NCBI GenBank assembly: GCA_951813535.1
Contig: OX638345.1
Coordinates: forward strand, 261,029-325,028
DNA length: 64,000 bases
Direction of reading: 5' to 3'
Source: an uncultured Dehalococcoidia bacterium
Lineage (GTDB): Bacteria; Chloroflexota; Dehalococcoidia; Lucifugimonadales; UBA3495
Every line of letters starts with the position of its first letter. Positions within the stretch are counted from its first letter, which is position 1. The translations under genes and the position numbers were made by a program. The notes below the pieces were generated by a model. The model made no database searches. It was not told the DNA's origin and was given only the letters and a program-made list of their open reading frames with translations. This document shows, in pieces, positions 1 through 64,000 of the stretch.

Positions 1-575
1 AACACAACCCGCTGATGCAGGCCAAGCAAATCGCCACCCTGGACAAGTTCTCCGGGGGACGGTTCCTGTTCGGGATTGGCGCGGGCTGGTTGCGGGAGGA
101 AACCGAGATAATGGGCGGTGATTTTGAACACCGCTGGGGCCAGACGCGGGAAGCGATCCTGGCGATGAAAGAGCTTTGGACCAAAGACGAAGCGGAGTTC
201 CACGGGCGCTTCTTCGATTTCCCGCTGGTCAAATGCTCCCCGAAGCCGGTTCAGGATCCGCATCCGCCGGTGCTGCTGGGAGGTTATGCCGCCAACGTGT
301 TCAAGCGCGTGGTGGCGTGGGGCGACGGCTGGATGCCGGTGCGGGTGACCGAAGAGCAGGTTCGGGCGGGCCGCGCCGCCATGGACGAACTGGCGGAGGC
401 CGCCGGCAGGGATCCCAGCACGATACAGCTCATCGTATCCAACGTACAACCGGACCGGGATGTCATCGCGGGATACGGCGAGGCCGGCGCCACCCGGGTT
501 ACGGTGGCCCTGCCGCCGGACACCGGCGCTGAGGGTCTGAATGCGCTGGAGCGCCTGGCGGAACAGGTCCTGTAA
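1..575 (+). CDS. LLM-class flavin-dependent oxidoreductase, C-terminal part (cut by window edge)
   Basis: The reading frame is open to the left edge (His-Asn-Pro-Leu precede the first Met at 15), so only about the last 190 residues are present. The stretch with KFSGGRFLFGIGAGW and the later PPVLLGGY segment is typical of luciferase-like (LLM) monooxygenases, in particular the F420-dependent subgroup. These TIM-barrel enzymes use reduced F420 or FMN to oxidise small organic substrates; the substrate cannot be read from sequence. The stop lies 2 bp before the next small gene, which suggests co-transcription. A second, full-length family member lies on the other strand at 7.7-8.8 kb. Confidence 0.85.
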   Translation, partial: HNPLMQAKQIATLDKFSGGRFLFGIGAGWLREETEIMGGDFEHRWGQTREAILAMKELWTKDEAEFHGRFFDFPLVKCSPKPVQDPHPPVLLGGYAANVFKRVVAWGDGWMPVRVTEEQVRAGRAAMDELAEAAGRDPSTIQLIVSNVQPDRDVIAGYGEAGATRVTVALPPDTGAEGLNALERLAEQVL

Positions 576-577
576 GG

Positions 578-904
578 ATGTCGTCGGGCGGAGACCTGAA
601 GCCGCCGGAGAACCCGCCCGCCTGGTCGCTGATGCGTGGCAAAAACGACGGCGACCAATGGGCGAGGAACGACGCGGAGATGGCCGACCTGATTGCCTGG
701 GCCGATATTTCCGACTTCGAGCACTACATGGGGCCCATGCCCTTCCCGTACGACAACGGGGCGGCGGTGCAGTTGTACGAAGCGGCGAAATCGGACGCCT
801 CGGCCCACGGCATCACCTTCAGCCATCAGCACTACGCCGGCGGTTTCCTGGAGGCGGTGTACGAACAGTGCCGGATCCGGATGGGGCTGGGACCGCTGCC
901 GTGA
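578..904 (+). CDS. Hypothetical protein, 108 aa
   Basis: A short soluble protein that starts 2 bp after the stop of the flavin oxidoreductase, so it is probably translated from the same message. It is acidic and rich in aromatic residues (FEHYMGPMPFPYDNG, then ITFSHQHYAGGFLEAVYEQCRIRMG), with no signal peptide or membrane segment. I do not recognise a family. The tight spacing suggests a role tied to the oxidoreductase, but that is inference. It ends just before the first MITE-like repeat. Confidence 0.65.
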   Translation: MSSGGDLKPPENPPAWSLMRGKNDGDQWARNDAEMADLIAWADISDFEHYMGPMPFPYDNGAAVQLYEAAKSDASAHGITFSHQHYAGGFLEAVYEQCRIRMGLGPLP

Positions 905-957
905 ACCTGCCGGCGGGTCAGTCGTGCCCGGCATGGGCGGCGTCCTAGCCCGTGGCC

Positions 958-1123
958 TCATGCGTGCCCAGTTTGGAGCAGGGAAACGTCAGAATCAGGA
1001 TTTTCAAGATTTGGGGATTGTCAGGATTGGAACCGTTCTGTGATGGAGATCTCCCAATCCTGCCCAATCATAAAATCCCGCAAATCCTGGTCCTGACGAT
1101 TTACGAAAGTAGGTGCGCATGAG
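958..1123 (+). repeat. MITE-like inverted-repeat element, family 1, copy 1 (subtype A)
   Basis: A 166-bp imperfect palindrome. Left end: ctcatgcgtgcccagtttgg, then cgtcagaatcaggatttt. Right end: aaatcctggtcctgacgatt, then aaagtaggtgcgcatgag. The centre carries gatggagatctcccaatcctg, which marks subtype A. Six further copies lie at 29.1, 31.0, 34.4, 53.8, 55.7 and 59.6 kb. No transposase is encoded. Confidence 0.9.
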
Positions 1124-1196
1124 GCTTCGGGTAAACACCCCAAACGACAGGGACATGGCCAAGGCGTTTCAGGTCATGCTGCCCTGGAGAGGATAA

Positions 1197-1409
1197 GTGA
1201 CGATGGCATGTCATTACATGTACCGGGTCACATGGTCCGCCGAGGATGGCGAATTCGTCGGACTGTGCACCGAGTTTCCTTCACTGAGCTGGCTTGCGCC
1301 GACGCACGAAGAGGCGTCCGTGGGCATCCGCAAGTTGGCGGCGGATTGCGTAGCGGATATGGCGGCCGACGGTGAAAAGCCGCCGGAACCCACGGCAGGT
1401 CGCGCCTGA
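1197..1409 (+). CDS. Solitary, truncated HicB-family antitoxin-like protein
   Basis: The 70-residue product (YRVTWSAEDGEFVGLCTEF, then PSLSWLAPTHEEASVGIRKL) matches the N-terminal partial RNase H-like domain of HicB antitoxins. From memory, family members of this type run to about 110 residues and end in an Arc/CopG-like DNA-binding segment; here the frame stops right after PEPTAGRA, so that segment is missing. No HicA toxin lies next to it. The GTG start at 1197 follows ggagagg at 1186-1192; an in-frame ATG at 1203 is an alternative. The gene is probably a relic or an orphan antitoxin. A 25-codon open frame ending at 1196 lies just upstream and may be another fragment. Confidence 0.7.
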   Translation: MTMACHYMYRVTWSAEDGEFVGLCTEFPSLSWLAPTHEEASVGIRKLAADCVADMAADGEKPPEPTAGRA

Positions 1410-1431
1410 CGATAGCGCGCCGGCGGGTTGG

Positions 1432-1776
1432 TCAGTTGTCCGAGGCGACGGCGGCGATGGCGTCCGCCCGGGAGGGATGGATTTCGATGAGCTGGTCGAA
1501 GCCGCTGGTCTCGAACACGGCGCGCACACCGTCGGACAGGGAGCACAGGGCCAGGATTCCGCCCTGCTGTTGCATCTTCCGCACGGCCTGCATGATCGCC
1601 CGGAGCCCGGCGCTGCTGATGTAGTCGAGGCTCTGCATATCGATCACCACGGCCCGGCTGGCGGCTTCGGTGACCGACTCCAACTCTTCGCTGAAGGTAC
1701 CGGCATTGGAGCTGTCCAGGCGCTGGTCGCCCAGCACGAACACGGTGGCGCCGTTGGAGAGGGCGTCGATCGCCAT
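1432..1776 (-). CDS. STAS-domain anti-sigma factor antagonist
   Basis: The 114-residue product is a single STAS domain of the SpoIIAA/RsbV type. The central VVIDMQSLDYISSAGLRAI carries the conserved D-x-S-S-A-G-L segment whose serine is phosphorylated by the partner anti-sigma kinase. Such proteins bind anti-sigma factors in the cytoplasm and free a sigma factor. The start chosen at 1776 has a GAGG box eight bases upstream; the longer open frame upstream has no homology-like sequence. No kinase or sigma gene is adjacent, so the partner must be elsewhere. Confidence 0.88.
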   Translation of the reverse strand: MAIDALSNGATVFVLGDQRLDSSNAGTFSEELESVTEAASRAVVIDMQSLDYISSAGLRAIMQAVRKMQQQGGILALCSLSDGVRAVFETSGFDQLIEIHPSRADAIAAVASDN

Positions 1777-2073
1777 GAGTCGAACCTCAGCAGGTGGCAA
1801 ATGTACGGATTGGGAAACGTCAACAGGCAGCCGGATGGGTGAACCGGCGCAGGATGCTGCCGACGTTGAGCGATTCTGGCGACCGGGTGCAGCGATCCGC
1901 AAGGTAATGGCGAGGGAGTTTCCGGCGATTCGCAGGATCTGGCGGCAACGCTGTCGTCTCGGTTGGATCGAACAGCGCGGGAATCTGGCGCCCGGCTCGG
2001 CGAATCGCCAGGAGAATGACGCCCCGGGAGTGGCTCACGTCTACGATGCTACTCCGGAGGCTGAGCCGAAGGA

Positions 2074-3063
2074 TCAACCGGTGAAGCCGGCCCACACCTC
2101 AGGCAGGCGGGCCATGGCGTCCGCGGGCAGCGGGCCCCGGGCGGCGAATTCAACGGACTGCTCCAGGTGCTCCAGGCTGGAGTACCCCACCAGCACGCTG
2201 CTGACGCCGGGGTTGGTCAGGGCGAAACGCAGCGACGCCTCGACGAGGCTGCCGGCGTGGCCCTCCTGCTGCAGGAACCGGAAGCCCTCGGCTCGCGATT
2301 GGTCCTGGTCATAGTCGCGACCCGAACCGATGGGCGCGACGGTCGGCACGGCGACGGGATGCCGCGTCGGCTCTCCGCTCAGCGCTCCGGCGGCCAGGAC
2401 GCGGATTACCAGCACGCCCATGCCGTTGGCGGAGGCGCGCTCAATCTGGTTGCCATAGTCGGGCATGTCGAACGTGGCCGGCACGGACGCGCCGGCGCTG
2501 GGGTTGACCAGGTTGTACACCGACTGGATGGTGTTCAGGGTCCCGGAGTCGATGACCCGGTGCAGGGCGGCGGTCTCGCCCACGGCGGTCATACCCCAGA
2601 ACCTGACCTTGCCCTGGTCGCGCAGGTCCCGCAGCGCGTCCACCACCTCGCCCAGCGTTTCCTCGGGAGAGACCGAGCCGCCGTCGGCCACGGACGCGAC
2701 GTGGTTGTGCATCTGGATCAGATCGACCTGCTCCCGCTGCATCCGGGTCAGGCTCTCCTCCACCGCGGCGATGACGTTGCCCCGGATGCGGCCCGGCTCG
2801 TGGGTGGTGACGCGGAACTTGGTGCCGACGTAGACGTCGGCGGACAACTCGTTCAGCACCCGTCCCAGGTTGGTTTCCGACTGGCCGTCGCCGTAGGAGG
2901 AGGCGGTGTCAAAGTAGTTGATGCCCAGCTCCATGGCCCGGGCGACGGCGTTGACCTGGTCGCGGTGCTCGCCGCGGATCATCAGGCCGCCGACGTTGCC
3001 GCAGCCGAAGCCGATTTCGGACACGCTGATGCCGGCGCTCCCCAGTGGTCGATAGTCCATCAC
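2074..3063 (-). CDS. Aldo/keto reductase
   Basis: The 329-residue protein is a complete aldo/keto reductase, an NAD(P)H-dependent TIM-barrel enzyme that reduces carbonyl groups. The family tetrad is visible: Asp in INYFDTASSYG (also supplying the Tyr), Lys in VYVGTKFR and His in IQMHNH. The start follows YRPLGSAGISVSEIGFG, the typical first strand. Both neighbours are separated by gaps of about 300 bp, so it is probably transcribed alone. The physiological substrate is not evident. Confidence 0.92.
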   Translation of the reverse strand: MMDYRPLGSAGISVSEIGFGCGNVGGLMIRGEHRDQVNAVARAMELGINYFDTASSYGDGQSETNLGRVLNELSADVYVGTKFRVTTHEPGRIRGNVIAAVEESLTRMQREQVDLIQMHNHVASVADGGSVSPEETLGEVVDALRDLRDQGKVRFWGMTAVGETAALHRVIDSGTLNTIQSVYNLVNPSAGASVPATFDMPDYGNQIERASANGMGVLVIRVLAAGALSGEPTRHPVAVPTVAPIGSGRDYDQDQSRAEGFRFLQQEGHAGSLVEASLRFALTNPGVSSVLVGYSSLEHLEQSVEFAARGPLPADAMARLPEVWAGFTG

Positions 3064-3262
3064 GTCTCCTCATCCATGCGGTGTGTGCCCTGATGATATG
3101 CGCGAGCGGGGTTGGGGGCAATTGGCGCGCTTGCGGGAACGGGCTTGAATGGAGGGAGCAGCCAGGGCAATGGCAGGGCTACGGCTGCGATGGAGTTGGG
3201 TAAAAGAGCATCGCAATGCAAACATAGCACCACTATAGCGCTTTCATGCAATTTCGTAGGGG

Positions 3263-3268
3263 TATAAT
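3263..3268 (+). promoter_or_regulatory. Candidate -10 box upstream of the membrane/nuclease pair
   Basis: A perfect tataat lies in an AT-rich gap about 100 bp before the ATG at 3366. The best -35 candidate (tttcat, about 15 bp upstream) is weak. The assignment rests only on sequence match and position. Confidence 0.4.
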
Positions 3269-3365
3269 GCTCTATCGAAGCGCGACACGCCCAATTGTAG
3301 TGGCATAAAAGCAACCGGGCTTACCTACAGAAGTAGACTGCCAAGGATCGAGAGATACACAGGAA

Positions 3366-3851
3366 ATGCTGGCAAGGTTAGACGTGAAATTGAACGTAGC
3401 AGAGAGGCGCAACCTCGACGCAACGGCCAGGCAACGCCTGGTCGACGCCGAGGAATTTGTGCCGTTGACGATCGACGCCAGCACACAATTGTTTTCCCAG
3501 ATGCCCTCCGGTTCCGATTTCCTTACCGCCAACGTTCAAGGCGCCGGGGTGTTAATCAACTACGATTGGGTAATGCAAATCCAGACGGATACGATGATCC
3601 GTTGTGTTCAAACTCTATGCATCATCGTCAACGCAGTGATTCGAGAATTCGAAACGCCCGTGGCCCTGGGCCTCGTGAAGCCGGTAGACAGCGCGGATCG
3701 TTCGCTGTATACGATACTGAAAGAAGAACAACAACGTTCCCAAAGGCAGGACCGGTCCAGGGACTGGAAAGTCGGCGTAACGTCTAGCGTCATCGGCGGA
3801 ATAGTGGTTTTATTGGTTCAGTGGTTGATCTTTGGAGGTTTGTTCTCATGA
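3366..3851 (+). CDS. Hypothetical protein with a C-terminal membrane anchor
   Basis: The 161-residue product has a soluble, mostly helical N-terminal part and one predicted transmembrane segment near the C-terminus (about residues 138-158, SSVIGGIVVLLVQWLIFGG). That gives a tail-anchored layout with the bulk in the cytoplasm. A charged, Gln/Arg-rich linker (KEEQQRSQRQDRSRDWK) precedes the helix. I do not recognise the family. Its stop overlaps the start of the following PD-(D/E)XK-like gene (ATGA), so the two are translationally coupled. Its base composition is more AT-rich than the neighbouring metabolic genes, as is common for accessory modules. Confidence 0.75.
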   Translation: MLARLDVKLNVAERRNLDATARQRLVDAEEFVPLTIDASTQLFSQMPSGSDFLTANVQGAGVLINYDWVMQIQTDTMIRCVQTLCIIVNAVIREFETPVALGLVKPVDSADRSLYTILKEEQQRSQRQDRSRDWKVGVTSSVIGGIVVLLVQWLIFGGLFS

Positions 3852-4234
3852 CGGCTATGTCACAAGCGGAGGTGGTCGAACGAGCAATCGAGGCCGCGGA
3901 ACTACATGGCTTTCGCGCAGAAGCACCTCGCCCCAAGCGGACGCGACGGTTATTCTGGCAGCGAACACCGGAGCGCGAACCGACGCCCGACTTCTTGGTG
4001 AGCCACGGAGAAAAGTCCGCTGCTGTTGAGGTTAAGGCATACACCCCGTTGCTTGGAGCGGTATCGCAAACGCGGGAGTACGCCGATCATTTCTCATCAC
4101 AAGCAGTCCTTTGCGTCCCTGATGACTCTTTCGAACAGATACCCGGCAGCGTCCGTGAGTATGCAGATCGCGTCAACGTGCGGTTGTGTTCGGTGTCCAA
4201 AATTGGCGAGACGCTGAAAGACCTGCTGGAATAA
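3848..4234 (+). CDS. Putative PD-(D/E)XK nuclease-like protein
   Basis: The 128-residue product contains TPDFLVSHGEKSAAVEVKAY. Asp48 followed by Glu61-Val-Lys63 has the spacing of a PD-(D/E)XK catalytic core. A basic patch (RPKRTRRLFWQR) just before it could contact nucleic acid or phospholipid. The ATG at 3848 overlaps the upstream stop and is preceded by ggagg at 3834-3838; an earlier in-frame Met has no ribosome-binding site. The domain is short, so it may be a minimal nuclease or a non-catalytic relative. The operon with a membrane-anchored partner ends at a strong hairpin terminator, which makes a self-contained cassette. Confidence 0.65.
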   Translation: MTAMSQAEVVERAIEAAELHGFRAEAPRPKRTRRLFWQRTPEREPTPDFLVSHGEKSAAVEVKAYTPLLGAVSQTREYADHFSSQAVLCVPDDSFEQIPGSVREYADRVNVRLCSVSKIGETLKDLLE

Positions 4235-4263
4235 CCGGTCCATCCCATTCGTGATTTCTACTA

Positions 4264-4290
4264 ACGCCCCGGCCTTCGGGGCGTTTTCCT
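4264..4290 (+). terminator. Rho-independent terminator of the 3366-4234 pair
   Basis: A seven-base-pair stem (cgccccg/cggggcg) with a five-base loop is followed by ttttcct. It lies 30 bp after the stop codon of the PD-(D/E)XK-like gene. Confidence 0.85.
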
Positions 4291-4399
4291 ATGCGTCCGG
4301 GCTGCGCGGCAACGCAACAGCCTACTCAATCTCAGGCTCGTGCCGCCTGATCGCGAGCTCCCGCTCTGAACGACTCGCATACGCGACTGGACAAATTTA

Positions 4400-4606
4400 G
4401 TGTTTCGCATTTGTGTCTATGCTGTCGCGTCGTTCTGGATCGACGACGTGCAACAGGAAATAACGGGCACGATTACGACCAACAACACGACCGGTGAACG
4501 CAGGGAGGAATGGAAGCAGACCGAAATGCAGATCCCAAAGAAATACCGGGCAGCTACGGAGAAGTTCTGGTTGAAAAGCAAAAGCCGTCCCAGTCGATCA
4601 CCATAG
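4400..4606 (+). CDS. Doubtful small open frame, 68 aa
   Basis: This GTG-initiated frame fills the gap between the terminator at 4.27 kb and the convergent PIN gene. The product (ending PKKYRAATEKFWLKSKSR) has no signal peptide and no family I recognise. The middle (TGTITTNNTTGERREEWKQT) looks like real protein composition rather than a GC-rich shadow, so it may be the tail of a decayed gene. The start has no clear ribosome-binding site. Confidence 0.3.
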   Translation: MFRICVYAVASFWIDDVQQEITGTITTNNTTGERREEWKQTEMQIPKKYRAATEKFWLKSKSRPSRSP

Positions 4607-4624
4607 GTGCTCCGAACGCCGGCC

Positions 4625-5020
4625 CTACGTAGCCAGCCTCAACCGGGTAATACCCTCAACAACGTCGAAATGCCGGTCGGCTGAGACCAGTCCCGCGCCG
4701 GTCTCGATGGCGTGAGCGGCGATCCACACGTCGTTGGTGGGTATCGGAGTTCCGTTAGACCGCAATGCTGCCGCGATCACCGAATAGTGATCAGCGGTGG
4801 CCTGTCCTACTGGTACCAAAGACACGTATGCGCTTGCCAAGAACCCCTGAAGGTCCGTAGCGTTTCTTTGATAGCGTGACCCGTGTCGAAATCCAAAAAG
4901 CAACTCGCCGATCACCACCGCCGACATGAGGATCTCCGAGGCGTTGCGCACGATGGCGGCGGTTTGATCATCACCTCTCATCAGCGACGAGTAAGCGTTA
5001 GTGTCCAGCAAGATCCTCAT
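4625..5020 (-). CDS. PIN-domain toxin (VapC-like)
   Basis: The 131-residue protein is a PIN-domain ribonuclease of the VapC type. The conserved acidic residues are in place: Asp in MRILLDTNAYSSL, Glu in VVIGELLFGF, Asp in IPTNDVWIAAHAIE and Asp in GLVSADRHFD. VapC toxins cleave tRNA or rRNA when released from their antitoxin. The start overlaps the stop of the antitoxin gene by four bases (ATGA), the usual antitoxin-first order. Nothing suggests that it is inactive. Confidence 0.9.
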   Translation of the reverse strand: MRILLDTNAYSSLMRGDDQTAAIVRNASEILMSAVVIGELLFGFRHGSRYQRNATDLQGFLASAYVSLVPVGQATADHYSVIAAALRSNGTPIPTNDVWIAAHAIETGAGLVSADRHFDVVEGITRLRLAT

Positions 5021-5280
5021 TGCCAGGAGGTTTCGTCCACGGTCTCGAATTCCTGGACGGCAGCGTCGAACTCGTCGGCCTCATCGCTGGTCCAACTACC
5101 GATGTACTGATCCAACGACGGACCAACGGTGGGCTGCTGCGAAGCCGGTTTTACTAGCCCGGCACCGATACGAAGCAACTCGAATGCAGCATGGCTCAAC
5201 GAAGTACCATCGCGCTCGGCCATACTGCGGATAACTTCTTCCAGTTCGCCGTCCAAACCGTGTATGGTGATCTGATCCAC
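5017..5280 (-). CDS. VapB/FitA-like antitoxin
   Basis: The 87-residue partner begins with a ribbon-helix-helix-like segment (MDQITIHGLDGELEEVIRSM, then AERDGTSLSHAAFELLRIGA) as in FitA/VapB antitoxins. The acidic C-terminal tail (SDEADEFDAAVQEFETVDE) is the kind of region that wraps around a PIN toxin. The start is GTG, supported by a gaggag box eight bases upstream. It overlaps the PIN gene by four bases. It probably represses its own promoter, as known for the family. Confidence 0.85.
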   Translation of the reverse strand: MDQITIHGLDGELEEVIRSMAERDGTSLSHAAFELLRIGAGLVKPASQQPTVGPSLDQYIGSWTSDEADEFDAAVQEFETVDETSWQ

Positions 5281-5460
5281 AATTGCGCTCCTCGGATAGC
5301 GGCCCGCAGGCGATGATGGTTCGCATCGTAGTGAACCGCTGCGACCTCGTCAACGACGGCGAATCTGCGGTTGGGTGTTGCGCCTGCCGGAACGAGATCC
5401 AGGCCATGGTATCATCGGGCCGCATTTTGTACTGCGAAACGATTTTCTGGAGGCGCACTG

Positions 5461-5877
5461 ATGGCTACGAAACCGGCACTTACCACCGAGCAGGTCAAGG
5501 CGGCGATAGACGCGATGCTGGCCAAGGCCAACGAGACCCCCGACGCGCCGGTGGCGATGGCCATCGTGGACGCGGGCGGCGAGATGCTGGCCTACCTGAC
5601 CATGGACAACCTGCGGGTCTTCAGCCGCCGCCACGCCCGGCGCAAGGCGTACACCTCAGCCATCATAGGCCGGGATTCGGGGGAGCACGCCGCCGGGCTG
5701 GCCGCCCAGGGCCGGGGCATCGCCGACATGGGCGACCCCGGGTTCACCTACGGGCAGGGCGGACTGGTCATCATGAAGGACGGCGTGATCCTGGGCGGCA
5801 TCGGCGTGGGCGGCTACCCCAGCGGGCAGGCCGACGAGGACCTGTCGCGGGTGGGGCTCAACGCGATGAACCTGTAA
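5461..5877 (+). CDS. GlcG/HbpS-family (haem-degrading-like) protein
   Basis: The 138-residue product has the conserved GlcG/HbpS layout: MAIVDAGGEMLAYLTMD in the first half, the RRKAYTSA segment and the C-terminal GGIGVGGYPSGQADEDL loop. Members bind haem or corrinoid-like ligands in some bacteria, and many have no known role. The ATG at 5461 follows ggagg at 5449-5453; an upstream in-frame start adds 30 residues with no homology-like sequence. It has no signal peptide. It is followed by an inverted-repeat element and then an alpha/beta hydrolase on the same strand. Confidence 0.85.
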   Translation: MATKPALTTEQVKAAIDAMLAKANETPDAPVAMAIVDAGGEMLAYLTMDNLRVFSRRHARRKAYTSAIIGRDSGEHAAGLAAQGRGIADMGDPGFTYGQGGLVIMKDGVILGGIGVGGYPSGQADEDLSRVGLNAMNL

Positions 5878-5900
5878 TCACCCGCCAAAAGCGGAATGCA

Positions 5901-5970
5901 GCATGGATAAACAGGATGGACGGGATACGGATCTAAAAATCATCATCCCGGATATCCTGTTCATCCATGC
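5901..5970 (+). repeat. Short inverted-repeat element, family 2, copy 1
   Basis: A 70-bp palindrome with arms gcatggataaacaggat and atcctgttcatccatgc (16 of 17 pairs) and inner arms gggat/atccc. It resembles the elements at 26.5 and 52.6 kb, which share the caggat...atcctg core and a catcgatg-type end. It lies between two same-strand genes and could also form an RNA hairpin. Confidence 0.8.
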
Positions 5971-5994
5971 CGATTTAACCACGGAGGTGACTCG

Positions 5995-6873
5995 ATGGGG
6001 GAATGGGATTTCACGCACCGCACGGCGCGGGTGAACGGGGTCAACATCCACTATGTGATCGAGGGCGACGGGTATCCGGTGGTGCTGCTGCACGGGTGGC
6101 CGGAGATGTGGTTCTCGTGGCGCAAGCAGATTCCGGTGCTGTCGCAGGACTACCAGGTGATCGTGCCGGACATGCGCGGGTTCGGTTCCTCGGAGAAGCC
6201 CCTGCAAGACTACCGGACGCGGACGGCGGCGACGGACATCTACGAGCTGGTGCGGCACCTGGGGCACGACAAGATCGCCATCGTGGGTCATGACATCGGC
6301 GTGCGGGTGTCGTACCGGTACTGCCTGGACCACGAGGCTGAGGTGGACCGGCTGGCGCTGCTGGACGGGACGCATCCGCTGGAGCAGTTGGGTCCGCAGA
6401 CGCCCGAGGGCGTGCGGGAGCGCTGGCACTCGTACTTCCACCAGATACCGGACCTGGCGGAGCACCTGGTGCGGGGCAACGAGGAGGCCTACCTGCGGCA
6501 CTTCTACCGCAACTGGTCGGTGAACCAGGCCATGATGTCCGACGAGGAGGTGGCGGTGTATGCGACGGCGTACTCGCAGCCGGGGGCGCTGCGGGGCGGG
6601 TTCTCCTACTACCGGGCGGCGGCCTACGAGGACCCGCCGGACTGGCGGGCCGACGCGGAGCGGGTGCTGGACATTCCGGTGCTGTACCTGTGGGGCGAGC
6701 GGCGGCAGCGCACCTCGGCGGCAAGCGGGCTGGATCCGGAGGCGTCGTGGCAGAGGGCGGCGTCGAACCTGCGGACGCAGTTCATCGCCGGGGGCGGGCA
6801 CTTCCTGCACGAGGAAAAGCCCGACGAGGTGAACGCGGCGCTGCTGGCGTTCCTGGGGGAGATCGGCGCCTAG
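5995..6873 (+). CDS. Alpha/beta hydrolase (epoxide hydrolase / haloacetate dehalogenase type)
   Basis: The 292-residue enzyme shows the oxyanion motif LLHGWPE (about residues 31-37) and a nucleophile elbow VGHDIGVR whose nucleophile is Asp100. An aspartate nucleophile points to epoxide hydrolases or haloalkane/haloacetate dehalogenases rather than serine esterases. The base is probably the His in GGGHFLHEEKP near the C-terminus. The cap region carries FSYYRAAAY, whose tyrosines could serve as epoxide-hydrolase lid residues. The ATG at 5995 follows ggaggtg. Substrate is unresolved; no cofactor or membrane segment. Confidence 0.88.
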   Translation: MGEWDFTHRTARVNGVNIHYVIEGDGYPVVLLHGWPEMWFSWRKQIPVLSQDYQVIVPDMRGFGSSEKPLQDYRTRTAATDIYELVRHLGHDKIAIVGHDIGVRVSYRYCLDHEAEVDRLALLDGTHPLEQLGPQTPEGVRERWHSYFHQIPDLAEHLVRGNEEAYLRHFYRNWSVNQAMMSDEEVAVYATAYSQPGALRGGFSYYRAAAYEDPPDWRADAERVLDIPVLYLWGERRQRTSAASGLDPEASWQRAASNLRTQFIAGGGHFLHEEKPDEVNAALLAFLGEIGA

Positions 6874-6911
6874 CGCAAGTGCTATGCTGGGAGTGAGGAG
6901 GGAGCATTGAG

Positions 6912-7292
6912 ATGACTTCTCCAGAGCCCAAGCCGCTACTGACGCGGGATGACCTGCCGCTGGACGCCATCGCTGCTATCTGCCGGCGGTGGGGCGTGCG
7001 GGAGATGGCGATAGATCCGAGCGAGTCGCGTCCATTGGAATGGCCGGACTACGTTCTTGAAGATAATCCGTTCTCGAAAATCGACCTTTACCTAATCGCA
7101 GACTTCGGTCCCGGTAAACGGAGTTGGGGTTTCAAAAAGCACCACTTTGACGTGGTCGATGACCTGCAGCAACTTCTGTGCTGTCAGGTCTGGATCATGG
7201 ACAAAGGTGTCTTGGAGATGAATGTCGAGGATGGATCAGAAGGAGCGCGGCAGCAGTTAGACGGACGGGATGTTGTCTACACCGCAGAATGA
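6912..7292 (+). CDS. Degenerate MNT-type nucleotidyltransferase (MntA-like)
   Basis: The 126-residue product has the layout of minimal nucleotidyltransferases that partner HEPN toxins: an ICRRWGVREMA helix-strand start, a SKIDLYLIADF strand and a DVVDDLQQLLCCQVWIM segment. The catalytic signature is broken: the Gly-Ser after the first strand is replaced (AIDPSES) and the Asp-x-Asp pair reads Asp58-Leu-Tyr60. It is therefore unlikely to transfer AMP. It overlaps the next gene, a HEPN (HepT-like) protein, by 23 bp, which supports the assignment. It may still bind the partner as a non-catalytic antitoxin. Confidence 0.7.
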   Translation: MTSPEPKPLLTRDDLPLDAIAAICRRWGVREMAIDPSESRPLEWPDYVLEDNPFSKIDLYLIADFGPGKRSWGFKKHHFDVVDDLQQLLCCQVWIMDKGVLEMNVEDGSEGARQQLDGRDVVYTAE

Positions 7293-7638
7293 GCTGGGGC
7301 CGAGACCAGACGACAGGTTCCGTTTGGTCGAATTCTGGTGCGAAGCTCTTGATTGGCTGTGCAAGCAGTACCCTGACGAATACGCCAACGGTGACATTCG
7401 AACACGTTGGGCAATCTATCATGTGATGGGATTGATTGCCGACACCTCAAAAGGCCTCGGAGATGAAACGCGCTCCCAAATGGTAGATGTCAACTGGAGA
7501 GGATTGTCAGGGCTGCGCACTTTCGTGGTTCACCGACCATGGAACGTGAACCCTCGGATTGTCTGGGAATCGGCCACAGAGGAGATACCCGTACTGTTGG
7601 GCGAAGTGCGGCGCCTGATCGCGGATCGAAGCGCGTGA
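7270..7638 (+). CDS. HEPN-domain ribonuclease toxin (HepT/DUF86-like)
   Basis: The 122-residue helical protein ends in LRTFVVHRPWNVNPRIVWES, then ATEEIPVLLGEVRRLI, which follows the DUF86/HepT pattern closely. Arg83 and His88 form the RX4H HEPN nuclease motif; the Asn that usually follows the Arg is Thr here. HEPN toxins of this kind cleave RNA and are neutralised by the adjacent MNT protein through AMP addition. It starts inside the MNT gene (23-bp overlap) and the operon ends at a long bidirectional terminator at 7661-7692. Confidence 0.75.
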   Translation: MLSTPQNELGPRPDDRFRLVEFWCEALDWLCKQYPDEYANGDIRTRWAIYHVMGLIADTSKGLGDETRSQMVDVNWRGLSGLRTFVVHRPWNVNPRIVWESATEEIPVLLGEVRRLIADRSA

Positions 7639-7660
7639 AAGATATTTCGTCACCAGCCAA

Positions 7661-7692
7661 AAAGGCCCCGCTCGCCAGTGAGCGGGGCCTTT
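7661..7692 (+). terminator. Bidirectional hairpin terminator
   Basis: A perfect 13-bp stem (aaaggccccgctc/gagcggggccttt) with a six-base loop. It serves the HEPN gene on the plus strand and the flavin oxidoreductase on the minus strand, which converge here; the terminal A and T runs suit both directions. Confidence 0.9.
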
Positions 7693-7717
7693 CACTTGTT
7701 CCGGATATTGCTGGAGA

Positions 7718-8800
7718 TCATTCCCGCAGGGCGGGGCCGACCTCCTCGGCGTAGAGGCGGATGGACTTCTGGACGCGCTCGGCGGGGACGGTGCCGCCCA
7801 GGTTGGGCTCCATGATGAACCCGGTCAGGCCGAGGTCGTCGCGCAGGGAGATGAGGCGCTCGGCGACCTGCTCGGGCGTGCCGTAAGCGACCCGGTCCTC
7901 CAGCAGGTCATCGTAGGTGGTGTTGAGCAGCTGCTCGGCGCGCTGGCGACGCTCCGCGGTGGCGTTGGCGCCCTCGGCCTCCACGGTGCGGATGTAGGTG
8001 TCGGCGGTGCGGCGGAAGGCGCGCATGGTGCTCTCTTCCGTGTCGGCGCGAACCTCTTCCATGGAGTCGCCGACGTAGATGGGCATGCGCACGTAGGCGT
8101 CGTCCACGTCGTGTCCGCTGGCGGCGGCGGTGTCACGGTAGATCTTCAGGTTGCCGGCAACCTGCGAGATGCCCTGGCCGCGCACGCCCGTGACCAGCGG
8201 GAAACCCAGTTCCCCGATGATGCGGAAGGTATCCACCGAGTTGGCAGCGATGCGGATGGGCGGATGGGGCTGCTGGTAAGGGCGCGGCGTAACCACCACA
8301 TCGTCCATGTTGTAGTAGTGGCCGTGGTGGTCGAAACGGTAGTTGTTCCACGCCTTGAGGATGATCTCCAGGGCCTCCGCGAACCGCTGGCGGCTCTCGT
8401 CGAAGGGCACGCCGTATCCCTGGTAGGAACGGGGGAAGCTGCTGCGGCCGATGCCGAAGTCCAGGCGACCGCGGGACACGTTGTCCACGATGGAGGCTTC
8501 CTCGGCGAGGCGAATGGGGTGGGCCAGTGGCAGGACGCTGACGCCGGTGCCGACACGCACCCGCTCGGTGCGGGCGGCGATGATGCCGGCCATCATCAGT
8601 GGGACCGACGAGATCGACGGGATGCCGGCTCCGCCCGGGTCGGTGGGCGTGGCCGGCGCGGCGAAATGGCGCTCCGCCAGCCAGACGCCGTCGATGCCCT
8701 TTTCGTCAGCAAGCTGAGCCACGGTAAAGGCTTCGTCGAAGGCTTCGTCCTGGGTGCGACCCTCGCGGTAATCGCATTCCATTACCAGACCGACGTGCAT
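7718..8800 (-). CDS. LLM-class flavin-dependent oxidoreductase
   Basis: The 360-residue protein is a full-length luciferase-like monooxygenase. It shows GIDGVWLAERHF near the N-terminus, the strand TERVRVGTGVSVLPLAHPIR, then GRLDFGIGRSSFPRSYQGYG, all typical of the alkanal-monooxygenase branch. These enzymes use reduced flavin and oxygen. A gggagg box sits eight bases before the ATG at 8800. It is the last gene of a minus-strand run that contains two acyl-CoA dehydrogenases, so a role in oxidising organic acids or related compounds is plausible but inferred. Confidence 0.92.
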   Translation of the reverse strand: MHVGLVMECDYREGRTQDEAFDEAFTVAQLADEKGIDGVWLAERHFAAPATPTDPGGAGIPSISSVPLMMAGIIAARTERVRVGTGVSVLPLAHPIRLAEEASIVDNVSRGRLDFGIGRSSFPRSYQGYGVPFDESRQRFAEALEIILKAWNNYRFDHHGHYYNMDDVVVTPRPYQQPHPPIRIAANSVDTFRIIGELGFPLVTGVRGQGISQVAGNLKIYRDTAAASGHDVDDAYVRMPIYVGDSMEEVRADTEESTMRAFRRTADTYIRTVEAEGANATAERRQRAEQLLNTTYDDLLEDRVAYGTPEQVAERLISLRDDLGLTGFIMEPNLGGTVPAERVQKSIRLYAEEVGPALRE

Positions 8801-8852
8801 GATGATCCTCCCATCGGTTCGTTCAAAGAGACTTGAGCGGCTGAGGCGGCGG

Positions 8853-8879
8853 GACTGCCGTGCTGCGCTCGCGATAACA
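8853..8879 (-). repeat. REP-like motif, divergent copy
   Basis: The sequence gactgccgtgctgcgctcgc followed by gataaca is a diverged copy of the attgccacgctgcgctcgca motif found intact at 9133-9158, with a further variant at 31129-31150. Confidence 0.55.
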
Positions 8880-8887
8880 TAAAGTGG

Positions 8888-9097
8888 CTAACTTTCGATG
8901 TAGGTATTGGGCGCGGTGAGGAACCGGGTACGGCACTGCAGCGTGCAGAAATAGTACCATTCGCCGTTGTAGAAGCTGCGGGTGCCGGCGTCGGGGTCAA
9001 CCTCGTTGGCCCCGTGCATGGTCTGGCCGGTGGTGGCGCGGGCGCTGTCCTCGTTGATTACGGTTTTGCAGACGGGGCAGACGGGATCGGCGGGCAT
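8888..9097 (-). CDS. YHS-domain protein
   Basis: The 69-residue product has a CPVCKTVIN pair of cysteines near the start and YNGEWYYFCTLQCRTRF near the end, the pattern of the small metal-binding YHS domain seen in copper ATPases and multicomponent monooxygenases. It probably binds a metal ion in the cytoplasm. It lies between the flavin oxidoreductase and an acyl-CoA dehydrogenase on the same strand. The spacer HGANEVDPDAGTRS between the cysteine pairs is longer than in most stand-alone YHS proteins. Confidence 0.85.
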   Translation of the reverse strand: MPADPVCPVCKTVINEDSARATTGQTMHGANEVDPDAGTRSFYNGEWYYFCTLQCRTRFLTAPNTYIES

Positions 9098-9132
9098 TGT
9101 CGGGCTCCTGTGTAGTTTGAATGATAGACGAG

Positions 9133-9158
9133 ATTGCCACGCTGCGCTCGCAATGACA
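9133..9158 (+). repeat. REP-like motif attgccacgctgcgctcgca-type
   Basis: A 26-bp motif with short complementary ends (attgc...gcaat). Related copies lie at 8853-8879 and 31129-31150, all outside conserved coding sequence. The motif is familiar to me from other genomes of this kind, but no search was possible. Confidence 0.6.
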
Positions 9159-9170
9159 GGTGGCGTTGGC

Positions 9171-10346
9171 TCAGGCGACGGCTTCGATGTTCATGCCGAG
9201 GCGGACCCGGCCGGGCTGGGCCATCAGGGAACGGGCGACCCGGGCGCGGTGCTCGAAGCTGGTTCCCATGCGCATGGTCCAGGCGGTCACGCGACGGTAC
9301 CAGAGGTGGAGGTCGAACTCCATCATGAAACCGATGCCGCCGTGGATCTGCTGGGAGGAACGCACCGTGGCCTGGCACTTGTCGTTGGTGAAGGCCTTGG
9401 CCTGGGACACCTCGACGCTGTAGGGCAGGCCGGCGTCCAGCTTCCACAGGGCCTCGTAGGTGAGCAGTTGGGCGCCGTCCACGGCGACGATCATGTCAGC
9501 GCAGAGGTGCTGGATGGACTGGAAGCCGGCGAGAGGGCGGCCAAAGGCGACGCGGTTCTTGGCGTACTCGATGGCCATCTCGGCGTCCTTGCGGGCCGCG
9601 CCGATAATCTGGGCACACAGCAGGGCGGTACCGGTGTCCAGCATTTCGGAAGTGGCCGGCCAGCCCTGGCTGATCTCGCCGATGACGTTGCTCAGGGGGA
9701 TGCGCACGTTGTCCAGGGCGATCTTGCTCTGGGAGTCCTTAGCCAGCGTGGTGAGGCGCGTCTCGGTGATGCCGGCGGAGTTGGCGGGAACGATGCACAG
9801 GGAGATGCCGGCGCTGTCGTCAGTTGGATCTGCGGTGCGCACGGCCATGACCACCAGTTCGGCGGCGGAGAAATTGTCCACGAAATGCTTGATGCCGCTG
9901 ATGACCATGCTGTCGCCGTCGACTACGCCGCGGCATTGCACCGCATCGGCGCGGATGCGCGGGTCCTGTTCCTGCACTGCCCACGCCATGATGAGGTCGC
10001 CGCGGGCGACGCGGGGCAGGATGGTCTGCTTCTGTTCGTCGGAGCCGTGGTTGACGACGGCGAGGGCGGCGGTGGCAGTGCTGTGGAAGGGCACCGGCGC
10101 GATGGCACGTCCGCACTCCTCCAGGATGAGGCCGAGGTAGGTGACGGGCAGGCCGCCGCCGCCGTAGGTCTCGGGCAGGGAGATGCCGAACCAGCCGAGG
10201 CTGGCCATCTGCTCCCAGAGCTCCACGGAGTAGCCGCGCTCGTCCTGCTCAATGGCGCGGGCGAGGCTGGGCGGGCATTCCGCGTCCAGGAACTCCCGGG
10301 CGGCGTTCTTGACCATCAATTCTTCTTCGGCGGGTAGTACGTTCAT
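9171..10346 (-). CDS. Acyl-CoA dehydrogenase
   Basis: The 391-residue protein is an FAD-dependent acyl-CoA dehydrogenase, which forms a 2,3-double bond in an acyl-CoA. The N-terminal helical domain (EQMASLGWFGISLPETYGGG), the middle strand domain (IKHFVDNFSAAELVVMAV) and the C-terminal helical domain (AFGRPLAGFQSIQHLCADM, then GGIGFMMEFDLHLWYRR) are all complete. The usual glutamate in the catalytic loop is not obvious here, as in many ring-acyl or steroid-side-chain paralogues. The start at 10346 follows gaggaa. Confidence 0.92.
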   Translation of the reverse strand: MNVLPAEEELMVKNAAREFLDAECPPSLARAIEQDERGYSVELWEQMASLGWFGISLPETYGGGGLPVTYLGLILEECGRAIAPVPFHSTATAALAVVNHGSDEQKQTILPRVARGDLIMAWAVQEQDPRIRADAVQCRGVVDGDSMVISGIKHFVDNFSAAELVVMAVRTADPTDDSAGISLCIVPANSAGITETRLTTLAKDSQSKIALDNVRIPLSNVIGEISQGWPATSEMLDTGTALLCAQIIGAARKDAEMAIEYAKNRVAFGRPLAGFQSIQHLCADMIVAVDGAQLLTYEALWKLDAGLPYSVEVSQAKAFTNDKCQATVRSSQQIHGGIGFMMEFDLHLWYRRVTAWTMRMGTSFEHRARVARSLMAQPGRVRLGMNIEAVA

Positions 10347-10402
10347 CGTTCCTCGGTTGGGGTGGATTGCGGCGGTTAGTTAGCGGTTAATACACATAGA
10401 AG

Positions 10403-10786
10403 TTAGAGTTCGACGGGCGGGAGGCCGGTGAGTTGACGGGTCAAGTTCACGAAATTTGCTACATCGTCAAGGTAAACGGCAACCGTGTTGGCGTCCAGGT
10501 CATCTTTGTAGAAATTCTGATGCAACAAATTGGCTTTGTTAACCCACTGCCGTATCTGTCTATAGCTATTAGTTTCAATCCCCATTTCTGTGATGACGTC
10601 ATCCAGGTGTTCGTGGCGTTCGTATATCAGACCATCGCGAGCTCCGGCAAACAGCTTGGCTGCGTGGGCCGCTGCGCCCCAACCTTTTTCGGAAGACTGC
10701 AACAGGCTGCCGTTAGCCAGATATTCCCTACTGCGCCGCAGGAACTCAACGCTGATTTGAGCGTGGTCGGCTCCGAATTCAGACAT
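10403..10786 (-). CDS. PaREP1-like small helical protein
   Basis: The 127-residue product contains VEFLRRSREYLANGSLLQSS, then EKGWGAAAHAAKLFAG, the hallmark of the PaREP1 family, a helical HEPN-related fold known mostly from archaea and some bacteria. The function of the family is unknown. The ATG at 10786 lies one base past the stop of the upstream two-domain paralogue, so the pair is coupled; a longer frame upstream overlaps that gene and is not used. No RX4-6H nuclease motif is clear. Confidence 0.7.
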   Translation of the reverse strand: MSEFGADHAQISVEFLRRSREYLANGSLLQSSEKGWGAAAHAAKLFAGARDGLIYERHEHLDDVITEMGIETNSYRQIRQWVNKANLLHQNFYKDDLDANTVAVYLDDVANFVNLTRQLTGLPPVEL

Positions 10787-10787
10787 T

Positions 10788-11576
10788 TCAGCCCGCCATG
10801 CAATTGCTTGCTTTGGCCTGGGCCTGTAGTGTGGCAATCAGTTGGGCCACTGCTTCGATATCCTGAGCGAGGATCGTGGGATGCAGGCAGCTGGGGTAGA
10901 AGTACTTGGAGACGGGACGACAATCTACCAGTGGGACTTCCGGGTGCGTTCGACGAGGGTACATATCGCAATAGGCGGCGGTTCGGCGCAAGTTCAAAGC
11001 ACTGTACTCGCATCCTGCAACTTTCTCGCGCCACACGTCGTCTTTTTCCAGAGTCCGCATAACGTCTTCAAAATGCCTGTCGCCGTGATAGTCGCAGCCC
11101 ATAGCATCGGCGTAGGTTTTGGTAGCGCAAAGCGCGGCTTCCCAGCCTTTTTCCGAAGCTACCGCCGGCGCGCCGTTGTCCATACATTCCCAAGCGCGGC
11201 GCAGGATGTCATCAGGGCTCTGCGGCGGCTCGGCTATATCCTTGACCAGTAAAACGAGCCGCTGCACGTCGTCCAGACGCCGGCCTACTCCGTCCCTGTC
11301 CAGCCAATCGTCGGCGATGTTATCCGATAGCGCAATGGCGCTGAGCGCCCACTCTGCGGTGTTGGCGTTTGCCCGGGGGTCCTTCACCAAGGCGTGCGCG
11401 GCATCTCTGAAATGGCGGTCGGCTATCGAATCGCCGGTGTGGGCTTCCAGCGCCCGCACCGCGGCCCGCCAACCCGCCGCTGAGGCAGATGCCAAGTCTT
11501 CCTGCGCCAGGAACTCATGGGCCTGGCGCAGGAATTCGTCGCAGGTTTCGGCGGGCACCGCCAACGGTTGCGTCAC
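10788..11576 (-). CDS. Tandem two-domain PaREP1-like protein
   Basis: The 262-residue product repeats the PaREP1 pattern twice: FLRQAHEFLAQEDLASASAA, then GWRAAVRALEAH (about residues 14-45) and ILRRAWECMDNGAPAVASEK, then GWEAALCATKTYADA (about 124-158). The gene looks like an internal duplication of the single-domain gene that follows it. The start is GTG at 11576, with ggag eight bases upstream. The two genes lie between two acyl-CoA dehydrogenases on the same strand, although nothing links them functionally. A cysteine/tyrosine-rich region (CDMYPRRTHPEV) sits after the second repeat. Confidence 0.7.
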   Translation of the reverse strand: MTQPLAVPAETCDEFLRQAHEFLAQEDLASASAAGWRAAVRALEAHTGDSIADRHFRDAAHALVKDPRANANTAEWALSAIALSDNIADDWLDRDGVGRRLDDVQRLVLLVKDIAEPPQSPDDILRRAWECMDNGAPAVASEKGWEAALCATKTYADAMGCDYHGDRHFEDVMRTLEKDDVWREKVAGCEYSALNLRRTAAYCDMYPRRTHPEVPLVDCRPVSKYFYPSCLHPTILAQDIEAVAQLIATLQAQAKASNCMAG

Positions 11577-11596
11577 AGCGGAAACTCCGGAGATCG

Positions 11597-12799
11597 CTAG
11601 ACGCGGGGCATGCCCAGGCCGCGGCGGGCCACCTGGTCGCGCATGACCTGGACGCTGCCGTGGTTGATGCCGCTCTGGAAGGCGCCCATGAGGTTGTGGG
11701 CGAAGACGCCGCTCTCGATGGCGTCCTCGGAGCCGTTGAGCAACTGGCCGTAGGGGCCGAGCATCTGGGCGATGGTCTCAGTGGTGCGAACGCCGTGCTC
11801 GGGGGCGAAGACCTTCTCGGCAGATCCCTCGTAGGTGAAGTTGCCGTCGGTCTCCACGATGGACATGCTGCGCATGGTCATCAGGCGGCAGACCTGGCCC
11901 TCGATCCACATATCGGCGAGGCGGTCGCGGAGGGCGGGGTCTTCGCGCATGGCGTAGCCCTCGATGTCGTTGTCCTTGACCCAGTTGACGATGTCCTCGT
12001 CGCGCTGGATTGAGATCAGGTAGCGGGACGCGCCGACGCGGTCGAGGTTCAAGCCCATGGCGCCGACGTACCAGCCCTGGTTCTCCTCGCCCAGCAGGCA
12101 GGACGCGGGGACGCGGACGTTCTCGAAGAAGGTCTCGTTGGTGCGGTTGTCGCCGTAGGTGGTGCCGAGGGGCGCCGGCGGGTTGTTCTGGATGGTCCAC
12201 AGGGGGCGCACGGTGATGCCGGGCGTGTCCATGGGGATCAGGAAGATGCTGATGCCGCGATGGCGGGGGGCGTCTGGATCGGTGCGCGCCATCAGGTAGA
12301 TGTGCGTGGCGTAGTGGGCGGCGGTGGTGTACATCTTCTGGCCGTTGATGACGTACTCGTCGCCGTCGCGGACGGCGCGGCACTGCAGGCCGGCCAGGTC
12401 GGCGCCCGCCTGGGGTTCGGTGAAGCCCAGGGCGAAGCTGATCTCGCCGCGGATGATGCCGGGCAGGAATTCCTGCTTCTGCTCCTCGGTGCCGGCGGCA
12501 AGGATGGCGGGAGCGCCGGAGCCGGCGCCGCCGACGGTGATGCCGGCGCGAGCGAACTCCTCTTCCACGATGTACTGGTCGATACGGCTGCCGTCCTGAC
12601 CGCCGTACTCGCTGGGCCAGGACATTCCGATCCAGCCCCGTTCGGAGATCTGCTTGTACATCTCGCGGGTCTTGGGCCCGCGCCGGCGGATGCCGGTGTC
12701 CTCGAGTTCGGCGACGATCTCGGGGGTTACGTTTTCCGCAATAAATTGCTGGACTTCGGCGCGCAGGGCTTCCTGTTCGGGGGTGAATGCGAATTCCAT
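11597..12799 (-). CDS. Acyl-CoA dehydrogenase
   Basis: The 400-residue product is a second acyl-CoA dehydrogenase, different in subfamily from the 9171-10346 gene. It shows GWIGMSWPSEYGGQDGSRID, the FAD-contact segment FALGFTEPQAGADLAGLQ, and a C-terminal NGSEDAIESGVFAHNLMG region. The EPQAGADLAG form is usual in the FadE-type enzymes of actinobacteria and Chloroflexota that act on branched or cyclic acyl chains. The ATG at 12799 follows a gagg box. It is the first gene of the minus-strand run and diverges from the type III restriction operon. Confidence 0.92.
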   Translation of the reverse strand: MEFAFTPEQEALRAEVQQFIAENVTPEIVAELEDTGIRRRGPKTREMYKQISERGWIGMSWPSEYGGQDGSRIDQYIVEEEFARAGITVGGAGSGAPAILAAGTEEQKQEFLPGIIRGEISFALGFTEPQAGADLAGLQCRAVRDGDEYVINGQKMYTTAAHYATHIYLMARTDPDAPRHRGISIFLIPMDTPGITVRPLWTIQNNPPAPLGTTYGDNRTNETFFENVRVPASCLLGEENQGWYVGAMGLNLDRVGASRYLISIQRDEDIVNWVKDNDIEGYAMREDPALRDRLADMWIEGQVCRLMTMRSMSIVETDGNFTYEGSAEKVFAPEHGVRTTETIAQMLGPYGQLLNGSEDAIESGVFAHNLMGAFQSGINHGSVQVMRDQVARRGLGMPRV

Positions 12800-12971
12800 A
12801 GCAACGCTGCCTCGTGAAAGAGTGTGCCGTTCGTTTACGTACGCCGTGCAATTATAGCGGGTCGGGCGGGAGGTGTCATTGGGGGACCGCCAAACCCAAG
12901 GCTGGCGTGATTGACCGGGTGGCCGACGCTGGATACGATGACCCCCCCTGACCCCTCAGTAGGAGATAACG

Positions 12972-14873
12972 ATGCAGCAGATCACCAACGCCGACCCTGA
13001 GACCCGTTCCCCCGATTCGGTCGCCGATAACGTCGCGCAGATCAAGTCCCTCTTTCCCGAAGCTTTCACCGAGGGCAAGATTGACTTCGACGTGCTGCGC
13101 CAACTGCTGGGTGACGCCGTTGACGACGGCGATGAGAAATACGGGCTGAACTGGCATGGCAAGCGTCGCGCCCGCCGGCTGGCGCTGACGCCCAGCGCGG
13201 GAACCCTGCGCCCCTGCCCTGAGGAAAGCGTGGACTGGGACACTACGCAGAATCTGATGATTGAGGGCGACAACCTCGAAGTGCTGAAGCTGCTACAAAA
13301 AAGCTACGCCGGCAAGGTGAAGCTGATTTACATCGACCCGCCTTACAACACTGGGAAGGACATAATTTACACAAACAATTTTCGAGAAAGCAAGCACGAA
13401 TACCTCGCAGAAACGGGTGAGGCCAACCCCGTGACGGGGAATTTTGTAAGTAACCCTACCGCCGGCGGTCGTTACCATTCGAATTGGCTTTCTATGATGT
13501 ATCCACGCTTGAAATTGGCCAGGCATTTGCTGCGCAAAGATGGAGTTTTGATTTGTACCATCGACGAGAATGAATTGACTAGCTTAGGAGAAACCTTGAA
13601 GGATGTTTTTGAAGAAGGCAATTACGACCACGTCTGCGTGACGATTGTCCACAACCCACGAGGGGTTCAAGGGACAAACTTTTCATACACCCACGAATAT
13701 GCTTTTTTCGTTTTCCCAAGGGACATGAAAGTGATCGCCGACAGAAAAATCGACGAGCAAGATATTACATGGTCGCAGTTCCGCAATTGGGGAACCGAAT
13801 CTGAACGGCACGACGCGCGGAATTGCTTTTATCCGGTTCTCGTTCGGGATAACCAAGTTGTTGGTTTCGGGGATGTCTGCGCAGACAGCGAGCATCCGAA
13901 ACAACATGAGGTTCACGACGATGTCACGTACGTCTACCCGATTGATACTTCCGGTGTAGAACGTAAATGGCGTTATGCCAGGCAATCCGCGGATTCGGTT
14001 CAGCACTTGCTGCGGGTGAAAAAGCGCGGTGATAGATACGAAATAGAAATAGGCAAAGACTCAGGGCTTCACCGTACCGTCTGGACAGACAAGAAATTTG
14101 ATGCCAACGAAAACGGAACGCGGCTCCTCAGAAGGCTAGTGCCAGATGCACCATTTTCTTTCCCGAAAAGTTTGTGGGCTGTGTACGATTGCATTTCTGC
14201 AACGACACAGGATGATCCAGAAGCAATTGTTCTCGACTTTTTCGCAGGTAGTGGAACCACTGGCCATGCTTTGTGGGAACTAAACAAGAAAGAAAACGGA
14301 TACCGACGGTACATCCTTGTCCAGATAGCAGAAGAAATCGACGGCTCCGAACATTTCAAGTCAATTGCCGACGTAACCAAAGAACGCTTGCGTCGCGCCG
14401 GCGAGACCATTAAAGCGGAAACTCCAAGATCTACCGACGACCTCGGTTTTCGGGTGTTCAAGCTGGACAGCTCCAACATCAAGGCTTGGGAACCGGACCC
14501 CGATGATTTGGAGCAATCCCTCCTCGACCACGTTGAGCACATCAAACCAGGGCGTACCGAGCAGGACATACTGTATGAAGTGCTGCTCAAGCGTGGGATT
14601 GACCTGTGCGCTCCGATTGAGACCCGGGAGATTGCCGGCAAGCAGGTGAACGCCGTCGACGGCGGGGCGTTGCTAGCCTGCCTTGCGGAGAACATCACGA
14701 CGGCGGAAGTTGAAGATCTGGCCCTGGGCATTGTCCACTGGTGCAAGGAATTGGACAACACCGACGACACTACGGCCCTTTTCCGCGACAGCGCCTTTGC
14801 CGACGACGTGGCCAAGTCCAACTGCACCGAAATTCTGCGGCAACACGGCGTCAGGGACGTGCGGAGCATCTGA
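12972..14873 (+). CDS. mod: Type III restriction-modification methyltransferase subunit
   Basis: The 633-residue protein is an adenine-specific DNA methyltransferase of the beta class. The catalytic DPPYNTGKD motif (Asp122-Tyr125) comes before the S-adenosylmethionine pocket LDFFAGSGTTGHA (about residues 420-432), the order expected for Mod subunits. The long variable centre (about 190-390) should carry the target-recognition domain; this part is AT-richer than its flanks, which suggests exchange. The ATG follows taggag with a seven-base gap. The stop shares one base with the res start (TGATG). Confidence 0.95.
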   Translation: MQQITNADPETRSPDSVADNVAQIKSLFPEAFTEGKIDFDVLRQLLGDAVDDGDEKYGLNWHGKRRARRLALTPSAGTLRPCPEESVDWDTTQNLMIEGDNLEVLKLLQKSYAGKVKLIYIDPPYNTGKDIIYTNNFRESKHEYLAETGEANPVTGNFVSNPTAGGRYHSNWLSMMYPRLKLARHLLRKDGVLICTIDENELTSLGETLKDVFEEGNYDHVCVTIVHNPRGVQGTNFSYTHEYAFFVFPRDMKVIADRKIDEQDITWSQFRNWGTESERHDARNCFYPVLVRDNQVVGFGDVCADSEHPKQHEVHDDVTYVYPIDTSGVERKWRYARQSADSVQHLLRVKKRGDRYEIEIGKDSGLHRTVWTDKKFDANENGTRLLRRLVPDAPFSFPKSLWAVYDCISATTQDDPEAIVLDFFAGSGTTGHALWELNKKENGYRRYILVQIAEEIDGSEHFKSIADVTKERLRRAGETIKAETPRSTDDLGFRVFKLDSSNIKAWEPDPDDLEQSLLDHVEHIKPGRTEQDILYEVLLKRGIDLCAPIETREIAGKQVNAVDGGALLACLAENITTAEVEDLALGIVHWCKELDNTDDTTALFRDSAFADDVAKSNCTEILRQHGVRDVRSI

Positions 14874-17836
14874 TGAAATTCCAGTTTGAACCAGATTTGG
14901 ACTACCAGCAGGACGCCATCGCGGCGGTCTGCGATCTGTTCCGCGGCCAGGAGGTTTGCCGCAGCGAGTTCACGGTGGCCCACGGCCTGGACGAGGCCGG
15001 GTTGCCGGGGTTGGTGGAGAACGACCTGGGCGTGGGTAATTTGCTGACCCTGGCCGATGACGCAATTCTGGCCAACTTGAAGGAAGTCCAGTTGCGCAAC
15101 GGGCTGCTGCCGGCGCCAGGCTTGGAATCCCGCGATTTTACGGTTGAAATGGAGACCGGCACCGGCAAAACCTACGTGTACCTGCGAACGATTTTCGAGC
15201 TGAACCAACGCTACGGTTTCACCAAGTTCGCCATCGTGGTGCCATCCGTTGCCATCAAGGAAGGCGTCAACAAATCGCTGGACATGATGCGTGACCACTT
15301 CAAAGCCCTGTACTCCGGCGTCCCCTTCAATCATTTTATTTACGACTCGGCCAAGTTGGGGGAGGTTCGCAACTTTGCCACCAGCCCTCAAATCCAGATC
15401 ATGGTGATGACAGTTGGCGCCATCAACAAGAAGGACATCAACGCCATATACCAGGACAACGAGAAGACGGGTGGCGAAGCCCCCATCGAGTTGGTGCGTG
15501 CCACGAATCCCATAATCATCGTGGACGAACCGCAGAGTGTGGAAGGCGGTTTGGCCGGCAGGGGCAAGGAAGCGCTGGAGCGAATGAACCCCCTTTGCAC
15601 CCTGCGCTACTCCGCGACTCACGCCGACCAGTACCACATGGTCTATCGGCTCAACGCGGTGGACGCTTACGCGCAGAATCTTGTCAAGCAGATTGAGGTC
15701 GCCGCCGGCACCGTTGATAACGACCACAACACCGCCTATGTGCGGCTGGTGTCAACGCGTCGGCAGCGCAGCGTAATCAGCGCACGGGTTGAACTTGACG
15801 TGGCTACCACGTCCGGCGGGGTGCGGCGTCAGGAAATCAACGTTCAGGACGGCGAGGACCTTGAGCGCAGAACTCGCCGCGAAATCTACCGCGACCACTA
15901 CATCGGGGAAATTCAGGTTGGCCGGGGCAACGAATTGCTTGAATTGCGCACACCTGGTGAATTTTACTGGCTGCAACCGGACGAAGCCTACGGTGGTGTC
16001 GACTCCGCGGACGTGCATCGCCAGATGATGCGCAAGGCGATTTGGGAGCATTTGGAAAAGGAAAAACGGTTGCATCCCCAGGGTATCAAGGTGCTCACCC
16101 TGTTTTTCATCGACAAGGTATCCAATTACCGCCATTACGACGAAGACGGGAATCCGGTCAAAGGAGAATACGCGCGCATTTTTGAGGAGGCATACCGGAG
16201 CGCCGCGCGCCACCCCGATTATCAGGCCATGTTCGAGGGGATAGATCTTCGGGACGCCGCAGAGCAGGCACATAACGGCTATTTCTCAATCGACCGACGC
16301 GGTAGGTCAACCGACACGTCGGAGAGAAGGGAAACTGACCGAGAAAATGCGGAACGCGCGTACAACCTGATTATGCGGGACAAGGAGAAACTGCTCAACT
16401 TTGACGAACCATTGAAATTCATATTTTCCCACTCCGCGCTGCGCGAAGGTTGGGACAACCCCAATGTTTTCCAAATCTGCGCCCTCCGCGACATCCAAAC
16501 CGAGCGGGAACGGCGACAGACCATCGGGCGGGGGCTGCGCCTTTGCGTCAACCAGGATGGCGAAAGGCAGCGAGGTTTCGAGGTCAACACACTCACCGTT
16601 ATCGCCCAGGAAAGCTACGAAGAATTCGCCGATAACCTGCAACGTGAGATTGAAGAGGAGACCGGCATCCGTTTCGGAGTGGTTGAAGAGCACCAGTTTG
16701 CGTTGATCGAGAGCAGCGACGGAGGTCCAAGCGTTCGCTTGGGTGTGGAGCAGTCGCAGGAAATCTGGCGATACCTGGTTACAAAGGGCTACCTAGACCA
16801 GCAGGGGAACATCACGGACCTGCTGCGTAATGCCTTGCCGGATAGCAGTTTCACCCTCCCAGACAAATTTGAACCGTTGCGTGACGCAATTACTCAAGCG
16901 TTACAGAAGTCGGCAGGACGCATCGAAATTAAGAAGGCCGAGGAACGCCGCACGGCGCAGCCTCGCGAGGCAGTGCTGAACAGCGAGGAGTTCAAGGCCC
17001 TGTGGGAGCGCATCAAGCACAAGACCGCCTACCGAGTGCGATTTGACACCCACCACTTGCTCAAAGAATGCGCTCAGGCGCTCGGCGATGCCCCGACGAT
17101 CCCGCGCCCCAGTATGCAATGGAAAACGGCGAATGTGAAGATTGAGCAGGCCGGCGTACAGGGCCGCCTGCGCGAATCCAGCGATCTTTTCACTGTCAGA
17201 ACTGCAGCTGTCGAACTGCCTGACCTCCTCACCGAGTTGCAAAACCGAACCCAACTGACGCGGCGCAGCATTTCGCGGATCTTGTCCGACAGCGGCCGGC
17301 TGGACGATTTCAGGGTCAACCCGCAGAAGTTTATCGAAACAGCGGCGGAAGCCATCAACCGCCGTAAGCGGCTTGCCTTGGTTGACGGAATCAAGTACCA
17401 GCGGTCGGGTAGCGAGTCGTACTACGCGCAGGAACGGTTCGTAAAAGAGGAGCTGACCGGCTACCTCAACAAGATGGTCGAGTCTCAGAAGTCGGCGTAC
17501 AACTATGTGATATGGGATTCGGATAACGAGAAGAGTTTTGCGGAACAGTTGGAGATGAACACTGCTGTCAAAGTGTACGCCAAGCTTCCAAGATGGTTCC
17601 ACGTTCCGACTCCGTTAGGCCAGTACAACCCAGATTGGGCAGTGCTCATAGAAAACGGCGACGGCGAGCGGCTTTATTTTGTCGCGGAAACCAAGGGCAC
17701 GTCCTTCCTTGACGACCTCCGAAACTCCGAGCGTGCCAAGGTGGAATGCGGCAAGGCGCATTTCGCTGCGTTAGAGGTCGGCGAAACCCCGGCAAAGTAC
17801 CGCGTGGTACACAATCTGGATGGTCTCTTGATGTAA
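14873..17836 (+). CDS. res: Type III restriction endonuclease subunit
   Basis: The 987-residue protein has the helicase-nuclease layout of Res. Walker A is [10 protein letters not shown] (ends at residue 100), the DEAD-box-like motif is [13 protein letters not shown] (about 217), and a motif-VI-like arginine-rich segment [15 protein letters not shown] follows at about 545-560. The C-terminal [10 protein letters not shown]...YFVAETKGT (about 918-942) is a PD-(D/E)XK nuclease core. It acts with Mod, cleaving DNA beside two head-to-head sites after ATP-driven diffusion. An upstream open frame in phase overlaps mod and is not used. Confidence 0.95.
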
Positions 17837-17940
17837 TGCCACCTCCCGGTTGGCTGCAAGACCTCGGAGGTGGCTCAATCGAGGCCCGGCTCCCTGTGCT
17901 AAACTGGCGCAAACTCAGCCAAACTGGTCAGGATTGTACC

Positions 17941-18927
17941 GTGCAAAACACAGCAGTCTCCCCCGGGGCCGGTGTCGCGCCGGCCATCCTGGATGCCGCC
18001 GTCGTGGCGCGGCGCATCGCCGACAATGTCTCCACGGTCATCGTGGGGAAGAGCGACGTGATCGAGATGGCGCTGGCCTCCCTGATCGCCGAGGGACATA
18101 TCCTCGTCGAGGATGTGCCGGGCGTCGGCAAGACGATGCTGGCCCGATCCATCGCGACCTCCATCGGCGGCACCTTTTCGCGCATCCAGTTCACTCCCGA
18201 CCTGCTGCCCAGCGACGTGACGGGCGTATCGGTGTACAACCAGTCTACGGGGGAGTTCTCCTTCCGGTCCGGTCCCATCGCGGCCCAGTTGGTGCTGGCC
18301 GACGAGATCAACCGGGCGACGCCGAAGACCCAGTCGGCGCTGCTGGAAGCCATGGAAGAGCGGCAGGTCACGGTGGACGGGGTGACGCACCCGCTGTCGC
18401 TGCCGTTCCTGGTGATCGCCACCCAGAACTCCATCGAGTATGAGGGCACCTTCCCGCTGCCCGAGGCGCAGCTGGACCGGTTCCTGATGCGCATCAACGT
18501 GGGGTACCCGCGTTTCGAGGAGGAGATCACGATCATCGCGCAGCAGGAGCACTCGCATCCGATCCTGGACCTCGAGCCCGTGGCGTCGCCGGAGCAGGTG
18601 ATCGGGATGCAGCAGGCGGCGCAGGAAGTGTACGTCGACGGCTTGGTCCGCGAGTACCTGGTGGCGCTGGCGGAGGCGACGCGGGAGCACGCGGACGCCG
18701 CGCTGGGGGCATCGCCACGGGCGTCGCTGGGCCTGTTCCGCACGGGGCGGGCGCTGGCGCTGGTCCGCGGCCGGGACTACGTGCTGCCCGACGACATCAA
18801 GGAGTTGGCGGTGGCCGTGCTGGCCCACCGCATCGTGCTGACGCCGGCCGCCCGGATGCGCGGGGTGCGGGCCGAGCAGATGGTGAGCGAACTGCTGAAC
18901 AGCGTACCGGTGCCGGGGGCGCGGTAA
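17941..18927 (+). CDS. MoxR-family AAA+ ATPase
   Basis: The 328-residue protein has Walker [10 protein letters not shown] (residues 57-65), Walker [14 protein letters not shown] (about 118-130) and sensor 1 [20 protein letters not shown], all typical of MoxR ATPases. MoxR proteins act as chaperones for the von Willebrand-like DUF58 protein encoded downstream. The start is GTG at 17941, with no good ribosome-binding site; the longer frame upstream overlaps res. The operon partner DUF58 is separated from it by two toxin-antitoxin-like cassettes (18943-20171). Confidence 0.93.
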
Positions 18928-18942
18928 GCAGGAGGGCGGACG

Positions 18943-19248
18943 ATGTACACGTTTGACGTTTTGGTTTCTAAAGGTGAGCTGTCCGACGGTTCGACCTGCT
19001 ACGCGGCGTGGTGCTCCTACTTGTATGGCGTTTGGGGGCAGGGCGATACGGAGGAGGAAGCCCTGACGGAAGTCAGGTTGATGATGACCGACGTCGTGAA
19101 CGATCCGGAAGACCTGGCGGAAAGCCTGGTAAACCCAGAGGATGCCGCAAACGAGATGGCCGGCATGATGCGTGAACGCGAAGCTGAGGGGGTATCCTGC
19201 TGGGTACGGCAAGTATCCGTAGCAGACCCTGAGTTGGCCGGCGTCTAG
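18943..19248 (+). CDS. hicB: HicB-like antitoxin, first copy
   Basis: The 101-residue product (STCYAAWCSYLYGVWGQGDT, then EEEALTEVRLMMTDVV) resembles the HicB antitoxin fold, in which the GDTEEEAL turn is characteristic. It has no DNA-binding tail that I can recognise. The ATG follows gcaggagg. Its stop overlaps the GTG of the HicA-like gene by one base. A paralogous cassette follows at 19594. Both are inserted between moxR and the DUF58 gene, which in other genomes are adjacent. Confidence 0.7.
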   Translation: MYTFDVLVSKGELSDGSTCYAAWCSYLYGVWGQGDTEEEALTEVRLMMTDVVNDPEDLAESLVNPEDAANEMAGMMREREAEGVSCWVRQVSVADPELAGV

Positions 19249-19520
19249 TGCCCCGCTACGCCAACGTACGGACGGCCGCGCTGCACAGACTGCTTTTGCG
19301 CATGGGATTCACGGAAACTACGCGAAACCATCATCGTAATTACCGCCACCATGGGCTCGTTCTCCGTACCAGGATATCTTTTGGAAATAAGGAGATCGAC
19401 GCGGATACCATGGGTGAAATCATCACCAAGCAGCTACGTATGACCGTCGATGAGTTCCGCGAAGCTATGAACGGGAATATTCCCGAGCGGTTCACCAACC
19501 CCGAATTCTGGAACAACTGA
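19248..19520 (+). CDS. hicA: HicA-like toxin, first copy
   Basis: The 90-residue product follows the HicA mRNA interferase pattern: a helix LHRLLLRMGF, a His-containing turn NHHRNYRH, a strand ISFGNKEI and an end helix QLRMTVDEFREAMNG. In the family the histidine of the second strand is catalytic. The GTG start shares a base with the antitoxin stop. The C-terminal half is almost identical to that of the second copy, while the N-terminal half is more diverged. Confidence 0.72.
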   Translation: MPRYANVRTAALHRLLLRMGFTETTRNHHRNYRHHGLVLRTRISFGNKEIDADTMGEIITKQLRMTVDEFREAMNGNIPERFTNPEFWNN

Positions 19521-19593
19521 GCAACACTGGAAGTCCGTTGCTTTGGCGCCCGTTCGCAGGCAACGCGCCGAGACCCTGAAGAGAGAGCAAAAC

Positions 19594-19899
19594 ATGCACA
19601 CCTTTGATGTTGTCACCTGGGAAGGGACGTTATCCGACGGGTCTACGTGCTACTCCGCCTGGTGTTCGTACGTGCTGGGCGTTGGAGCGCAGGAGGACAC
19701 GGAAGCGGAAGCGGTGGAGAGCATCACCGCCATGATGACCGATGTGATCCAACACCCCTGGGATGACGGCAAGAGCCTAGCCGACCATGCGGCCGCTTCA
19801 GCAGAAATGGCAGACTTGATGCGAGAACTGGCCGACGAAGGCATTTCGTACCAAGTACATCAGGTGACCCTGGCTATACCAGAACCAGCAGACGTCTGA
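19594..19899 (+). CDS. hicB: HicB-like antitoxin, second copy
   Basis: The 101-residue paralogue of the 18943 product (STCYSAWCSYVLGVGAQEDT, then EAEAVESITAMMTDVI). The chosen ATG at 19594 has gagagag upstream and gives the same length as the first copy; the in-frame extension from 19543 has no counterpart there. The stop overlaps the ATG of the second HicA-like gene. Divergence between the two antitoxins is greater than between the two toxin C-termini, as expected if the pairs had become insulated from each other. Confidence 0.7.
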   Translation: MHTFDVVTWEGTLSDGSTCYSAWCSYVLGVGAQEDTEAEAVESITAMMTDVIQHPWDDGKSLADHAAASAEMADLMRELADEGISYQVHQVTLAIPEPADV

Positions 19900-20171
19900 T
19901 GCCCCGCTACGGTGGTGTCCGGCCCCGGGAATTTCGGAATTTACTTTTGCGCATGGGGTTTGTCGAAACGGCACGAAACGACCACTGGCGCTATCGTCAT
20001 TTCGGTTTGGGCTTGCGCACGTTCGTCTCTTTCGGCAATAAAGAGCTAGATGCCGCATTTATGGGAAAGATCATAGCCGAGCAGCTACGCATGACCGTTG
20101 ACGAGTTTCGCGAAGCTATGAACGGGACTATTCCCGAGCGGTTCACCAATCCCGATTTCTGGAGCAACTAG
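19899..20171 (+). CDS. hicA: HicA-like toxin, second copy
   Basis: The 90-residue paralogue has the same layout as the first copy, with NDHWRYRH in place of NHHRNYRH and VSFGNKELDAAFMGKIIAEQ before the shared QLRMTVDEFREAMNG helix. Both end IPERFTNP(E/D)FW. ATG start overlaps the antitoxin stop (TGATG). It ends 13 bp before the DUF58 ATG, so all genes from moxR on may lie on one transcript. Confidence 0.72.
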   Translation: MPRYGGVRPREFRNLLLRMGFVETARNDHWRYRHFGLGLRTFVSFGNKELDAAFMGKIIAEQLRMTVDEFREAMNGTIPERFTNPDFWSN

Positions 20172-20184
20172 AAGGTTGTTCACC

Positions 20185-21510
20185 ATGATCAAAGCTTTAA
20201 TCAGCCAACACCGGCGCAAGATACTGTTCAGCCTGCTGATTCTAGCGGTGCTGTTCTACTCTCTGGGGACCGGTTTTTCCTTCTTCTACCGGTTGCTGTT
20301 CACACTGGTGCTGCTGGTCATCATCGGATACGGGTGGGCCTGGCTCAACCTGCGCGGCATCGAGGTGCGGCTGACCCGGCTGGGCACACGGGGGCGGGTC
20401 GGCGATTACCTGGAAGGGCAGATCCAGATGATCAACCGCACGCGATTGCCCAAGTCGTGGCTGGAAGTGATGGAGGACACCGACCTGGCAGAACCGGGCG
20501 GGCGCACGGTGGCGTTGGTCAAAGGACAGGTGCGCTCCTTCCGCATCGCCACCTATCTGTCGCGGCGGGGCATCTATCGCACGGGGCAGGTCCGGGTCAC
20601 GGCCCGGGACCCCTTCGGGCTCTTCCGCCTGAGCCGGACGTTCCTCAACTACCAATCCTACACGGTGCTGCCCCGGACCGTGCCGCTGCCTGACCTGGAC
20701 CGCCGTTTCGCGAACCTGCCCAGCGACTCGGTCTTCTCGCGGCGCACGCCGGCGATAACCCCCGAATCGTCCACGGTGCGGGACTACGCCCACGGCGACA
20801 GCCTGCGCCGCATCCACTGGCCGTACACCGCGCGGATGAACCGGCTGATGGTCAAGGAGTTCGACATCGGCGTGTCGGCGCAGGCGTGGGTGCTGCTGGA
20901 CATGGACCGGCGCTCCCACCTGGGCGAGCCTCCGGACAACACCGAAGAGCTGGCGGTCACGGTTGCCGCGTCGCTGGTGCAGCACTGGGACCAAACGGCC
21001 ATCCCCGTGGGTCTGGCCGCCAACTCCGCCGACCTCTGGATGCTGAACCCGGACCGCAGACCGGCCCAGTTGGGCATATTGATGGAGACCCTGGCTGGCA
21101 TGCGCGCGGACGGGGTGTTGCCGCTGGAGCGGTTCATCTACGACCTGCGCCCCCATCTGTCGGGCTTCAACACGTTGATGGTCATCACCGCCTCACGCCG
21201 GCCGGAGTGGACCACGGCGCTGGTCAGCCTGCGCCGACAGGGGGTCAACGTTACGGTGTGTTACGTGGACCACACGTCGTTCACCGATCCCGGGGGGGAA
21301 TCAGGTACCGGAATGACCGGCCAGGCCGTGGCCGACTACCTGGCCCAGCACGACATACCCATCTACCTGGTGCGGCGTGGCGAAGACATCAACCAGGCCC
21401 TGTCGCGTCCGGTCACCGCCAGCGGAGCGAGGATACCCGAGGGCAGCGGCGCGCCTGTGGATCCGGCTCCCGTCACCAGCCCCGGGCCGGTAGCCGGCCG
21501 GGTTGCGTAG
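20185..21510 (+). CDS. DUF58 membrane-anchored protein
   Basis: The 441-residue product has two adjacent N-terminal transmembrane segments (about residues 12-52), then a beta-rich region and the DUF58 signature TVRDYAHGDSLRRIHWPYTARMNRLMVKEF split over about residues 199-228. A von Willebrand-like fold follows with AWVLLDMDRR. Members are MoxR partners with roles in envelope assembly. The ATG at 20185 lies nine bases after agaagg; an upstream TTG is less likely. The transglutaminase-like gene follows 47 bp later. Confidence 0.9.
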   Translation: MIKALISQHRRKILFSLLILAVLFYSLGTGFSFFYRLLFTLVLLVIIGYGWAWLNLRGIEVRLTRLGTRGRVGDYLEGQIQMINRTRLPKSWLEVMEDTDLAEPGGRTVALVKGQVRSFRIATYLSRRGIYRTGQVRVTARDPFGLFRLSRTFLNYQSYTVLPRTVPLPDLDRRFANLPSDSVFSRRTPAITPESSTVRDYAHGDSLRRIHWPYTARMNRLMVKEFDIGVSAQAWVLLDMDRRSHLGEPPDNTEELAVTVAASLVQHWDQTAIPVGLAANSADLWMLNPDRRPAQLGILMETLAGMRADGVLPLERFIYDLRPHLSGFNTLMVITASRRPEWTTALVSLRRQGVNVTVCYVDHTSFTDPGGESGTGMTGQAVADYLAQHDIPIYLVRRGEDINQALSRPVTASGARIPEGSGAPVDPAPVTSPGPVAGRVA

Positions 21511-21557
21511 CGATACAATGCGATTCGTACCGAAAGGCTATGTAAAGTAACCAGGTC

Positions 21558-24101
21558 ATGGCTACCATCACGGCCCCATCCCCTCCCATTACACAGCCCT
21601 CGCGGGGCGCCAACCCGCTGTGGAGCGGAACTGGCGCGACCCGCTGGTTGCTATCGGTCCTGAAGGCGCTGCGACCGCCGGACGGGTGGGTGGCCGCCGG
21701 CCTGCTCCTGCTCAACATGATCGTAGTCGTATGGTCGGTGGAGGCAGCCGACTGGGCGCCATCGCCGTCGCTGGTCCTGGTGATGATACTGGCAGTGCTG
21801 ACGGCCATTCCGCTGACCCGCATCCGCCTGTGGACCGCCGCAGTGCTGCCCGTGGGATTGCTCATCGGCATCGGCGTGATCGTCTGGCAGATGGTCGTCG
21901 CCTCTCCAGAGGAACTGCAGGTCGCCACCGCGGGAGAACTGTTCGAGCGGCTGGGCCTGTGGGTGCTGGCGGCCCGCAACGAAGGCATCAGCGTGGACCC
22001 GCTGCCCTTCGCGGTGGGACTGATGATGGCCGCCTGGCTGTCGGGCTACCTGGCGGGGTGGGTATTTTTCCGCTACCGAAACTTCTGGGGCGTTTTTGCC
22101 CTGGGAGCGGTGGGCCTGATGTCCAACCTGACCTTCCTGCCCGACACCGCCAGCATCTACCTGGCGATCTACATTTTCACCGGCCTGCTGCTGGTGGGGT
22201 GGGTCCAGTCGATGCGTTCCCGGCAACGCTGGGACGCGGAAGGCCGAGTCTACGACGGGCACCTGGGCATCCTGACCGTCAGCGACACGTCGTTGGTGGC
22301 GATCGCCGCCCTGGTGATCGCGTTCCTGCTGCCGGTGGGCGGCCAATGGGGACCGGCCAACGCCTTTTACTCTCTGACCCGCGCTCCACTGGTGTCGTGG
22401 GAGGAGGACTTCAACCGGCTGTTCGCCGGACTGCCGGCCCGGCGTCCGCTGCCCTACCGCATCTGGGGCGACACCATGGCGTTCCAGGGCACGATCAACC
22501 CCACGGACACGCCGGTTTTGCAGGTCAACTCTCCGGTGCCCATGTACTGGAAAGCGCGCTCCTACGCGACCTACACCCACGAGGGATGGCTGTCCGACGG
22601 CACCGTGCTCCGCGAGCCCGGCTGGAAACCCAAACACAGCGTGCCCAACCCCTACCAGGAACGGTTCAACGTTACGTTTGAGGTCATTCCCAACTACGAC
22701 AGCCGCAGCCTGTTCGCCGGGGGGCAGGTAATCGGCGCCAACCGGGACGTGCGCGTCGAGACCTTCGATTCTCCCAGCTACGTGATTGACCCGCACCTGT
22801 CGAGCGAGACCGACCTGCTGCCTTCGGCCCTTCGACTGGCGGTGGACGGCCTGCGCGACGCGGTGTCCGCGGACGCCTTCGCCGCGGCGGAAACCGTTGC
22901 GGGAGCGCTGCCCACGGCCTCCTTCGTGCTTGAATCGGTCGAGCGCGACTCCGCTGGCAGCGTTGTCCACGCCGTGATCGGCGAGATAGTGCCGGCCGAG
23001 CCGGACGTGCTGGCCGTGCGCGCCGCCGGCGGCGCGGCGGAAGCCGGAGAGCCGTACCAGCTGACCGCCTCGGTGTCCTCGGCGGAACCGGAACAATTGC
23101 GCACCGCCGGCGAGGAGTACGCTCCCTGGCTCTGGTCGCGGTACACGCAACTGCCTCCTGACATGCCGCCGCGGGTGGCGGAGTTGGCGCGGTCGATCAC
23201 GGGCGCGGAGGAGACGCCGTACGACAAGGCGGCGGCGATTGAGCAGTATCTCAAGAGCAACTACACCTACAACCTGGCCATCGATCCGCCTCCCTTCGGT
23301 GCGGACGGAGTGGACCACTTCCTGTTTGAGAGCGGCCAGGGCTACAGCGAGTACTTTGGCTCGGCGATGACCGTGCTGATGCGGAGCCTGGGCGTTCCGG
23401 CGCGCATGACCACCGGCTACACCACGGGAAGCCTCGCCGACGGTTCTCACATCTACGTGGTTACGGACCGCCACAGCCACGGCTGGACCGAGGTGTTCTT
23501 CCCCGACTACGGCTGGATCCCATTTGAGCCCACGCCGGGCAAGGAGATACCGGTCGCCATCCCGCCCGAGGAGCAGGCCAGGAGGGCATTGGCCGCCGGC
23601 GACACCACCGACGCCGACGATCTGCTCTGCGAGATCGAAGAGGAATGCGAAGATTTCGAAGACGGTTTGGACGAATCCGACCTGGTGAGCGGTGACCCGA
23701 TCGGCGCGGGCTGGACCAGCGCCGCCCGTAACTTCCTGCCCTGGATCGCCGGCCTGTCGGGCGTCGCAGTGGCGCTGGCGCTGGTCGCCTGGGGCCTGTG
23801 GCGGTGGCTGTTCTCCCCGCCCGGGGACGTGCCGGGCGCGTATCGTCGCCTGCGCCGCCTGGGCCGGTTGGCGTCGGTTCCGCTGCGGCAGCACCAGACG
23901 CCACACCAATGGGCGGGACTGCTGGCCTCGGCCGTACCGGAGCAGGGCGAGGAGATCGGGCGGATCGTCAACGCCTACGCCCGCCATACATACGCTGGGC
24001 GCGAGCATTCCGGCGCGGATGCGGACGCCGGCGTGATCGAGGCCTGGAAAGCGGTTCGCGGGCCCCTGGCGTGGCATGCCCTGCGCCGCCGGGAAGTCTG
24101 A
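21558..24101 (+). CDS. TgpA-like membrane transglutaminase-domain protein
   Basis: The 847-residue protein has about six N-terminal transmembrane helices (within residues 45-260), a large extracellular domain containing a transglutaminase-like fold, one further helix (about 730-752) and a cytosolic DUF4129-like tail. The catalytic segment reads GQGYSEYFGSAMTVLMRSLG: the position normally occupied by the nucleophile Cys is Ser597 (codon AGC). The His (RHSHGWTEVFF) and Asp (PDYGW) of the triad remain. It may act as a serine variant or as a non-catalytic structural protein. It ends the moxR-DUF58 operon. Confidence 0.88.
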   Translation: MATITAPSPPITQPSRGANPLWSGTGATRWLLSVLKALRPPDGWVAAGLLLLNMIVVVWSVEAADWAPSPSLVLVMILAVLTAIPLTRIRLWTAAVLPVGLLIGIGVIVWQMVVASPEELQVATAGELFERLGLWVLAARNEGISVDPLPFAVGLMMAAWLSGYLAGWVFFRYRNFWGVFALGAVGLMSNLTFLPDTASIYLAIYIFTGLLLVGWVQSMRSRQRWDAEGRVYDGHLGILTVSDTSLVAIAALVIAFLLPVGGQWGPANAFYSLTRAPLVSWEEDFNRLFAGLPARRPLPYRIWGDTMAFQGTINPTDTPVLQVNSPVPMYWKARSYATYTHEGWLSDGTVLREPGWKPKHSVPNPYQERFNVTFEVIPNYDSRSLFAGGQVIGANRDVRVETFDSPSYVIDPHLSSETDLLPSALRLAVDGLRDAVSADAFAAAETVAGALPTASFVLESVERDSAGSVVHAVIGEIVPAEPDVLAVRAAGGAAEAGEPYQLTASVSSAEPEQLRTAGEEYAPWLWSRYTQLPPDMPPRVAELARSITGAEETPYDKAAAIEQYLKSNYTYNLAIDPPPFGADGVDHFLFESGQGYSEYFGSAMTVLMRSLGVPARMTTGYTTGSLADGSHIYVVTDRHSHGWTEVFFPDYGWIPFEPTPGKEIPVAIPPEEQARRALAAGDTTDADDLLCEIEEECEDFEDGLDESDLVSGDPIGAGWTSAARNFLPWIAGLSGVAVALALVAWGLWRWLFSPPGDVPGAYRRLRRLGRLASVPLRQHQTPHQWAGLLASAVPEQGEEIGRIVNAYARHTYAGREHSGADADAGVIEAWKAVRGPLAWHALRRREV

Positions 24102-24288
24102 ACGCGCCGCATAGAACCGTGGGGAGTTTGTCAGAAATTAGGTATGGCAAACATAGCCCCCAACACGTATGCGGCGCATTGGATGATACTGCTATAGGAC
24201 ACATCGTGATGTCCGTGATGGTCATCGCCAACGGAGTATATGAGCATATCGTTACAGCGCGTCACTGAGGCTCAGGGAGGTTCGCAAT

Positions 24289-25812
24289 ATGAGTACCTAC
24301 TACCGTACCATATTTAACATTATGCCGAGTCCCGAGGACCAGACTATGGGCCTTGGACTGCTGACAGATGTCGAGAAAACTTTGCGATCTTGGGTTCACG
24401 AGACGCTGGGCTCGTTTCCAGACTTGCTGGATGATCCCGGAGACTCCGATACAGGACGCGAGTGGAACGATAATCAACATAGCCTTCGCGTCAGCGGGCG
24501 CTCAGTAGATAACAAGGGCTACTTTTGGTTGCGCTGGCACACGAATGACTCAGAGGGAGGAGGCTTTCAACGTTATTTGGGCTTCCGTCTGGCTACCGAA
24601 GGTGAAGTTGTGCAAGCCGATTTCGAGGTCAAAGTAACGGCAGACGAGAATTACTCCGGTAGCTTTAGCGATGAAGTGCGCAGTATCTTCGAGACCTTGC
24701 TAGACCTTTATCGTTGCGTGTCATTAGACGGAGACATGGAATTAACGCCCGTGCACGTTGATACGGGAGGTGTTCCTGAGTTTTGGAAACAATTATCATC
24801 GCAGTCTCGTTGCCTGCCAATGGTGGTCGTGTCGGAACACCGTGGCGGCGGGATCCCGGTGGACGCGGACGCGTTACAGAGCGACTTGTTCGGCTTGGCC
24901 AAAGTGGCGGTGTGCGCCGACGAGGCCGCATGGTCGTTAGGCTGGCATTCGTGGCGATTGATGTGTTATGACGGCCAAGTGCGAGTGTACGCGCCTAAGC
25001 TTGCACGCGACGATGATGAATTGCGGCACCGCGCATGGGGTGCGGACGAAATTCTCGAGCTTGGTTACGATGATTTCGTGCAAGCTTTGCGCGATGAGTG
25101 TGCTCAGCGCATTTACTATCCCGAGGGCAGAGATGCCTTGAGGGTATTCAGCAGGGTAAGGTGGGATTCGTGGAATCAACGCTTGGAGGACGGCACGGAG
25201 AGAACTCGTCAAACGGTTTTGGGTGAGTTGTCCGATTACGTCAATCAAAAGAACGAAGAGGTTGAGCGCGAGAAGGACCTGCGTCGTAAATCTGAAGCTG
25301 AACGTGACTACTGGAAGCATCTCTTCGAAAGCCGGGGCAACGGCGACGGTTTGGAAGCCACATTTGGAGACGCTGTAGGTGCGGACGACGTCAAAAGCGT
25401 CCAAGACGTTGTAGAAGAGGTAAAACATTGGCAGTTTGTGCGGGTTTTTTCTGACGTTGCCGGGTCTTGCAAGAATATGTCTGTGCCTCAGGCGAAGGAA
25501 TTCTTTAGTGTACTGTCACAGTTAAATGAGTGCGGAGCTGACCGTCCCCAATCGGCATTGGGAACGTCTGAAGAAGCATGGATGCACCAGCAGGGCATCA
25601 CCAATTTTGTGGGTGGAGAGACTGCCACTACGATGCAACAGTATGGCTCGATACGCACGTTTTCCGACGATAACGGAAGCCAAGTTGAGATGCCGTGCCA
25701 CATCAAGATTGGACGAAAGTGGCGTGTTCATGTGAAGTGGAGCAATGAGGAGCACAGTTGGCTGGTAGGATATTACGGAAAACATTTGCCAACGTCGAAA
25801 TCGCGCCAATAG
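24289..25812 (+). CDS. Unrecognised 507-aa protein
   Basis: A soluble protein with no signal peptide or membrane helix. The N-terminal third looks alpha/beta and carries GYFWLRWHTNDSEGGGFQRY. The middle contains VAVCADEAAWSLGWHSWRLM, then CYDGQVRVYAPKL, a segment that resembles, from memory, a recurring uncharacterised module in accessory genes. A charged coiled coil (about residues 320-347, EVEREKDLRRKSEAERDYWK) links to a C-terminal part ending KIGRKWRVHVKWSNEEHSWL. The ATG follows agggagg. The gene is clearly AT-richer than its neighbours and stands alone, which suggests horizontal gain. Confidence 0.8.
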   Translation: MSTYYRTIFNIMPSPEDQTMGLGLLTDVEKTLRSWVHETLGSFPDLLDDPGDSDTGREWNDNQHSLRVSGRSVDNKGYFWLRWHTNDSEGGGFQRYLGFRLATEGEVVQADFEVKVTADENYSGSFSDEVRSIFETLLDLYRCVSLDGDMELTPVHVDTGGVPEFWKQLSSQSRCLPMVVVSEHRGGGIPVDADALQSDLFGLAKVAVCADEAAWSLGWHSWRLMCYDGQVRVYAPKLARDDDELRHRAWGADEILELGYDDFVQALRDECAQRIYYPEGRDALRVFSRVRWDSWNQRLEDGTERTRQTVLGELSDYVNQKNEEVEREKDLRRKSEAERDYWKHLFESRGNGDGLEATFGDAVGADDVKSVQDVVEEVKHWQFVRVFSDVAGSCKNMSVPQAKEFFSVLSQLNECGADRPQSALGTSEEAWMHQQGITNFVGGETATTMQQYGSIRTFSDDNGSQVEMPCHIKIGRKWRVHVKWSNEEHSWLVGYYGKHLPTSKSRQ

Positions 25813-25928
25813 TCATAGTCATCTCTAATTCCCAGCTCAACGCTTATGGGAGTGGACAACTGTGAGGGAGTAGTTCATCAGCTTCTAAGGGTTCCACTGC
25901 CCAAAATTTGCTGCAAGGATCTCGCTAG

Positions 25929-26465
25929 ATGAAAGCACCTTACACTGCCCAAGAGACGCTTCACTATTGCCTGGAGGAAACTCCCTTCGGGTGGCTGGCA
26001 TTGCTGGGCACCACACAGGGACTGCTACGGGTCAGCCTGCAACCGGAGCCGCAGCCGGCCCTGGACGGTCTGGGTAGTACGTTGGACGACGCCGCTGACG
26101 ACGCGGCAGTGTTCGCGGACGCGCTGGCGGCGTTCAGCGAGTACTTCGCGGGCAATGTCACCGCCCTGGACGAGATCCCGCTGGACCTCTCCGGCGCTTC
26201 GCCTTTCTTCGGCGCGGCCTGGGCCGCGTGCCGGGGCATACCGCCGGGGGAGACCCGCTCCTACCAGTGGCTGGCCGAGGCTGCCGGGAGCCCCAAGGCA
26301 TCCCGCGCCGCCGGCCAGGCAATGGCCAAAAACCCCTTCCCGCTGATCATCCCGTGCCACCGGGTGGTGGGCAGCAACGGGGGCCTGCACGGGTACGGAG
26401 CCGGGGGCATCGGCGTGAAGGCGCGCCTGCTGGAGATGGAGCGCAACCGGGGCGCGTTGCTGTAG
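25929..26465 (+). CDS. ogt: Methylated-DNA--protein-cysteine S-methyltransferase
   Basis: The 178-residue protein is an O6-alkylguanine-DNA alkyltransferase. It shows the active-site motif IIPCHRVVGSNGGLHGYGAG, with the acceptor cysteine in PCHRV, preceded by the helix-turn-helix region GETRSYQWLAEAAGSPKASR. It takes the alkyl group off guanine onto its own cysteine and so repairs DNA in a single turnover. The length is normal for Ogt. No adaptive-response regulator or AlkA gene is adjacent. Confidence 0.94.
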   Translation: MKAPYTAQETLHYCLEETPFGWLALLGTTQGLLRVSLQPEPQPALDGLGSTLDDAADDAAVFADALAAFSEYFAGNVTALDEIPLDLSGASPFFGAAWAACRGIPPGETRSYQWLAEAAGSPKASRAAGQAMAKNPFPLIIPCHRVVGSNGGLHGYGAGGIGVKARLLEMERNRGALL

Positions 26466-26525
26466 CCCCGTCCCTCCGCCCGCATCTCGCGAGCGCCCAC
26501 CTGATCTTCGACCGAGGCGACTTTT

Positions 26526-26649
26526 ACATCGATGGACAGGATGGACAGGATCAACTGGGTGTAGCGAAGGCCGGGACGTGCCATGCAAGGCCATGGGTTG
26601 AACGGGTCCGCGATATCTTCAACATCCTGTAAATCCTGTCCATCGATGT
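26526..26649 (+). repeat. Short inverted-repeat element, family 2, copy 2
   Basis: A 124-bp element with ends acatcgatggacaggatgga and taaatcctgtccatcgatgt. The arms enclose about 85 bp of unrelated sequence. It occupies most of the gap between ogt and the next gene; I see nothing else in that gap except the ribosome-binding site at its end. Confidence 0.85.
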
Positions 26650-26792
26650 CAAGATCGAACCCGGTACGAGTTCGAGACGGTACTCCTTGCGGACGAACCA
26701 CCCGACGGGTATTCTGTAGCACGTTTCAATCCACTCTGATCAGCAACGACAATCGCGCTATCCAACCGCGCCGGCGGCAGGAGGTTACGACG

Positions 26793-27242
26793 ATGGCAGG
26801 ACAGAAATTCACATCCTGGGTACACGGCTCCGCGATGACCAGTGAGTACCTCAACCGTGTCACCTCGGTACGCCACTGTGGGCCTTTCGCCCGCATCGAG
26901 GGCAACGAAGGCCAGAACGCCTGGATGCACTTCGCCATACCCACGCCCACGGTGCAGAACGGAAACCGGACCAAGGCCGAGTCGGTGTCGGTATCCTTCC
27001 GCGCGCGATCGCACGCCAACGTGGCCGAGGTGCTGGTGTACGACGGCGAGAAGATCATCGCCGAGCACCTGGGCATGGCGATCAAGGGCGACAACCTAGA
27101 TGCCAGCTTCGAGATTCCCGGCGCGCCGGAGGTTGACCGCGGCATCAATGTAGTCGTCGGCGTGACCTTCGACGCGGGCGCGCCCGACATCCGCTCCATG
27201 CAGGTGGAGATCGTGGGCGTCGGCGTGAATTTCGAGGGATAG
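26793..27242 (+). CDS. Hypothetical beta-rich protein, 149 aa
   Basis: The product begins GQKFTSWVHGSAMTSEYLNR and alternates short hydrophobic strands (AEVLVYDGEKIIAEHL, then INVVVGVTFDAG, then MQVEIVGVGVNF), which suggests a beta-sandwich of the kind found in small secreted or structural proteins. It has no signal peptide. The WVHGS start brings to mind the DUF6623 family, but I cannot confirm this. The ATG at 26793 follows aggagg. A strong terminator closes the gene. Confidence 0.7.
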   Translation: MAGQKFTSWVHGSAMTSEYLNRVTSVRHCGPFARIEGNEGQNAWMHFAIPTPTVQNGNRTKAESVSVSFRARSHANVAEVLVYDGEKIIAEHLGMAIKGDNLDASFEIPGAPEVDRGINVVVGVTFDAGAPDIRSMQVEIVGVGVNFEG

Positions 27243-27271
27243 CGCCTTCGACCAAGCGCAAACGATTGCAG

Positions 27272-27300
27272 GGGCGGGTTTGCGAACCCGCCCTCATTTT
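27272..27300 (+). terminator. Rho-independent terminator, gggcgggtt type
   Basis: A nine-base-pair stem (gggcgggtt/aacccgccc) with a tgcg tetraloop, followed by tcatttt. Near-identical hairpins end ftsH (59.17 kb) and the second Uma2 gene (63.45 kb). Confidence 0.88.
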
Positions 27301-27703
27301 ATGGCCGCCAAAGTCGGCCCTCGGACTGCGTAGCCCGGCGCAGCCTGTGGTCCAGCGTGGCCATCATCACGTCACGCCGCAGGGCGAGTTCCAAATACAC
27401 CGCGTCGTAGATCGACAGGACGTGTGTTTTGGCTAACTCGTAGGCCGCATTCAGATCGGTCTGGTCGTCGGTGTCGATTGGCAGCGCGGTCAGAGTCTCC
27501 AAGTGCTGAGCGGCTCGAGCCGAAGACATCCGGTTTCGCCTCTCGGCGGTGAGCAGGACATTGCGCATTTCAATGTGCCAGAAGCGGGGAACCAACCAGC
27601 CGGAAATCAGCGGTGATACGAAGGCGGCGTCGGCATAGGGTTCGTTTTCATCGTCAAGAACCCACGCCGCCACCACGGAGGTGTCAAGAGCGATGGCAGG
27701 CAT
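27299..27703 (-). CDS. PIN-domain toxin (VapC-like)
   Basis: The 134-residue protein has the PIN acidic residues: Asp in PAIALDTSVVAAW, Glu in WHIEMRNVLL, Asp in SIYDAVYLELALR and Asp in MMATLDHRLR. It is expected to be a ribonuclease toxin. The ATG at 27703 overlaps the last base of the antitoxin stop (TGATG); the longer open frame upstream runs into the antitoxin gene. Its partner is of the Phd/YefM type rather than VapB, a common pairing. Confidence 0.9.
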   Translation of the reverse strand: MPAIALDTSVVAAWVLDDENEPYADAAFVSPLISGWLVPRFWHIEMRNVLLTAERRNRMSSARAAQHLETLTALPIDTDDQTDLNAAYELAKTHVLSIYDAVYLELALRRDVMMATLDHRLRRATQSEGRLWRP

Positions 27704-27984
27704 CAGCGGCGCCCGTAGCGTCGCCAATCCAGGATGTCCTGCAAGCTGTCGGAGACTGTTTCCCACGGCTCCGGCGACCCGCTATCCTTTTCGTCGCTTG
27801 TCTTTTCATTCTCCTCCGAAAAGTTCCGCGGAAATTCCAAAGTCGAAACAGGTAGGGGAGCCGGGCACAGATGCGCAACCGGCTGGCCGTGGTGGGTTAT
27901 TACCACCGTTTCGCCCTGTCTTGCCGCCTCCAGCAGCTCGAAAAGGATGAATTTGGCATCGTAATCCTCAACTTCACGCATCAC
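27703..27984 (-). CDS. Phd/YefM-family antitoxin
   Basis: The 93-residue product begins with the Phd pattern: YDAKFILFELLEAARQGETV, then VITHHGQPVAHLCP. This part binds operator DNA and the acidic tail (SEENEKTSDEKDSGSPEP) should neutralise the toxin. It starts with two consecutive Met codons (27984 or 27981). It is coupled to the PIN gene and follows the Uma2 gene by 12 bp on the same strand. Confidence 0.88.
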   Translation of the reverse strand: MMREVEDYDAKFILFELLEAARQGETVVITHHGQPVAHLCPAPLPVSTLEFPRNFSEENEKTSDEKDSGSPEPWETVSDSLQDILDWRRYGRR

Positions 27985-27996
27985 TGAACCTCCGCG

Positions 27997-28806
27997 CTAG
28001 ACTTGGTCGGGTGAAAAGCCGTGCTGCCGGAGCTGATCCTCCAGGGCACGGGCGCGGGCTTCGGCAGCGTCGCGCGCATCCTCGGCAGCGTCGCGAGCTT
28101 CCTCGGCGGCCTGTCTGGCGGCCACCTCCTCCGCCAGGTAGCTGAGCCAGGTCTGGGCCTCCGGGTCATAGAGGCGGAGTTCGCCATCAGGGCGCTGGCA
28201 GACTTCCAACTGGAGCACCTCGCTGTACCCGCGGAGCATCCCGTCGTCGCCCAGCCCGATTTCGATGGGTTCGTACTCCCCGTCCTCGGCCAACTGTTCG
28301 CCGACCAGGGCCGGCGAGAAGAGCTGGCCGGTGGGATCGAAGCGCCAGTATTCGGTTACGCCCAGGGCCGCGTAAAGGGCGCGCTTTTCGGTCATGTCGC
28401 GGACGAAGGTACTGGGCGACGCGATTTCAAGAACGAAGTCGGGCGTTTTGCCTTCCTCGCGCCAGATGATGAAGGAGCTGCGCAGGTGGTCTTCCACGCC
28501 AAACACCACGAAAACATCAGGAGCCAAGCGCACCGTGTTGTCGTTCATCCGGTAATAGATCAGCAGGTCGCCGGAGACGTAGACATCGTCCCGGTCGGCG
28601 TAGCGCTGGCGCAGGGCGAGCACCGTTTCGGTCAGCGGGTAAAACTGGGCGTCGGTTTCTGCCATTGGGTTCCCATCCGAATCAGGGTAGTAGATGTCCG
28701 GGTCGTCCTCGGACAACGGGCGATCCAGACCCTGCCGGACAAACCGGTTCACCAGTTCCTGAACCCTGATGCGCGGGCGGGTTTTTGCCCCGGTTGCGGT
28801 GGTCAT
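27997..28806 (-). CDS. Uma2-family (DUF820) protein with coiled-coil tail
   Basis: The 269-residue product is a Uma2/DUF820 putative restriction-endonuclease-fold protein. The core APDVFVVFGVEDH...GKTPDFVLEIASPST contains the PD...(D/E)xx pattern of the fold. Residues from about 220 to 262 form an Ala/Glu/Arg-rich coiled coil (EEVAARQAAEEARDAAEDAR), an extension seen in the cyanobacterial and Chloroflexota subgroup. The biochemical function of the family is not established. It is one of six Uma2 genes in this window and the only one with a coiled coil. Confidence 0.9.
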   Translation of the reverse strand: MTTATGAKTRPRIRVQELVNRFVRQGLDRPLSEDDPDIYYPDSDGNPMAETDAQFYPLTETVLALRQRYADRDDVYVSGDLLIYYRMNDNTVRLAPDVFVVFGVEDHLRSSFIIWREEGKTPDFVLEIASPSTFVRDMTEKRALYAALGVTEYWRFDPTGQLFSPALVGEQLAEDGEYEPIEIGLGDDGMLRGYSEVLQLEVCQRPDGELRLYDPEAQTWLSYLAEEVAARQAAEEARDAAEDARDAAEARARALEDQLRQHGFSPDQV

Positions 28807-28835
28807 GCCGGTTTCACTCCCGAGCCGTGGGGCGG

Positions 28836-29123
28836 TTACACGCCCTCGACGATCATCACGTTGGAGATGGTGGACGCGATGCGCAGTTCTTTGGGGCCAG
28901 CGTAGTCGTCGGAGTAGTACCAGCCGTTGGCCTTTTCGAGGCTGTCGAACTCCAGGATGACGGTGCGGCGGGTTGGTTGGTCGCCTTCCACCACTGTCAC
29001 GTCGCCGCCGCGGGCCAGGTAGCGGCCGCCGTGCTTCTCGATGGTGGCGGGAACCTGCCCGCGATAGATCTCGAACTTCTCGGGGTCGGTGACTTCAATC
29101 GTCGCGATGATGTAGGCGGCCAT
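28836..29123 (-). CDS. DUF1330-family protein
   Basis: The 95-residue product matches the DUF1330 layout: AAYIIATIEVTDPEKFEIYR at the start, HGGRYLARGGDVTVVEG in the middle and RTVILEFDSLEKANGWYYSD towards the end. The fold is a dimeric alpha/beta-barrel (ferredoxin-like). Its function is unknown. It starts with ATG at 29123 after aggagac, 20 bp before a MITE-like repeat. The following Uma2 gene lies 29 bp downstream. Confidence 0.9.
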   Translation of the reverse strand: MAAYIIATIEVTDPEKFEIYRGQVPATIEKHGGRYLARGGDVTVVEGDQPTRRTVILEFDSLEKANGWYYSDDYAGPKELRIASTISNVMIVEGV

Positions 29124-29143
29124 GGGTTGTCTCCTTAGTGAAA

Positions 29144-29310
29144 CTCATGCGTACCCACTTTCGTAAATCATCAGAATCAGGATTTACGGGATTTTATGAT
29201 TGGTCAGGATTGGGAGATCTCCGTCACAGAACGGTTCCAATCCTGATAATCCCCAAATCTTATAAATCCTGACTCTGACGGTTCCCCGCCGCAAACTGGG
29301 TACGTATGAG
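29144..29310 (-). repeat. MITE-like inverted-repeat element, family 1, copy 2 (subtype A, reversed)
   Basis: Ends ctcatgcgtacccactttcg and ccgcaaactgggtacgtatg. Compared with copies 1 and 7 the two distinct end sequences are swapped, so this copy is inserted in the opposite orientation. It fills half of the gap before the aldehyde dehydrogenase; the other half (29311-29476) shows only a ribosome-binding site. Confidence 0.9.
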
Positions 29311-29476
29311 CCTGGTGAAATGCTGGCCGCCGGCGAGCAGGACGATGCGGCCCGTGTCATTCTAACCCGCGCGCATCGCCCGCCGCCACGCCGCTTGCCG
29401 ACAGTTGCGCCGGGTAGTATTCTGATTCGCACTCGCCAGCCGCCGGAGGCGGACGGACACAGGAGCCTCAGCCAAG

Positions 29477-30988
29477 ATGCCCACCCCGAATTCTCCATCC
29501 AGCGAAGTTCGCACGCACAACAACTTTATCAACGGCCAGTGGACGCCCTCCGACTCCGGCCGCACCTACTCCGTGTACAACCCGGCCCACAAGGACGTGC
29601 TGCTGGGACACTTCCAGCTTTCCAACCCGGAGGACACCCTGCGGGCCGTGGCCGCCGCGGCGGAAGCCGCTGCCGGCTGGGCGGACACGCCGGCGCCGGT
29701 GCGCGCGCAGGTACTCTTCCGCGCCCTGGAAATCATGGAGCGTCGCGGCGAAGAGATCGCCCGGACCATCACCGAGGAGGAGGGCAAGCCACTGCCCGAC
29801 GCGCGGGGCGAGGTCAAGCGGGCCATGAACATCATGGAGTACGCCGCGGGCGAGGGCCGGCGGATGTTTGGGTACACGACGCCGTCGGAACTGCCCAACA
29901 CGGTGGCCTACACGGTGCGCCGGCCGCTGGGCGTGGTTGGCATCATCACGCCGTGGAATTTTCCCATCGCCATCCCGGCGTGGAAGATGGCGCCGGCGCT
30001 GATCTGCGGCAACGCGATCATCTTCAAGCCGGCCTCCAGCACGCCGCTGTGCGCGGTGAAGCTGACCGAGGTGTTCGAGGAAGCGGGCGTGCCTCCCGGC
30101 GTGCTGAACCTGATCACCGGCCCCGGCGGCAGCGTGGGCAACGCCCTGGTGGAGTCGCCCGACGTGGCCGGCATCTCCTTCACCGGCAGCACGGAGATCG
30201 GCACGGGCCTGTACACCCAGGGCGCGTCGCTGCTGAAGAAGGTGCAGGCCGAGATGGGCGGCAAGAACGCCGTGATCCTGCTGGCCGACGCCGACCTGGA
30301 CAAGGCGCTGGGCGGCATCGTGCAGGGGGCGTTCGGCTCGACGGGCCAGCGCTGCACGGCCACCAGCCGGGTGATTGTCGAGGACGGGGTGTACGACCAG
30401 TTCATGGACGAGTTGATCGAGCGGACGTCCAGGCTGACCATTGGCGACGGGTTGGAGGACGGTATCGACGTGAGCCCGCTGTCCAGCGAGTCGCAGCAGC
30501 GGACGGTGTCGGACTACATCTCCGTGGGCCGGGACGAAGGCGCGACGGTGGCCTTCGGCGGACGCACGCTGAGCGGGGGCATCTACGACGAGGGCTGGTA
30601 CGTGGAGCCGACGATTTTCACCGACGTGACGCCGGACATGCGCATCGCCAAGGAGGAGATATTCGGGCCGGTGCTGACGGTGTTTCGCGCCAGGGACCTG
30701 GAGCACGCGGTGGAGATCTCCAACAGCGTGAAGTTCGGCCTGTCGTCGTCGGTGTACACCCGTGATATCCCCCGGGCTTTCCGCTACATCAACACGGTGG
30801 ACGCGGGCATGGTCCACGTGAACGCGCCGACGCTGGGCGGCGAGGTGCACCTGCCCTTCGGCGGCCTGAAGGCGTCGGGCGTGGGTCAACGGGAGCAGGG
30901 CGTGGAGGCGGTGGACTTCTTCAGCGAGGTCATCACCGTGTACATCGACTACGCCGACGAGGCCCGGGCGCAGGCGCGGTTCATCTAA
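29477..30988 (+). CDS. Aldehyde dehydrogenase family protein
   Basis: The 503-residue enzyme is a complete NAD(P)-dependent aldehyde dehydrogenase. The catalytic Cys is in FGSTGQRCTATSR and the general base Glu in KVQAEMGGKNAVI; the cofactor region ITPWNFPIAIPAWKMAPAL and FTGSTEIG are intact. The mix of features (NNFINGQW start, GEVHLPFGGLKASG end) is like alpha-ketoglutarate-semialdehyde or succinate-semialdehyde dehydrogenases, but substrate is uncertain. The ATG follows caggag. Family-1 repeats flank it on both sides. Confidence 0.93.
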   Translation: MPTPNSPSSEVRTHNNFINGQWTPSDSGRTYSVYNPAHKDVLLGHFQLSNPEDTLRAVAAAAEAAAGWADTPAPVRAQVLFRALEIMERRGEEIARTITEEEGKPLPDARGEVKRAMNIMEYAAGEGRRMFGYTTPSELPNTVAYTVRRPLGVVGIITPWNFPIAIPAWKMAPALICGNAIIFKPASSTPLCAVKLTEVFEEAGVPPGVLNLITGPGGSVGNALVESPDVAGISFTGSTEIGTGLYTQGASLLKKVQAEMGGKNAVILLADADLDKALGGIVQGAFGSTGQRCTATSRVIVEDGVYDQFMDELIERTSRLTIGDGLEDGIDVSPLSSESQQRTVSDYISVGRDEGATVAFGGRTLSGGIYDEGWYVEPTIFTDVTPDMRIAKEEIFGPVLTVFRARDLEHAVEISNSVKFGLSSSVYTRDIPRAFRYINTVDAGMVHVNAPTLGGEVHLPFGGLKASGVGQREQGVEAVDFFSEVITVYIDYADEARAQARFI

Positions 30989-30999
30989 TCCACCGGAAA

Positions 31000-31115
31000 C
31001 CGTCAGAATCAGGATTTGCCGGATTTGAGGATTATCAGGATTGAAACCGTTTCGTGATGGAGAGATCTCCGATCCTGCCAAATCACAAAATCCAGTAAAT
31101 CCTGAGTCTGACATT
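31000..31115 (+). repeat. MITE-like inverted-repeat element, family 1, copy 3 (ends lost)
   Basis: Only the inner part is present: cgtcagaatcaggatttgcc to aaatcctgagtctgacattt, with the subtype A centre gatggagagatctccgatcc. The outer ctcatgcg ends are missing. It overlaps the only standard start codon of the protease gene that follows. Confidence 0.8.
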
Positions 31116-31892
31116 TCTCCGCAACGGAATTGCCACGCTGCCCTCGTTATCAGGACTTGGGCGCTGGCGGTTGCTCTCATACTTCTTGCCGGCGCCTGCG
31201 GACCCACTGAAGCTGAGCTGGATGCGCGGATCGAGCAGGCGGTGGCTGACGCCGTCGCGGAGACCACTACCCCCGACCTGAGTTCCGTCTACCAGCAGGT
31301 CTGGCCGGCGGTGTTCTACATCGAACCGGAGGACGGTCAGCACGGCACGGGCTGGCTGCTGGAACCCGGGGTGATCGCCACCGCGGCCCACGTGGTATCG
31401 GGCAGCGAGCAGGTCACCGTGCGGCAGGCGGCCGCGCCGGCCTTCGCCGCGACGGTCGCCGGTGTGGACCGGCGCAGGGATGTCGCGCTGCTGCGCTACA
31501 ACGTCGACGAGACGACGCTGGGGGCTGGCGCGACGCCGCTGTCGCTCGGCGACGCGGACATTCACGACATCGCCAGGGACCTGCTGGCGCTGGGCTACTC
31601 CGGCAGCGGCGTCAAGGGCGACGGCCAGGTAGGCTCGCCCAAGGCCAACGCCGGCATCCTGTCGCAGATCACCAACTTCGGCGCGCAGAGATACGGCCGC
31701 AACCTGGAGATGGACGCGCCCATCGACCCGGGGGACAGCGGCGGGCCGGTGCTGAACACGGCCGGCGAGGTGGTGGGGATGGTCCGCGCGGCGGCTCGCC
31801 GGACGCCGGGAGGCGGGCAGGTGGTGGGCACCTTCTATGCGGTGCACGCGGATGAGATACGGGCGGCGGTGGAGGCGATGGGGGAGAAGTAG
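31041..31892 (+). CDS. Trypsin-like serine protease, putative lipoprotein
   Basis: A secreted protease of the trypsin/HtrA fold without a PDZ domain. The triad is complete: His in IATAAHVVSG, Asp in RRRDVALLRY and Ser in DPGDSGGPVLN. A hydrophobic signal segment ALAVALILLAGACGP ends in a lipobox-like Ala-Gly-Ala-Cys, so it is probably a membrane-attached lipoprotein. The start is a problem: the sole in-frame ATG/GTG/TTG is the TTG at 31041 inside the repeat element, giving an odd N-terminal extension. The true start may be a CTG or ATT near 31.12-31.16 kb. Upstream, a REP-like motif also overlaps (31129-31150). Confidence 0.82.
   Translation: MKPFRDGEISDPAKSQNPVNPESDISPQRNCHAALVIRTWALAVALILLAGACGPTEAELDARIEQAVADAVAETTTPDLSSVYQQVWPAVFYIEPEDGQHGTGWLLEPGVIATAAHVVSGSEQVTVRQAAAPAFAATVAGVDRRRDVALLRYNVDETTLGAGATPLSLGDADIHDIARDLLALGYSGSGVKGDGQVGSPKANAGILSQITNFGAQRYGRNLEMDAPIDPGDSGGPVLNTAGEVVGMVRAAARRTPGGGQVVGTFYAVHADEIRAAVEAMGEK
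31129..31150 (+). repeat. REP-like motif, third copy
   Basis: The sequence attgccacgctgccctcgtt is close to the motif at 9133-9158. It lies within the presumed N-terminal coding part of the protease. Confidence 0.5.
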
Positions 31893-31937
31893 AACCCGTG
31901 TCTGGTAGAATCCAGCGTGCTACTCAGAGGTCGTGTT

Positions 31938-32450
31938 ATGCCCATACCGTCGATCTGGGCCAGGTTGAAAGAGCAGTTCGTCGGGAACCTTGGGTTTATG
32001 GTGCTCGGCGCGTTCCTGATGGCCGTTGCACTATATGTTTTAGTATCGTTCCTGACGTGGTTGCTATACCGCACTCCCGGATTGACCGATGTACTGGCGA
32101 AGATGGCCGACAAATTCGGCGTTGAGACCTCACAGCTCCTGGAATTTCACGCGCTAATCGTTGGTGGTATATTTATCGCAGTTCAACTTTGGGTGACCTA
32201 CCGCCGCGTAAGCGCTGCCGAAAGTACCGCCGAGGCAGCCATCCGCACCGCCGAGTCAACCGTCCGCAGCAACGCCGCCCTGCTGTTCAAAAACGCGGTG
32301 GAGTTGCTGGGCAGCGACGTACCAATCGTGCAGATTGGGGGCATTCAAGCGCTTGGGTTTCTGGCGAGGGACTATCCAGAATATCAAGCAGCGGTGGCGG
32401 CTATAATCGACAACTATACGCAGCAGCCCAACGTCAACCAGCAGAGCTAG
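31938..32450 (+). CDS. Membrane protein associated with pentapeptide-repeat partner
   Basis: The 170-residue product has two transmembrane helices (about residues 19-43, GFMVLGAFLMAVALYVLVSF, and 74-91, LIVGGIFIAVQLWVTY). A short helical region FKNAVELLGSDVPIVQIGGI, then QALGFLARDYPEYQ, follows. In many bacteria this same arrangement forms the N-terminal part of a single pentapeptide-repeat membrane protein. Here the repeats are in a separate gene 11 bp downstream in another frame. The ATG at 31938 follows agagg. Confidence 0.75.
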   Translation: MPIPSIWARLKEQFVGNLGFMVLGAFLMAVALYVLVSFLTWLLYRTPGLTDVLAKMADKFGVETSQLLEFHALIVGGIFIAVQLWVTYRRVSAAESTAEAAIRTAESTVRSNAALLFKNAVELLGSDVPIVQIGGIQALGFLARDYPEYQAAVAAIIDNYTQQPNVNQQS

Positions 32451-32461
32451 AGGAATGGATC

Positions 32462-33007
32462 ATGAGCAAATTGCCATTCGAGAAGCAGGTTGCCATGGAA
32501 GTCCTTTTCAAGGGCCACGGCCCTACAACATTCAAGGGGATTGTCCACAACCTCAGCCGTTCGGAATTGCCCGAGCTAATGCTGGAGGATGCCGAAATGC
32601 CCGGCGTCATACTGGACGGCGCGGATTTACAGAAAGCCTGGCTGAAGGGCTCTAATCTACGTGGGGCCAGATTGGTTTTGGCTGATTTGCACGAGGCAGA
32701 TCTGAGCGAAGCCGACTTGCGCAACACTCTATTGGTTAACACCAATCTCATGAACGCAATCCTGAGGGGAGCAGACTTGCGCGGCGCGAACCTGACGCAA
32801 GCAAGATTGCAAGGTGCATGCCTTGAAGGAGCGATCGTGGACGGCGCGGATCAACTGTCGTTCGCAGCGTCCCTTTACCGCGCCTGGGGATTGTCGGCAG
32901 AGATCGAAACGGAATTGGCCAATCGTAGCAAGACCCTGTTTCAGAAACCCACACACACAGACGACGACCCTGACTACGTTTTCGACCGCGATCCGTCCTA
33001 TCCTTAA
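32462..33007 (+). CDS. Pentapeptide-repeat protein
   Basis: The 181-residue product has about twelve A(D/N)Lxx-type pentapeptide units (VILDGADLQKAWLKGSNLRG, then ARLVLADLHEADLSEADLRN and on to RLQGACLEGAIVDGAD). They should form a right-handed quadrilateral beta-helix. Flanking regions are not repeats. The function of such proteins is mostly unknown; a few bind DNA gyrase. The ATG at 32462 has agagg upstream and lies 11 bp after the membrane partner, so the two are probably one operon and act together at the membrane. Confidence 0.85.
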   Translation: MSKLPFEKQVAMEVLFKGHGPTTFKGIVHNLSRSELPELMLEDAEMPGVILDGADLQKAWLKGSNLRGARLVLADLHEADLSEADLRNTLLVNTNLMNAILRGADLRGANLTQARLQGACLEGAIVDGADQLSFAASLYRAWGLSAEIETELANRSKTLFQKPTHTDDDPDYVFDRDPSYP

Positions 33008-33199
33008 ACTTGGTCTATCATTGGCATTGTTCCCACATCGTCGTTCCGCTGGCAGATTCAAGATAGGAATCGTGAGAGTCCGGCTGGTCCGCGATAGCAC
33101 TGCGAAAGCCCCGGGCCTGGCAAGACTGGCAGACGAAGCACTCAGGACGAGGGCTCATCGCCGAGGATCTCTCGACTTTCATTGGGCAGTCTTTCGCTG

Positions 33200-33405
33200 G
33201 TCGCGACCAAATGCAACTTTGCGGCGACAAAGTTGCGTTGATGCCAATGCAACCCTGCCCGTCTAATCGGCGGCCTTATGCAACCTTTTGGCCACTAACC
33301 TTGCACTGAGCTGTCCCCAATGCAAGGTTCCTTGCGTTGCCTGCCAGGCAATGCAACCTTTTGGCCGCCAACCTTGCACTAGCGGCGAGCAGAGTCCCGC
33401 AGGTT
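33200..33405. repeat. Degenerate repeat region duplicated at 34.6-34.75 kb
   Basis: This stretch contains two near-identical 30-bp units (33278-33307 and 33351-33380, core atgcaaccttttggcc, then aaccttgcact) and a section actttgcggcgacaaagttg that recurs as actttacggcgataaagttg at about 34.64 kb. Together with the gene fragment at 33406-33505 it forms a decayed copy of the DNA at and downstream of the DUF2203 gene end. The 190 bp before it (33008-33199) shows nothing recognisable. Confidence 0.7.
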
Positions 33406-33505
33406 ACAGGAGCCACCGGCCAGCGAAACCGGTGCCGGTGGGGCGCCGCCAGTTGGTTAAGGATTCGCCGCGCTGCCCGCAGGAGTAAGCGGCCTCGCTC
33501 TCGCG
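33406..33505 (-). pseudogene. Fragment of a DUF2203 gene (3' end only)
   Basis: Read on the minus strand, this DNA encodes YSCGQRGESLTNWRRP, then TGTGFAGRWLL and a stop. The intact DUF2203 protein at 34760-35158 ends [16 protein letters not shown], then [11 protein letters not shown] and a stop, with the same spacing. The fragment has no start and lies directly behind the stop of the SDR gene. It is a decayed duplicate that remained in frame. Confidence 0.8.
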
Positions 33506-33534
33506 GCGAGACTGGCGGTTCTTGCGAATGAGCT

Positions 33535-34368
33535 CTAATCCAGGCCCACTCGTCGCAGCGTGTATGCGTCGCCGGCCATGATCTCGTCAATCCTGGGCGG
33601 CAGGCCGCGAAAGTCATCGGTTGACGCCGAGATCAGTCTTCCGGTCAGCGCGCCGCTTTCGTCTGAGGCCAGCCACACCGCCAGCTCGGCGCACTCGTCG
33701 ATGGACGCGCCGCCGCCCGACGTTACCCGCAGTCCCAACTGGTGGATGAAGTCCGCGCCGGCCTCGGCGGCTTGCTCGGTCATCCGGTCCCACATGCTGG
33801 TATGGACCGAGCCGGGCCCCAGGGCGTTCACCGTGATCCCCTTGCCGTCCAGTTCCTGGGCCAGCACTTCGGTGAGTCGAACCACCGCGGCCTTGCTGGA
33901 GCAATAGGCCGACATATTGCTCCACGCATTGGTCGCCCCCGCGCCCGACAGGTTGATGATCTTTCCGCCGGCCTGATCCAGCATCACGGGGATGACGGAG
34001 CGGCAGACCAGGAAGGTGCCGGTGAGGTTGACGCTGACCGTATTCACCCAATCGGCGATGTCGTTGCCCTGCAACGGGCCGACGGGGCCGGACATCCCCG
34101 CGTTGTTGACCAGCACATCGATGCGCCCGAATTGATCCACCACTCTTCGGGCCAACCGTTCCGTGTCCTCCGGGCTGGTGACGTCGGTGGGGACGGCGAT
34201 CGCTTCAGCGCCCAGCTCGGCGACGGCGCTGACCGCCTCCTGCAGCTCGGTCTCGCTGCGCGCGGCCAGCGCCAGCTTTGCGCCCTCGCGGGCATAGGCC
34301 AGGGCGATAGTTCGCCCAATGCCTCGCCCCGCGCCCGTGATGATTGCTACCTGACCATCCAGTTTCAT
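33535..34368 (-). CDS. Short-chain dehydrogenase/reductase (SDR)
   Basis: The 277-residue enzyme has the classical SDR features: cofactor motif ITGAGRGIGRTIALAYAR, the NNAG segment (VLVNNAGMSG), and the catalytic Ser/Tyr/Lys set in INLSGAGATNAWSNMSAYCS followed by SKAAVVR. It reduces or oxidises an alcohol/ketone with NAD(P)H. Substrate unknown. The ATG at 34368 lacks a strong ribosome-binding site. It is enclosed by duplicated DNA on both sides and by a family-1 repeat at 34.4 kb. Confidence 0.92.
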   Translation of the reverse strand: MKLDGQVAIITGAGRGIGRTIALAYAREGAKLALAARSETELQEAVSAVAELGAEAIAVPTDVTSPEDTERLARRVVDQFGRIDVLVNNAGMSGPVGPLQGNDIADWVNTVSVNLTGTFLVCRSVIPVMLDQAGGKIINLSGAGATNAWSNMSAYCSSKAAVVRLTEVLAQELDGKGITVNALGPGSVHTSMWDRMTEQAAEAGADFIHQLGLRVTSGGGASIDECAELAVWLASDESGALTGRLISASTDDFRGLPPRIDEIMAGDAYTLRRVGLD

Positions 34369-34436
34369 GACTTTACCTTCCCGGGAATACCAACCAGGGC
34401 GTGTTTACATTGGGAAACTCAACCCGCTCCGCGCCA

Positions 34437-34602
34437 TCATGCGTACCCAGTTTGGCGGCAGGGAAACGTCAGAATCAGGATTTGCCGGATTTACGGATTA
34501 TCAGGATCAGGAGCGCTCTGCCCCAACTGATCTCAATCCGGCCAATCCGTGGATCCTGATAATCCTGATTCTGACAAACTACTCGAAGTAGGTACGCGTG
34601 AG
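34437..34602 (+). repeat. MITE-like inverted-repeat element, family 1, copy 4 (subtype B)
   Basis: The ends are the same as in copy 1 (tcatgcgtacccagtttggc and aagtaggtacgcgtgagg), but the centre reads gatcaggagcgctctgcccc, then aactgatctcaatccggcca. This marks subtype B, shared only with copy 6 at 55.7 kb. From 34603 to 34759 the gap holds the degenerate repeat that matches 33.2-33.4 kb. Confidence 0.9.
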
Positions 34603-34759
34603 GCTCCGCGCCGGCTTCATCTTCCTCCGACTTACAGAAACTTTACGGCGATAAAGTTGTGTTGTTGCCGGGGCAGCGCAACCCGGCGCGGATAATCGTC
34701 GGGCCAATACAACCTTTTGGCTGCCAAGCCAGCTTTATTCGCGGACAAGGTGTCGAATG
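34603..34759. repeat. Degenerate repeat region, second copy
   Basis: Matches 33.2-33.4 kb: ggcgataaagttgtgttgtt and caaccttttggctgccaagc are the clearest shared parts. It continues into the 3' end of the DUF2203 gene, so the duplicated unit spans the gene end and its downstream DNA. Confidence 0.65.
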
Positions 34760-35158
34760 TTACAGCGGGCGCCGGCCGGCGAATCCCGTGTCCGTGGGGT
34801 GCCACCAGTCGATTGAAGGCTCGCCGCGCTGCCAGCAGAGGTAGACGATGTCACCCTCGCGGTTTGATGGAAAGTCGACCAGGCCGCGGCCGATGTCGCG
34901 CACCTGGATGCCACGGCCGGTGATCTCGGCGACGGCTTCCTGCAGGCGGCGGGTGAGTTCGGACACCACGCGCTCGGTCTCGGCGATCTCTTCTTCGCTG
35001 CTGGAGTGGCCGTTGCTGCGGCGGCGGCGCAGCAGGGACAGCAACTCCTCCTGCTGGCGGACCAGCTCGGCCCGCAGCGGCGCCATGGCCTCGAACCGCT
35101 CTTCGAGCCACGGCACGAGGTCGTTGGCCTCTTCCAGGGTGAACATCCGCTCCTGCAT
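34760..35158 (-). CDS. DUF2203-family protein
   Basis: The 132-residue product has the DUF2203 layout: an N-terminal [20 protein letters not shown], a long helical region, then [20 protein letters not shown] and the C-terminal [16 protein letters not shown]. The function is unknown. Start chosen at the ATG 35158, which matches the usual family N-terminus; the earlier ATG at 35179 overlaps the divergent trmI start. There is no ribosome-binding site in front of either, and a shared palindromic -10 box (35167-35172) suggests a leaderless message. Confidence 0.88.
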
Positions 35159-35165
35159 AACGGCG

Positions 35166-35174
35166 GTATAATAC
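35166..35174. promoter_or_regulatory. Shared divergent -10 element for DUF2203 and trmI
   Basis: The near-palindromic gtataatac contains tataat on the plus strand (35167-35172) and tattat on the minus strand. The plus-strand ATG of trmI begins seven bases after the box and the minus-strand ATG (35158) nine bases after it, so both messages would have almost no leader. The -35 regions are poor on both sides. Confidence 0.55.
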
Positions 35175-35178
35175 ACCA

Positions 35179-36072
35179 ATGAACACGCCTGACGATGACG
35201 CCAGCAATGATCGGGATTGCCACGGGACTACGCCCCCCGCAACGACTGAGGTTGATGCCGACGACCGCAGCCGGTTCCACGCGGGTGAGTTGACCCTGTT
35301 CCTGGACCGCAAGGGCCGAACCTACCAGGAGACCCTGAACCCGGGCGGCGAGTTCCACTGCCACCTGGGATGGCTGGCCCACGACGACGTGATCGGGCAG
35401 CCCGTGGGCGGGTGGTACACGACCAGTCGCGGCCACGTGATGCTGGGCATCCGGCCCACGCTGGGCGACTACGTGCGGCTGATGCCGCGTGGCCCGCAGG
35501 TGATCTACGCCAAGGACCTGGGCAACATCGTGTCCATGGCGGACATCTTTCCCGGCGCGACGGTGGTCGAGGCGGGGTTCGGTTCCGGCGCGCTGACCAC
35601 GGCTTTGCTGCGCGCGGTCGGTCCGATGGGGCGTGTCCACTCCTACGAGATCAACGAGGCGGTGGTGAACAAGGCACTGTCCAACGTGCGCTCCGTGATA
35701 CCCGACACCTCGCGCCACGAGGTCACCGTGGGCGACATCTTCGAAGGCATCTCCGACACGGACGTTGACCGGGTGATCCTGGACCTGCCGGAGCCGTGGC
35801 GGGCGGTGGACGCGGCCGCCAACGCGCTGATCACCGGCGGCATCCTGCTGTCGTTCCTGCCGACCGTCCTGCAGGTGCAGGAAGTGGTGCTGGCTCTGAA
35901 CAACGACGGTCGCTTCGCCCGGGTGGAGACCGCCGAGACCCTGCTGCGGGGCTGGAACGTGTCGCGGCGCAGCGTGCGGCCGGCGCATCGGATGGTGGCG
36001 CACAGCGGGTTCATCACCACGGCGGTGCGGTGCGTGCCGCCGGGCCGGGAGGGCTACGCCTCCAGGCCGTGA
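35179..36072 (+). CDS. trmI: tRNA (adenine-N1)-methyltransferase, TrmI type
   Basis: The 297-residue protein has the TrmI layout: an N-terminal beta domain ([20 protein letters not shown]), the segment [20 protein letters not shown] and the SAM-binding motif [20 protein letters not shown]. It methylates N1 of adenine 58 in the T-loop of t[16 protein letters not shown] is the motif IV region next to the active site. The first 35 residues are a poorly conserved extension. Its 3' end overlaps the convergent AcuC-like gene by 19 bp. Confidence 0.93.
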
Positions 36073-37181
36073 ACCGGGAAGACGGCGTCTTTGATGGCGG
36101 CCACGCTTTCGGCCGCCAGGGCGCGGGCGTCGGCGCGGATGTGGTCGGGGACTTCGGGGATCTCGGTGTCGCGCAGGGTGGTGCGGCCCAGGCGCTCGAT
36201 GGCCGGCGTGGGGATGCGATCGGGCCAGTCGGCGCCGCACATGACGCCATAGGCCAGGGTCCAGCAGCGGGCCACGGCGCCGATGTCGTATCCGCCGCCG
36301 CCGGTGGCCAGCCACGGGTAGCCGAGGCCGCCAAGTCGTGTCACAGCGGCGATGAATCCCCGGCTGGTGACCTGCAGGTGGGTCAGCGGGTCGGTGTGGT
36401 AGGAGTCGATGCCGAGCTGGGTGAGCAGCACGTCGGGCGCAAAGGCTTCGAGCAGCGGCGGGACCACGGCCTCGAAGGCCTCGAGGTAGATGTCGTCGTC
36501 GGTGTAGGGATAGAGGGGCAGGTTGACGGCGTAGCCGACTCCGTCTCCTGAGCCGACCTCGCCGGCGAAGCCGGTGCCGGGGAAAAGGTAGTTCCCCGAC
36601 TCGTGGACCGAGATGGTGAGCACGCGGGGGTCGCCGTAGAAGGCGTCCTGCACGCCGTCGCCGTGGTGGGCGTCGATGTCCACGTAGGCGACGCGGAGGC
36701 CGCGCTGCAGCAGGTACATGATGGCGACCACTGGGTCGTTGAACACGCAGAAGCCGCTGGCGTTGCGGGCCGCGGCGTGGTGCAGGCCGCCGCTGATGTT
36801 GAACGCGGCCGGGACCTCGCCGTCGGCCACCATGCGGGCGGCGGTGAGGGTCGCGCCGGTGCTGAGCATCGCCGCCTCGTACATGCCGGGATAGGTCGGG
36901 TTGTCGCCGCCCTGGGCGAAGCCGAAGCGCTGGGGCTGGAAACCGGTGAGGCCCAGGCTGAAGGTGCGGACGGCGGCCATGTAGTCGCGGGAGTGGAAGG
37001 CGCCGACGCTGGTCTCGTCGGCCAGGGTGGGGGTGACGAGCAGGGAGTCGACGCCGTCGAAGGCGTCGTAGGCTTCCAGCAGCTCGTAGGTGTTCCGCAG
37101 CCGGATGGGGCGCATGGGGTGGTCCTGGCGCAGCACGTGCTGGCTCATGGCGTCGTCGTAGACGAAGGCGGCGCGGGGCAT
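36054..37181 (-). CDS. Histone deacetylase-family protein (AcuC-like)
   Basis: The 375-residue protein belongs to the arginase/deacetylase superfamily. The metal and catalytic motifs are present: SGGLHHAAARNASGFCVFND, YVDIDAHHGDGVQDAFY and LTQLGIDSYHTDPL, with GGGGYDIGAVARCW at the end. Members remove acetyl groups from lysine (AcuC acts on acetyl-CoA synthetase) or from polyamines. The start at 37181 follows ggaggg; the longer frame upstream lacks homology-like sequence. It converges on trmI with 19 bp of overlap. Confidence 0.9.
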   Translation of the reverse strand: MPRAAFVYDDAMSQHVLRQDHPMRPIRLRNTYELLEAYDAFDGVDSLLVTPTLADETSVGAFHSRDYMAAVRTFSLGLTGFQPQRFGFAQGGDNPTYPGMYEAAMLSTGATLTAARMVADGEVPAAFNISGGLHHAAARNASGFCVFNDPVVAIMYLLQRGLRVAYVDIDAHHGDGVQDAFYGDPRVLTISVHESGNYLFPGTGFAGEVGSGDGVGYAVNLPLYPYTDDDIYLEAFEAVVPPLLEAFAPDVLLTQLGIDSYHTDPLTHLQVTSRGFIAAVTRLGGLGYPWLATGGGGYDIGAVARCWTLAYGVMCGADWPDRIPTPAIERLGRTTLRDTEIPEVPDHIRADARALAAESVAAIKDAVFPVHGLEA

Positions 37182-37272
37182 GGGTTGGTTCCCTCCGAAG
37201 CGAGGTGGAAACTGGTGGTGAGGCAACTCCGCAGTGGCAGGAGCGGACATGCCCTCTCGATGGCGTGTCCGC

Positions 37273-37278
37273 TATACT
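37273..37278 (+). promoter_or_regulatory. Candidate -10 box for the 37.3-38.1 kb membrane genes
   Basis: A tatact hexamer lies 46 bp before the ATG at 37325, in a short intergenic region between divergent genes. No convincing -35 box was found. Confidence 0.35.
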
Positions 37279-37324
37279 TATACTGTAGCAAGAGTCGGCA
37301 TCATTCCGACAGGAGTGGCAAGAA

Positions 37325-37660
37325 ATGGTTGATGAAACGACGTACTCCCAGCCGGCGGATGCTTCGGGCGCGAGTCAGCATGGAGCGGTATCCGACTTGA
37401 CCGCGGACATGATCCTGCCTTCGATCTGGAAGCGCGATTTAAGGTGGATTCTGCTGGCGTTAGCGGGAGGCATCGCAGTGGGGACGCCGTTGTTGGCATT
37501 CGCGTACATACTCCTCGGCAGGGACAACGTCGCGCCGTTGTACCCCTGGCTGTTTTTCTTCGGGGGCCTGAGCATCGTCGTCGGCCCGGCAGCCCTGACC
37601 GTGTTTGACACCTGGCAAAGCAGCCGGAGAATTAAGCAGAGGGAACAGCGGGCGGCGTAG
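37325..37660 (+). CDS. Small membrane protein, 111 aa
   Basis: The product has a hydrophilic N-terminus of about 38 residues and two transmembrane helices (about residues 40-64, WILLALAGGIAVGTPLLAFA, and 72-91, LYPWLFFFGGLSIVVGPAAL). The end is basic (SSRRIKQREQRAA), so both termini should be cytoplasmic. I do not recognise a family. The ATG follows aggag. A second small membrane protein gene follows 32 bp downstream. Confidence 0.65.
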   Translation: MVDETTYSQPADASGASQHGAVSDLTADMILPSIWKRDLRWILLALAGGIAVGTPLLAFAYILLGRDNVAPLYPWLFFFGGLSIVVGPAALTVFDTWQSSRRIKQREQRAA

Positions 37661-37692
37661 CCAAAGGAGCGCGGCCCGCGGAGGACCCGGCA

Positions 37693-38064
37693 ATGGACGA
37701 GGATTGGGACCGGCATTGGAATACCCTGTGTCTGGGCATTCTTACCTTGGCCACGGCTACGGTGGGGGCCGCTTTCTTCGCAGGAGGCGTTGCCAATATA
37801 GATTTGTCATCCAACGATCTCGGCATTCAGATACTGCAAGCCATAAAATTTATCTTCATATTCGGTGCTTTGCTGGTGTTGATCCGCTTGGTAGGCGCCG
37901 CCAGCAAAGCAATTTTTACCTCTTCTCCTGCCCTTGAACACGAAGGGACTTCAAAGCGCGCGCAAACCGCATACGTTTATCTGGGGTTCACCCTGATAGT
38001 CATGGCATTGGCAGCATTGTTGGTAATTGACTTTTTCACCGACCTGGGCGCGGCGTTGGGCTGA
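37693..38064 (+). CDS. Small membrane protein, 123 aa
   Basis: The product has three hydrophobic segments: about residues 11-33 (TLCLGILTLATATVGAAFFA), 47-70 (AIKFIFIFGALLVLIRLVGA) and 95-116 (LGFTLIVMALAALLVIDFF). No family was recognised. It follows the 111-aa gene with gcggagg as ribosome-binding site, so both probably form one operon. It converges on the VOC-family gene, with 11 bp between the stops. Confidence 0.65.
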   Translation: MDEDWDRHWNTLCLGILTLATATVGAAFFAGGVANIDLSSNDLGIQILQAIKFIFIFGALLVLIRLVGAASKAIFTSSPALEHEGTSKRAQTAYVYLGFTLIVMALAALLVIDFFTDLGAALG

Positions 38065-38075
38065 CCCTGCCGGCT

Positions 38076-38498
38076 CTACTCCTCCATTAACCCGGAGCCG
38101 TCGCGCTGGAGGATTTCGATGCGGACGTCGTCGGGGCCGCGGACGAAGGCGATGCGGACGCCGGGGCGGATGGTGCGCGGCTCCACGTAGATCTCCGCGC
38201 CCTTGCCGCGCAGGTCCTCCACCGCGCCGTCGATGTCGTCGACGCGGAAACCGAAATGGTCCAGGCCCAGGTGCGGGTCGCGGGGACTCAGATCGATATG
38301 CTCCTCGGGCGGTACGGAGGCGATGAAGATGGCCAGGCCGTTGACGTCCAGGTCGACGCGGGGGACGCCGTCGCTCTGGGTCAGGCGCAGCACCTTCGCG
38401 CCGAACATGGTCTCGAAGAAGCTGGCCATGCCCTCCGGGTCCTTGGTGCGCACGTGGATGTGGTCGTAGGTGTAGGTGTAAACGGGAGTGGTGGACAT
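38076..38498 (-). CDS. VOC-family (glyoxalase/dioxygenase fold) protein
   Basis: The 140-residue product holds one VOC metal-binding module: YDHIHVRTKDPEGMASFFET, then LDHFGFRVDDIDGAVEDLRG and IAFVRGPDDVRIEILQR. The conserved His and Glu positions (DHIHV, LDHFGF, RIEILQ) should bind a divalent metal. The enzyme could be a lyase, dioxygenase or isomerase such as a methylmalonyl-CoA epimerase relative; sequence alone does not decide. The start follows aaggag. Confidence 0.9.
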   Translation of the reverse strand: MSTTPVYTYTYDHIHVRTKDPEGMASFFETMFGAKVLRLTQSDGVPRVDLDVNGLAIFIASVPPEEHIDLSPRDPHLGLDHFGFRVDDIDGAVEDLRGKGAEIYVEPRTIRPGVRIAFVRGPDDVRIEILQRDGSGLMEE

Positions 38499-38678
38499 GG
38501 TGGGGAGGCTCCTTGGTGGGGTGAATGCGGGGCAATCGTACTACAGCAGCCGGGTTGGGTACACAGGCAGAGTGCTTCTGTCGGCGATAGCCCCATTGTC
38601 CGTAAATGATTCGTTGCTGCACTTATCGGTATCTGGTACATTGCGGCCCACGCAAGATTTCAATGCTGGAAATCGCCG

Positions 38679-39179
38679 ATGTCAGATAGCCTATTGACTG
38701 CACGTGACCAGGAAGAGCTTCTGTCCATAGCATACGCCCACGCAGTATCAGCACGGGCCGGATATGCAACTGCCGTGTATGATAAAGACAGAGATGGCAT
38801 CGATATGCGAATTCAAGCTGGCGGCGACATGCGCCCAGCTATTGAGATCCAACTGAAGGCGACTATCAATTTGCGAGGGCCTGAAGATGGGGTTTACCGG
38901 TTTTCATTGCCGGTGCGGAATTACGACCTTTTGCGCCTCCCAACTCAGACTCCGCGTATCCTAGTAGTCCTTGACCTGCCGAGAGAAGAAGAGCAATGGA
39001 TGACCATCAACGAGGATAGTCTTGTCATTAGACATCGTGCTTACTGGACCAATCTAGCTGGGTTTGACGAAACATCTAACGTGAGCAATATCACGGTACC
39101 CATTCCAGTTCAGAATGTATTCGATGTCCAAGCCCTTTGTGATCTGATGGAGCAATCTCGCTCCGGGAGGATCCAATGA
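38679..39179 (+). CDS. DUF4365-like PD-(D/E)XK protein
   Basis: The 166-residue product contains YDKDRDGIDMRIQAGGDMRP, then AIEIQLKATINL. Asp42 and the Glu56-Ile-Gln58-Leu-Lys60 group fit the PD-(D/E)XK-like core of DUF4365, a domain seen in several accessory and defence-like genes. The later NYDLLRLPTQTPRILVVLDL segment also fits. Its last four bases (ATGA) overlap the next gene. No strong ribosome-binding site is seen. Confidence 0.75.
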   Translation: MSDSLLTARDQEELLSIAYAHAVSARAGYATAVYDKDRDGIDMRIQAGGDMRPAIEIQLKATINLRGPEDGVYRFSLPVRNYDLLRLPTQTPRILVVLDLPREEEQWMTINEDSLVIRHRAYWTNLAGFDETSNVSNITVPIPVQNVFDVQALCDLMEQSRSGRIQ

Positions 39180-40351
39180 TTTCTAACTTCGGAGATGGAA
39201 ACCGTTTACGCGCGGTGACGCCCCTAGCATTGTCGGCGTACGCCCGTGCGGCGGGATGGACGCCAGTAGACGTGTTCGGCGACCATTCCAATGTCTACTC
39301 TGGTGACGGTTTGCCAGAGATCATCGTCCCGCGCACTCAGGACTTGGGCGATTATGCGTCCGTTGTTGCACGGCTCATAGCTGTCTTCGCCGAGGTTGCT
39401 GAGGTGGATGAGACAGCCCTGTATGCCGATTTGCTGGTTGCTGACCGCGACGTCATACGAGCACGCGCCGACGATAGCGATGCTGACGGCGCCGTGAACA
39501 TAAACAGCGGCGCTGATTTGGTGAGCGGTGCTCGGGACATGCTGCTAGCAGTCGCGTGCTCACTGCACGATCCTAGACCCTTGTATCGGACGGGCGCAAA
39601 CAAGGAGGCTAACGACATATTAAGCCGGATGCGTTTGGGTCAGACAGAACGTGGGAGTTACGTGGTTACCTTACTGACACCAGTAATCCCTCCACAAGTG
39701 CAGGAAGCCTTGATACCTGATCCCGACACGGATGACGCCCCAGTGGAGCGGCAGGTGACGCGACGGTTGGCGCAAGCTCTGGTATCCGCCCGCGAAGCGA
39801 TGGAGAAGACTTCGATTGGCGACAAAGAGGCGTTCGCGGATTCTGTTCGCGGTGGTACCAGCGCCAACTTTTGTGACGCGTTGGCGCAGATGATTGAGCC
39901 ATTTCCTTCGTTGGACATTAGCATGACTTGGGCGCGCACCCGGCCGATGCGCTCCCACCGGAGTGTCATGAAATTCTTAAAGGACGATGCTTCTGTGCTA
40001 CGCGAGGCTGCTCGATCTTTTCGTAACCGCGAAGGCAAACTGGATGTCCGCTTGTTCGGAACCGTCCAGAGATTGCAGAGGGATGATACAGAAACGGACG
40101 GCACGGTAACGTTGCGGGCTTCTGTGGACGGGAGGACGCAATCCGTTATTGCCGTGCTAAACCCTTCCGATTACGACCTCGCCATTGGCGCCCATCGTTC
40201 AAAGGAACCAGTCATTGCGGAAGGCGATTTGAGGCGGTTGGGCCAGCGCTGGCATTTGGAAAATCCCAGTATCGCCGAAATTATCGCCAGTGAACATGAA
40301 GACGCGGATGTTTCTGACGACCACTCCTCCCTCTACCCACCGGGTCGTTAG
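39176..40351 (+). CDS. Uncharacterised 391-aa partner of the DUF4365 gene
   Basis: A soluble protein with no membrane segment. The N-terminus RLRAVTPLALSAYARAAGWT, the middle SGADLVSGARDMLLAVACSL and the following LSRMRLGQTERGSYVVTLLT recur, from memory, in a widespread family of hypothetical proteins in high-GC bacteria, with no assigned function. The C-terminal part is probably beta-rich (RLFGTVQRLQRDDTETDGTV). Translation is coupled to the DUF4365 gene, so the two form a cassette. The spacing of the family in other genomes is not known to me. Confidence 0.8.
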   Translation: MISNFGDGNRLRAVTPLALSAYARAAGWTPVDVFGDHSNVYSGDGLPEIIVPRTQDLGDYASVVARLIAVFAEVAEVDETALYADLLVADRDVIRARADDSDADGAVNINSGADLVSGARDMLLAVACSLHDPRPLYRTGANKEANDILSRMRLGQTERGSYVVTLLTPVIPPQVQEALIPDPDTDDAPVERQVTRRLAQALVSAREAMEKTSIGDKEAFADSVRGGTSANFCDALAQMIEPFPSLDISMTWARTRPMRSHRSVMKFLKDDASVLREAARSFRNREGKLDVRLFGTVQRLQRDDTETDGTVTLRASVDGRTQSVIAVLNPSDYDLAIGAHRSKEPVIAEGDLRRLGQRWHLENPSIAEIIASEHEDADVSDDHSSLYPPGR

Positions 40352-40415
40352 GTTATGGATGTCACGCGGCTCCGATCTTTACTGTGATGCGTAAGGCGCT
40401 GCCTCAACACTCGGA

Positions 40416-40449
40416 TAGCCTGAGCTATTTGGTAGCCTGAGCTATTTGG
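40416..40449 (+). repeat. Perfect 17-bp tandem duplication
   Basis: The unit tagcctgagctatttgg occurs twice back to back. It lies in the gap before the aminotransferase gene, which otherwise contains no recognisable feature apart from the ribosome-binding site. Confidence 0.95.
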
Positions 40450-40566
40450 ATCTGATCTCGAATATACCGGACTCGCGCACATGAGCGGACTACGTCAGGG
40501 GTCTCCGGCTGATATAGTCCACTCCGCACAACAAACACCTGCAGCCAAAATCCCCGGAGGCGCACC

Positions 40567-41871
40567 GTGCCCGACAACCATACTGAAGAGGAACTGCTCG
40601 AACTGGCGCGGAGGTACAGCTTCCGCAGCCGGATGGACCGCAGCGGCGTCACCGGCCCGATTTTCGTGTGGGGGCGCGGGTCGGTGGTGCGCGACGTCAA
40701 CGGCAAGGAGTACCTCGACTTCAACTCCGGGCAGATGTGCGCCGCGCTGGGGCATAACCACCCGCGCATCGTGCAGGCCCTCCAGGAGAGCGCGGAGTCG
40801 CTGATCCACAGCCACATGACCATGCTCAACGACCGGGAGATCATCCTGGCCAGTCGGCTGGCGGAGATCACGCCGGAGGGCATGAACCGCAGCATGTTCC
40901 TGGGCTCCGGCAGCGACTCCAACGAGGCGGCCATGGCCATCGCCAAGCGCTACACCGGCGGCTACGAGGTCGCCAGCCCGGTGGTCAGCTTCCACGGCAT
41001 GAGCGACGCCGCGCGGGCGGTCACCTTCTCCGGATGGCGCCAGGGCTACGGCCCCTACGCGCCGGGCAACTATCCCATCATCGCGCCGTACCGCTACCGC
41101 TGCGCATTCTGCAAGGACCAATCGGCGTGCGACTACACCTGCCTGGACACCAGCTTCGAGCTGCTGGACGCCCAGGCCGACGGGCGCATGGCCGCGGTCA
41201 TCACCGAGCCGCTGTTCAGCGCCGGCGGGGTCATCGAGCCGCCGCCCGGATGGCTGCAGGAGCTGAAGCTGCGCTGCGAACGGCGGGGGATGCTGCTGAT
41301 CCTGGACGAGGCCCAGACCGGGCTGGCCAAGCTGGGATCGATGTGGGCGTCGGAGCAGGAAGGCGTGGTGCCGGACATCTTCACGATCTCGAAGCACTTT
41401 GGCGGCGGCATCGCCATCAGCGCGACCATCACCACCGACGAGATCGAGGAGAACGCGGTGGACACCGGACTGGTCGTCGCCCACTCCCACTCCAACGACC
41501 CGCTGACCTGCAACGCGGCCATTGCCAGCCTGGACATCATCCTGGAGGAGAACCTGGTGGACGTGGCCGACCGCATCGGGCGGTACTGGCAGGGTCACCT
41601 GCTGCGGCTGCAGGAGCGGCACGAGCTGATCGGCGACGTGCGCGGGCGGGGCCTGCTGCAGGGCATCGAGTTCGTCACGGACCGGGAGACGCGGGAGCCG
41701 GCCTACGAGCAGGGCCAGCGCATCGGGCGGATGCTGCTGGACAATGGCCTGATCGTGAGCATCCGCCGGCGCGGCTCGGTGCTGCGGTTCGTCCCGCCCT
41801 TCACCACGACGGAGGCGCAGATGGACCTGGCGGCGGAGATTTTGGACCACGCGATAGCGTTGGCAACCTAA
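40567..41871 (+). CDS. Class III PLP-dependent aminotransferase
   Basis: The 434-residue enzyme belongs to the class III aminotransferases, near the 2,2-dialkylglycine decarboxylase and glutamate-semialdehyde branches. The PLP lysine is in IFTISKHFGGGIAISA and the Asp that contacts the ring nitrogen in MLLILDEAQTGLAKLG. A short cysteine cluster, Cys179-x2-Cys-x5-Cys-x3-Cys192, interrupts the large domain. The start is GTG at 40567 with ccggagg upstream. A PD-(D/E)XK-like gene follows 17 bp later. Confidence 0.9.
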   Translation: MPDNHTEEELLELARRYSFRSRMDRSGVTGPIFVWGRGSVVRDVNGKEYLDFNSGQMCAALGHNHPRIVQALQESAESLIHSHMTMLNDREIILASRLAEITPEGMNRSMFLGSGSDSNEAAMAIAKRYTGGYEVASPVVSFHGMSDAARAVTFSGWRQGYGPYAPGNYPIIAPYRYRCAFCKDQSACDYTCLDTSFELLDAQADGRMAAVITEPLFSAGGVIEPPPGWLQELKLRCERRGMLLILDEAQTGLAKLGSMWASEQEGVVPDIFTISKHFGGGIAISATITTDEIEENAVDTGLVVAHSHSNDPLTCNAAIASLDIILEENLVDVADRIGRYWQGHLLRLQERHELIGDVRGRGLLQGIEFVTDRETREPAYEQGQRIGRMLLDNGLIVSIRRRGSVLRFVPPFTTTEAQMDLAAEILDHAIALAT

Positions 41872-41888
41872 CGGAGGAATGAACTTCT

Positions 41889-42764
41889 ATGCCTGCAGCG
41901 CCCGAAATCATAAAAGACGGCACTTGCCATCAGTGCCCACCCCACAAATGCACCGATAATATTCGGCTAAGACACTCTCTTACGAATGAGCTGCGAAAAG
42001 GTGGTTGCGCGTATTATTACATGAACAGTGCGTTCCCCCACTTGACCGGTTATCTAAGGTCAGTGCACCTACCAAAGGGGCTCTACCTTATTACGAAGGC
42101 CCCCAAAGGATGGGAATCGTTTATGGGGACGGCATTCGACCGCAGGCTGCGGTACGAATACGAACCGGGCTACGTTGACCAAGTAGTAACACAGGGAGCT
42201 CTCCGGTTGCGGACATTCAACGGCATCCGGATAGATGAAGAGCTTGAGAGCGAAGACCTTGACAAGCGCAGCCTGTATGCCGCCGTGGCCGACATAGAAT
42301 TCAGGAGCGGGAAAGGCGCGACAGCTTGGAACGCACTTAACCAGGGCGGCGGCGAACTGGAAAGAGAATTGGTTGCAGACTGTCAAGCACTGTTGGAGAC
42401 AGCTCGCCAGAAACTCAACCTGTCAAACCCAAAGTTCGGACCGACGTTCAGCGCAAGCGGTTGGATAGGCGGGGCAGATGCCGACATAATAGATGGAGGA
42501 TGTCTGATCGACGTCAAGTGCGTGGCGAAGCCGTCGTCAGCTACTAAATTCATCAGACAGGTAATCGCCTACGCTCTCCTAGACGTAGAAAATGCGTACT
42601 GCCTGGATTCCGTGGGAATCTACTTGGCGCGTCGAGGAATCCTATGGAAAATCCGTTTGGATGACATCGCTGAACCCTCCGGCAAGACACTCAGCGAACT
42701 ACGGGATCAGGCGCCATGGGGCAACCCAGAGGACATGGGAAACCTCGGGGCGCCGATGAGCTAA
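41889..42764 (+). CDS. PD-(D/E)XK-like protein with N-terminal cysteines
   Basis: The 291-residue product has three cysteines near the start (Cys13, Cys16, Cys21 in GTCHQCPPHKC). The C-terminal half reads IGGADADIIDGGCLIDVKCV, then TKFIRQVIAYALLD: Asp199, Asp208 and Lys210 followed by a Gln-containing helix form the core of a RecB-like PD-(D/E)XK nuclease. It is the most convincing nuclease fold among the small genes here. The ATG at 41889 has cggagg upstream. Base composition is AT-richer than the aminotransferase in front. Confidence 0.78.
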   Translation: MPAAPEIIKDGTCHQCPPHKCTDNIRLRHSLTNELRKGGCAYYYMNSAFPHLTGYLRSVHLPKGLYLITKAPKGWESFMGTAFDRRLRYEYEPGYVDQVVTQGALRLRTFNGIRIDEELESEDLDKRSLYAAVADIEFRSGKGATAWNALNQGGGELERELVADCQALLETARQKLNLSNPKFGPTFSASGWIGGADADIIDGGCLIDVKCVAKPSSATKFIRQVIAYALLDVENAYCLDSVGIYLARRGILWKIRLDDIAEPSGKTLSELRDQAPWGNPEDMGNLGAPMS

Positions 42765-42814
42765 TCAATTTGCTAGTTGTCAGTTCCATTTGACCGGATA
42801 TCCGGATTTGGAAG

Positions 42815-43162
42815 CTACCGGTCCCAGGCGCACACCACGCCGGTGATGTGGGAGGTTTCGTTGTAGAGGTCCAAGACAGGAATGTCTTGTGGGTCTCGGC
42901 AGTGTACGCCAGACTGTGGAACTTGGTTGAATGCAAGAGCGTGGTGAAGGTATTCGGTGATGATGGAATCCTGTTGTTCGGGGGTCAGGCGAAATCTAGG
43001 TTCCGCCAGTTTCGTAGCGAGCTCTGTGATCAGGTAGTCGGAGACGACGACTTGGGTCACCCGGGATTGCATCCAGTGCCAAATGATTGACCCCCGGTTG
43101 GGAACGGGAGTCATCGAGGATAGGATGGCGCTGGTGTCGTAGATAACGCGTTTGGGCGTCAT
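42815..43162 (-). pseudogene. PIN-domain toxin gene with its 3' end replaced by cobC sequence
   Basis: The first part is a normal PIN protein (KRVIYDTSAILSSMTP, then VVVSDYLITELATKL). The last 19 residues, LYNETSHITGVVCAWDR plus preceding Asp-Leu, do not fit the family, where a further acidic strand (typically a TGD-D motif) is expected. They match the C-terminus of CobC (LYNDTSHITGVVRAWDR) encoded 0.7 kb upstream. At DNA level 49 of 51 bases agree (42820-42870 versus 43577-43627). The PIN fold is therefore incomplete and the toxin probably inactive. It overlaps its antitoxin gene by four bases. Confidence 0.85.
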
Positions 43163-43485
43163 GTGTCGATTATCTCGAGTATCTGTTCCTCGTTGAGTCC
43201 GTTGGCTCGGAAGGCCTCGAGGGCTTCTTCGAAGGGAACGTAATCGGTCGGCGTCAAGGTGATGCTCTCGTCCTGACGCCCTACCACCATGAAGCGTTCG
43301 CTCGGGAAGAGGTCCATCATTGAGGTCGGGACGGTGAAGTAACGTGCGCCGTGCGGGTCGTAGGCTCTGACATTGGAGCAGACCAGCGCCCTTATCAGCT
43401 CGTTGGGGCTGATGCCCAAATCCTGGCTCTTGCTGGCGATGTGTTCAGCCGTCCAGTCGGGGATGTCGATTTGGATGGATTGCAT
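43159..43485 (-). CDS. Antitoxin-like protein, partner of the PIN gene
   Basis: The 108-residue product begins QSIQIDIPDWTAEHIASKSQ, then DLGISPNELIRALV, compatible with a ribbon-helix-helix DNA-binding start. The rest (TVPTSMMDLFPSERFMVVGR) is not a standard VapB tail. Four-base overlap (ATGA) with the downstream PIN gene makes it the antitoxin by position. It starts 86 bp after the cobC stop and has its own ribosome-binding region. Confidence 0.65.
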   Translation of the reverse strand: MQSIQIDIPDWTAEHIASKSQDLGISPNELIRALVCSNVRAYDPHGARYFTVPTSMMDLFPSERFMVVGRQDESITLTPTDYVPFEEALEAFRANGLNEEQILEIIDT

Positions 43486-43571
43486 GGGAAAGCGTCCGTA
43501 AGCTTCTCGGGTGTCGTTGATTATAGTGCGGTTGTGGATGCTTGAGAAAGGTTACGGCGCGTTATGGCCGC

Positions 43572-44201
43572 TCAGCGGTCCCAGGCGCGCACCACGCCGG
43601 TGATGTGGGAGGTGTCGTTGTAGAGGTGCATGACGCAGTTGTCGGGGTAGGTGTAGATGACAGTGAGGGAGCAGTTGTGCATGGCAAACTTCCAGTTGGC
43701 CTCCAGGGGGAGATCGAGCAGGGAGACGATGCCGGCCCGGAGGCTGCCGCCGTGGCCGACGAGTAGCACGTTCTCGTCCAGGTGCGCGTGCTTCACCCGC
43801 TGCACGATGCGGGCCAGGCGGGCGCTGGTGTCCCGGATGGTCTCGCCGTTAGGGGGCGCGAAGTCCAGGTTGTTCTCCAGGGACGGCTCGTAGAGTTCGG
43901 GGTAGGCCTCGCGGTACTCGGCCTCGGTCAGACCCTCGAAGACGCCCTTGCTGTATTCCCGCAGCTCCTCGGTGAAGGTAATGGGAATGTCCCGCTCGCC
44001 CATGGCGACGCGAGCGGTTTCGGCGGCGCGAGCAAGGTCAGACGAATAGGTGGCGTCTATTTGAACCGTGGCGAGGCGGCGCGACAGCATCTGCGCCTGC
44101 TCACGGCCCCGGTCGGACAGTGGTACATCGGTGTGTCCCTGGATGCGGCCCTCGGCGTTCCACTCGGTCTCGCCATGCCTGGTGATGTAGATGATGCCCA
44201 T
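43572..44201 (-). CDS. cobC: Histidine phosphatase, probable alpha-ribazole phosphatase
   Basis: The 209-residue protein has the phosphohistidine motif RHGETEWN (residues 8-15), the second arginine segment YSSDLARAAETA, the acid EGLTEAE and the closing histidine VLLVGHGGSLR. Among histidine phosphatases, location in a cobalamin gene run points to CobC, which dephosphorylates alpha-ribazole 5'-phosphate or cobalamin 5'-phosphate. It starts nine bases after the cobD stop with agggag. Its 3' end is the source of the sequence found in the PIN gene. Confidence 0.85.
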   Translation of the reverse strand: MGIIYITRHGETEWNAEGRIQGHTDVPLSDRGREQAQMLSRRLATVQIDATYSSDLARAAETARVAMGERDIPITFTEELREYSKGVFEGLTEAEYREAYPELYEPSLENNLDFAPPNGETIRDTSARLARIVQRVKHAHLDENVLLVGHGGSLRAGIVSLLDLPLEANWKFAMHNCSLTVIYTYPDNCVMHLYNDTSHITGVVRAWDR

Positions 44202-44210
44202 GTTGCTCCC

Positions 44211-45350
44211 TTACGGCTGGGGTTCTTCGTTCCAAACTTCGGCGATGGCGTCGGCCAGCTTCGCGCAGTCTTCCGCCGGACGCAGGCCGATGCGGATGCA
44301 GTCGGGCAGGCCGAAGGACGTGCAATCCCGCACGAACAGCCCGCGTCGGGCGAGGTCGTCCCGCAGCCGGCCGGCGTCGCCCACCTGCGCCAGTACGAAG
44401 TTGGCCGCCGTGGGATAGCAGCGGATGCCCAGATCGGACAGGCGCTCCACCACGCAGTTGCGGGATGCGGCCACTGCCGCTCTCGCCCGCTCCAGGTACG
44501 CTGTGTCCGCGATGGCGATCAGGCCCGCCGCCTGGGCCAGGCCGTTGACGCTCCAGTCGGGCTGGAGCACGGCCAGGCGGGCGATGACCGGTTCGCTGGC
44601 CACCGCATAGCCGAGGCGCAGAGCGGTCAGCGCGTAGTCCTTGGTCATGGAGCGCAGCGCGACGATGGATCCGTGACCTGCGGCCAGCGCGACCACGTCG
44701 GCATCGGCGCGGCGTTCGGACAGGTTGATGTACGCCTCGTCGACCACCAGCAGGCCGCCGACACTGGCAACGGCGTCGGCGATCATCGCCAGTTGTTCGC
44801 GGGCCATCAGCACGCCCGTGGGGTTGTTGGGATTGCAGATGAAGGTCAGAGCGGGACGCTCGGCGGCGATGGCGACGGTGACGGCGGACGTGTCCCACGC
44901 GAACCCGTCGCTGCGCCGGGTTGCGGTGAGGGTCTTCACGCTGCCGCCGGAGATGCGGACGGCGCCGTCGTACTCGCCGTAGGTGGGCGTCAGCAGCAGG
45001 GCGCTGGGGTTGCAGTCCGCCGGCGGCGAGCCGATCCAGGCGCGGGTCAGCAGGTGGATTATCTCCGTGGACCCGTTGCCGACGATGACGTTGCCGATGG
45101 ACACGCCGTCGCCGACATGGTGCGCGGCGATGGCCTCGGTCAGCGCCAGGCAGTGGGGGTCGGGATAGGCGGTGAGGTCAACGGCGGCGATGGCCTCGGC
45201 GACGCCTTCCGGCGGGCCCAGGGGGCTCACGCTGGCGGAGAAGTCGAGGCAGTCCTCCAGGCGCAGGCCCAGCTCCCGCAGCTCGGCCTCCTTGATGCCG
45301 CCGTGGACGGGGCGGGCTGGCGGGTCGGGGTTGGCCGGGCTGAGGTCCAC
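44211..45350 (-). CDS. cobD: Threonine-phosphate decarboxylase
   Basis: The 379-residue product is a HisC-like class I PLP enzyme. The PLP lysine is in LRSMTKDYALTALRLGY, with FICNPNNPTGVL and VVDEAYINLSE before it. HGGIKEAELRELG near the start and its location among cobalamin genes identify it as CobD, which makes (R)-1-aminopropan-2-ol phosphate, the linker of the nucleotide loop. The GTG at 45350 is chosen because the upstream frame overlaps the preceding Uma2 gene; no clear ribosome-binding site supports it. Confidence 0.87.
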   Translation of the reverse strand: MDLSPANPDPPARPVHGGIKEAELRELGLRLEDCLDFSASVSPLGPPEGVAEAIAAVDLTAYPDPHCLALTEAIAAHHVGDGVSIGNVIVGNGSTEIIHLLTRAWIGSPPADCNPSALLLTPTYGEYDGAVRISGGSVKTLTATRRSDGFAWDTSAVTVAIAAERPALTFICNPNNPTGVLMAREQLAMIADAVASVGGLLVVDEAYINLSERRADADVVALAAGHGSIVALRSMTKDYALTALRLGYAVASEPVIARLAVLQPDWSVNGLAQAAGLIAIADTAYLERARAAVAASRNCVVERLSDLGIRCYPTAANFVLAQVGDAGRLRDDLARRGLFVRDCTSFGLPDCIRIGLRPAEDCAKLADAIAEVWNEEPQP

Positions 45351-45360
45351 GGGAATTGGG

Positions 45361-45945
45361 CTACCGGTGGGTGCGGACGGACTCGCGGTCCGGATCGTCG
45401 AAAACTCTTGCCAGCGCCAATTCATAGCCGGGGATCATAGGCGTAGAGAGAACGTCGTCACGGCTCAACACGGCTCGCTCGATGTATTCACTGTTCGACA
45501 GTTCGAGGATGGCCAGGGTGTCGTCAACGGGGTCCAGTATCCAGTACTCAGAGATACCGGCCGCGGCGTACCACGCACGTTTAAGCGTCAAGTCACGTTG
45601 GCGGTCACTGGATCCCGCTTCTACTACCAGATCAGGGCCACCGTATATATGGTTTCTCCTCAGAAGACTCTCGCGCTCAGCGCTCAGGAACACGAGGTCC
45701 GGTATCAGCAGCGTGGATTCAGACAAAACCACCCCGACGCCCCAAAGCACTCTACCCAAGCGGGGAGTTGTCGAAACGACGTGAGCCCACATCGTGGCAT
45801 AAATCACACCCAGGAGTTGTTGGTGATCCACGTTGGGAGGGGGCATTTCGTACAACTCTCCGTCGGCCAGTTCCCACAAGCCTTCAAACTCAAGGGCAAG
45901 GTATTCGGCCAGCGTGAGCTTCGCGCCGTGTCGTGTGGTGGTCAT
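45361..45945 (-). CDS. Uma2-family (DUF820) protein
   Basis: The 194-residue product has the family layout: KLTLAEYLALEFEGLWELAD, then LIPDLVFLSAERE, GGPDLVVEAGSSDRQRDLTL and ISEYWILDPVDDTLAILEL. The Asp-Leu-Val-Val-Glu group and the following basic region make up the PD-(D/E)XK-like site, although the Glu-x-x is read here as Glu-Ala-Gly. It lies between cobD and another Uma2 gene inside the cobalamin run. The start follows ggagg. Confidence 0.9.
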   Translation of the reverse strand: MTTTRHGAKLTLAEYLALEFEGLWELADGELYEMPPPNVDHQQLLGVIYATMWAHVVSTTPRLGRVLWGVGVVLSESTLLIPDLVFLSAERESLLRRNHIYGGPDLVVEAGSSDRQRDLTLKRAWYAAAGISEYWILDPVDDTLAILELSNSEYIERAVLSRDDVLSTPMIPGYELALARVFDDPDRESVRTHR

Positions 45946-46044
45946 GGTTGGCCTCCGCGGTTGTGCGCCGTAGCGCAGTGGCGGCGTAGGAAGATCGGTC
46001 AGATCGGATTGCGGTGGCAGCCCTTGGGTACCCTTGGCGCAAGG

Positions 46045-46632
46045 TCAGCGATTTCCGCGGGTCAAAGCGCGCATGGGGTCGCCGAAAAGCTGCTCCAGGG
46101 GCAGCGCGAAGCCCGGTATGGCCGCCGTGGCGAGGGTGTCATCGCGGCCCAACGTCCGCTCAACATATTCGTTGCCGGATAGTTCCAGGACGGTCAGCAT
46201 ATCGTTGACCGGGTCCAGGATCCAGTATTCGGGTATGCCGGCTCCGGCGTACAAATCCCGCTTCATCACCAGGTCCCGGTTGCGATCCGAGGACAAGATC
46301 TCGACCACCAGATCCGGAATGCCCTCAACGTAGCCGTGGTTGATCAGGCTCAAGTTCTCGGAGCGCAGGTAGATGATGTCCGGTGTTGGCACATAAAGAT
46401 CGGACAGCGCCAGGCCGGAGTTGCTGAACGCCAGACCGGGCGCCGGGCGCACAACTGTCATCAGATTATTGATCATCCTCACCAGGAAGTCCATGAGAAA
46501 CTGGTGTTCAAGAGTGGCCGCCGGCATTTGATACAACTCTCCATTGATCAGTTCCCACACCCCCCCGTCCGTTTCGGGCAGGTTGCGGTACTCGGCCAGC
46601 GTCATGCGGGTTCCGGGTTTTATGGTGGTCAT
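46045..46632 (-). CDS. Uma2-family (DUF820) protein
   Basis: The 195-residue paralogue of the 45361 product (MTLAEYRNLPETDGGVWELI, then VPTPDIIYLRSE, IPDLVVEILSSDRNRDLVMK and IPEYWILDPVNDMLTVLEL). The active-site-like Glu-Ile-Leu is kept here. ATG at 46632 with tggag upstream. The two are separated by 99 bp and probably came from one duplication. Nothing links them biochemically to cobalamin. Confidence 0.9.
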   Translation of the reverse strand: MTTIKPGTRMTLAEYRNLPETDGGVWELINGELYQMPAATLEHQFLMDFLVRMINNLMTVVRPAPGLAFSNSGLALSDLYVPTPDIIYLRSENLSLINHGYVEGIPDLVVEILSSDRNRDLVMKRDLYAGAGIPEYWILDPVNDMLTVLELSGNEYVERTLGRDDTLATAAIPGFALPLEQLFGDPMRALTRGNR

Positions 46633-46674
46633 CTCGGTAACTCCAAGAACCGTGTGCAGCGCCGGCATTTTACA

Positions 46675-47655
46675 CTACGGCCAGTAGGCCCACCGCAGCC
46701 ACAGGATGCCGACGGCTGCCGCAGCGGCCAGCGCGGTGGTGGCGTAGAGGGCGCGGGTGGCGCGACCGATGTGCTGCGCCTCGGGCTCGGGCGCGGGATC
46801 GCCGAGGCGGTAGTGGCCGACCTTTTCCAGCGTCACGCCCAGCCCGCCGGCCATGGCGGCCATGGTCCAGCCGGCGTTGGGCGACTCGGTGCGGCCACGG
46901 TGGGCGAACATGATGCGCCAGGCCCGGCCGCCGGCCATGCCGGGCAGCGCGGCGGTGGACAGCCACAGCAGCAGCGCCGCGAGCCGCGCGGGTATCAGGT
47001 TCACCAGGTCGTCCAGCCGGGCCGAAGCCTTGCCCAGATACTCGTAGCGGCCGTGGTAGCCGACCATGCTGTCCAGGGTGTTGATCGCCCGGTAGGCCAC
47101 CGCGCCGGGCAGGCCGAACAGGGCAAAGGCCAGCAGCGGCCCCACGATGCTGTCGGTGATGTTCTCGGCGACGGACTCGATGGCGCCGGCGGCCATCTGA
47201 CCGGTGGTGAGTTGCGAAGTGTCGCGGCTGACCAGGGACGACATCTCCCGCCGAGCCTCGGCGATGTCGCCGGCGGTCAGGATCCGGCCGATGCCGGCGG
47301 CGACGCGGTGCAGCATCCGCACCGAGAAGGTGGTTTTCAGAAGCACGGCGACCACCAGCAGGTACGCCAGGGGATGCAGTTGCATCAACCCAAACCCGAC
47401 GGCCCACGCCGCCGCGCCCCACGCTGCCGGTATCAGCAGGGCCATGCCGGCGCCGAAGGCCAGTTGCAGCGCCGTCGCCGCCGGCGCGCCGGGCGCGATG
47501 CGCTCCGCCAGGGCGACGGAATTGCCGATCCACACCGTGGGATGCAGGCGGTTGGGCGGCTCGCCCAGCGTCAGGTCGAGCAGGAGCGCCAATAGCAGGG
47601 CCAGCACGTCCAGGGGGACGGGCAAGCTGTTCAGCGCAGTGGTTAAGGCGTCCAT
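46675..47655 (-). CDS. cbiB: Adenosylcobinamide-phosphate synthase
   Basis: The 326-residue membrane protein has the CbiB/CobD(Pseudomonas) layout with about five hydrophobic segments. Diagnostic stretches are LTLGEPPNRLHPTVWIGN, AIESVAENITDSIVGPLLAF, then YRAINTLDSMVGYHGRYEYL and GWTMAAMAGGLGVTLEK. It joins the aminopropanol phosphate arm to adenosylcobyric acid. Its ATG lies 13 bp inside the end of cobS, so the two are translationally coupled. Confidence 0.93.
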   Translation of the reverse strand: MDALTTALNSLPVPLDVLALLLALLLDLTLGEPPNRLHPTVWIGNSVALAERIAPGAPAATALQLAFGAGMALLIPAAWGAAAWAVGFGLMQLHPLAYLLVVAVLLKTTFSVRMLHRVAAGIGRILTAGDIAEARREMSSLVSRDTSQLTTGQMAAGAIESVAENITDSIVGPLLAFALFGLPGAVAYRAINTLDSMVGYHGRYEYLGKASARLDDLVNLIPARLAALLLWLSTAALPGMAGGRAWRIMFAHRGRTESPNAGWTMAAMAGGLGVTLEKVGHYRLGDPAPEPEAQHIGRATRALYATTALAAAAAVGILWLRWAYWP

Positions 47656-48485
47656 CCAGCCAGCCAGGGGAAGCCGATCGCTATTCCGCCGCCGTAGGCA
47701 ACCTGCGTCATCGGCGAGCCAACCAGGGGAACCAGCAGCACGAGGGAAAATCCCTCTATGATTTCATTGGCAGCTCCGTAGCAGTCACCCGTCAGACCGC
47801 CACCCAACCGGCGCGTGGCCCAGAAACCCAGCAGCAGGGCCAACCCGGACGCAGCCGCCAGCACCACCAAACCGGACGCCCCCAACAGGAGCCACGCCGC
47901 CGCCGCTACGGTCAGAAGAGCCCACGCTGTTGCCAGCCATGGCCGCTCTCCCGACGCAAATGCTGATCCAATACCCTCCTGTCGGCCGTAGGGGAACACC
48001 GTCAGCAGCAGGGTCATCGTCCAACGGGAAACCATGGGGAACAATAGCAACGCGCTCAATCCGTCGCTGCTCAAGAGCAAATCCGAACTGATCGCTCCGC
48101 ATTTGACAAGCAGCACGCAGGCTCCACCTGCCACGGCAAAAGATCCGACCCGAGAATCCCGCATTATCTCCAAACGGCGTTCCACCGTGCGCCCGCCCCA
48201 CATGGCGTCGCAAAAATCCATCAGGCCGTCCAGGTGCAGGAAGCGGTTGAGCAAAGCAAGCCCAGTTACCACCAACGCCGCCGTCAAAAACAAATACGGC
48301 TCAAAGCCCAGCGCAAACAGCGCCACCACCAGGATCACGAGTATCAGCCCGTAGAGCAGGCCGACGAAGGGGTACCAGCCCCGGGAGCGGGAGATTTCGG
48401 CGTCGGTGGGGTTTGCCACCCCGACCGGGAGCAGCGTCAGGAAGGACAGCGCCACCAGCAGCGGGGCGTAGACGGCCCGTAACAC
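47643..48485 (-). CDS. cobS: Adenosylcobinamide-GDP ribazoletransferase
   Basis: The 280-residue membrane protein is CobS (cobalamin synthase), which joins alpha-ribazole to adenosylcobinamide-GDP. The signature FLHLDGLMDFCDAMWGGRTV, then MRDSRVGSFAV is intact, as is GGGLTGDCYGAANEIIE near the end; hydrophobic segments fill the rest. The GTG at 48485 gives a start (VLRAVYAPLLVALSFLTLLP) of the usual kind, 16 bp after cobT. A longer frame upstream lies inside cobT. Confidence 0.92.
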   Translation of the reverse strand: MLRAVYAPLLVALSFLTLLPVGVANPTDAEISRSRGWYPFVGLLYGLILVILVVALFALGFEPYLFLTAALVVTGLALLNRFLHLDGLMDFCDAMWGGRTVERRLEIMRDSRVGSFAVAGGACVLLVKCGAISSDLLLSSDGLSALLLFPMVSRWTMTLLLTVFPYGRQEGIGSAFASGERPWLATAWALLTVAAAAWLLLGASGLVVLAAASGLALLLGFWATRRLGGGLTGDCYGAANEIIEGFSLVLLVPLVGSPMTQVAYGGGIAIGFPWLAGWTP

Positions 48486-48501
48486 GGCGGCGGGTTTTGG
48501 G

Positions 48502-49569
48502 TTAGTCCTCGCGGTCGGAGACGCCGGCTTCGGCGAAGGTTGCCATCTCCGCCAGGGTTTTGGCTGCGGCCTCAATGATGGGCATGGCCAGCGCCGCGCC
48601 GGTGCCCTCGCCAAGACGCATTTCCATGTCCAGCAGCGGGGACAATCCCATGGCCTGCAGGCCGACGTTGTGGCCCGGCTCCACGGAGCGGTGGGCGGCG
48701 ATGTAACGCTGGGCGATGTTCGGGCAGAGCCGCCAGGCGATGAGGGCCGCCGCGCCGCTGATGAACCCGTCCACCACGACAGCGCAGTTCCGCGCCGCCG
48801 CGCCCAGCATGACGCCGGCCAGAACGCCGATCTCGAACCCGCCCACCTTGGTGAGCACGTCCAGGCCGTCGCTGCCGTCGGGCTGGTTGGTTTCCAGAGC
48901 ACGGCGGATGGTGGCGATCTTGCCTTCCAGAGCGGCGTCATCTACACCGGTGCCTCTACCCGTGACCGTGGCCACGTCGGCGCCGGTGACGGCGGCGGTG
49001 ATGGCGGCCGACGGCGTGGTGTTGCCGATGCCCATGTCGCCGCCGGCGATGAGGTTGGCCCCGGCGTCGGCCTGCTCGTTGGCGGCGTTGATGCCGATCT
49101 CCAGGCAGCGGACTGCATCCTCCCGGCTCATGGCGGGCCCGCGAGCGATGTTGCCGGCGCCATAGCCGACCTTGGCGATGGTGAGGCCGGGCTGCGGGTC
49201 AAGGTCCACGGCGACGCCGGCGTCGATCACGGTGATATTTGCGCCGGCGTGGCGGGCCAGCGCGTTGATGGCCGCGCCGCCGGCCACGAAGTTGAACACC
49301 ATCTGCGGCGTGACCTCGGCGGGATAGGCCGACACACCCTCGGATGCGACGCCGTGGTCGCCGGCCACCACGATGACCGCCTTGCCGGCGATCTCCGGGA
49401 TGGGCTGGCCCAATATGCCGGCCAGTTGGATGGACAGCGTCTCCAAGCGGCCTAGGCTGCCGGGCGGCTTGGTGAGCACGCCCTGCCGCGCCTCGGCGGC
49501 GGCAACGGCCTCGGCGTCCAGCGGCCCGATGGCGGCGACGGTCTGGTCAACCAGTGGTGAGATGGGCAT
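48502..49569 (-). CDS. cobT: Nicotinate-nucleotide--dimethylbenzimidazole phosphoribosyltransferase
   Basis: The 355-residue protein is CobT, which makes alpha-ribazole 5'-phosphate from the lower-ligand base. TKPPGSLGRLETLSIQLAGI, VVAGDHGVASEGVSAYPAEV, IAGGDMGIGNTTPSAAITA and the catalytic Glu region MRLGEGTGAALAM are all present. The ATG follows ggagg. It starts a coupled block cobT-cobS-cbiB. Confidence 0.95.
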   Translation of the reverse strand: MPISPLVDQTVAAIGPLDAEAVAAAEARQGVLTKPPGSLGRLETLSIQLAGILGQPIPEIAGKAVIVVAGDHGVASEGVSAYPAEVTPQMVFNFVAGGAAINALARHAGANITVIDAGVAVDLDPQPGLTIAKVGYGAGNIARGPAMSREDAVRCLEIGINAANEQADAGANLIAGGDMGIGNTTPSAAITAAVTGADVATVTGRGTGVDDAALEGKIATIRRALETNQPDGSDGLDVLTKVGGFEIGVLAGVMLGAAARNCAVVVDGFISGAAALIAWRLCPNIAQRYIAAHRSVEPGHNVGLQAMGLSPLLDMEMRLGEGTGAALAMPIIEAAAKTLAEMATFAEAGVSDRED

Positions 49570-49641
49570 TGGGCCTCCGAACCAGATGGAAATACTGTGG
49601 TGGCGGTATCGATAGCGATGCTGTCGTACGCCTCTTTTTCG

Positions 49642-49878
49642 CTATCTTGTCCGCACGGCGCATCGTCTAAGGGCATCGCTACCCCTGCCAGCATTAATGA
49701 TGCTCCGTGCTTTACTCACGCGAGTTCGACAAGCATTTAGGGTGTAACCCCTCTCCGAGAAAAGCAGGTCGACTAGATGGGCGTTTGAGAGCGACGAGTT
49801 GGCGAATTGGTCATAGAAGGTAGCAAATACCTCTTTTCCAACTGACCGCAAGTGTCTTTCCAATTGAAGGTCGTCCAT
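49642..49878 (-). CDS. Small helical protein, 78 aa
   Basis: A basic helical product (LERHLRSVGKEVFATFYDQF, then SERGYTLNACRTRVSKARSI). From memory similar short proteins with a Y-T-L-x-A-x-x-T-R-V-S pattern occur as hypothetical proteins with a helix-turn-helix appearance, so a DNA-binding role is possible. It lies between cobO and cobT with gaps of 31 and 72 bp. The ribosome-binding site is weak, and its frame is AT-richer than the cob genes, as if inserted. Confidence 0.5.
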   Translation of the reverse strand: MDDLQLERHLRSVGKEVFATFYDQFANSSLSNAHLVDLLFSERGYTLNACRTRVSKARSIINAGRGSDALRRCAVRTR

Positions 49879-49909
49879 CCCGTAACCTAAACCTAATGTC
49901 GATTGCAGG

Positions 49910-50479
49910 TCAGAACTCGATGCCCGGCTGGGCCTTGATGCCGGCGTCGTAGGGGTGCTTGACGACGTTCATTTCGGTGACCAGGTCGGCGAATTCGACC
50001 AGGGCTTCCGGCGCGTGACGGCCGGTGATGATGACGTGCTGCATCTCGGGACGGGCCTTGAGGGCGTCGACAACGTCCTCCACGGGCAGCCAGCCGTAGT
50101 GCATGGGGTAGGTGAACTCGTCGAGGATCACCAGGTCGTACTCGCCGGCGGCGATGACCTCCTTGGCGTCTTCCCACAGGGCGCGGGCGAGGTCGGCGCT
50201 GGCGTCGAGGTCCTGGGAGCGCCAGGTGAAGCCGTCGCCCATGGCGCGGACGGTGACGCCCATCTTCTCGGCGGCGCGCTGCTCGCCGAAGTTGGCGGTG
50301 GTGTGCTTGATGAACTGGAGCATCACGACCTTCATGTCGCGGCCCCAGGCCCGCATCAGCACGCCCATGGCGGCGGTAGTCTTGCCCTTGCCGTTGCCGG
50401 TGTTGACGATGACGAGGCCCTTGTTGATGCGGGGGCCGCGAACCGACTGCGGGCCGTGGCGCGTTTCCTGCGTAGTCAT
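49910..50479 (-). CDS. cobO: Cob(I)yrinic acid a,c-diamide adenosyltransferase
   Basis: The 189-residue protein is CobO/BtuR, which adds the adenosyl group to the reduced corrinoid. The P-loop [20 protein letters not shown] (GNGKGKTT at 28-35) and the [17 protein letters not shown] Walker-B-like segment are typical. [17 protein letters not shown] is the conserved C-terminal part. The ATG follows aggag. The Uma2 gene lies 42 bp upstream and the small helical gene 31 bp downstream. Confidence 0.95.
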
Positions 50480-50521
50480 GTGAACATCACTCCTGCATTG
50501 CTTTCATCAAACTGATCGAGA

Positions 50522-51196
50522 TCAAGGTACGTTGTCGAAGATGCGTTCGCGCACGTTAAAGGCGAAGCCGGGCAGCACGTCGCCGCCGCCCAGCACATCC
50601 GGTTCGTGCAGGATCTCCGGTTCCGCGCCGGGGCGGTAAATGGTCACGCGACGCAGGCGGGCGTTGATAACCCAGGCCAGGCGCGCGCCGCCTTCCAGGT
50701 ACCGGCGCACCTTGTCTTCCAACTCTGGCCCCCGGTTGGATGGTGACACTATTTCAACTAGAAAATCTGGAACCACGGCCCTGAAGGGTCTGCGAGCCTC
50801 TTCGGGCAACGAGTTCCAGCGTTCTGCGGACATCCACCAAGCGTCCGGACACAGCATAGAGCCGTCAGGAAGAATGAACATGGACGTGGGCCCGCCGGCC
50901 CGCCCTCCATGCTCGCGCGCTCGGAACACAAGATCGGCCGTGATCTCGGCTTCGTGCCAATCTCCCGGAATCCCGGTGGGGGACATTATTTTCAGTTCTC
51001 CTTGCGCGGTGATCTCAAAATCACCCACTGCATCCTGGTTCCGACCTGCGAACTCTTGGAGCCAGCCATCCAACTCTGGACTCTCCAGGGTTAGCCCGAA
51101 CTCGGACAGCGGGATCAGCACGTAGCCCTCAAAGTCAGAGGGCTTCCTCACGCTGATGGGCGCTTTGGAGGGAGCTTTAGCCGGCGCAGTGGTCAT
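50522..51196 (-). CDS. Uma2-family (DUF820) protein, coupled to cobB
   Basis: The 224-residue product belongs to the longer Uma2 subgroup (GELKIMSPTGIPGDWHEAEI, then MLCPDAWWMSAERWNSLPEE, VVPDFLVEIVSPSNRGPELE and VLPGFAFNVRERIF). It closely resembles the two Uma2 proteins at 62.1-63.5 kb. Its ATG overlaps the cobB stop (ATGA), which places it firmly in the cobalamin operon. The frame upstream of this ATG lies inside cobB and is not used. Confidence 0.9.
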   Translation of the reverse strand: MTTAPAKAPSKAPISVRKPSDFEGYVLIPLSEFGLTLESPELDGWLQEFAGRNQDAVGDFEITAQGELKIMSPTGIPGDWHEAEITADLVFRAREHGGRAGGPTSMFILPDGSMLCPDAWWMSAERWNSLPEEARRPFRAVVPDFLVEIVSPSNRGPELEDKVRRYLEGGARLAWVINARLRRVTIYRPGAEPEILHEPDVLGGGDVLPGFAFNVRERIFDNVP

Positions 51197-52575
51197 TCGG
51201 TATTTCCTCCGTTCGCCGCCGCGCAGGTGTCCACAAAGCGCTTCGCCAGGCCGGGACGGCTGCCCAGGTGGACGTGGATGTAGGAGGCCCACACGCTGCC
51301 GGCGCGGAAGCCCTCGGGCCGGCCATCCTGATTGACCACCTGGTAGGCGGCGCTGGCGGCGTCGGGCGGGTCCTGCAGCACCGACCAGTGGAACTCGTGG
51401 CCGCGCACCTGCTGGCCGGCGGTGAGCAGCGGGCCGTCGCCGCAGGCCGCCACCTCACGGTAGCCCAGGTGGAGACGCCGGCCCTCCATTGAGGACACCA
51501 CGGGAATCGCGCCGACCATGGGGAACTGCTGGCCGTCCAAGTCGGAGAGGCTGCGGCCCAGGTACATCAGACCGCCGCACTCGGCGTATATGGGCAGCCC
51601 CCGCGACACGGCGCGGCGCATCGATTCGATCATGCCGGCGTTGCCGGAGAGATCCTCGGCGAACAGTTCGGGGAAGCCGCCGCCGAGGTAGACACCGCCC
51701 ACGCCGTCGGGCAGCGACTCGTCGTCCAGCGGCGAGAAGGGCACGATCTCCGCGCCCCAGGCTGCCAGCAGGTCCAGCGAGTCCTGGTAGTAGAACGAGA
51801 ATGCACGGTCCTGGGCCACGGCGATGGCGGCACGAGGAGCCTGGGGCGTCGCCGGGAAGACGCCCTCGGATGTCGCCCGGGGCCGGCCGGCGGTGGCGGC
51901 GATGCGGGCAATGGCATCGAGGTCGATGGTCCGCTCGATCTGGGCGTTGAGGGCGTCGTACCAGTCGTTCATGACGGTGCCCTCGGCGGTGGGAATGAGG
52001 CCCAGGTGGCGCTCGGGCTGGACCAGATCGTCGCGGCGGGGGAGCCAGCCCACCACGGGCAGGCCGGTGGTCGCCTCGATTTGGGGCTGGCAGAACTCCA
52101 GGTGCCGCTCGCTGCCCACGCCGTTGAGGATCACGCCGGCGACGCGCAGGTTGGGGTCGAACTGCTGGTAGCCCAGCACCTCGGCGGCCACGCTGCGGGC
52201 GACCTTTCCGGCGTCGGCGATGAGGATCACCGGTGCGTCCAGCAGCTTGGCCAGCTCGGCCGTGGAGCCGTCCTCGTCCAGGGAGGAGTGCCCGTCGAAC
52301 ACGCCCATCACGCCCTCGACCACCGCGATGTCCGCCGCGCCGGCGGCCCGGTGGAACAGCTCGGAGACCACGGGATGGGGCAGCAGCCAGGTGTCCAGGT
52401 TGCGGGAGGGCACCCCGCAGGCGATGGTGTGGTACGAGGGGTCGATGTAGTCGGGGCCGGCCTTGAAGGGCTGGACGCGCATCCCGCGGCGGGCCAGCGC
52501 GCCCATGACGCCGCTGGCGATGGTGGTCTTGCCGACGCCGGAGCGGACGCCGGCGATAACGACGGCAGAGGTCAT
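51193..52575 (-). CDS. cobB: Cobyrinic acid a,c-diamide synthase
   Basis: The 460-residue protein (CobB/CbiA) amidates the a and c side chains of the corrin ring with glutamine and ATP. The N-terminal P-loop GVRSGVGKTTIASGVMGAL (residues 9-27) and the C-terminal glutamine amidotransferase region (PIYAECGGLMYLGRSLSDL, Cys near residue 335) are intact. The start has only a weak ribosome-binding site. A short inverted-repeat element lies just upstream. Confidence 0.95.
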   Translation of the reverse strand: MTSAVVIAGVRSGVGKTTIASGVMGALARRGMRVQPFKAGPDYIDPSYHTIACGVPSRNLDTWLLPHPVVSELFHRAAGAADIAVVEGVMGVFDGHSSLDEDGSTAELAKLLDAPVILIADAGKVARSVAAEVLGYQQFDPNLRVAGVILNGVGSERHLEFCQPQIEATTGLPVVGWLPRRDDLVQPERHLGLIPTAEGTVMNDWYDALNAQIERTIDLDAIARIAATAGRPRATSEGVFPATPQAPRAAIAVAQDRAFSFYYQDSLDLLAAWGAEIVPFSPLDDESLPDGVGGVYLGGGFPELFAEDLSGNAGMIESMRRAVSRGLPIYAECGGLMYLGRSLSDLDGQQFPMVGAIPVVSSMEGRRLHLGYREVAACGDGPLLTAGQQVRGHEFHWSVLQDPPDAASAAYQVVNQDGRPEGFRAGSVWASYIHVHLGSRPGLAKRFVDTCAAANGGNTE

Positions 52576-52615
52576 ATCAGCACCGTGTGGTCACACATGC
52601 GCACCCGCTTTTCAT

Positions 52616-52744
52616 TTTACATCGATGCACAGGATAGACAGGATGTTGACGATGATGCCCATAAGCGTCATTTGCCGGAGTGCCAAAAGTGGCAAGGTAT
52701 CAAAGGGAAAACCCAATCCTGTTGATCCTGTTCATCGATGTAAA
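52616..52744 (-). repeat. Short inverted-repeat element, family 2, copy 3
   Basis: A 129-bp element with ends tttacatcgatgcacaggat and gatcctgttcatcgatgtaa. It separates the ChuX-like gene from cobB on the minus strand, so read-through would pass through this hairpin. Confidence 0.85.
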
Positions 52745-52777
52745 TTCTCCCAACCGTTCTTCCGGTGGAGCACCGCC

Positions 52778-53218
52778 CTACGGGTGCTCGCCAGCGGAAC
52801 CGTAGGCCTCGGCGGGCAGGCCGATCTTGCTGGGATACTTGTCCAGCAGGGCCATGAAGAAGCTGTGGCGCGGCGGGTTGGTGGCGTCGTCGTCCGACTT
52901 GCGCAGGTAGACGCGCATGGCCGGGTTGCCTTCGCCGTCGCGCATCCACAGCTGGTACGAGGGGAGCCCCTGGTCGTTGGTGGTGTGGATGAACTCGGCC
53001 TCGCGGATTTTGGACATGTCCAGGTGCATGTGGGTGCCGCCGGGCACCATGAGGGTCACGATGCGCCCGTCGGGAGTGAACCGCAGGTCGTCGAAGTCCA
53101 TGTAGACCTCGGCGGAGGCGGCGGTGCTCTCCAGCATCACCACAACCTCGTTGAAACCGATGCCGTCGACCCCGTCGCGGCATTCTTCGAGTATCTCGCG
53201 GAGCATGACGTCGCTCAT
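52778..53218 (-). CDS. Putative ChuX/HutX-like protein under riboswitch control
   Basis: The 146-residue soluble product has a segment DDLRFTPDGRIVTLMVPGGT, then HMHLDMSKIREAEFIHTT and YQLWMRDGEGNPAMRVYLRK. The order 'G-H-x-H-L-D-x-x-K-I ... F-x-D-x-x-G-x-x-x-x-R-V-Y-L' is like ChuX/HutX haem-handling proteins, which bind tetrapyrroles; the match is by eye and modest. It is the first gene after the cobalamin riboswitch, so a role in binding a corrinoid is a reasonable inference. ATG at 53218 follows gagaggtg. Confidence 0.6.
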   Translation of the reverse strand: MSDVMLREILEECRDGVDGIGFNEVVVMLESTAASAEVYMDFDDLRFTPDGRIVTLMVPGGTHMHLDMSKIREAEFIHTTNDQGLPSYQLWMRDGEGNPAMRVYLRKSDDDATNPPRHSFFMALLDKYPSKIGLPAEAYGSAGEHP

Positions 53219-53422
53219 GCAATCACCTCTCAATTGGCGTAGCGCCCGGGCCGTGCGACGGGCGTTTTTGGTTTTACGGGCCGGCGGGTCGATTATCACC
53301 CAGCGGCGACGGCAAGGCAAATTGACGAAAGCGCGCCCCGACGGGCCGATGGAGGAGGAACCGGCTCGCCGGAGCAGCGCAGGGGAGTAGTCGTTCATCG
53401 CTGCAACAAGCCCGGCTGCAAC

Positions 53423-53454
53423 AAAAAAACCCGACTGCACTCTTGCGGTCGGGT
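53423..53454 (-). terminator. Intrinsic terminator of the cobalamin riboswitch
   Basis: On the minus strand acccgac...gtcgggt forms a seven-pair stem with an inner gc/gc extension, followed by seven T residues. It lies about 90 bases after the conserved aptamer end and 205 bases before the first gene, as expected for a transcriptional attenuator. Confidence 0.85.
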
Positions 53455-53544
53455 GACGGAGCCTGCGGCTGGGAACCGGTCTTGCTATTGGGTGTGCCGG
53501 GATTCCGCCCACTCGTTCCACGAAGTGCAGCTGGAACACACCCG

Positions 53545-53765
53545 CTGGCAGGCCTCCTGGCTGATGGCTGATAGCGACGCTTCTCCGCCTTCCCGTCCGC
53601 TCGATGGCGGATAGTGGCTTGCGTTCGCATCCCAAGGATGCGAAAGGGAGGGCGTCTCACCAATTACAGTGGCGGGACCGCACCGGATTCACACCGGATT
53701 TCCTTTTCAGCCCGTCGTGCGCAGGGGGTAGTTCGCGCTACTAACGGGCCACCGGCAGGTGTTTA
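53545..53765 (-). ncRNA. Cobalamin (adenosylcobalamin) riboswitch
   Basis: The minus strand shows the conserved aptamer parts in order: acctgccggtggcccg, then aaaaggaaatccggtgtgaa, tccggtgcggtcccgccact (the B12 box with gccactgtaa) and, after a variable domain, agccaggaggcctgcc. The order and spacing are those of the standard RNA family. Ligand binding is expected to stop transcription at the hairpin 53423-53454. The genes behind it are the ChuX-like gene and the cob cluster. Confidence 0.93.
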
Positions 53766-53828
53766 CGGTTCAGTTGTTAACAATTTCAGGTTAGCAGCCG
53801 GCGCGGGCGGAGTCAAACACAGGGGGAC

Positions 53829-53996
53829 CTCACGCGTACCCAGTTTGGTAAATCGTCAGAATCAAGATTTACGGGATTTTATGATTAGGCAGGATTGGGA
53901 GATCTCCATCAAACGACGGTTCCAATCCTGATAATCCCTGAATCTCGAAAATCCTGATTCTGACGTTTCCACGCCGCCAAACTGGGCACGCATGAG
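53829..53996 (-). repeat. MITE-like inverted-repeat element, family 1, copy 5 (subtype A)
   Basis: Ends ctcacgcgtacccagtttgg and gccaaactgggcacgcatga; both ends here are of the 'cccagttt' kind, which makes it the most symmetric copy. The right side matches copy 2 in orientation. From 53997 to 54098 I see nothing further. Confidence 0.9.
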
Positions 53997-54098
53997 ACCG
54001 TCGAGCTATTGTGGGTTCAAACCGCTGGATTATCGCTTTCGCGGGATGGCGCGGTCCGAAGGACGGATTGGGCGCTGCCCCAGTTTCGAGATAGGTTC

Positions 54099-54521
54099 CT
54101 ATTCCTCGTCGTCCTCTTTCCAGGAGATGAAACGACCGGGGGAAATGACGATCAGGGTCAACCGTTCGTCAGCCAGAAGTTCCGCGGCGAACTCGGCGCC
54201 GCGCTCGTCTCCCTCGTAGAGGACGCAGGTCCGGCGCACCATGTCATCCAGTCCGCTGTCGGTGATGTTGGCCGTGCCCTCGACGGTCACAAAAGAATAG
54301 GGGTGATCCGGGGTGCAGACGCACAGGGCCACAGTGGAATTGCGGCGGATGTTTCGCACCTTGACCGCCGCTCGGTCGGCCATCACCAACGCCCGATCGT
54401 TGTCCCAAAGGAACCAGACCGGCGCCACGTGGGGAGCGCCGTCGCGCCGCATGGTGACCAACTGCGCCGTTCGGGGCTGGGACAGAAATTCATCCACCTC
54501 TGCTGTGTTCAGTGTTCCCAA
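54099..54521 (-). CDS. PPOX-class (probable F420-dependent) split-barrel protein
   Basis: The 140-residue product has the pyridoxamine-phosphate-oxidase-like fold: TAQLVTMRRDGAPHVAPVWF, then VRNIRRNSTVALCVCTPD and VTVEGTANITDSGL. The F420-dependent subgroup (TIGR03618-like) shares this pattern. The TTG at 54521 is preferred as start because aggaggg lies six bases before it; the ATG at 54554 has no ribosome-binding site. It fits the F420-using oxidoreductases elsewhere in the window. Confidence 0.85.
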   Translation of the reverse strand: MGTLNTAEVDEFLSQPRTAQLVTMRRDGAPHVAPVWFLWDNDRALVMADRAAVKVRNIRRNSTVALCVCTPDHPYSFVTVEGTANITDSGLDDMVRRTCVLYEGDERGAEFAAELLADERLTLIVISPGRFISWKEDDEE

Positions 54522-54734
54522 GGTTTTCCCTCCTGCATCCGCGATGCCATTCATCGATATACCGAACCCATGTTAGCGGAAATGTGGCCAGTGGCGGGTT
54601 TCTGGTGAACCGGTCCGCAGATGAACACCGGTGCCAGATGCGGGCCGGCCTGCGTCGCCACGCCGCTCGACCATCACGTCCCCTGGCCTTGATCGGCGCT
54701 GTCTACAAATAATCGAAAGACGCTACGGACCGGG

Positions 54735-55688
54735 TCACGGCTGCTCCGGCTGGTGGCGTCGGCCGCTGGGTCGATCCTGGGTCACGTCCGTCTCGCTGGT
54801 GCCGGTCAGTTCGTAGGATCGGTTGATGAACGTCCCGACGGCCAGGTTTATCTCCTCGCGGAAACGGTCTCTATCGACGTCGTTCATACGGAATGCGGTA
54901 CCGCTGTACCGGTAGTTGACGGCGTAGAGGGTGAGCCAGTTCAACTGCTCCGCTGGGCGGTCGGGGTTGGGGAACGAGGTGTAGTCGATCAGCAACCGGA
55001 GCTGCGCCGCCGCCAGCGTGTTCGCCTCGGTGGGGTCGCGGAGGATTTGGTCGGCGACCTCGCGCAGGTCATGGACGGACCGGTATTCCAGGCCGGCCGC
55101 CGACAGCCAGGCCTTGATGGCATTTTCCACGGCCTGCTGGGCCTGGAAACCGTAGATCTCCTGGACTCCGTCGGGGTGGTCTATTTCGCGTCCGAATGCC
55201 CCAAGGTGGCGGTACGCCGCCTGGAGCCGTTCTTTCACGTCCGGCCAGCTGTCGGGATATCCGTCCTCGTAGGCTCCGGAAAGGTCCAGGTTCTCGTCGC
55301 TCATTAATACTCCGTCCCGCATTGCCTGCGCGGCCACGTGGTTTTTGGCGCGGCGGCAGTAGTTGAACGTCCGCGCATCCATGGTGACCACGTCCACGCG
55401 GAGGCGCGGCGGATGGTCGCGGAAGTAATCCCGGGCAACTCTGGTGGCCAGGCCCATGCCAGCAGCCGGGCCGGCCTCGGATATGATCAGCAGATCGACG
55501 TCGGAGTTCGGGCGATGATCGCCCCGGGCCCGGGAGCCGAACAGTATCACCGTGTCCGGCGTCACCGCGGACTGCACCGCCCGGGCGACTTCAACGCCGA
55601 TCCGGTCGGGGGCGCTCACCTGGCCAATGGCGCGTTCCATCATTTGCCTGTTTCCGAGGACCATTTCGAAAGGAGGGAGGTGGTCCAT
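54735..55688 (-). CDS. Fused MNT nucleotidyltransferase-HEPN protein
   Basis: The 317-residue protein joins a nucleotidyltransferase (VILFGSRARGDHRPNSDVDL; Gly51-Ser52, Asp63, Asp65 intact) to a C-terminal HEPN domain (about residues 155-275; ERLQAAYRHLGAFGREI, then QAQQAVENAIKAWLSAAGLE and HDLREVADQI). HEPN proteins of this form bind or modify nucleotides rather than cut RNA, and no RX4-6H motif is clear. The fusion could act as a self-regulated toxin-antitoxin or as an antibiotic-type nucleotidyltransferase. An internal Met at about position 9 is an alternative start. Confidence 0.85.
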   Translation of the reverse strand: MDHLPPFEMVLGNRQMMERAIGQVSAPDRIGVEVARAVQSAVTPDTVILFGSRARGDHRPNSDVDLLIISEAGPAAGMGLATRVARDYFRDHPPRLRVDVVTMDARTFNYCRRAKNHVAAQAMRDGVLMSDENLDLSGAYEDGYPDSWPDVKERLQAAYRHLGAFGREIDHPDGVQEIYGFQAQQAVENAIKAWLSAAGLEYRSVHDLREVADQILRDPTEANTLAAAQLRLLIDYTSFPNPDRPAEQLNWLTLYAVNYRYSGTAFRMNDVDRDRFREEINLAVGTFINRSYELTGTSETDVTQDRPSGRRHQPEQP

Positions 55689-55710
55689 CCGCAGCGATTT
55701 GGGCCCGGTA

Positions 55711-55877
55711 TGCTCTGCGCACCCAGTTTGGCGGCAGGGAAGTGTCAGAAGCAGGATTGGCCGGATTTATGGATTATCAGGATCAGGAGCGGTCTGCCCC
55801 AAATGGTCTCAATCCGGCCAATCGGTGAATCCTGATAATCCCGATTCTGACAAACTACCCTAAGGGAGTACGCATGA
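55711..55877 (+). repeat. MITE-like inverted-repeat element, family 1, copy 6 (subtype B)
   Basis: Centre gatcaggagcggtctgcccc, then aaatggtctcaatccggcca, as in copy 4. Outer ends ctgcgcacccagtttggcgg and agggagtacgcatgag. It sits between the divergent... minus-strand fused MNT-HEPN gene and the minus-strand asparaginase gene, in their promoter/terminator gap. Confidence 0.88.
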
Positions 55878-55935
55878 GGCCCGGTATGGACTTGATTCTA
55901 ACACCGGGCCTGCGCACGGATCGGACTCGATCCCA

Positions 55936-56946
55936 TCAGTACTCCAGCATCATGCGCTGCAACTCGGCGTGGTCTCTGGTCTGGGTCAGGCCGAGCATGA
56001 GCAGGATGCGCGCCTTCTTGGGGTGCAGGTTGTCGGCGACGATGTAGCCCTCATCGGTGAAGCGGCGGGTCTGGACGACCCGTCCGGTTCCGACGTGGGT
56101 GGACAGGACCACGGGGATGCCGGCTTCCTGGGCGTTTTTCAGGCCGGCCATGAACGTGGACGGAGAACCGCCACTGCCCAAACCGGCGGCCACGATGCCG
56201 TCCACGCCGTCCGCCACCAGGGCGTCGATGACCGTGCTGCCGGCTCCGGCGTAGCCGTAGGCGATGTCGACCCGGGGCAGTTCGTAGATTGCGGACACGT
56301 CGAACTCCGAGTCGGCGGTATGCCTGCGCTCGGGCCGGCGGTAGTAGACCACCTGCCCGTCGGCATCCGCGTAGCCCAGGAAGCCCATGTGGCCGGACTG
56401 GAAGGTCTCGACCCGGTAGGAGTCGGTCTTGGTAACGTCCCGGGCGGACTGGATCTCGTTGTTCAGCACCACCAGCGCGCCGCGGCCGGCGGACTGGGGC
56501 GCGGCGGCGATCCGCACGGCGTCCAGCAGGTTGTTGTCGGCGTCGGTGCCCATGGCCGACGGCGGACGCATGGCGCCGGTCACGGCCACCGGCCGGCGGT
56601 CCCGCACGGTGAGGTTGAGGAAATAGGCCGTCTCCTCCAGCGTGGCGGTGCCGTGGGTAACGGCCGCGCCGGCCGCGTCGGGATCGGCGGCGAACTGCTC
56701 GTTGATGCGGTTGGCCAGGGTGAGCCAGTGGGGAGGATAGACCTCGGTGCTGCCCACGTTGATCACCTGCTCCGGTATCACTTCGGCCAATTCATTGGCT
56801 TCCGGAACCCGGGCCAGCATTTCCTGGATGGTAAGCTGCTGCCCTCGATAACTGTAGTTGGAGAAATCGGTGCGAGATTCGCCCACGAATGAGATGGTGC
56901 CCCCCGTACCAAACAGATACACTCGGCGCCCAGGTTCGTATGCCAT
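55936..56946 (-). CDS. L-asparaginase-like protein with altered active site
   Basis: The 336-residue protein is of the bacterial type I/II asparaginase fold. VYLFGTGGTISFVG (GTGGTI at 13-18) supplies the first threonine. The second signature reads THGTATLEETAYFL: the Asp of the usual HGTDT motif is Ala101 (codon GCC). The partner lysine is kept (DVTKTDSY, Lys173). Without the Asp, activity may be low or the substrate may differ. The ATG at 56946 follows aaggggg; no signal peptide is present, so it is cytoplasmic. Confidence 0.88.
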   Translation of the reverse strand: MAYEPGRRVYLFGTGGTISFVGESRTDFSNYSYRGQQLTIQEMLARVPEANELAEVIPEQVINVGSTEVYPPHWLTLANRINEQFAADPDAAGAAVTHGTATLEETAYFLNLTVRDRRPVAVTGAMRPPSAMGTDADNNLLDAVRIAAAPQSAGRGALVVLNNEIQSARDVTKTDSYRVETFQSGHMGFLGYADADGQVVYYRRPERRHTADSEFDVSAIYELPRVDIAYGYAGAGSTVIDALVADGVDGIVAAGLGSGGSPSTFMAGLKNAQEAGIPVVLSTHVGTGRVVQTRRFTDEGYIVADNLHPKKARILLMLGLTQTRDHAELQRMMLEY

Positions 56947-57043
56947 TTGAAACCCCCTTGTCGACCGGCCGGATGAAAATACCATTCTACGCCGGCCGGC
57001 GCGGTTGCCTGGCGACGAATCTCGCCGACTGACGATGCCAACT

Positions 57044-57072
57044 TTGCAAATTCCCCCGCACGCGGGTAGTAT
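57044..57072 (+). promoter_or_regulatory. Putative sigma70-type promoter of ftsH
   Basis: ttgcaa (57044-57049) and tagtat (57067-57072) are separated by 17 bp and lie about 70 bp before the ftsH ATG. The match to TTGACA/TATAAT is five and four of six. Confidence 0.5.
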
Positions 57073-57140
57073 ATTGGGCTAGTCTAGGTGATTTATGTGC
57101 GCCGCAGCGCAGCCGTGCACTCTCCAACGGCAGGAACGTT

Positions 57141-59141
57141 ATGACCAACAACCGCTGGGTTCGCAACAGCCTGATCTATCTTCTCATAATTATCGGCGTG
57201 ATCGTCATCTTCTACACGCTGCTCCCGAGTTTTGGCAGCAGCGAACGCCTGACCCTGACCGAGGTGCTCAACCAAGCGCGGGCCGGTCAGATCGAGCGGA
57301 TCATAGTGGACGGCGAGAAACTCACCGTCATACCGACGGTCGGCCGCCAGGGAGAGGACGCCCAGAAGTACAGCAGCCGCATCGGCAAGAACACCGATCT
57401 GGAGAGCCTGCTGATCACCACGGGCATCTGGGACCAGGTCAGCGCGCCTGACATCGAGTACAAAGGCTCCAGCGGGTTCGGCAGCGTCTTTGGTATTCTG
57501 CTCAACTTCCTGCCCCTGATCTTCTTCGGCGGCCTGATCCTGCTGATGATGCGGCAGGCGCAGGGGTCCAACAACCAGACCATGAGTTTCGGCCGCAGCC
57601 GCGCCCGCATGATGCCGTTCAACCGCCCGTCGGTAACCTTCAGCGACGTGGCCGGCGTGGACGAGGCCAAGGCCGAGCTTGAAGAAGTCGTCGACTTCCT
57701 GAAGTATCCCGAGCGCTTCCTGCAGTTGGGGGCGCGCATCCCCAAGGGCGTCCTGCTGGTGGGCCCTCCCGGAACCGGCAAGACCCTGCTCGCCCGGGCG
57801 GTGGCCGGCGAGGCCGGAGTGCCCTTCTTCCACATCTCCGGCAGCGAGTTCGTGGAGATGTTCGTGGGCGTGGGCGCAGCGCGGGTGCGGGACCTGTTCG
57901 AGCAGGCCAAGCGCAACGCGCCGTGCATCCTCTTCGTTGATGAGATCGACGCCGTGGGGCGCCATCGCGGCGCCGGACTGGGCGGCGGCCACGACGAGCG
58001 CGAGCAGACCCTCAACCAGATCCTGGTTGAGATGGACGGTTTCGAGACCAACACCAACATCATCGTCATCGCAGCGACCAACCGGCCCGACATCCTGGAC
58101 CCGGCCCTGCTGCGGCCCGGGCGCTTCGACCGCCGCGTCACCCTCGACTTGCCTGACGTGCTGGGTCGCGAGGCCATCCTCAAGGTGCACGTCGCCGGCA
58201 AGCCGTTGTCCCGGGAGATCAAGATCGACGTGGTCGCCCGCGAAACCCCCGGCTTCAGCGGCGCCGACCTGTCCAACCTGGTAAACGAGGCCGCGCTGCT
58301 GGCCGCCCGCAAGAACCAGTCCAGCATCTTCATGCAGGACTTTGAAGAGGCCATCGAGCGCGTCATCGCCGGTCCGGAGCGCAAGAGCCGGGTCATCAAC
58401 CAGCGCGAGAAGGAGATGACCGCCTACCACGAGGCGGGCCACGCCCTGGTCGCGTGGAACCTGCCCCACGCCGACCGCGTCCACAAGATCAGCATCGTGT
58501 CCCGCGGCAACATGGGCGGGCACACCACCCTGCTGCCCGAGGAAGACCGCTATCTCTGGACCAAGAACCAGTTCCAGGACATGCTCGGGGTCATGATGGG
58601 CGGCCGGGTCGCCGAGGAGCTGATCTTCGACGAGGTCACCACCGGCGCCAGCAACGACATCGAACGCGCCACCAAGACGGCCCTGGGGATGATCAAGCGG
58701 TACGGGATGTCCCCCACCCTTGGCCCGCGCACCTTCGGCAAACGCGAGGAGATGGTGTTCCTGGGGCGCGAGATCAGCGAGGAGCGCGACTACGGCGACA
58801 AGATCGCCGAGGAAATCGACGACGAAGTCCGCCACCTGATCCACAGCGCCTACCGGCAGGCCCAGCAGTTGTTGATCGACCACAAGCCCAAGCTGGTGCA
58901 GGTGGCCGAGTACCTGATCGAGCACGAGGCCATCTCGGGCGACGCCCTGAACAAGCTGTTCAACGACGACCTGCCGGGCACCGAACCGGAACCGGCCTGG
59001 CCAGAGGCGCCCACGCCTTCGCCCTATGCTCCGCCGGCCCCCCCGGTCACCCAGGGCGGGCCCGTGCCCAGCCCGGCGCCGGCCTTTGGCAGCGCCAGCA
59101 CGTCGGAGCCGATACCGGGAACATCACCCGGCGACGACTGA
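57141..59141 (+). CDS. ftsH: ATP-dependent zinc metalloprotease FtsH
   Basis: The 666-residue protein has two transmembrane helices (about residues 9-27 and 112-133), an AAA+ domain with Walker [11 protein letters not shown] (about 206-215), Walker [13 protein letters not shown] and an SRH arginine finger region, and the zinc motif HEAGH (about 430-434). It degrades misfolded membrane and some soluble proteins. The last 60 residues are a Pro/Ser-rich tail ([17 protein letters not shown]) with no homology-like part. hflK and hflC follow downstream, interrupted by one minus-strand gene and a repeat. Confidence 0.96.
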
Positions 59142-59170
59142 CGTTCTCACCAGGGGCCCAGACAATGAAC

Positions 59171-59204
59171 CGGGGCGGGTTTGAAACCCGCCCCGACTAA
59201 TTTT
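59171..59204 (+). terminator. Rho-independent terminator of ftsH, gggcgggtt type
   Basis: Ten-pair stem cggggcgggt/acccgccccg with loop ttgaa and a following actaatttt. The convergent minus-strand gene stops at 59197, within the hairpin region. Confidence 0.82.
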
Positions 59205-59529
59205 CGCTGCCGGCCTCGCCCACGCCGCTCTCGGCCTCGGCATCCAATGGCAGGCTGCGGTAGTAGAGCCCCCACTGCTGCATCAGGCTCTCCACGCGGG
59301 GGTCTTTCAGCGCGATCAGTTCGCGGAAGAACCCGGCCATGGCGTGGGCCGGGCGCAGTTCGTCGGTGCACACCCAGCTGCGGTCGCCGGGCACCGCGTA
59401 GATCAGGCCGCTCTGGTGGGGGCAGGTCGCCTGGACGCGTGCCATGTCCGTGCTGGTTTTGACGGTGAGTCCCTGGGGTTGCGGAGGGTTCTGCTGGTCG
59501 CCTGGCGTTATCTGAACTGGCGTAGTCAT
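59197..59529 (-). CDS. Hypothetical protein, 110 aa
   Basis: A soluble product with a Pro/Gln-rich start (GDQQNPPQPQGLTVKTSTD), then MARVQATCPHQSGLIYAVPG, DRSWVCTDELRPAHAMAGFF. The two cysteines (Cys-Pro-His-Gln ... Val-Cys-Thr) and histidines could bind a metal. I recognise no family. It lies between ftsH and hflK on the opposite strand and runs into the ftsH terminator. Confidence 0.65.
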   Translation of the reverse strand: MTTPVQITPGDQQNPPQPQGLTVKTSTDMARVQATCPHQSGLIYAVPGDRSWVCTDELRPAHAMAGFFRELIALKDPRVESLMQQWGLYYRSLPLDAEAESGVGEAGSEN

Positions 59530-59550
59530 ACTGCAAACATCCTGATGTTG

Positions 59551-59713
59551 CTCATGCGTACCCAGTTTGCGGCGGGGAAACGTCAGAATCAGGATTTACA
59601 GGATTATATGATTGGGCAGGATTGGGAGATCTCCATCACGGAACGGTTCCAATCCTGACAATCCCGAAATCTTGAAAATCCTGATTCTGACGATTTGCGG
59701 AAGTGGGTACGTC
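59551..59713 (+). repeat. MITE-like inverted-repeat element, family 1, copy 7 (subtype A)
   Basis: Ends ctcatgcgtacccagtttgc and gaagtgggtacgtctgga; centre gattgggagatctccatcac. Same orientation as copy 1. The remainder of the gap to hflK (59714-59936) holds only promoter-like sequence. Confidence 0.9.
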
Positions 59714-59810
59714 TGGACCTGATGTCGACCGCCTTGCGCGGCCCGCGGCGTCGGCCTCGAAACACCGCCCAATGCGGCTGGCCAATTATAAACCAGCCCG
59801 ACAACGTTGG

Positions 59811-59819
59811 TGTTATACT
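59811..59819 (+). promoter_or_regulatory. Candidate extended -10 promoter of hflK
   Basis: tgttatact matches the extended -10 pattern TGnTATAAT in eight of nine positions. It lies about 118 bp before the hflK ATG. A ttgaca at 59888-59893 is an alternative -35 but has no good -10 behind it. Confidence 0.4.
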
Positions 59820-59936
59820 GTCTCGGCCAACCGTCCTAAAATCGTACTGCCTAACGCTGATTGCGTCGGTCAAACCGAATAAACGGGTTGACATCGACCA
59901 GGTATCATACCGCACTTAAACAAAGGACCCTTTCAT

Positions 59937-61028
59937 ATGTTCACACCCGGGGGAGGTCAACAACCGCCTCGTCAACCCGAATTCGACCTAGAACAACTCC
60001 TCGGTCGCGTACGCGGCATGTTTGGTGGCTCCGGTGGACGCCTTGGCGGCGGAAACCTGAGCATTTTGATTCTGGCCGTGGTCGCCCTGCTGATAATCAT
60101 CTGGGCCGCCACCGGCGTGTACACGGTGAGCCCCGGTGAGAATGCCGCGCTGCGGTTGTTCGGAGCCGTCCAGGGCGCGCCCGTATCGGAAGAAGGTCTC
60201 CACTGGTGGTGGCCCTCGCCGGTGGGCAACAAGGACGTGGTGCTGGTCACCGAAACGCGGCGCATGGAGCTGGGGTTCCGTTCCAACGACGCCGCCGTCA
60301 ACACCCCATTCCTCGACGAGGCCCTGATGATTTCAGGCGACCTCAACATCGTTGACGTTCAGATGGTGGTGCAGTACCGCATCAGCAACCTGAACAACTT
60401 CCTGTTCAAGGTTGACGACCCCGGCGAGCCCGTGCGCGGCATACCGGAGGGACGCCCCGACGGGCGGACCCTGAAGGACGGCGCGGAAGCCGCCCTGCGT
60501 TTGGTGGTGGGCCAACGGTCCATCGACGACGTGCTGGTGCGGGGTCGTGAGTTGGTGGAAACCGACACCCGCGCACGGTTGCAGGCCATCCTCGACGAAT
60601 ACGAAGCTGGCGTCGAGGTCATCTCGGTGCAGTTGCAGGACGTGAAGGCGCCGGAAGAAGTGCGCGACGCGTTCGACGACGTGCTGAGAGGCCGCCAGGA
60701 GCGGGAGACCCGCATCAACCAGGCCCGCGCCTATGCCGAAGACATCATCCCGCGCGCTAACGGTGACGCTCAGCGTATTATCGAAGCGGCGGAAGCATTC
60801 AAGCGCGCCCGCATCGAAACCGCCAACGGTGAGTCGGCGCGTTTTGTATCGGTACTCAACGAGTACCAGAGTTCTCCCGAAGTGACTCGCCAGCGCCTTT
60901 ACCTGGAGGCGCTGGAAAACGTCTTCCCGGGCGTTACCAAGATAATCGTCGACCCCGACACCGAACCGGTGCTCATTCTGGGACAGGACGGAAACGTCAT
61001 ACCTGCCCCCATCGGTCCCAACCCGTAG
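59937..61028 (+). CDS. hflK: FtsH-regulating membrane protein HflK
   Basis: The 363-residue protein has a Gly/Pro-rich N-terminus (FTPGGGQQPPRQPEFDLEQL), one transmembrane helix (about residues 42-60, SILILAVVALLIIIWAATGV) and a long SPFH/band-7 domain (YTVSPGENAALRLFGAVQ, then GLHWWWPSPVGNKDVVLVTE). It forms with HflC a periplasm-facing cage around FtsH that limits access of substrates. The ATG follows aaggaccc. hflC starts 47 bp later. Confidence 0.95.
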   Translation: MFTPGGGQQPPRQPEFDLEQLLGRVRGMFGGSGGRLGGGNLSILILAVVALLIIIWAATGVYTVSPGENAALRLFGAVQGAPVSEEGLHWWWPSPVGNKDVVLVTETRRMELGFRSNDAAVNTPFLDEALMISGDLNIVDVQMVVQYRISNLNNFLFKVDDPGEPVRGIPEGRPDGRTLKDGAEAALRLVVGQRSIDDVLVRGRELVETDTRARLQAILDEYEAGVEVISVQLQDVKAPEEVRDAFDDVLRGRQERETRINQARAYAEDIIPRANGDAQRIIEAAEAFKRARIETANGESARFVSVLNEYQSSPEVTRQRLYLEALENVFPGVTKIIVDPDTEPVLILGQDGNVIPAPIGPNP

Positions 61029-61075
61029 CCGCAGGTAATCCAGACTGACCGTCTCTCATCCCCGGAGAATCCCCA

Positions 61076-62029
61076 ATGCGAAATTTGATAATCGTCGCCA
61101 TCGTCATCATCGTCGGACTGGTCGTGCTGCGCCAGGCCCTCTACGTGGTCGACGTCACCGAGCAGGTCATCATCCTCCGCTTCGGCGAGGTGGTGGACAC
61201 CAAAACTCAACCGGGTTTGAGCGTCAAGGCGCCGTTCGTGGACACCGTTGTCCGGTTGGACAAGCGGATCCTGCGGATTGACGCGCCGCCGGTGTCCATG
61301 CCCGACCAGGACAAGGAAAACCTGGTGATCGACATCTACGCTCGATACCGGATCACGGATCCGGTGCAGTTCCGGAAGACTCTGCAAACGGAGGGCAACG
61401 CCCGCAGCCGCCTCGGCGACATCGTCACATCCACCCTGCGCGACCGGGTGGCCCTGCGCGACCGCACCGATATCATCGGCGCCAAGCCGCTGGTTGACGA
61501 AGACGACAATCCCGTCGTTGACGAAGAGGGTCTGCCTCTAGTGGAAGGGCAGGAAACCCGAACCGAAATCCTCGATGAGGTGCTCAGCGAAGTGCGCGAC
61601 AATACCCAGCGGGACAATTTCGGCATCCAGATAATCGACGTGCGCATCAAGCGCGCCGACTTCCCGGAAGCCGTCACCGCGTCCATCTACACCAGGATGC
61701 GAGCCGAGCGTAACCGTATTGCCGCCCGATTCCGCGCTCAGGGTGAGGAGCAGGACCGCATAATCCGCGCCGAAACCGACCGTAACCGCGACGTCATCCT
61801 GGCCGTAGCCGAGCGCGAGTCCAACAAGCGGCGGGGTGAAGGTGAGGCCGAGGCCATCAGCATCCTGGCCGAAGCGCTGAACCGCGACCCGGAACTGTTC
61901 GCCTTCCTGCGCAGCCTGGAGGCCTACCAGAACATCATTCGCCAACAGGACACGATCATCATGTCTTCAGACGCACCGCTGTTCGACTACCTGGTCGGCC
62001 CCGCCCTGCCGCCGACGGCGGGCAATTAG
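61076..62029 (+). CDS. hflC: FtsH-regulating membrane protein HflC
   Basis: The 317-residue protein has one N-terminal transmembrane helix (about residues 3-21, NLIIVAIVIIVGLVVLRQ), then the band-7 domain (YVVDVTEQVIILRFGEVVDT) and the coiled coil MRAERNRIAARFRAQGEEQD. The strand FGIQIIDVRIKRADFPEAV is typical of HflC. It contains an insertion of about 25 acidic residues (KPLVDEDDNPVVDEEGLPLV), which is not in the E. coli protein as far as I recall. The ATG follows ggag. Confidence 0.95.
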   Translation: MRNLIIVAIVIIVGLVVLRQALYVVDVTEQVIILRFGEVVDTKTQPGLSVKAPFVDTVVRLDKRILRIDAPPVSMPDQDKENLVIDIYARYRITDPVQFRKTLQTEGNARSRLGDIVTSTLRDRVALRDRTDIIGAKPLVDEDDNPVVDEEGLPLVEGQETRTEILDEVLSEVRDNTQRDNFGIQIIDVRIKRADFPEAVTASIYTRMRAERNRIAARFRAQGEEQDRIIRAETDRNRDVILAVAERESNKRRGEGEAEAISILAEALNRDPELFAFLRSLEAYQNIIRQQDTIIMSSDAPLFDYLVGPALPPTAGN

Positions 62030-62063
62030 CGCAAGATCCACCGCCAAAAAGGCGCGCCGATCG

Positions 62064-62095
62064 ATAGCCGGGACACCTCGAATAGCCGGGACACC
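62064..62095 (+). repeat. 18-bp direct repeat before the Uma2 tandem
   Basis: The 14-base unit atagccgggacacc occurs at 62064-62077 and 62082-62095. The second copy ends two bases before the ATG of the first Uma2 gene and so takes the place of the ribosome-binding site. Confidence 0.9.
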
Positions 62096-62097
62096 GC

Positions 62098-62766
62098 ATG
62101 ACCACCAGGTCGAAGGAACCAGCGGTCGCTGCTCAACCCGCTGCTGAAGCGTGCGCGGAACCCACCGGTTCCGTCGTGCTACGTCTTGATGCCCTGGGAT
62201 TTGATTTTCGCGCCGTCGACTTCCCGACGCGGTTCATCGAGTTCTGCGAAGCCAATGACGACTACGACATGGAAGTTAACGAGGCCGGGGAGTTGGTAAT
62301 TCTGCCTATGGTGGGTTTCAGGGGGAACCGACGGGAACATTACCTAAACGTCTTCATGGGCAACTGGGAAATGGCCAACGGAGGCGTCAGCGCCTCGCAG
62401 ACCAGCCGGTTCCGTCTCGCATCCGGGGCAATCCGCGGACCCGACGCCGCCTGGATCACGCAGGAACGTTATGATGCCGCCACCGAGGAAGAACGCGAAA
62501 CCGTCTTCCCCGGCGCGCCTGATTTCGTTGTCGAGATCAGATCCCGCACCGACAACCTTGCTCCATTGCAGCGCAAGATGCAGCTCTGGATGGACGGCGG
62601 CGCTCGCCTGGGCTGGCTCATCGACCCGCCCAACCGTCGCGTCTACGTCTACCGCGCCGGCCAGCCGGAGCCGGAAGCGTTGGAAGACCCGGAGACCCTG
62701 GACGGCGAGGAGGTTCTGCCGGGTTTCTCTTTCGGCGTGCGGCAGTACATCTTCGACATGCAATAG
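62098..62766 (+). CDS. Uma2-family (DUF820) protein, tandem copy 1
   Basis: The 222-residue product has GELVILPMVGFRGNRREHYL, then ASGAIRGPDAAWITQERYDA, GAPDFVVEIRSRTDNLAPLQ and the closing VLPGFSFGVRQYIFDMQ. The PD-(D/E)XK-like core is Asp-Phe-Val-Val-Glu-Ile-Arg. It follows hflC by 68 bp, but no functional tie to it is evident. No Shine-Dalgarno box precedes the ATG. The downstream copy is nearly identical from about residue 100. Confidence 0.9.
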   Translation: MTTRSKEPAVAAQPAAEACAEPTGSVVLRLDALGFDFRAVDFPTRFIEFCEANDDYDMEVNEAGELVILPMVGFRGNRREHYLNVFMGNWEMANGGVSASQTSRFRLASGAIRGPDAAWITQERYDAATEEERETVFPGAPDFVVEIRSRTDNLAPLQRKMQLWMDGGARLGWLIDPPNRRVYVYRAGQPEPEALEDPETLDGEEVLPGFSFGVRQYIFDMQ

Positions 62767-62778
62767 CCGACGCTTGCC

Positions 62779-63453
62779 ATGACCACAGCGCCCAAATCAC
62801 CGGCTGCGCGCGGGTCGTCAGCATCTGCCACTGAACACAGCGCGGAACCGACCGGCTCCGTTGTGCTGCGTCTTGACGCTCTGGGCCTTGATTTTCGGGC
62901 CGCCGATTTCCCGTCCCGGTTCATCGAGTTCTGCGAAGCCAACGACGACTACGAAATGGAAGTGAACGAGGCGGGGGAGTTGGTGATTCTGCCCATGGTA
63001 GGTTTCAGAGGCAACCGTCAGGAAACGGAGACGAACATTGAGTTGGGGATATGGCAGCGGGCCAACGGAGGAGTGAACGCCTCTCAGACCAGCCGGTTCC
63101 GCCTCGCATCCGGGGCAATTCGAGGACCCGACGCCGCCTGGATCACCCAGGAACGTTATGACGCCGCCACCGAGGAAGAGCGCGAGACCGTCTTCCCCGG
63201 CGCGCCTGACTTCGTCGTCGAGATCCGCTCCCGCACCGATAACCTTGCTCCATTGCAGCGCAAGATGCAGCTCTGGATGGACGGCGGCGCACGCCTGGGC
63301 TGGCTCATCGACCCGCCCAACCGTCGCGTCTACGTCTACCGCGTGGGACAACCAGAGCCGGAAGCGCTGGAAGACCCGGAGACGCTGGATGGCGAGGACG
63401 TACTTGCCGGCTTTTCCTTCCAAGTGCGACAGTACATCTTCGACATGCAATAG
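62779..63453 (+). CDS. Uma2-family (DUF820) protein, tandem copy 2
   Basis: The 224-residue duplicate of the preceding gene. The first 30 residues and the strip around ETETNIELGIWQRANGGVNA differ clearly from copy 1, while ASGAIRGPDAAWITQERYDA to the C-terminus is nearly identical at protein and DNA level, so gene conversion or a recent duplication is likely. It starts 12 bp after the stop of copy 1. The stop codon is part of the terminator stem. Confidence 0.9.
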   Translation: MTTAPKSPAARGSSASATEHSAEPTGSVVLRLDALGLDFRAADFPSRFIEFCEANDDYEMEVNEAGELVILPMVGFRGNRQETETNIELGIWQRANGGVNASQTSRFRLASGAIRGPDAAWITQERYDAATEEERETVFPGAPDFVVEIRSRTDNLAPLQRKMQLWMDGGARLGWLIDPPNRRVYVYRVGQPEPEALEDPETLDGEDVLAGFSFQVRQYIFDMQ

Positions 63454-63482
63454 GGCGGGTTAGAAACCCGCCCCAGTCTTTT
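63453..63482 (+). terminator. Rho-independent terminator, gggcgggtt type
   Basis: Eight-pair stem gggcgggt/acccgccc with loop tagaa followed by cagtctttt. The stem begins with the last base of the Uma2 stop codon. Same hairpin family as at 27.27 and 59.17 kb. Confidence 0.85.
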
Positions 63483-63517
63483 GGATCCGATCCGTGGGAT
63501 CCGATCCGTTCCCGGCG

Positions 63518-64000
63518 TCAGCGTCCCGCGATCCTCCGTCCCTCTACCAGGCCTCCGGCTGTCCGTGTGGGCGCGGTGATCAGGATGCTGAACCCCTGCT
63601 CCAAGCGCATGGGGACCTCCTCAGCGGTGCAACCCACGGCGCAGGGCACTCCCGCGTTCTTGCAGGTCTCCAGGATCCGCAGCAGCATCTCCTGCACCTC
63701 GGGGTGGCCGGCGTTGCCCTTGTGACCCAGCGCGACGGACATGTCGCCCGGGCCGGCCCAGACGGCGCCGATGCCCTTGACCTGGCTCAGAATGTCCGGC
63801 AGGTTCCGCACGCCGGTGGGCTCCTCGACGATGCCCATGAGCAGCATGTTGCCGTCGGGGTCCAGGGGCCACAGGTCGGCGGCGTCGTAGTACTCGCCGG
63901 CGGAGAGTCCCCAATAGCGCGGCGCGATGCGCTGCCACCAGCCCCGCTCGCCGTGGGGCTCGAAGTCGGCCACGCCCGGCACCTGCGGATACCGCGCCGA
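63518..64000 (-). CDS. HpcH/HpaI-family aldolase, C-terminal part (cut by window edge)
   Basis: The frame is open to the right edge, giving the last 160 residues. The segment LLMGIVEEPTGVRNLPDILS, then VKGIGAVWAGPGDMSVALGH and HPEVQEMLLRILETCKNAGV belongs to the HpcH/HpaI (citrate lyase beta-like) aldolases. The Glu in VEEP and the Asp in GPGDMS match the metal-binding and substrate-binding positions. These class II aldolases split or join pyruvate and an aldehyde. Start codon and about 100 N-terminal residues lie outside the window. Confidence 0.88.
   Translation of the reverse strand, partial: SARYPQVPGVADFEPHGERGWWQRIAPRYWGLSAGEYYDAADLWPLDPDGNMLLMGIVEEPTGVRNLPDILSQVKGIGAVWAGPGDMSVALGHKGNAGHPEVQEMLLRILETCKNAGVPCAVGCTAEEVPMRLEQGFSILITAPTRTAGGLVEGRRIAGR

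Follow-up and report, generated by a model that had tools for sequence, protein, structure and literature searches.

The first gene of the late cobalamin (B12) operon in the genome of this uncultured Dehalococcoidia bacterium encodes a 146-aa protein whose predicted structure is, with little room for doubt, the cytoplasmic heme-carrier fold of ChuX, HutX and HemS. The gene is a conserved part of this operon. We regard a dedicated B12 role for its product as very likely, and the heme-carrier fold has probably been recruited for handling B12 intermediates. We tentatively propose that the protein serves B12 biosynthesis as a dedicated accessory factor, carrying a corrinoid intermediate on the ChuX/HutX/HemS fold. 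In the present study, "window" denotes the whole 64,000-nucleotide stretch of DNA that was analyzed; its features and the related loci are listed in Table 1.

The riboswitch leader, the operon and the fold of its first product

A covariance-model search with RF00174 matched the window over the full model (positions 1-189 of 189; 92.1 bits, gathering threshold 31.5, E = 1.5e-21), and the complete aptamer claimed in an earlier note on this DNA was thus recovered. The aptamer at 53771-53530 belongs to one of two cobalamin riboswitches in the whole 4.38-Mb single-contig genome. The hairpin CACCCGACCGCAAGAGTGCAGTCGGGTT (-15.6 kcal/mol) begins about 75 bases beyond the aptamer end and is followed by TTTTTGTT, with a tail to about 53421; none of 40 shuffled sequences matched its quality, in agreement with the intrinsic terminator that the note had placed there. 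The riboswitch, the terminator, the 146-aa gene and the operon genes all lie on the minus strand, and the span assigned to the unit (52778-53765) was correct to within 6 bases. The attenuator stems differ in sequence among relatives (CCCGAC/GTCGGG, CCTGACC/GGTCAGG and CCCGGC/GCCGGG) while the pairing is kept, which supports transcription attenuation. Judged from the sequence, the 146-aa gene is almost certainly under the control of an attenuated cobalamin riboswitch. When B12 is plentiful, a cobalamin riboswitch with a terminator behind it is expected to switch off the biosynthetic genes that it precedes. A storage protein, which the note had also considered, is unlikely because the gene would then be silenced under these conditions.

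We also considered the possibility that the terminator was an artefact. A stock scanner did not detect it because the hairpin loop exceeds the limit of that program; a custom scan found a comparable hairpin and T run in 22 of 24 riboswitch leaders, the window included, and this possibility was rejected.

An intergenic repeat, GGCAGGATTGGGAGATCTCCATC, occurs at window positions 1042-1064, 29203-29225, 53888-53910 and 59615-59637 (0-2 mismatches; 0 copies expected by chance). The one that precedes the riboswitch is located inside a large imperfect palindrome with arms at 53851-53887 and 53932-53968.

Table 1. Positions of the leader, the operon genes and related loci. Positions refer to the window unless another sequence is named.
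Feature	Position	Strand	Evidence or remark
Cobalamin riboswitch aptamer, complete	53530..53771	-	RF00174, 92.1 bits
Intrinsic terminator (attenuator), between aptamer and first gene	53421..53455	-	GC hairpin 53455-53428, U tract 53427-53421
ChuX/HutX-fold protein (predicted), 146 aa, first gene of the operon	52778..53218	-	Conserved HxH (H63, H65)
cbiA/cobB, cobyrinic acid a,c-diamide synthase	51193..52575	-	NF002204, 531.9 bits (cut-off 254)
Uma2-like gene, restriction-endonuclease-like by eye, operon insert	50522..51196	-	No NCBIfam match
cobO/btuR, cob(I)yrinic acid a,c-diamide adenosyltransferase	49910..50479	-	TIGR00708, 218.6 bits (cut-off 167.75)
cobT, DMB phosphoribosyltransferase	48502..49569	-	TIGR03160, 441 bits (cut-off 319.3)
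cobS, adenosylcobinamide-GDP ribazoletransferase	47643..48386	-	TIGR00317, 99.2 bits (cut-off 110); NF001278, E 2.7e-34
cbiB, adenosylcobinamide-phosphate synthase	46675..47655	-	TIGR00380, 264.7 bits (cut-off 165.9)
cobD-type threonine-phosphate decarboxylase (PLP)	44211..45425	-	TIGR01140, 262.8 bits (cut-off 290.55); operon place conserved
cobC-type alpha-ribazole phosphatase	43572..44201	-	TIGR03162, 139.2 bits (cut-off 162.9); operon place conserved
Second ChuX-fold protein, 136 aa, HFHL, DUF7676-type	L107:10521-10931; own genome about 2040520-2040930	+	Immediately after cobN
Fusion P0002 (L002/L063)	Own genome 3617720-3618550	-	Between ferredoxin gene and aconitase
DUF1636 operon heads on Paracoccus saliphilus and Pseudosulfitobacter pseudonitzschiae plasmids	L118:6687-8407, L119:6607-8382		

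Reading on from the leader, the order is the 146-aa gene, cbiA, the Uma2-like gene, cobO, cobT, cobS, cbiB, cobD and cobC. This confirms the placement, made earlier by inspection, of the 146-aa protein at the head of a cob operon. Its reading frame (53218-52778) begins with an ATG at 53218 and, as read from the sequence, has a GAGAGGTGA-like ribosome site in front.

Additional Uma2-like genes, recognized by eye and partly within the cob operon, are present at window positions 46045-46668, 45361-45945 and 62098-63453. Between the ChuX-like gene and cbiA is a 29-nt inverted repeat (52616-52644 and 52716-52744; 90% complementary, 71 nt apart).

The likeness of the 146-aa protein to ChuX/HutX, originally noticed by eye, is weak by sequence but real, and is backed by the structural model and the family profile. 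PF06228 (ChuX_HutX) scored 21.7 bits against the window protein, just under the cut-off of 25, and 27.2 bits, above the cut-off, against its orthologue L017; all 15 members of the family alignment matched PF06228 at E<0.01 (best 8.9e-9). The AF2 model (mean pLDDT 77.0, pTM 0.71) gave Foldseek matches of which the best 27 in the PDB were all ChuX, HutX, HemS, PhuS, ChuS or unassigned relatives. VIA-align Z scores were 14.5 for 3fm2 (rmsd 3.2, 131 residues aligned), 11.6 for ChuX, 11.1 for 3na2 and 10.6 for HutX, and the first unrelated rows were PH-like domains with Z of about 5. Furthermore, the profile of the window-protein family matched 3fm2 at E 1.2e-8. An unrelated fold was thereby excluded, and a chance resemblance to ChuX was ruled out by the structure and profile searches. 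The HxH motif (H63, H65) is invariant in all 28 stand-alone copies and aligns by sequence with HGHL of HutX; 3fm2 retains one of the two histidines. The gene is under strong purifying selection, with pN of 0-0.027 against pS of 0.14-0.57 in its core within the genus.

Linkage to B12 genes among relatives and companion proteins

The nearest named relatives of the genome are Dehalococcoidia and SAR202-cluster metagenome genomes. Close orthologues of the window protein were found in its genus and family only (a Chloroflexota family including SAR202-cluster sequences), and class-wide and phylum-wide searches with a narrow window-protein query did not reveal a copy outside the family. Within the family, the linkage to the riboswitch and cbiA is kept across 8 genera despite divergent protein sequences. 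The note had suggested a survey of orthologues for B12 riboswitches, and a same-strand RF00174 match was found ahead of the genes in 23 of the 24 testable loci in which the ChuX-like gene directly precedes cbiA; these are all examined loci with this arrangement and enough upstream sequence, and some are closely related. Locus L010 is truncated where its contig stops. The sole ChuX-like-cbiA locus without an aptamer was in genome G669, and a lax Rfam search there did not detect a degraded one. The order chuX-like-cbiA-cobO-cobT-cobS-cbiB-cobD-cobC is kept in relatives, with 0 to 2 copies of the Uma2-like gene; these copies sit at the cbiA-cobO junction, and the Uma2-like genes may represent a mobile element.

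Among 60 relatives, cbiA was present in 33 and the ChuX-like gene in 26, all of them within the 33; none of the 27 relatives without cbiA had it, although shared ancestry inflates this co-occurrence count. Contamination is possible in metagenome bins, and related genomes are not independent. Some cob operons lack the gene: four (G680, G689, G671 and G685) have neither the aptamer nor the head gene, and in another (G676) the aptamer directly precedes cbiA with no ChuX-like gene between. The ChuX-like gene is not an indispensable step because it is absent from these operons of the same family and from most B12-making bacteria.

ChuX-like genes also occur in other settings. Two genes on a separate branch that keeps HxH (L059:2389-2790 and L064:2104-2505) are by or near luciferase-like oxidoreductase genes and have no riboswitch. 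A copy with 87% identity in another genus (L016 / L062:9457-9885) lies beside a pyrophosphatase gene, without riboswitch or cob genes. Since it is nested in the branch of the window genus, transfer or misbinning is possible.

The only other cobalamin riboswitch of the genome heads the gene set cbiE-cobN-X-cbtB-cbtA-chlID (cbtB and cbtA named by eye), in which X encodes a second ChuX-fold protein. X matched DUF7676 (PF24724) at 36.9 bits (cut-off 27) and, more weakly, LFE_1968-like and ChuX_HutX. The profile of its family matched 3na2 (E 1.1e-6) and 3fm2 (E 2.8e-6), and in a profile-profile comparison matched the window-protein family (E 3.2e-10) with HxH aligned; this motif was present in 16 of 16 members. 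The family surfaced with a broader profile after the narrow query had found no copy outside the bacterial family. X adjoins cobN in all 8 genomes of the family that were examined, and in G688 and G664 is directly between cobN and chlID. In other families of the order its homologues occur away from cobN, two of them near aconitase. Each of the two B12-riboswitch operons of this genome, which has no others, encodes a different ChuX-fold protein, in one case at the chelatase and in the other at the CbiA/CobO end; this argues that the two proteins share a function in the corrin branch.

Genome G838 has two cobalamin riboswitches (L162:2668-2871 and 6626-6829) in the interval from the cobN-linked ChuX-like gene to cbtB. 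One of them heads an inserted set of peptide-type ABC transporter genes, which may import corrinoids.

A small gene for a putative iron-sulfur protein (FeS gene) was found at the operon head in five relatives. In two of them (G677 and G682), it is a stand-alone gene of some 110 codons that separates the riboswitch from the ChuX-like gene. In the other three (G633, G679 and G688), it directly precedes cbiA and no ChuX-like gene is present there; an aptamer is upstream in G633. Its cysteines, CX5C...CX3C (C11, C17, C54 and C58), are invariant in nine sequences. The genome of the window also encodes a 275-aa fusion (P0002) of a DUF1636-like [2Fe-2S] domain and a ChuX-like domain that has lost HxH; its neighbors are ferredoxin and aconitase genes and not B12 genes. 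In the model of the fusion (pLDDT 81.4, pTM 0.57), the first part matched Azotobacter FeSI (5abr, Z 9.4), the Aquifex thioredoxin-like [2Fe-2S] ferredoxin (1m2a, Z 9.1) and complex I 24-kDa subunits, and the second part matched 3fm2 (Z 15.1). The FeS profile had no significant match among PDB sequences, and the fold was assigned from structure instead: the FeS gene product and the fusion domain are predicted to adopt the thioredoxin-like [2Fe-2S] ferredoxin fold with four putative cluster cysteines.

PF07845 (DUF1636), which has been assigned to the thioredoxin-like [2Fe-2S] fold (PMC4520260), matched the FeS gene with at best 26.7 bits (the L106 gene), under the curated cut-off of 31.6, and none of 251 Chloroflexota genomes contained a true DUF1636 above this cut-off. 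Two alphaproteobacterial plasmids carry DUF1636-cobW-cobN-cobG operons behind a cobalamin riboswitch, with a true DUF1636 gene in first place. Plasmid searches with the ChuX-like, FeS and 3fm2 sequences gave no match. In the open-licence literature, we found no report linking DUF1636 or COG5469 to B12.

Proposed role and rival explanations

The genome encodes members of the CbiL, CbiF, CbiG, CbiH, CbiD and CbiE families together with CobN and ChlID, and thus probably synthesizes the corrin ring de novo. CobO needs Co(I); in the aerobic pathway the Co(II) reductase is the flavoenzyme CobR, and free flavin has been proposed elsewhere (PMC7242693). HutX delivers heme to both HutZ and HutW (PMC12670364), and by analogy the two ChuX-fold proteins may transfer corrin intermediates. 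The chances are about even that the 146-aa protein binds a corrinoid or another tetrapyrrole intermediate. We propose that B12 shortage lets transcription run on into the operon and the protein is made. Its ligand would then be one of the pathway's tetrapyrroles, the likeliest candidate being a cobalt corrinoid at or near cobyrinic acid a,c-diamide, which CbiA makes. The protein may hold this intermediate and pass it on for reduction of Co(II) to Co(I) and adenosylation by CobO, as HutX does with heme. A comparable task at CobN, the cobaltochelatase, may fall to the second ChuX-fold protein. Gene copies outside B12 operons, and homologues of the cobN-linked protein that are not by cobN elsewhere, count against this carrier role, as does the [2Fe-2S]-ChuX fusion, which is encoded by aconitase and ferredoxin genes and has lost HxH. 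That free flavin can supply Co(I) (PMC7242693) counts against a dedicated protein.

A more speculative addition is that the thioredoxin-like [2Fe-2S] protein serves as the electron source for Co(II) reduction. The FeS gene shares the operon head with the ChuX-like gene, replaces it or is fused to a ChuX-like domain, which suggests electron transfer; that the acceptor would be Co(II) is a further inference. We regard a redox partnership between the two proteins as rather unlikely. The combined scheme, in which ChuX-fold carriers act at CobN/ChlID and from CbiA to CobO, the latter with the DUF1636-like [2Fe-2S] protein forming a flavin-independent delivery of Co(I) corrinoid, is less likely still.

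The fold itself suits heme, a corrinoid, free cobalt or no ligand equally well, and four other explanations were weighed. One is that the protein is a cobalt metallochaperone, in which HxH and other conserved histidines and cysteines carry Co(II) to the chelatase or segregate cobalt. The invariance of HxH in both families is consistent with this, as are the position of X next to cobN and to the genes cbtB/cbtA for cobalt transport and the fact that alphaproteobacterial DUF1636 neighbors cobW, of a metal chaperone family. However, HutX is a heme carrier with HGHL at the same place (PMC12670364), and the motif is thus not specific to free cobalt; moreover, the window gene is located by cbiA and cobO and not by transport or chelation genes. 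We consider a cobalt chaperone improbable.

Somewhat less probable again is a protein of heme or porphyrin balance. Such a protein would carry no corrinoid but would bind heme, siroheme or a uroporphyrinoid and tune the split between heme and corrin, or regulate one of the operon's enzymes. All characterized members of the fold among the structure matches are heme-binding or unassigned, and a lineage-restricted accessory gene would suit a regulatory role. However, two separate ChuX-fold genes, both in B12-riboswitch operons, point to the corrin branch, and the searches of the genome revealed neither ChuX/HutX above the Pfam cut-off nor HutW above its own cut-off. The HutW model gave sub-cut-off matches only, as it did in all control genomes, which is expected for HemN/HemW relatives.

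A long stretch of the protein is very strongly conserved, and weaker PH-domain matches appeared in the structure searches; both would also be compatible with a scaffold that has no small ligand, a PH-like beta fold serving as an adaptor that joins, for example, CbiA, CobO or CobN. We doubt this strongly, since the PH-like matches (Z of about 5) are far below those of the ChuX group (10-14.5), and the sharing of HxH with HutX, with one histidine kept in 3fm2, suggests a retained ligand site. An ordinary heme-utilization gene placed in the operon by chance gene order, in line with the Pfam family name and the lineage-restricted distribution, is highly improbable given the linkage to riboswitch and cbiA across the genera and the lack of heme-uptake neighbors.

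How unstable corrinoid intermediates, above all those with Co(I), are handled between enzymes is an unsettled question in the field, as is the nature of the cobalt reductant before adenosylation in bacteria without CobR. The present analysis contributes concrete candidates for these tasks, namely two small proteins with a tetrapyrrole-carrier fold and their putative [2Fe-2S] partner, each of which is associated with B12 riboswitches. B12 synthesis may also be a first context for PF24724, PF22684 and PF07845, families with no assigned function.

Comparison with known systems

CobR has the same proposed place in the pathway, at Co(II) reduction before CobO (PMC7242693). However, CobR is a flavoprotein, whereas the window protein has no evident flavin site and its fold-search matches are of another kind, although absence from such a list does not exclude a relationship. 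DUF1636 (PF07845) and the FeS gene of the relatives have a similar fold and both head B12-riboswitch operons; they differ in cysteine spacing, and the gene following the FeS gene is chuX-like or cbiA and not cobW.

DUF7676 (PF24724) is the family of the cobN-linked protein, and the window protein belongs to a separate, related family. The nearest solved structures, 3fm2 (AVA_4353 of Anabaena) and 3na2 (from Leptospirillum), are similar to the window protein in length and architecture. 3na2 resembles PF22684 (LFE_1968-like), and its HLHCKL is the match to HxH.

HutX of Vibrio cholerae and ChuX of E. coli share the fold with the window protein, and all are small cytoplasmic proteins encoded in an operon of tetrapyrrole enzymes. 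The HGHL of HutX and the HxH-L of the window protein are on the same strand. Sequence identity is about 12-19%, and the window protein lacks the N-terminal part of approximately 40 residues present in ChuX and HutX (the model starts at ChuX residue 43 and HutX residue 49). A corrinoid role had been thought undescribed for this fold; consistent with this, no paper connecting ChuX/HutX with cobalamin was found in the open-licence literature. The genomic context also differs: ChuX and HutX are encoded in heme-use operons with HutW/ChuW, HutZ or heme uptake, whereas the window protein is encoded in a B12 operon under a riboswitch.
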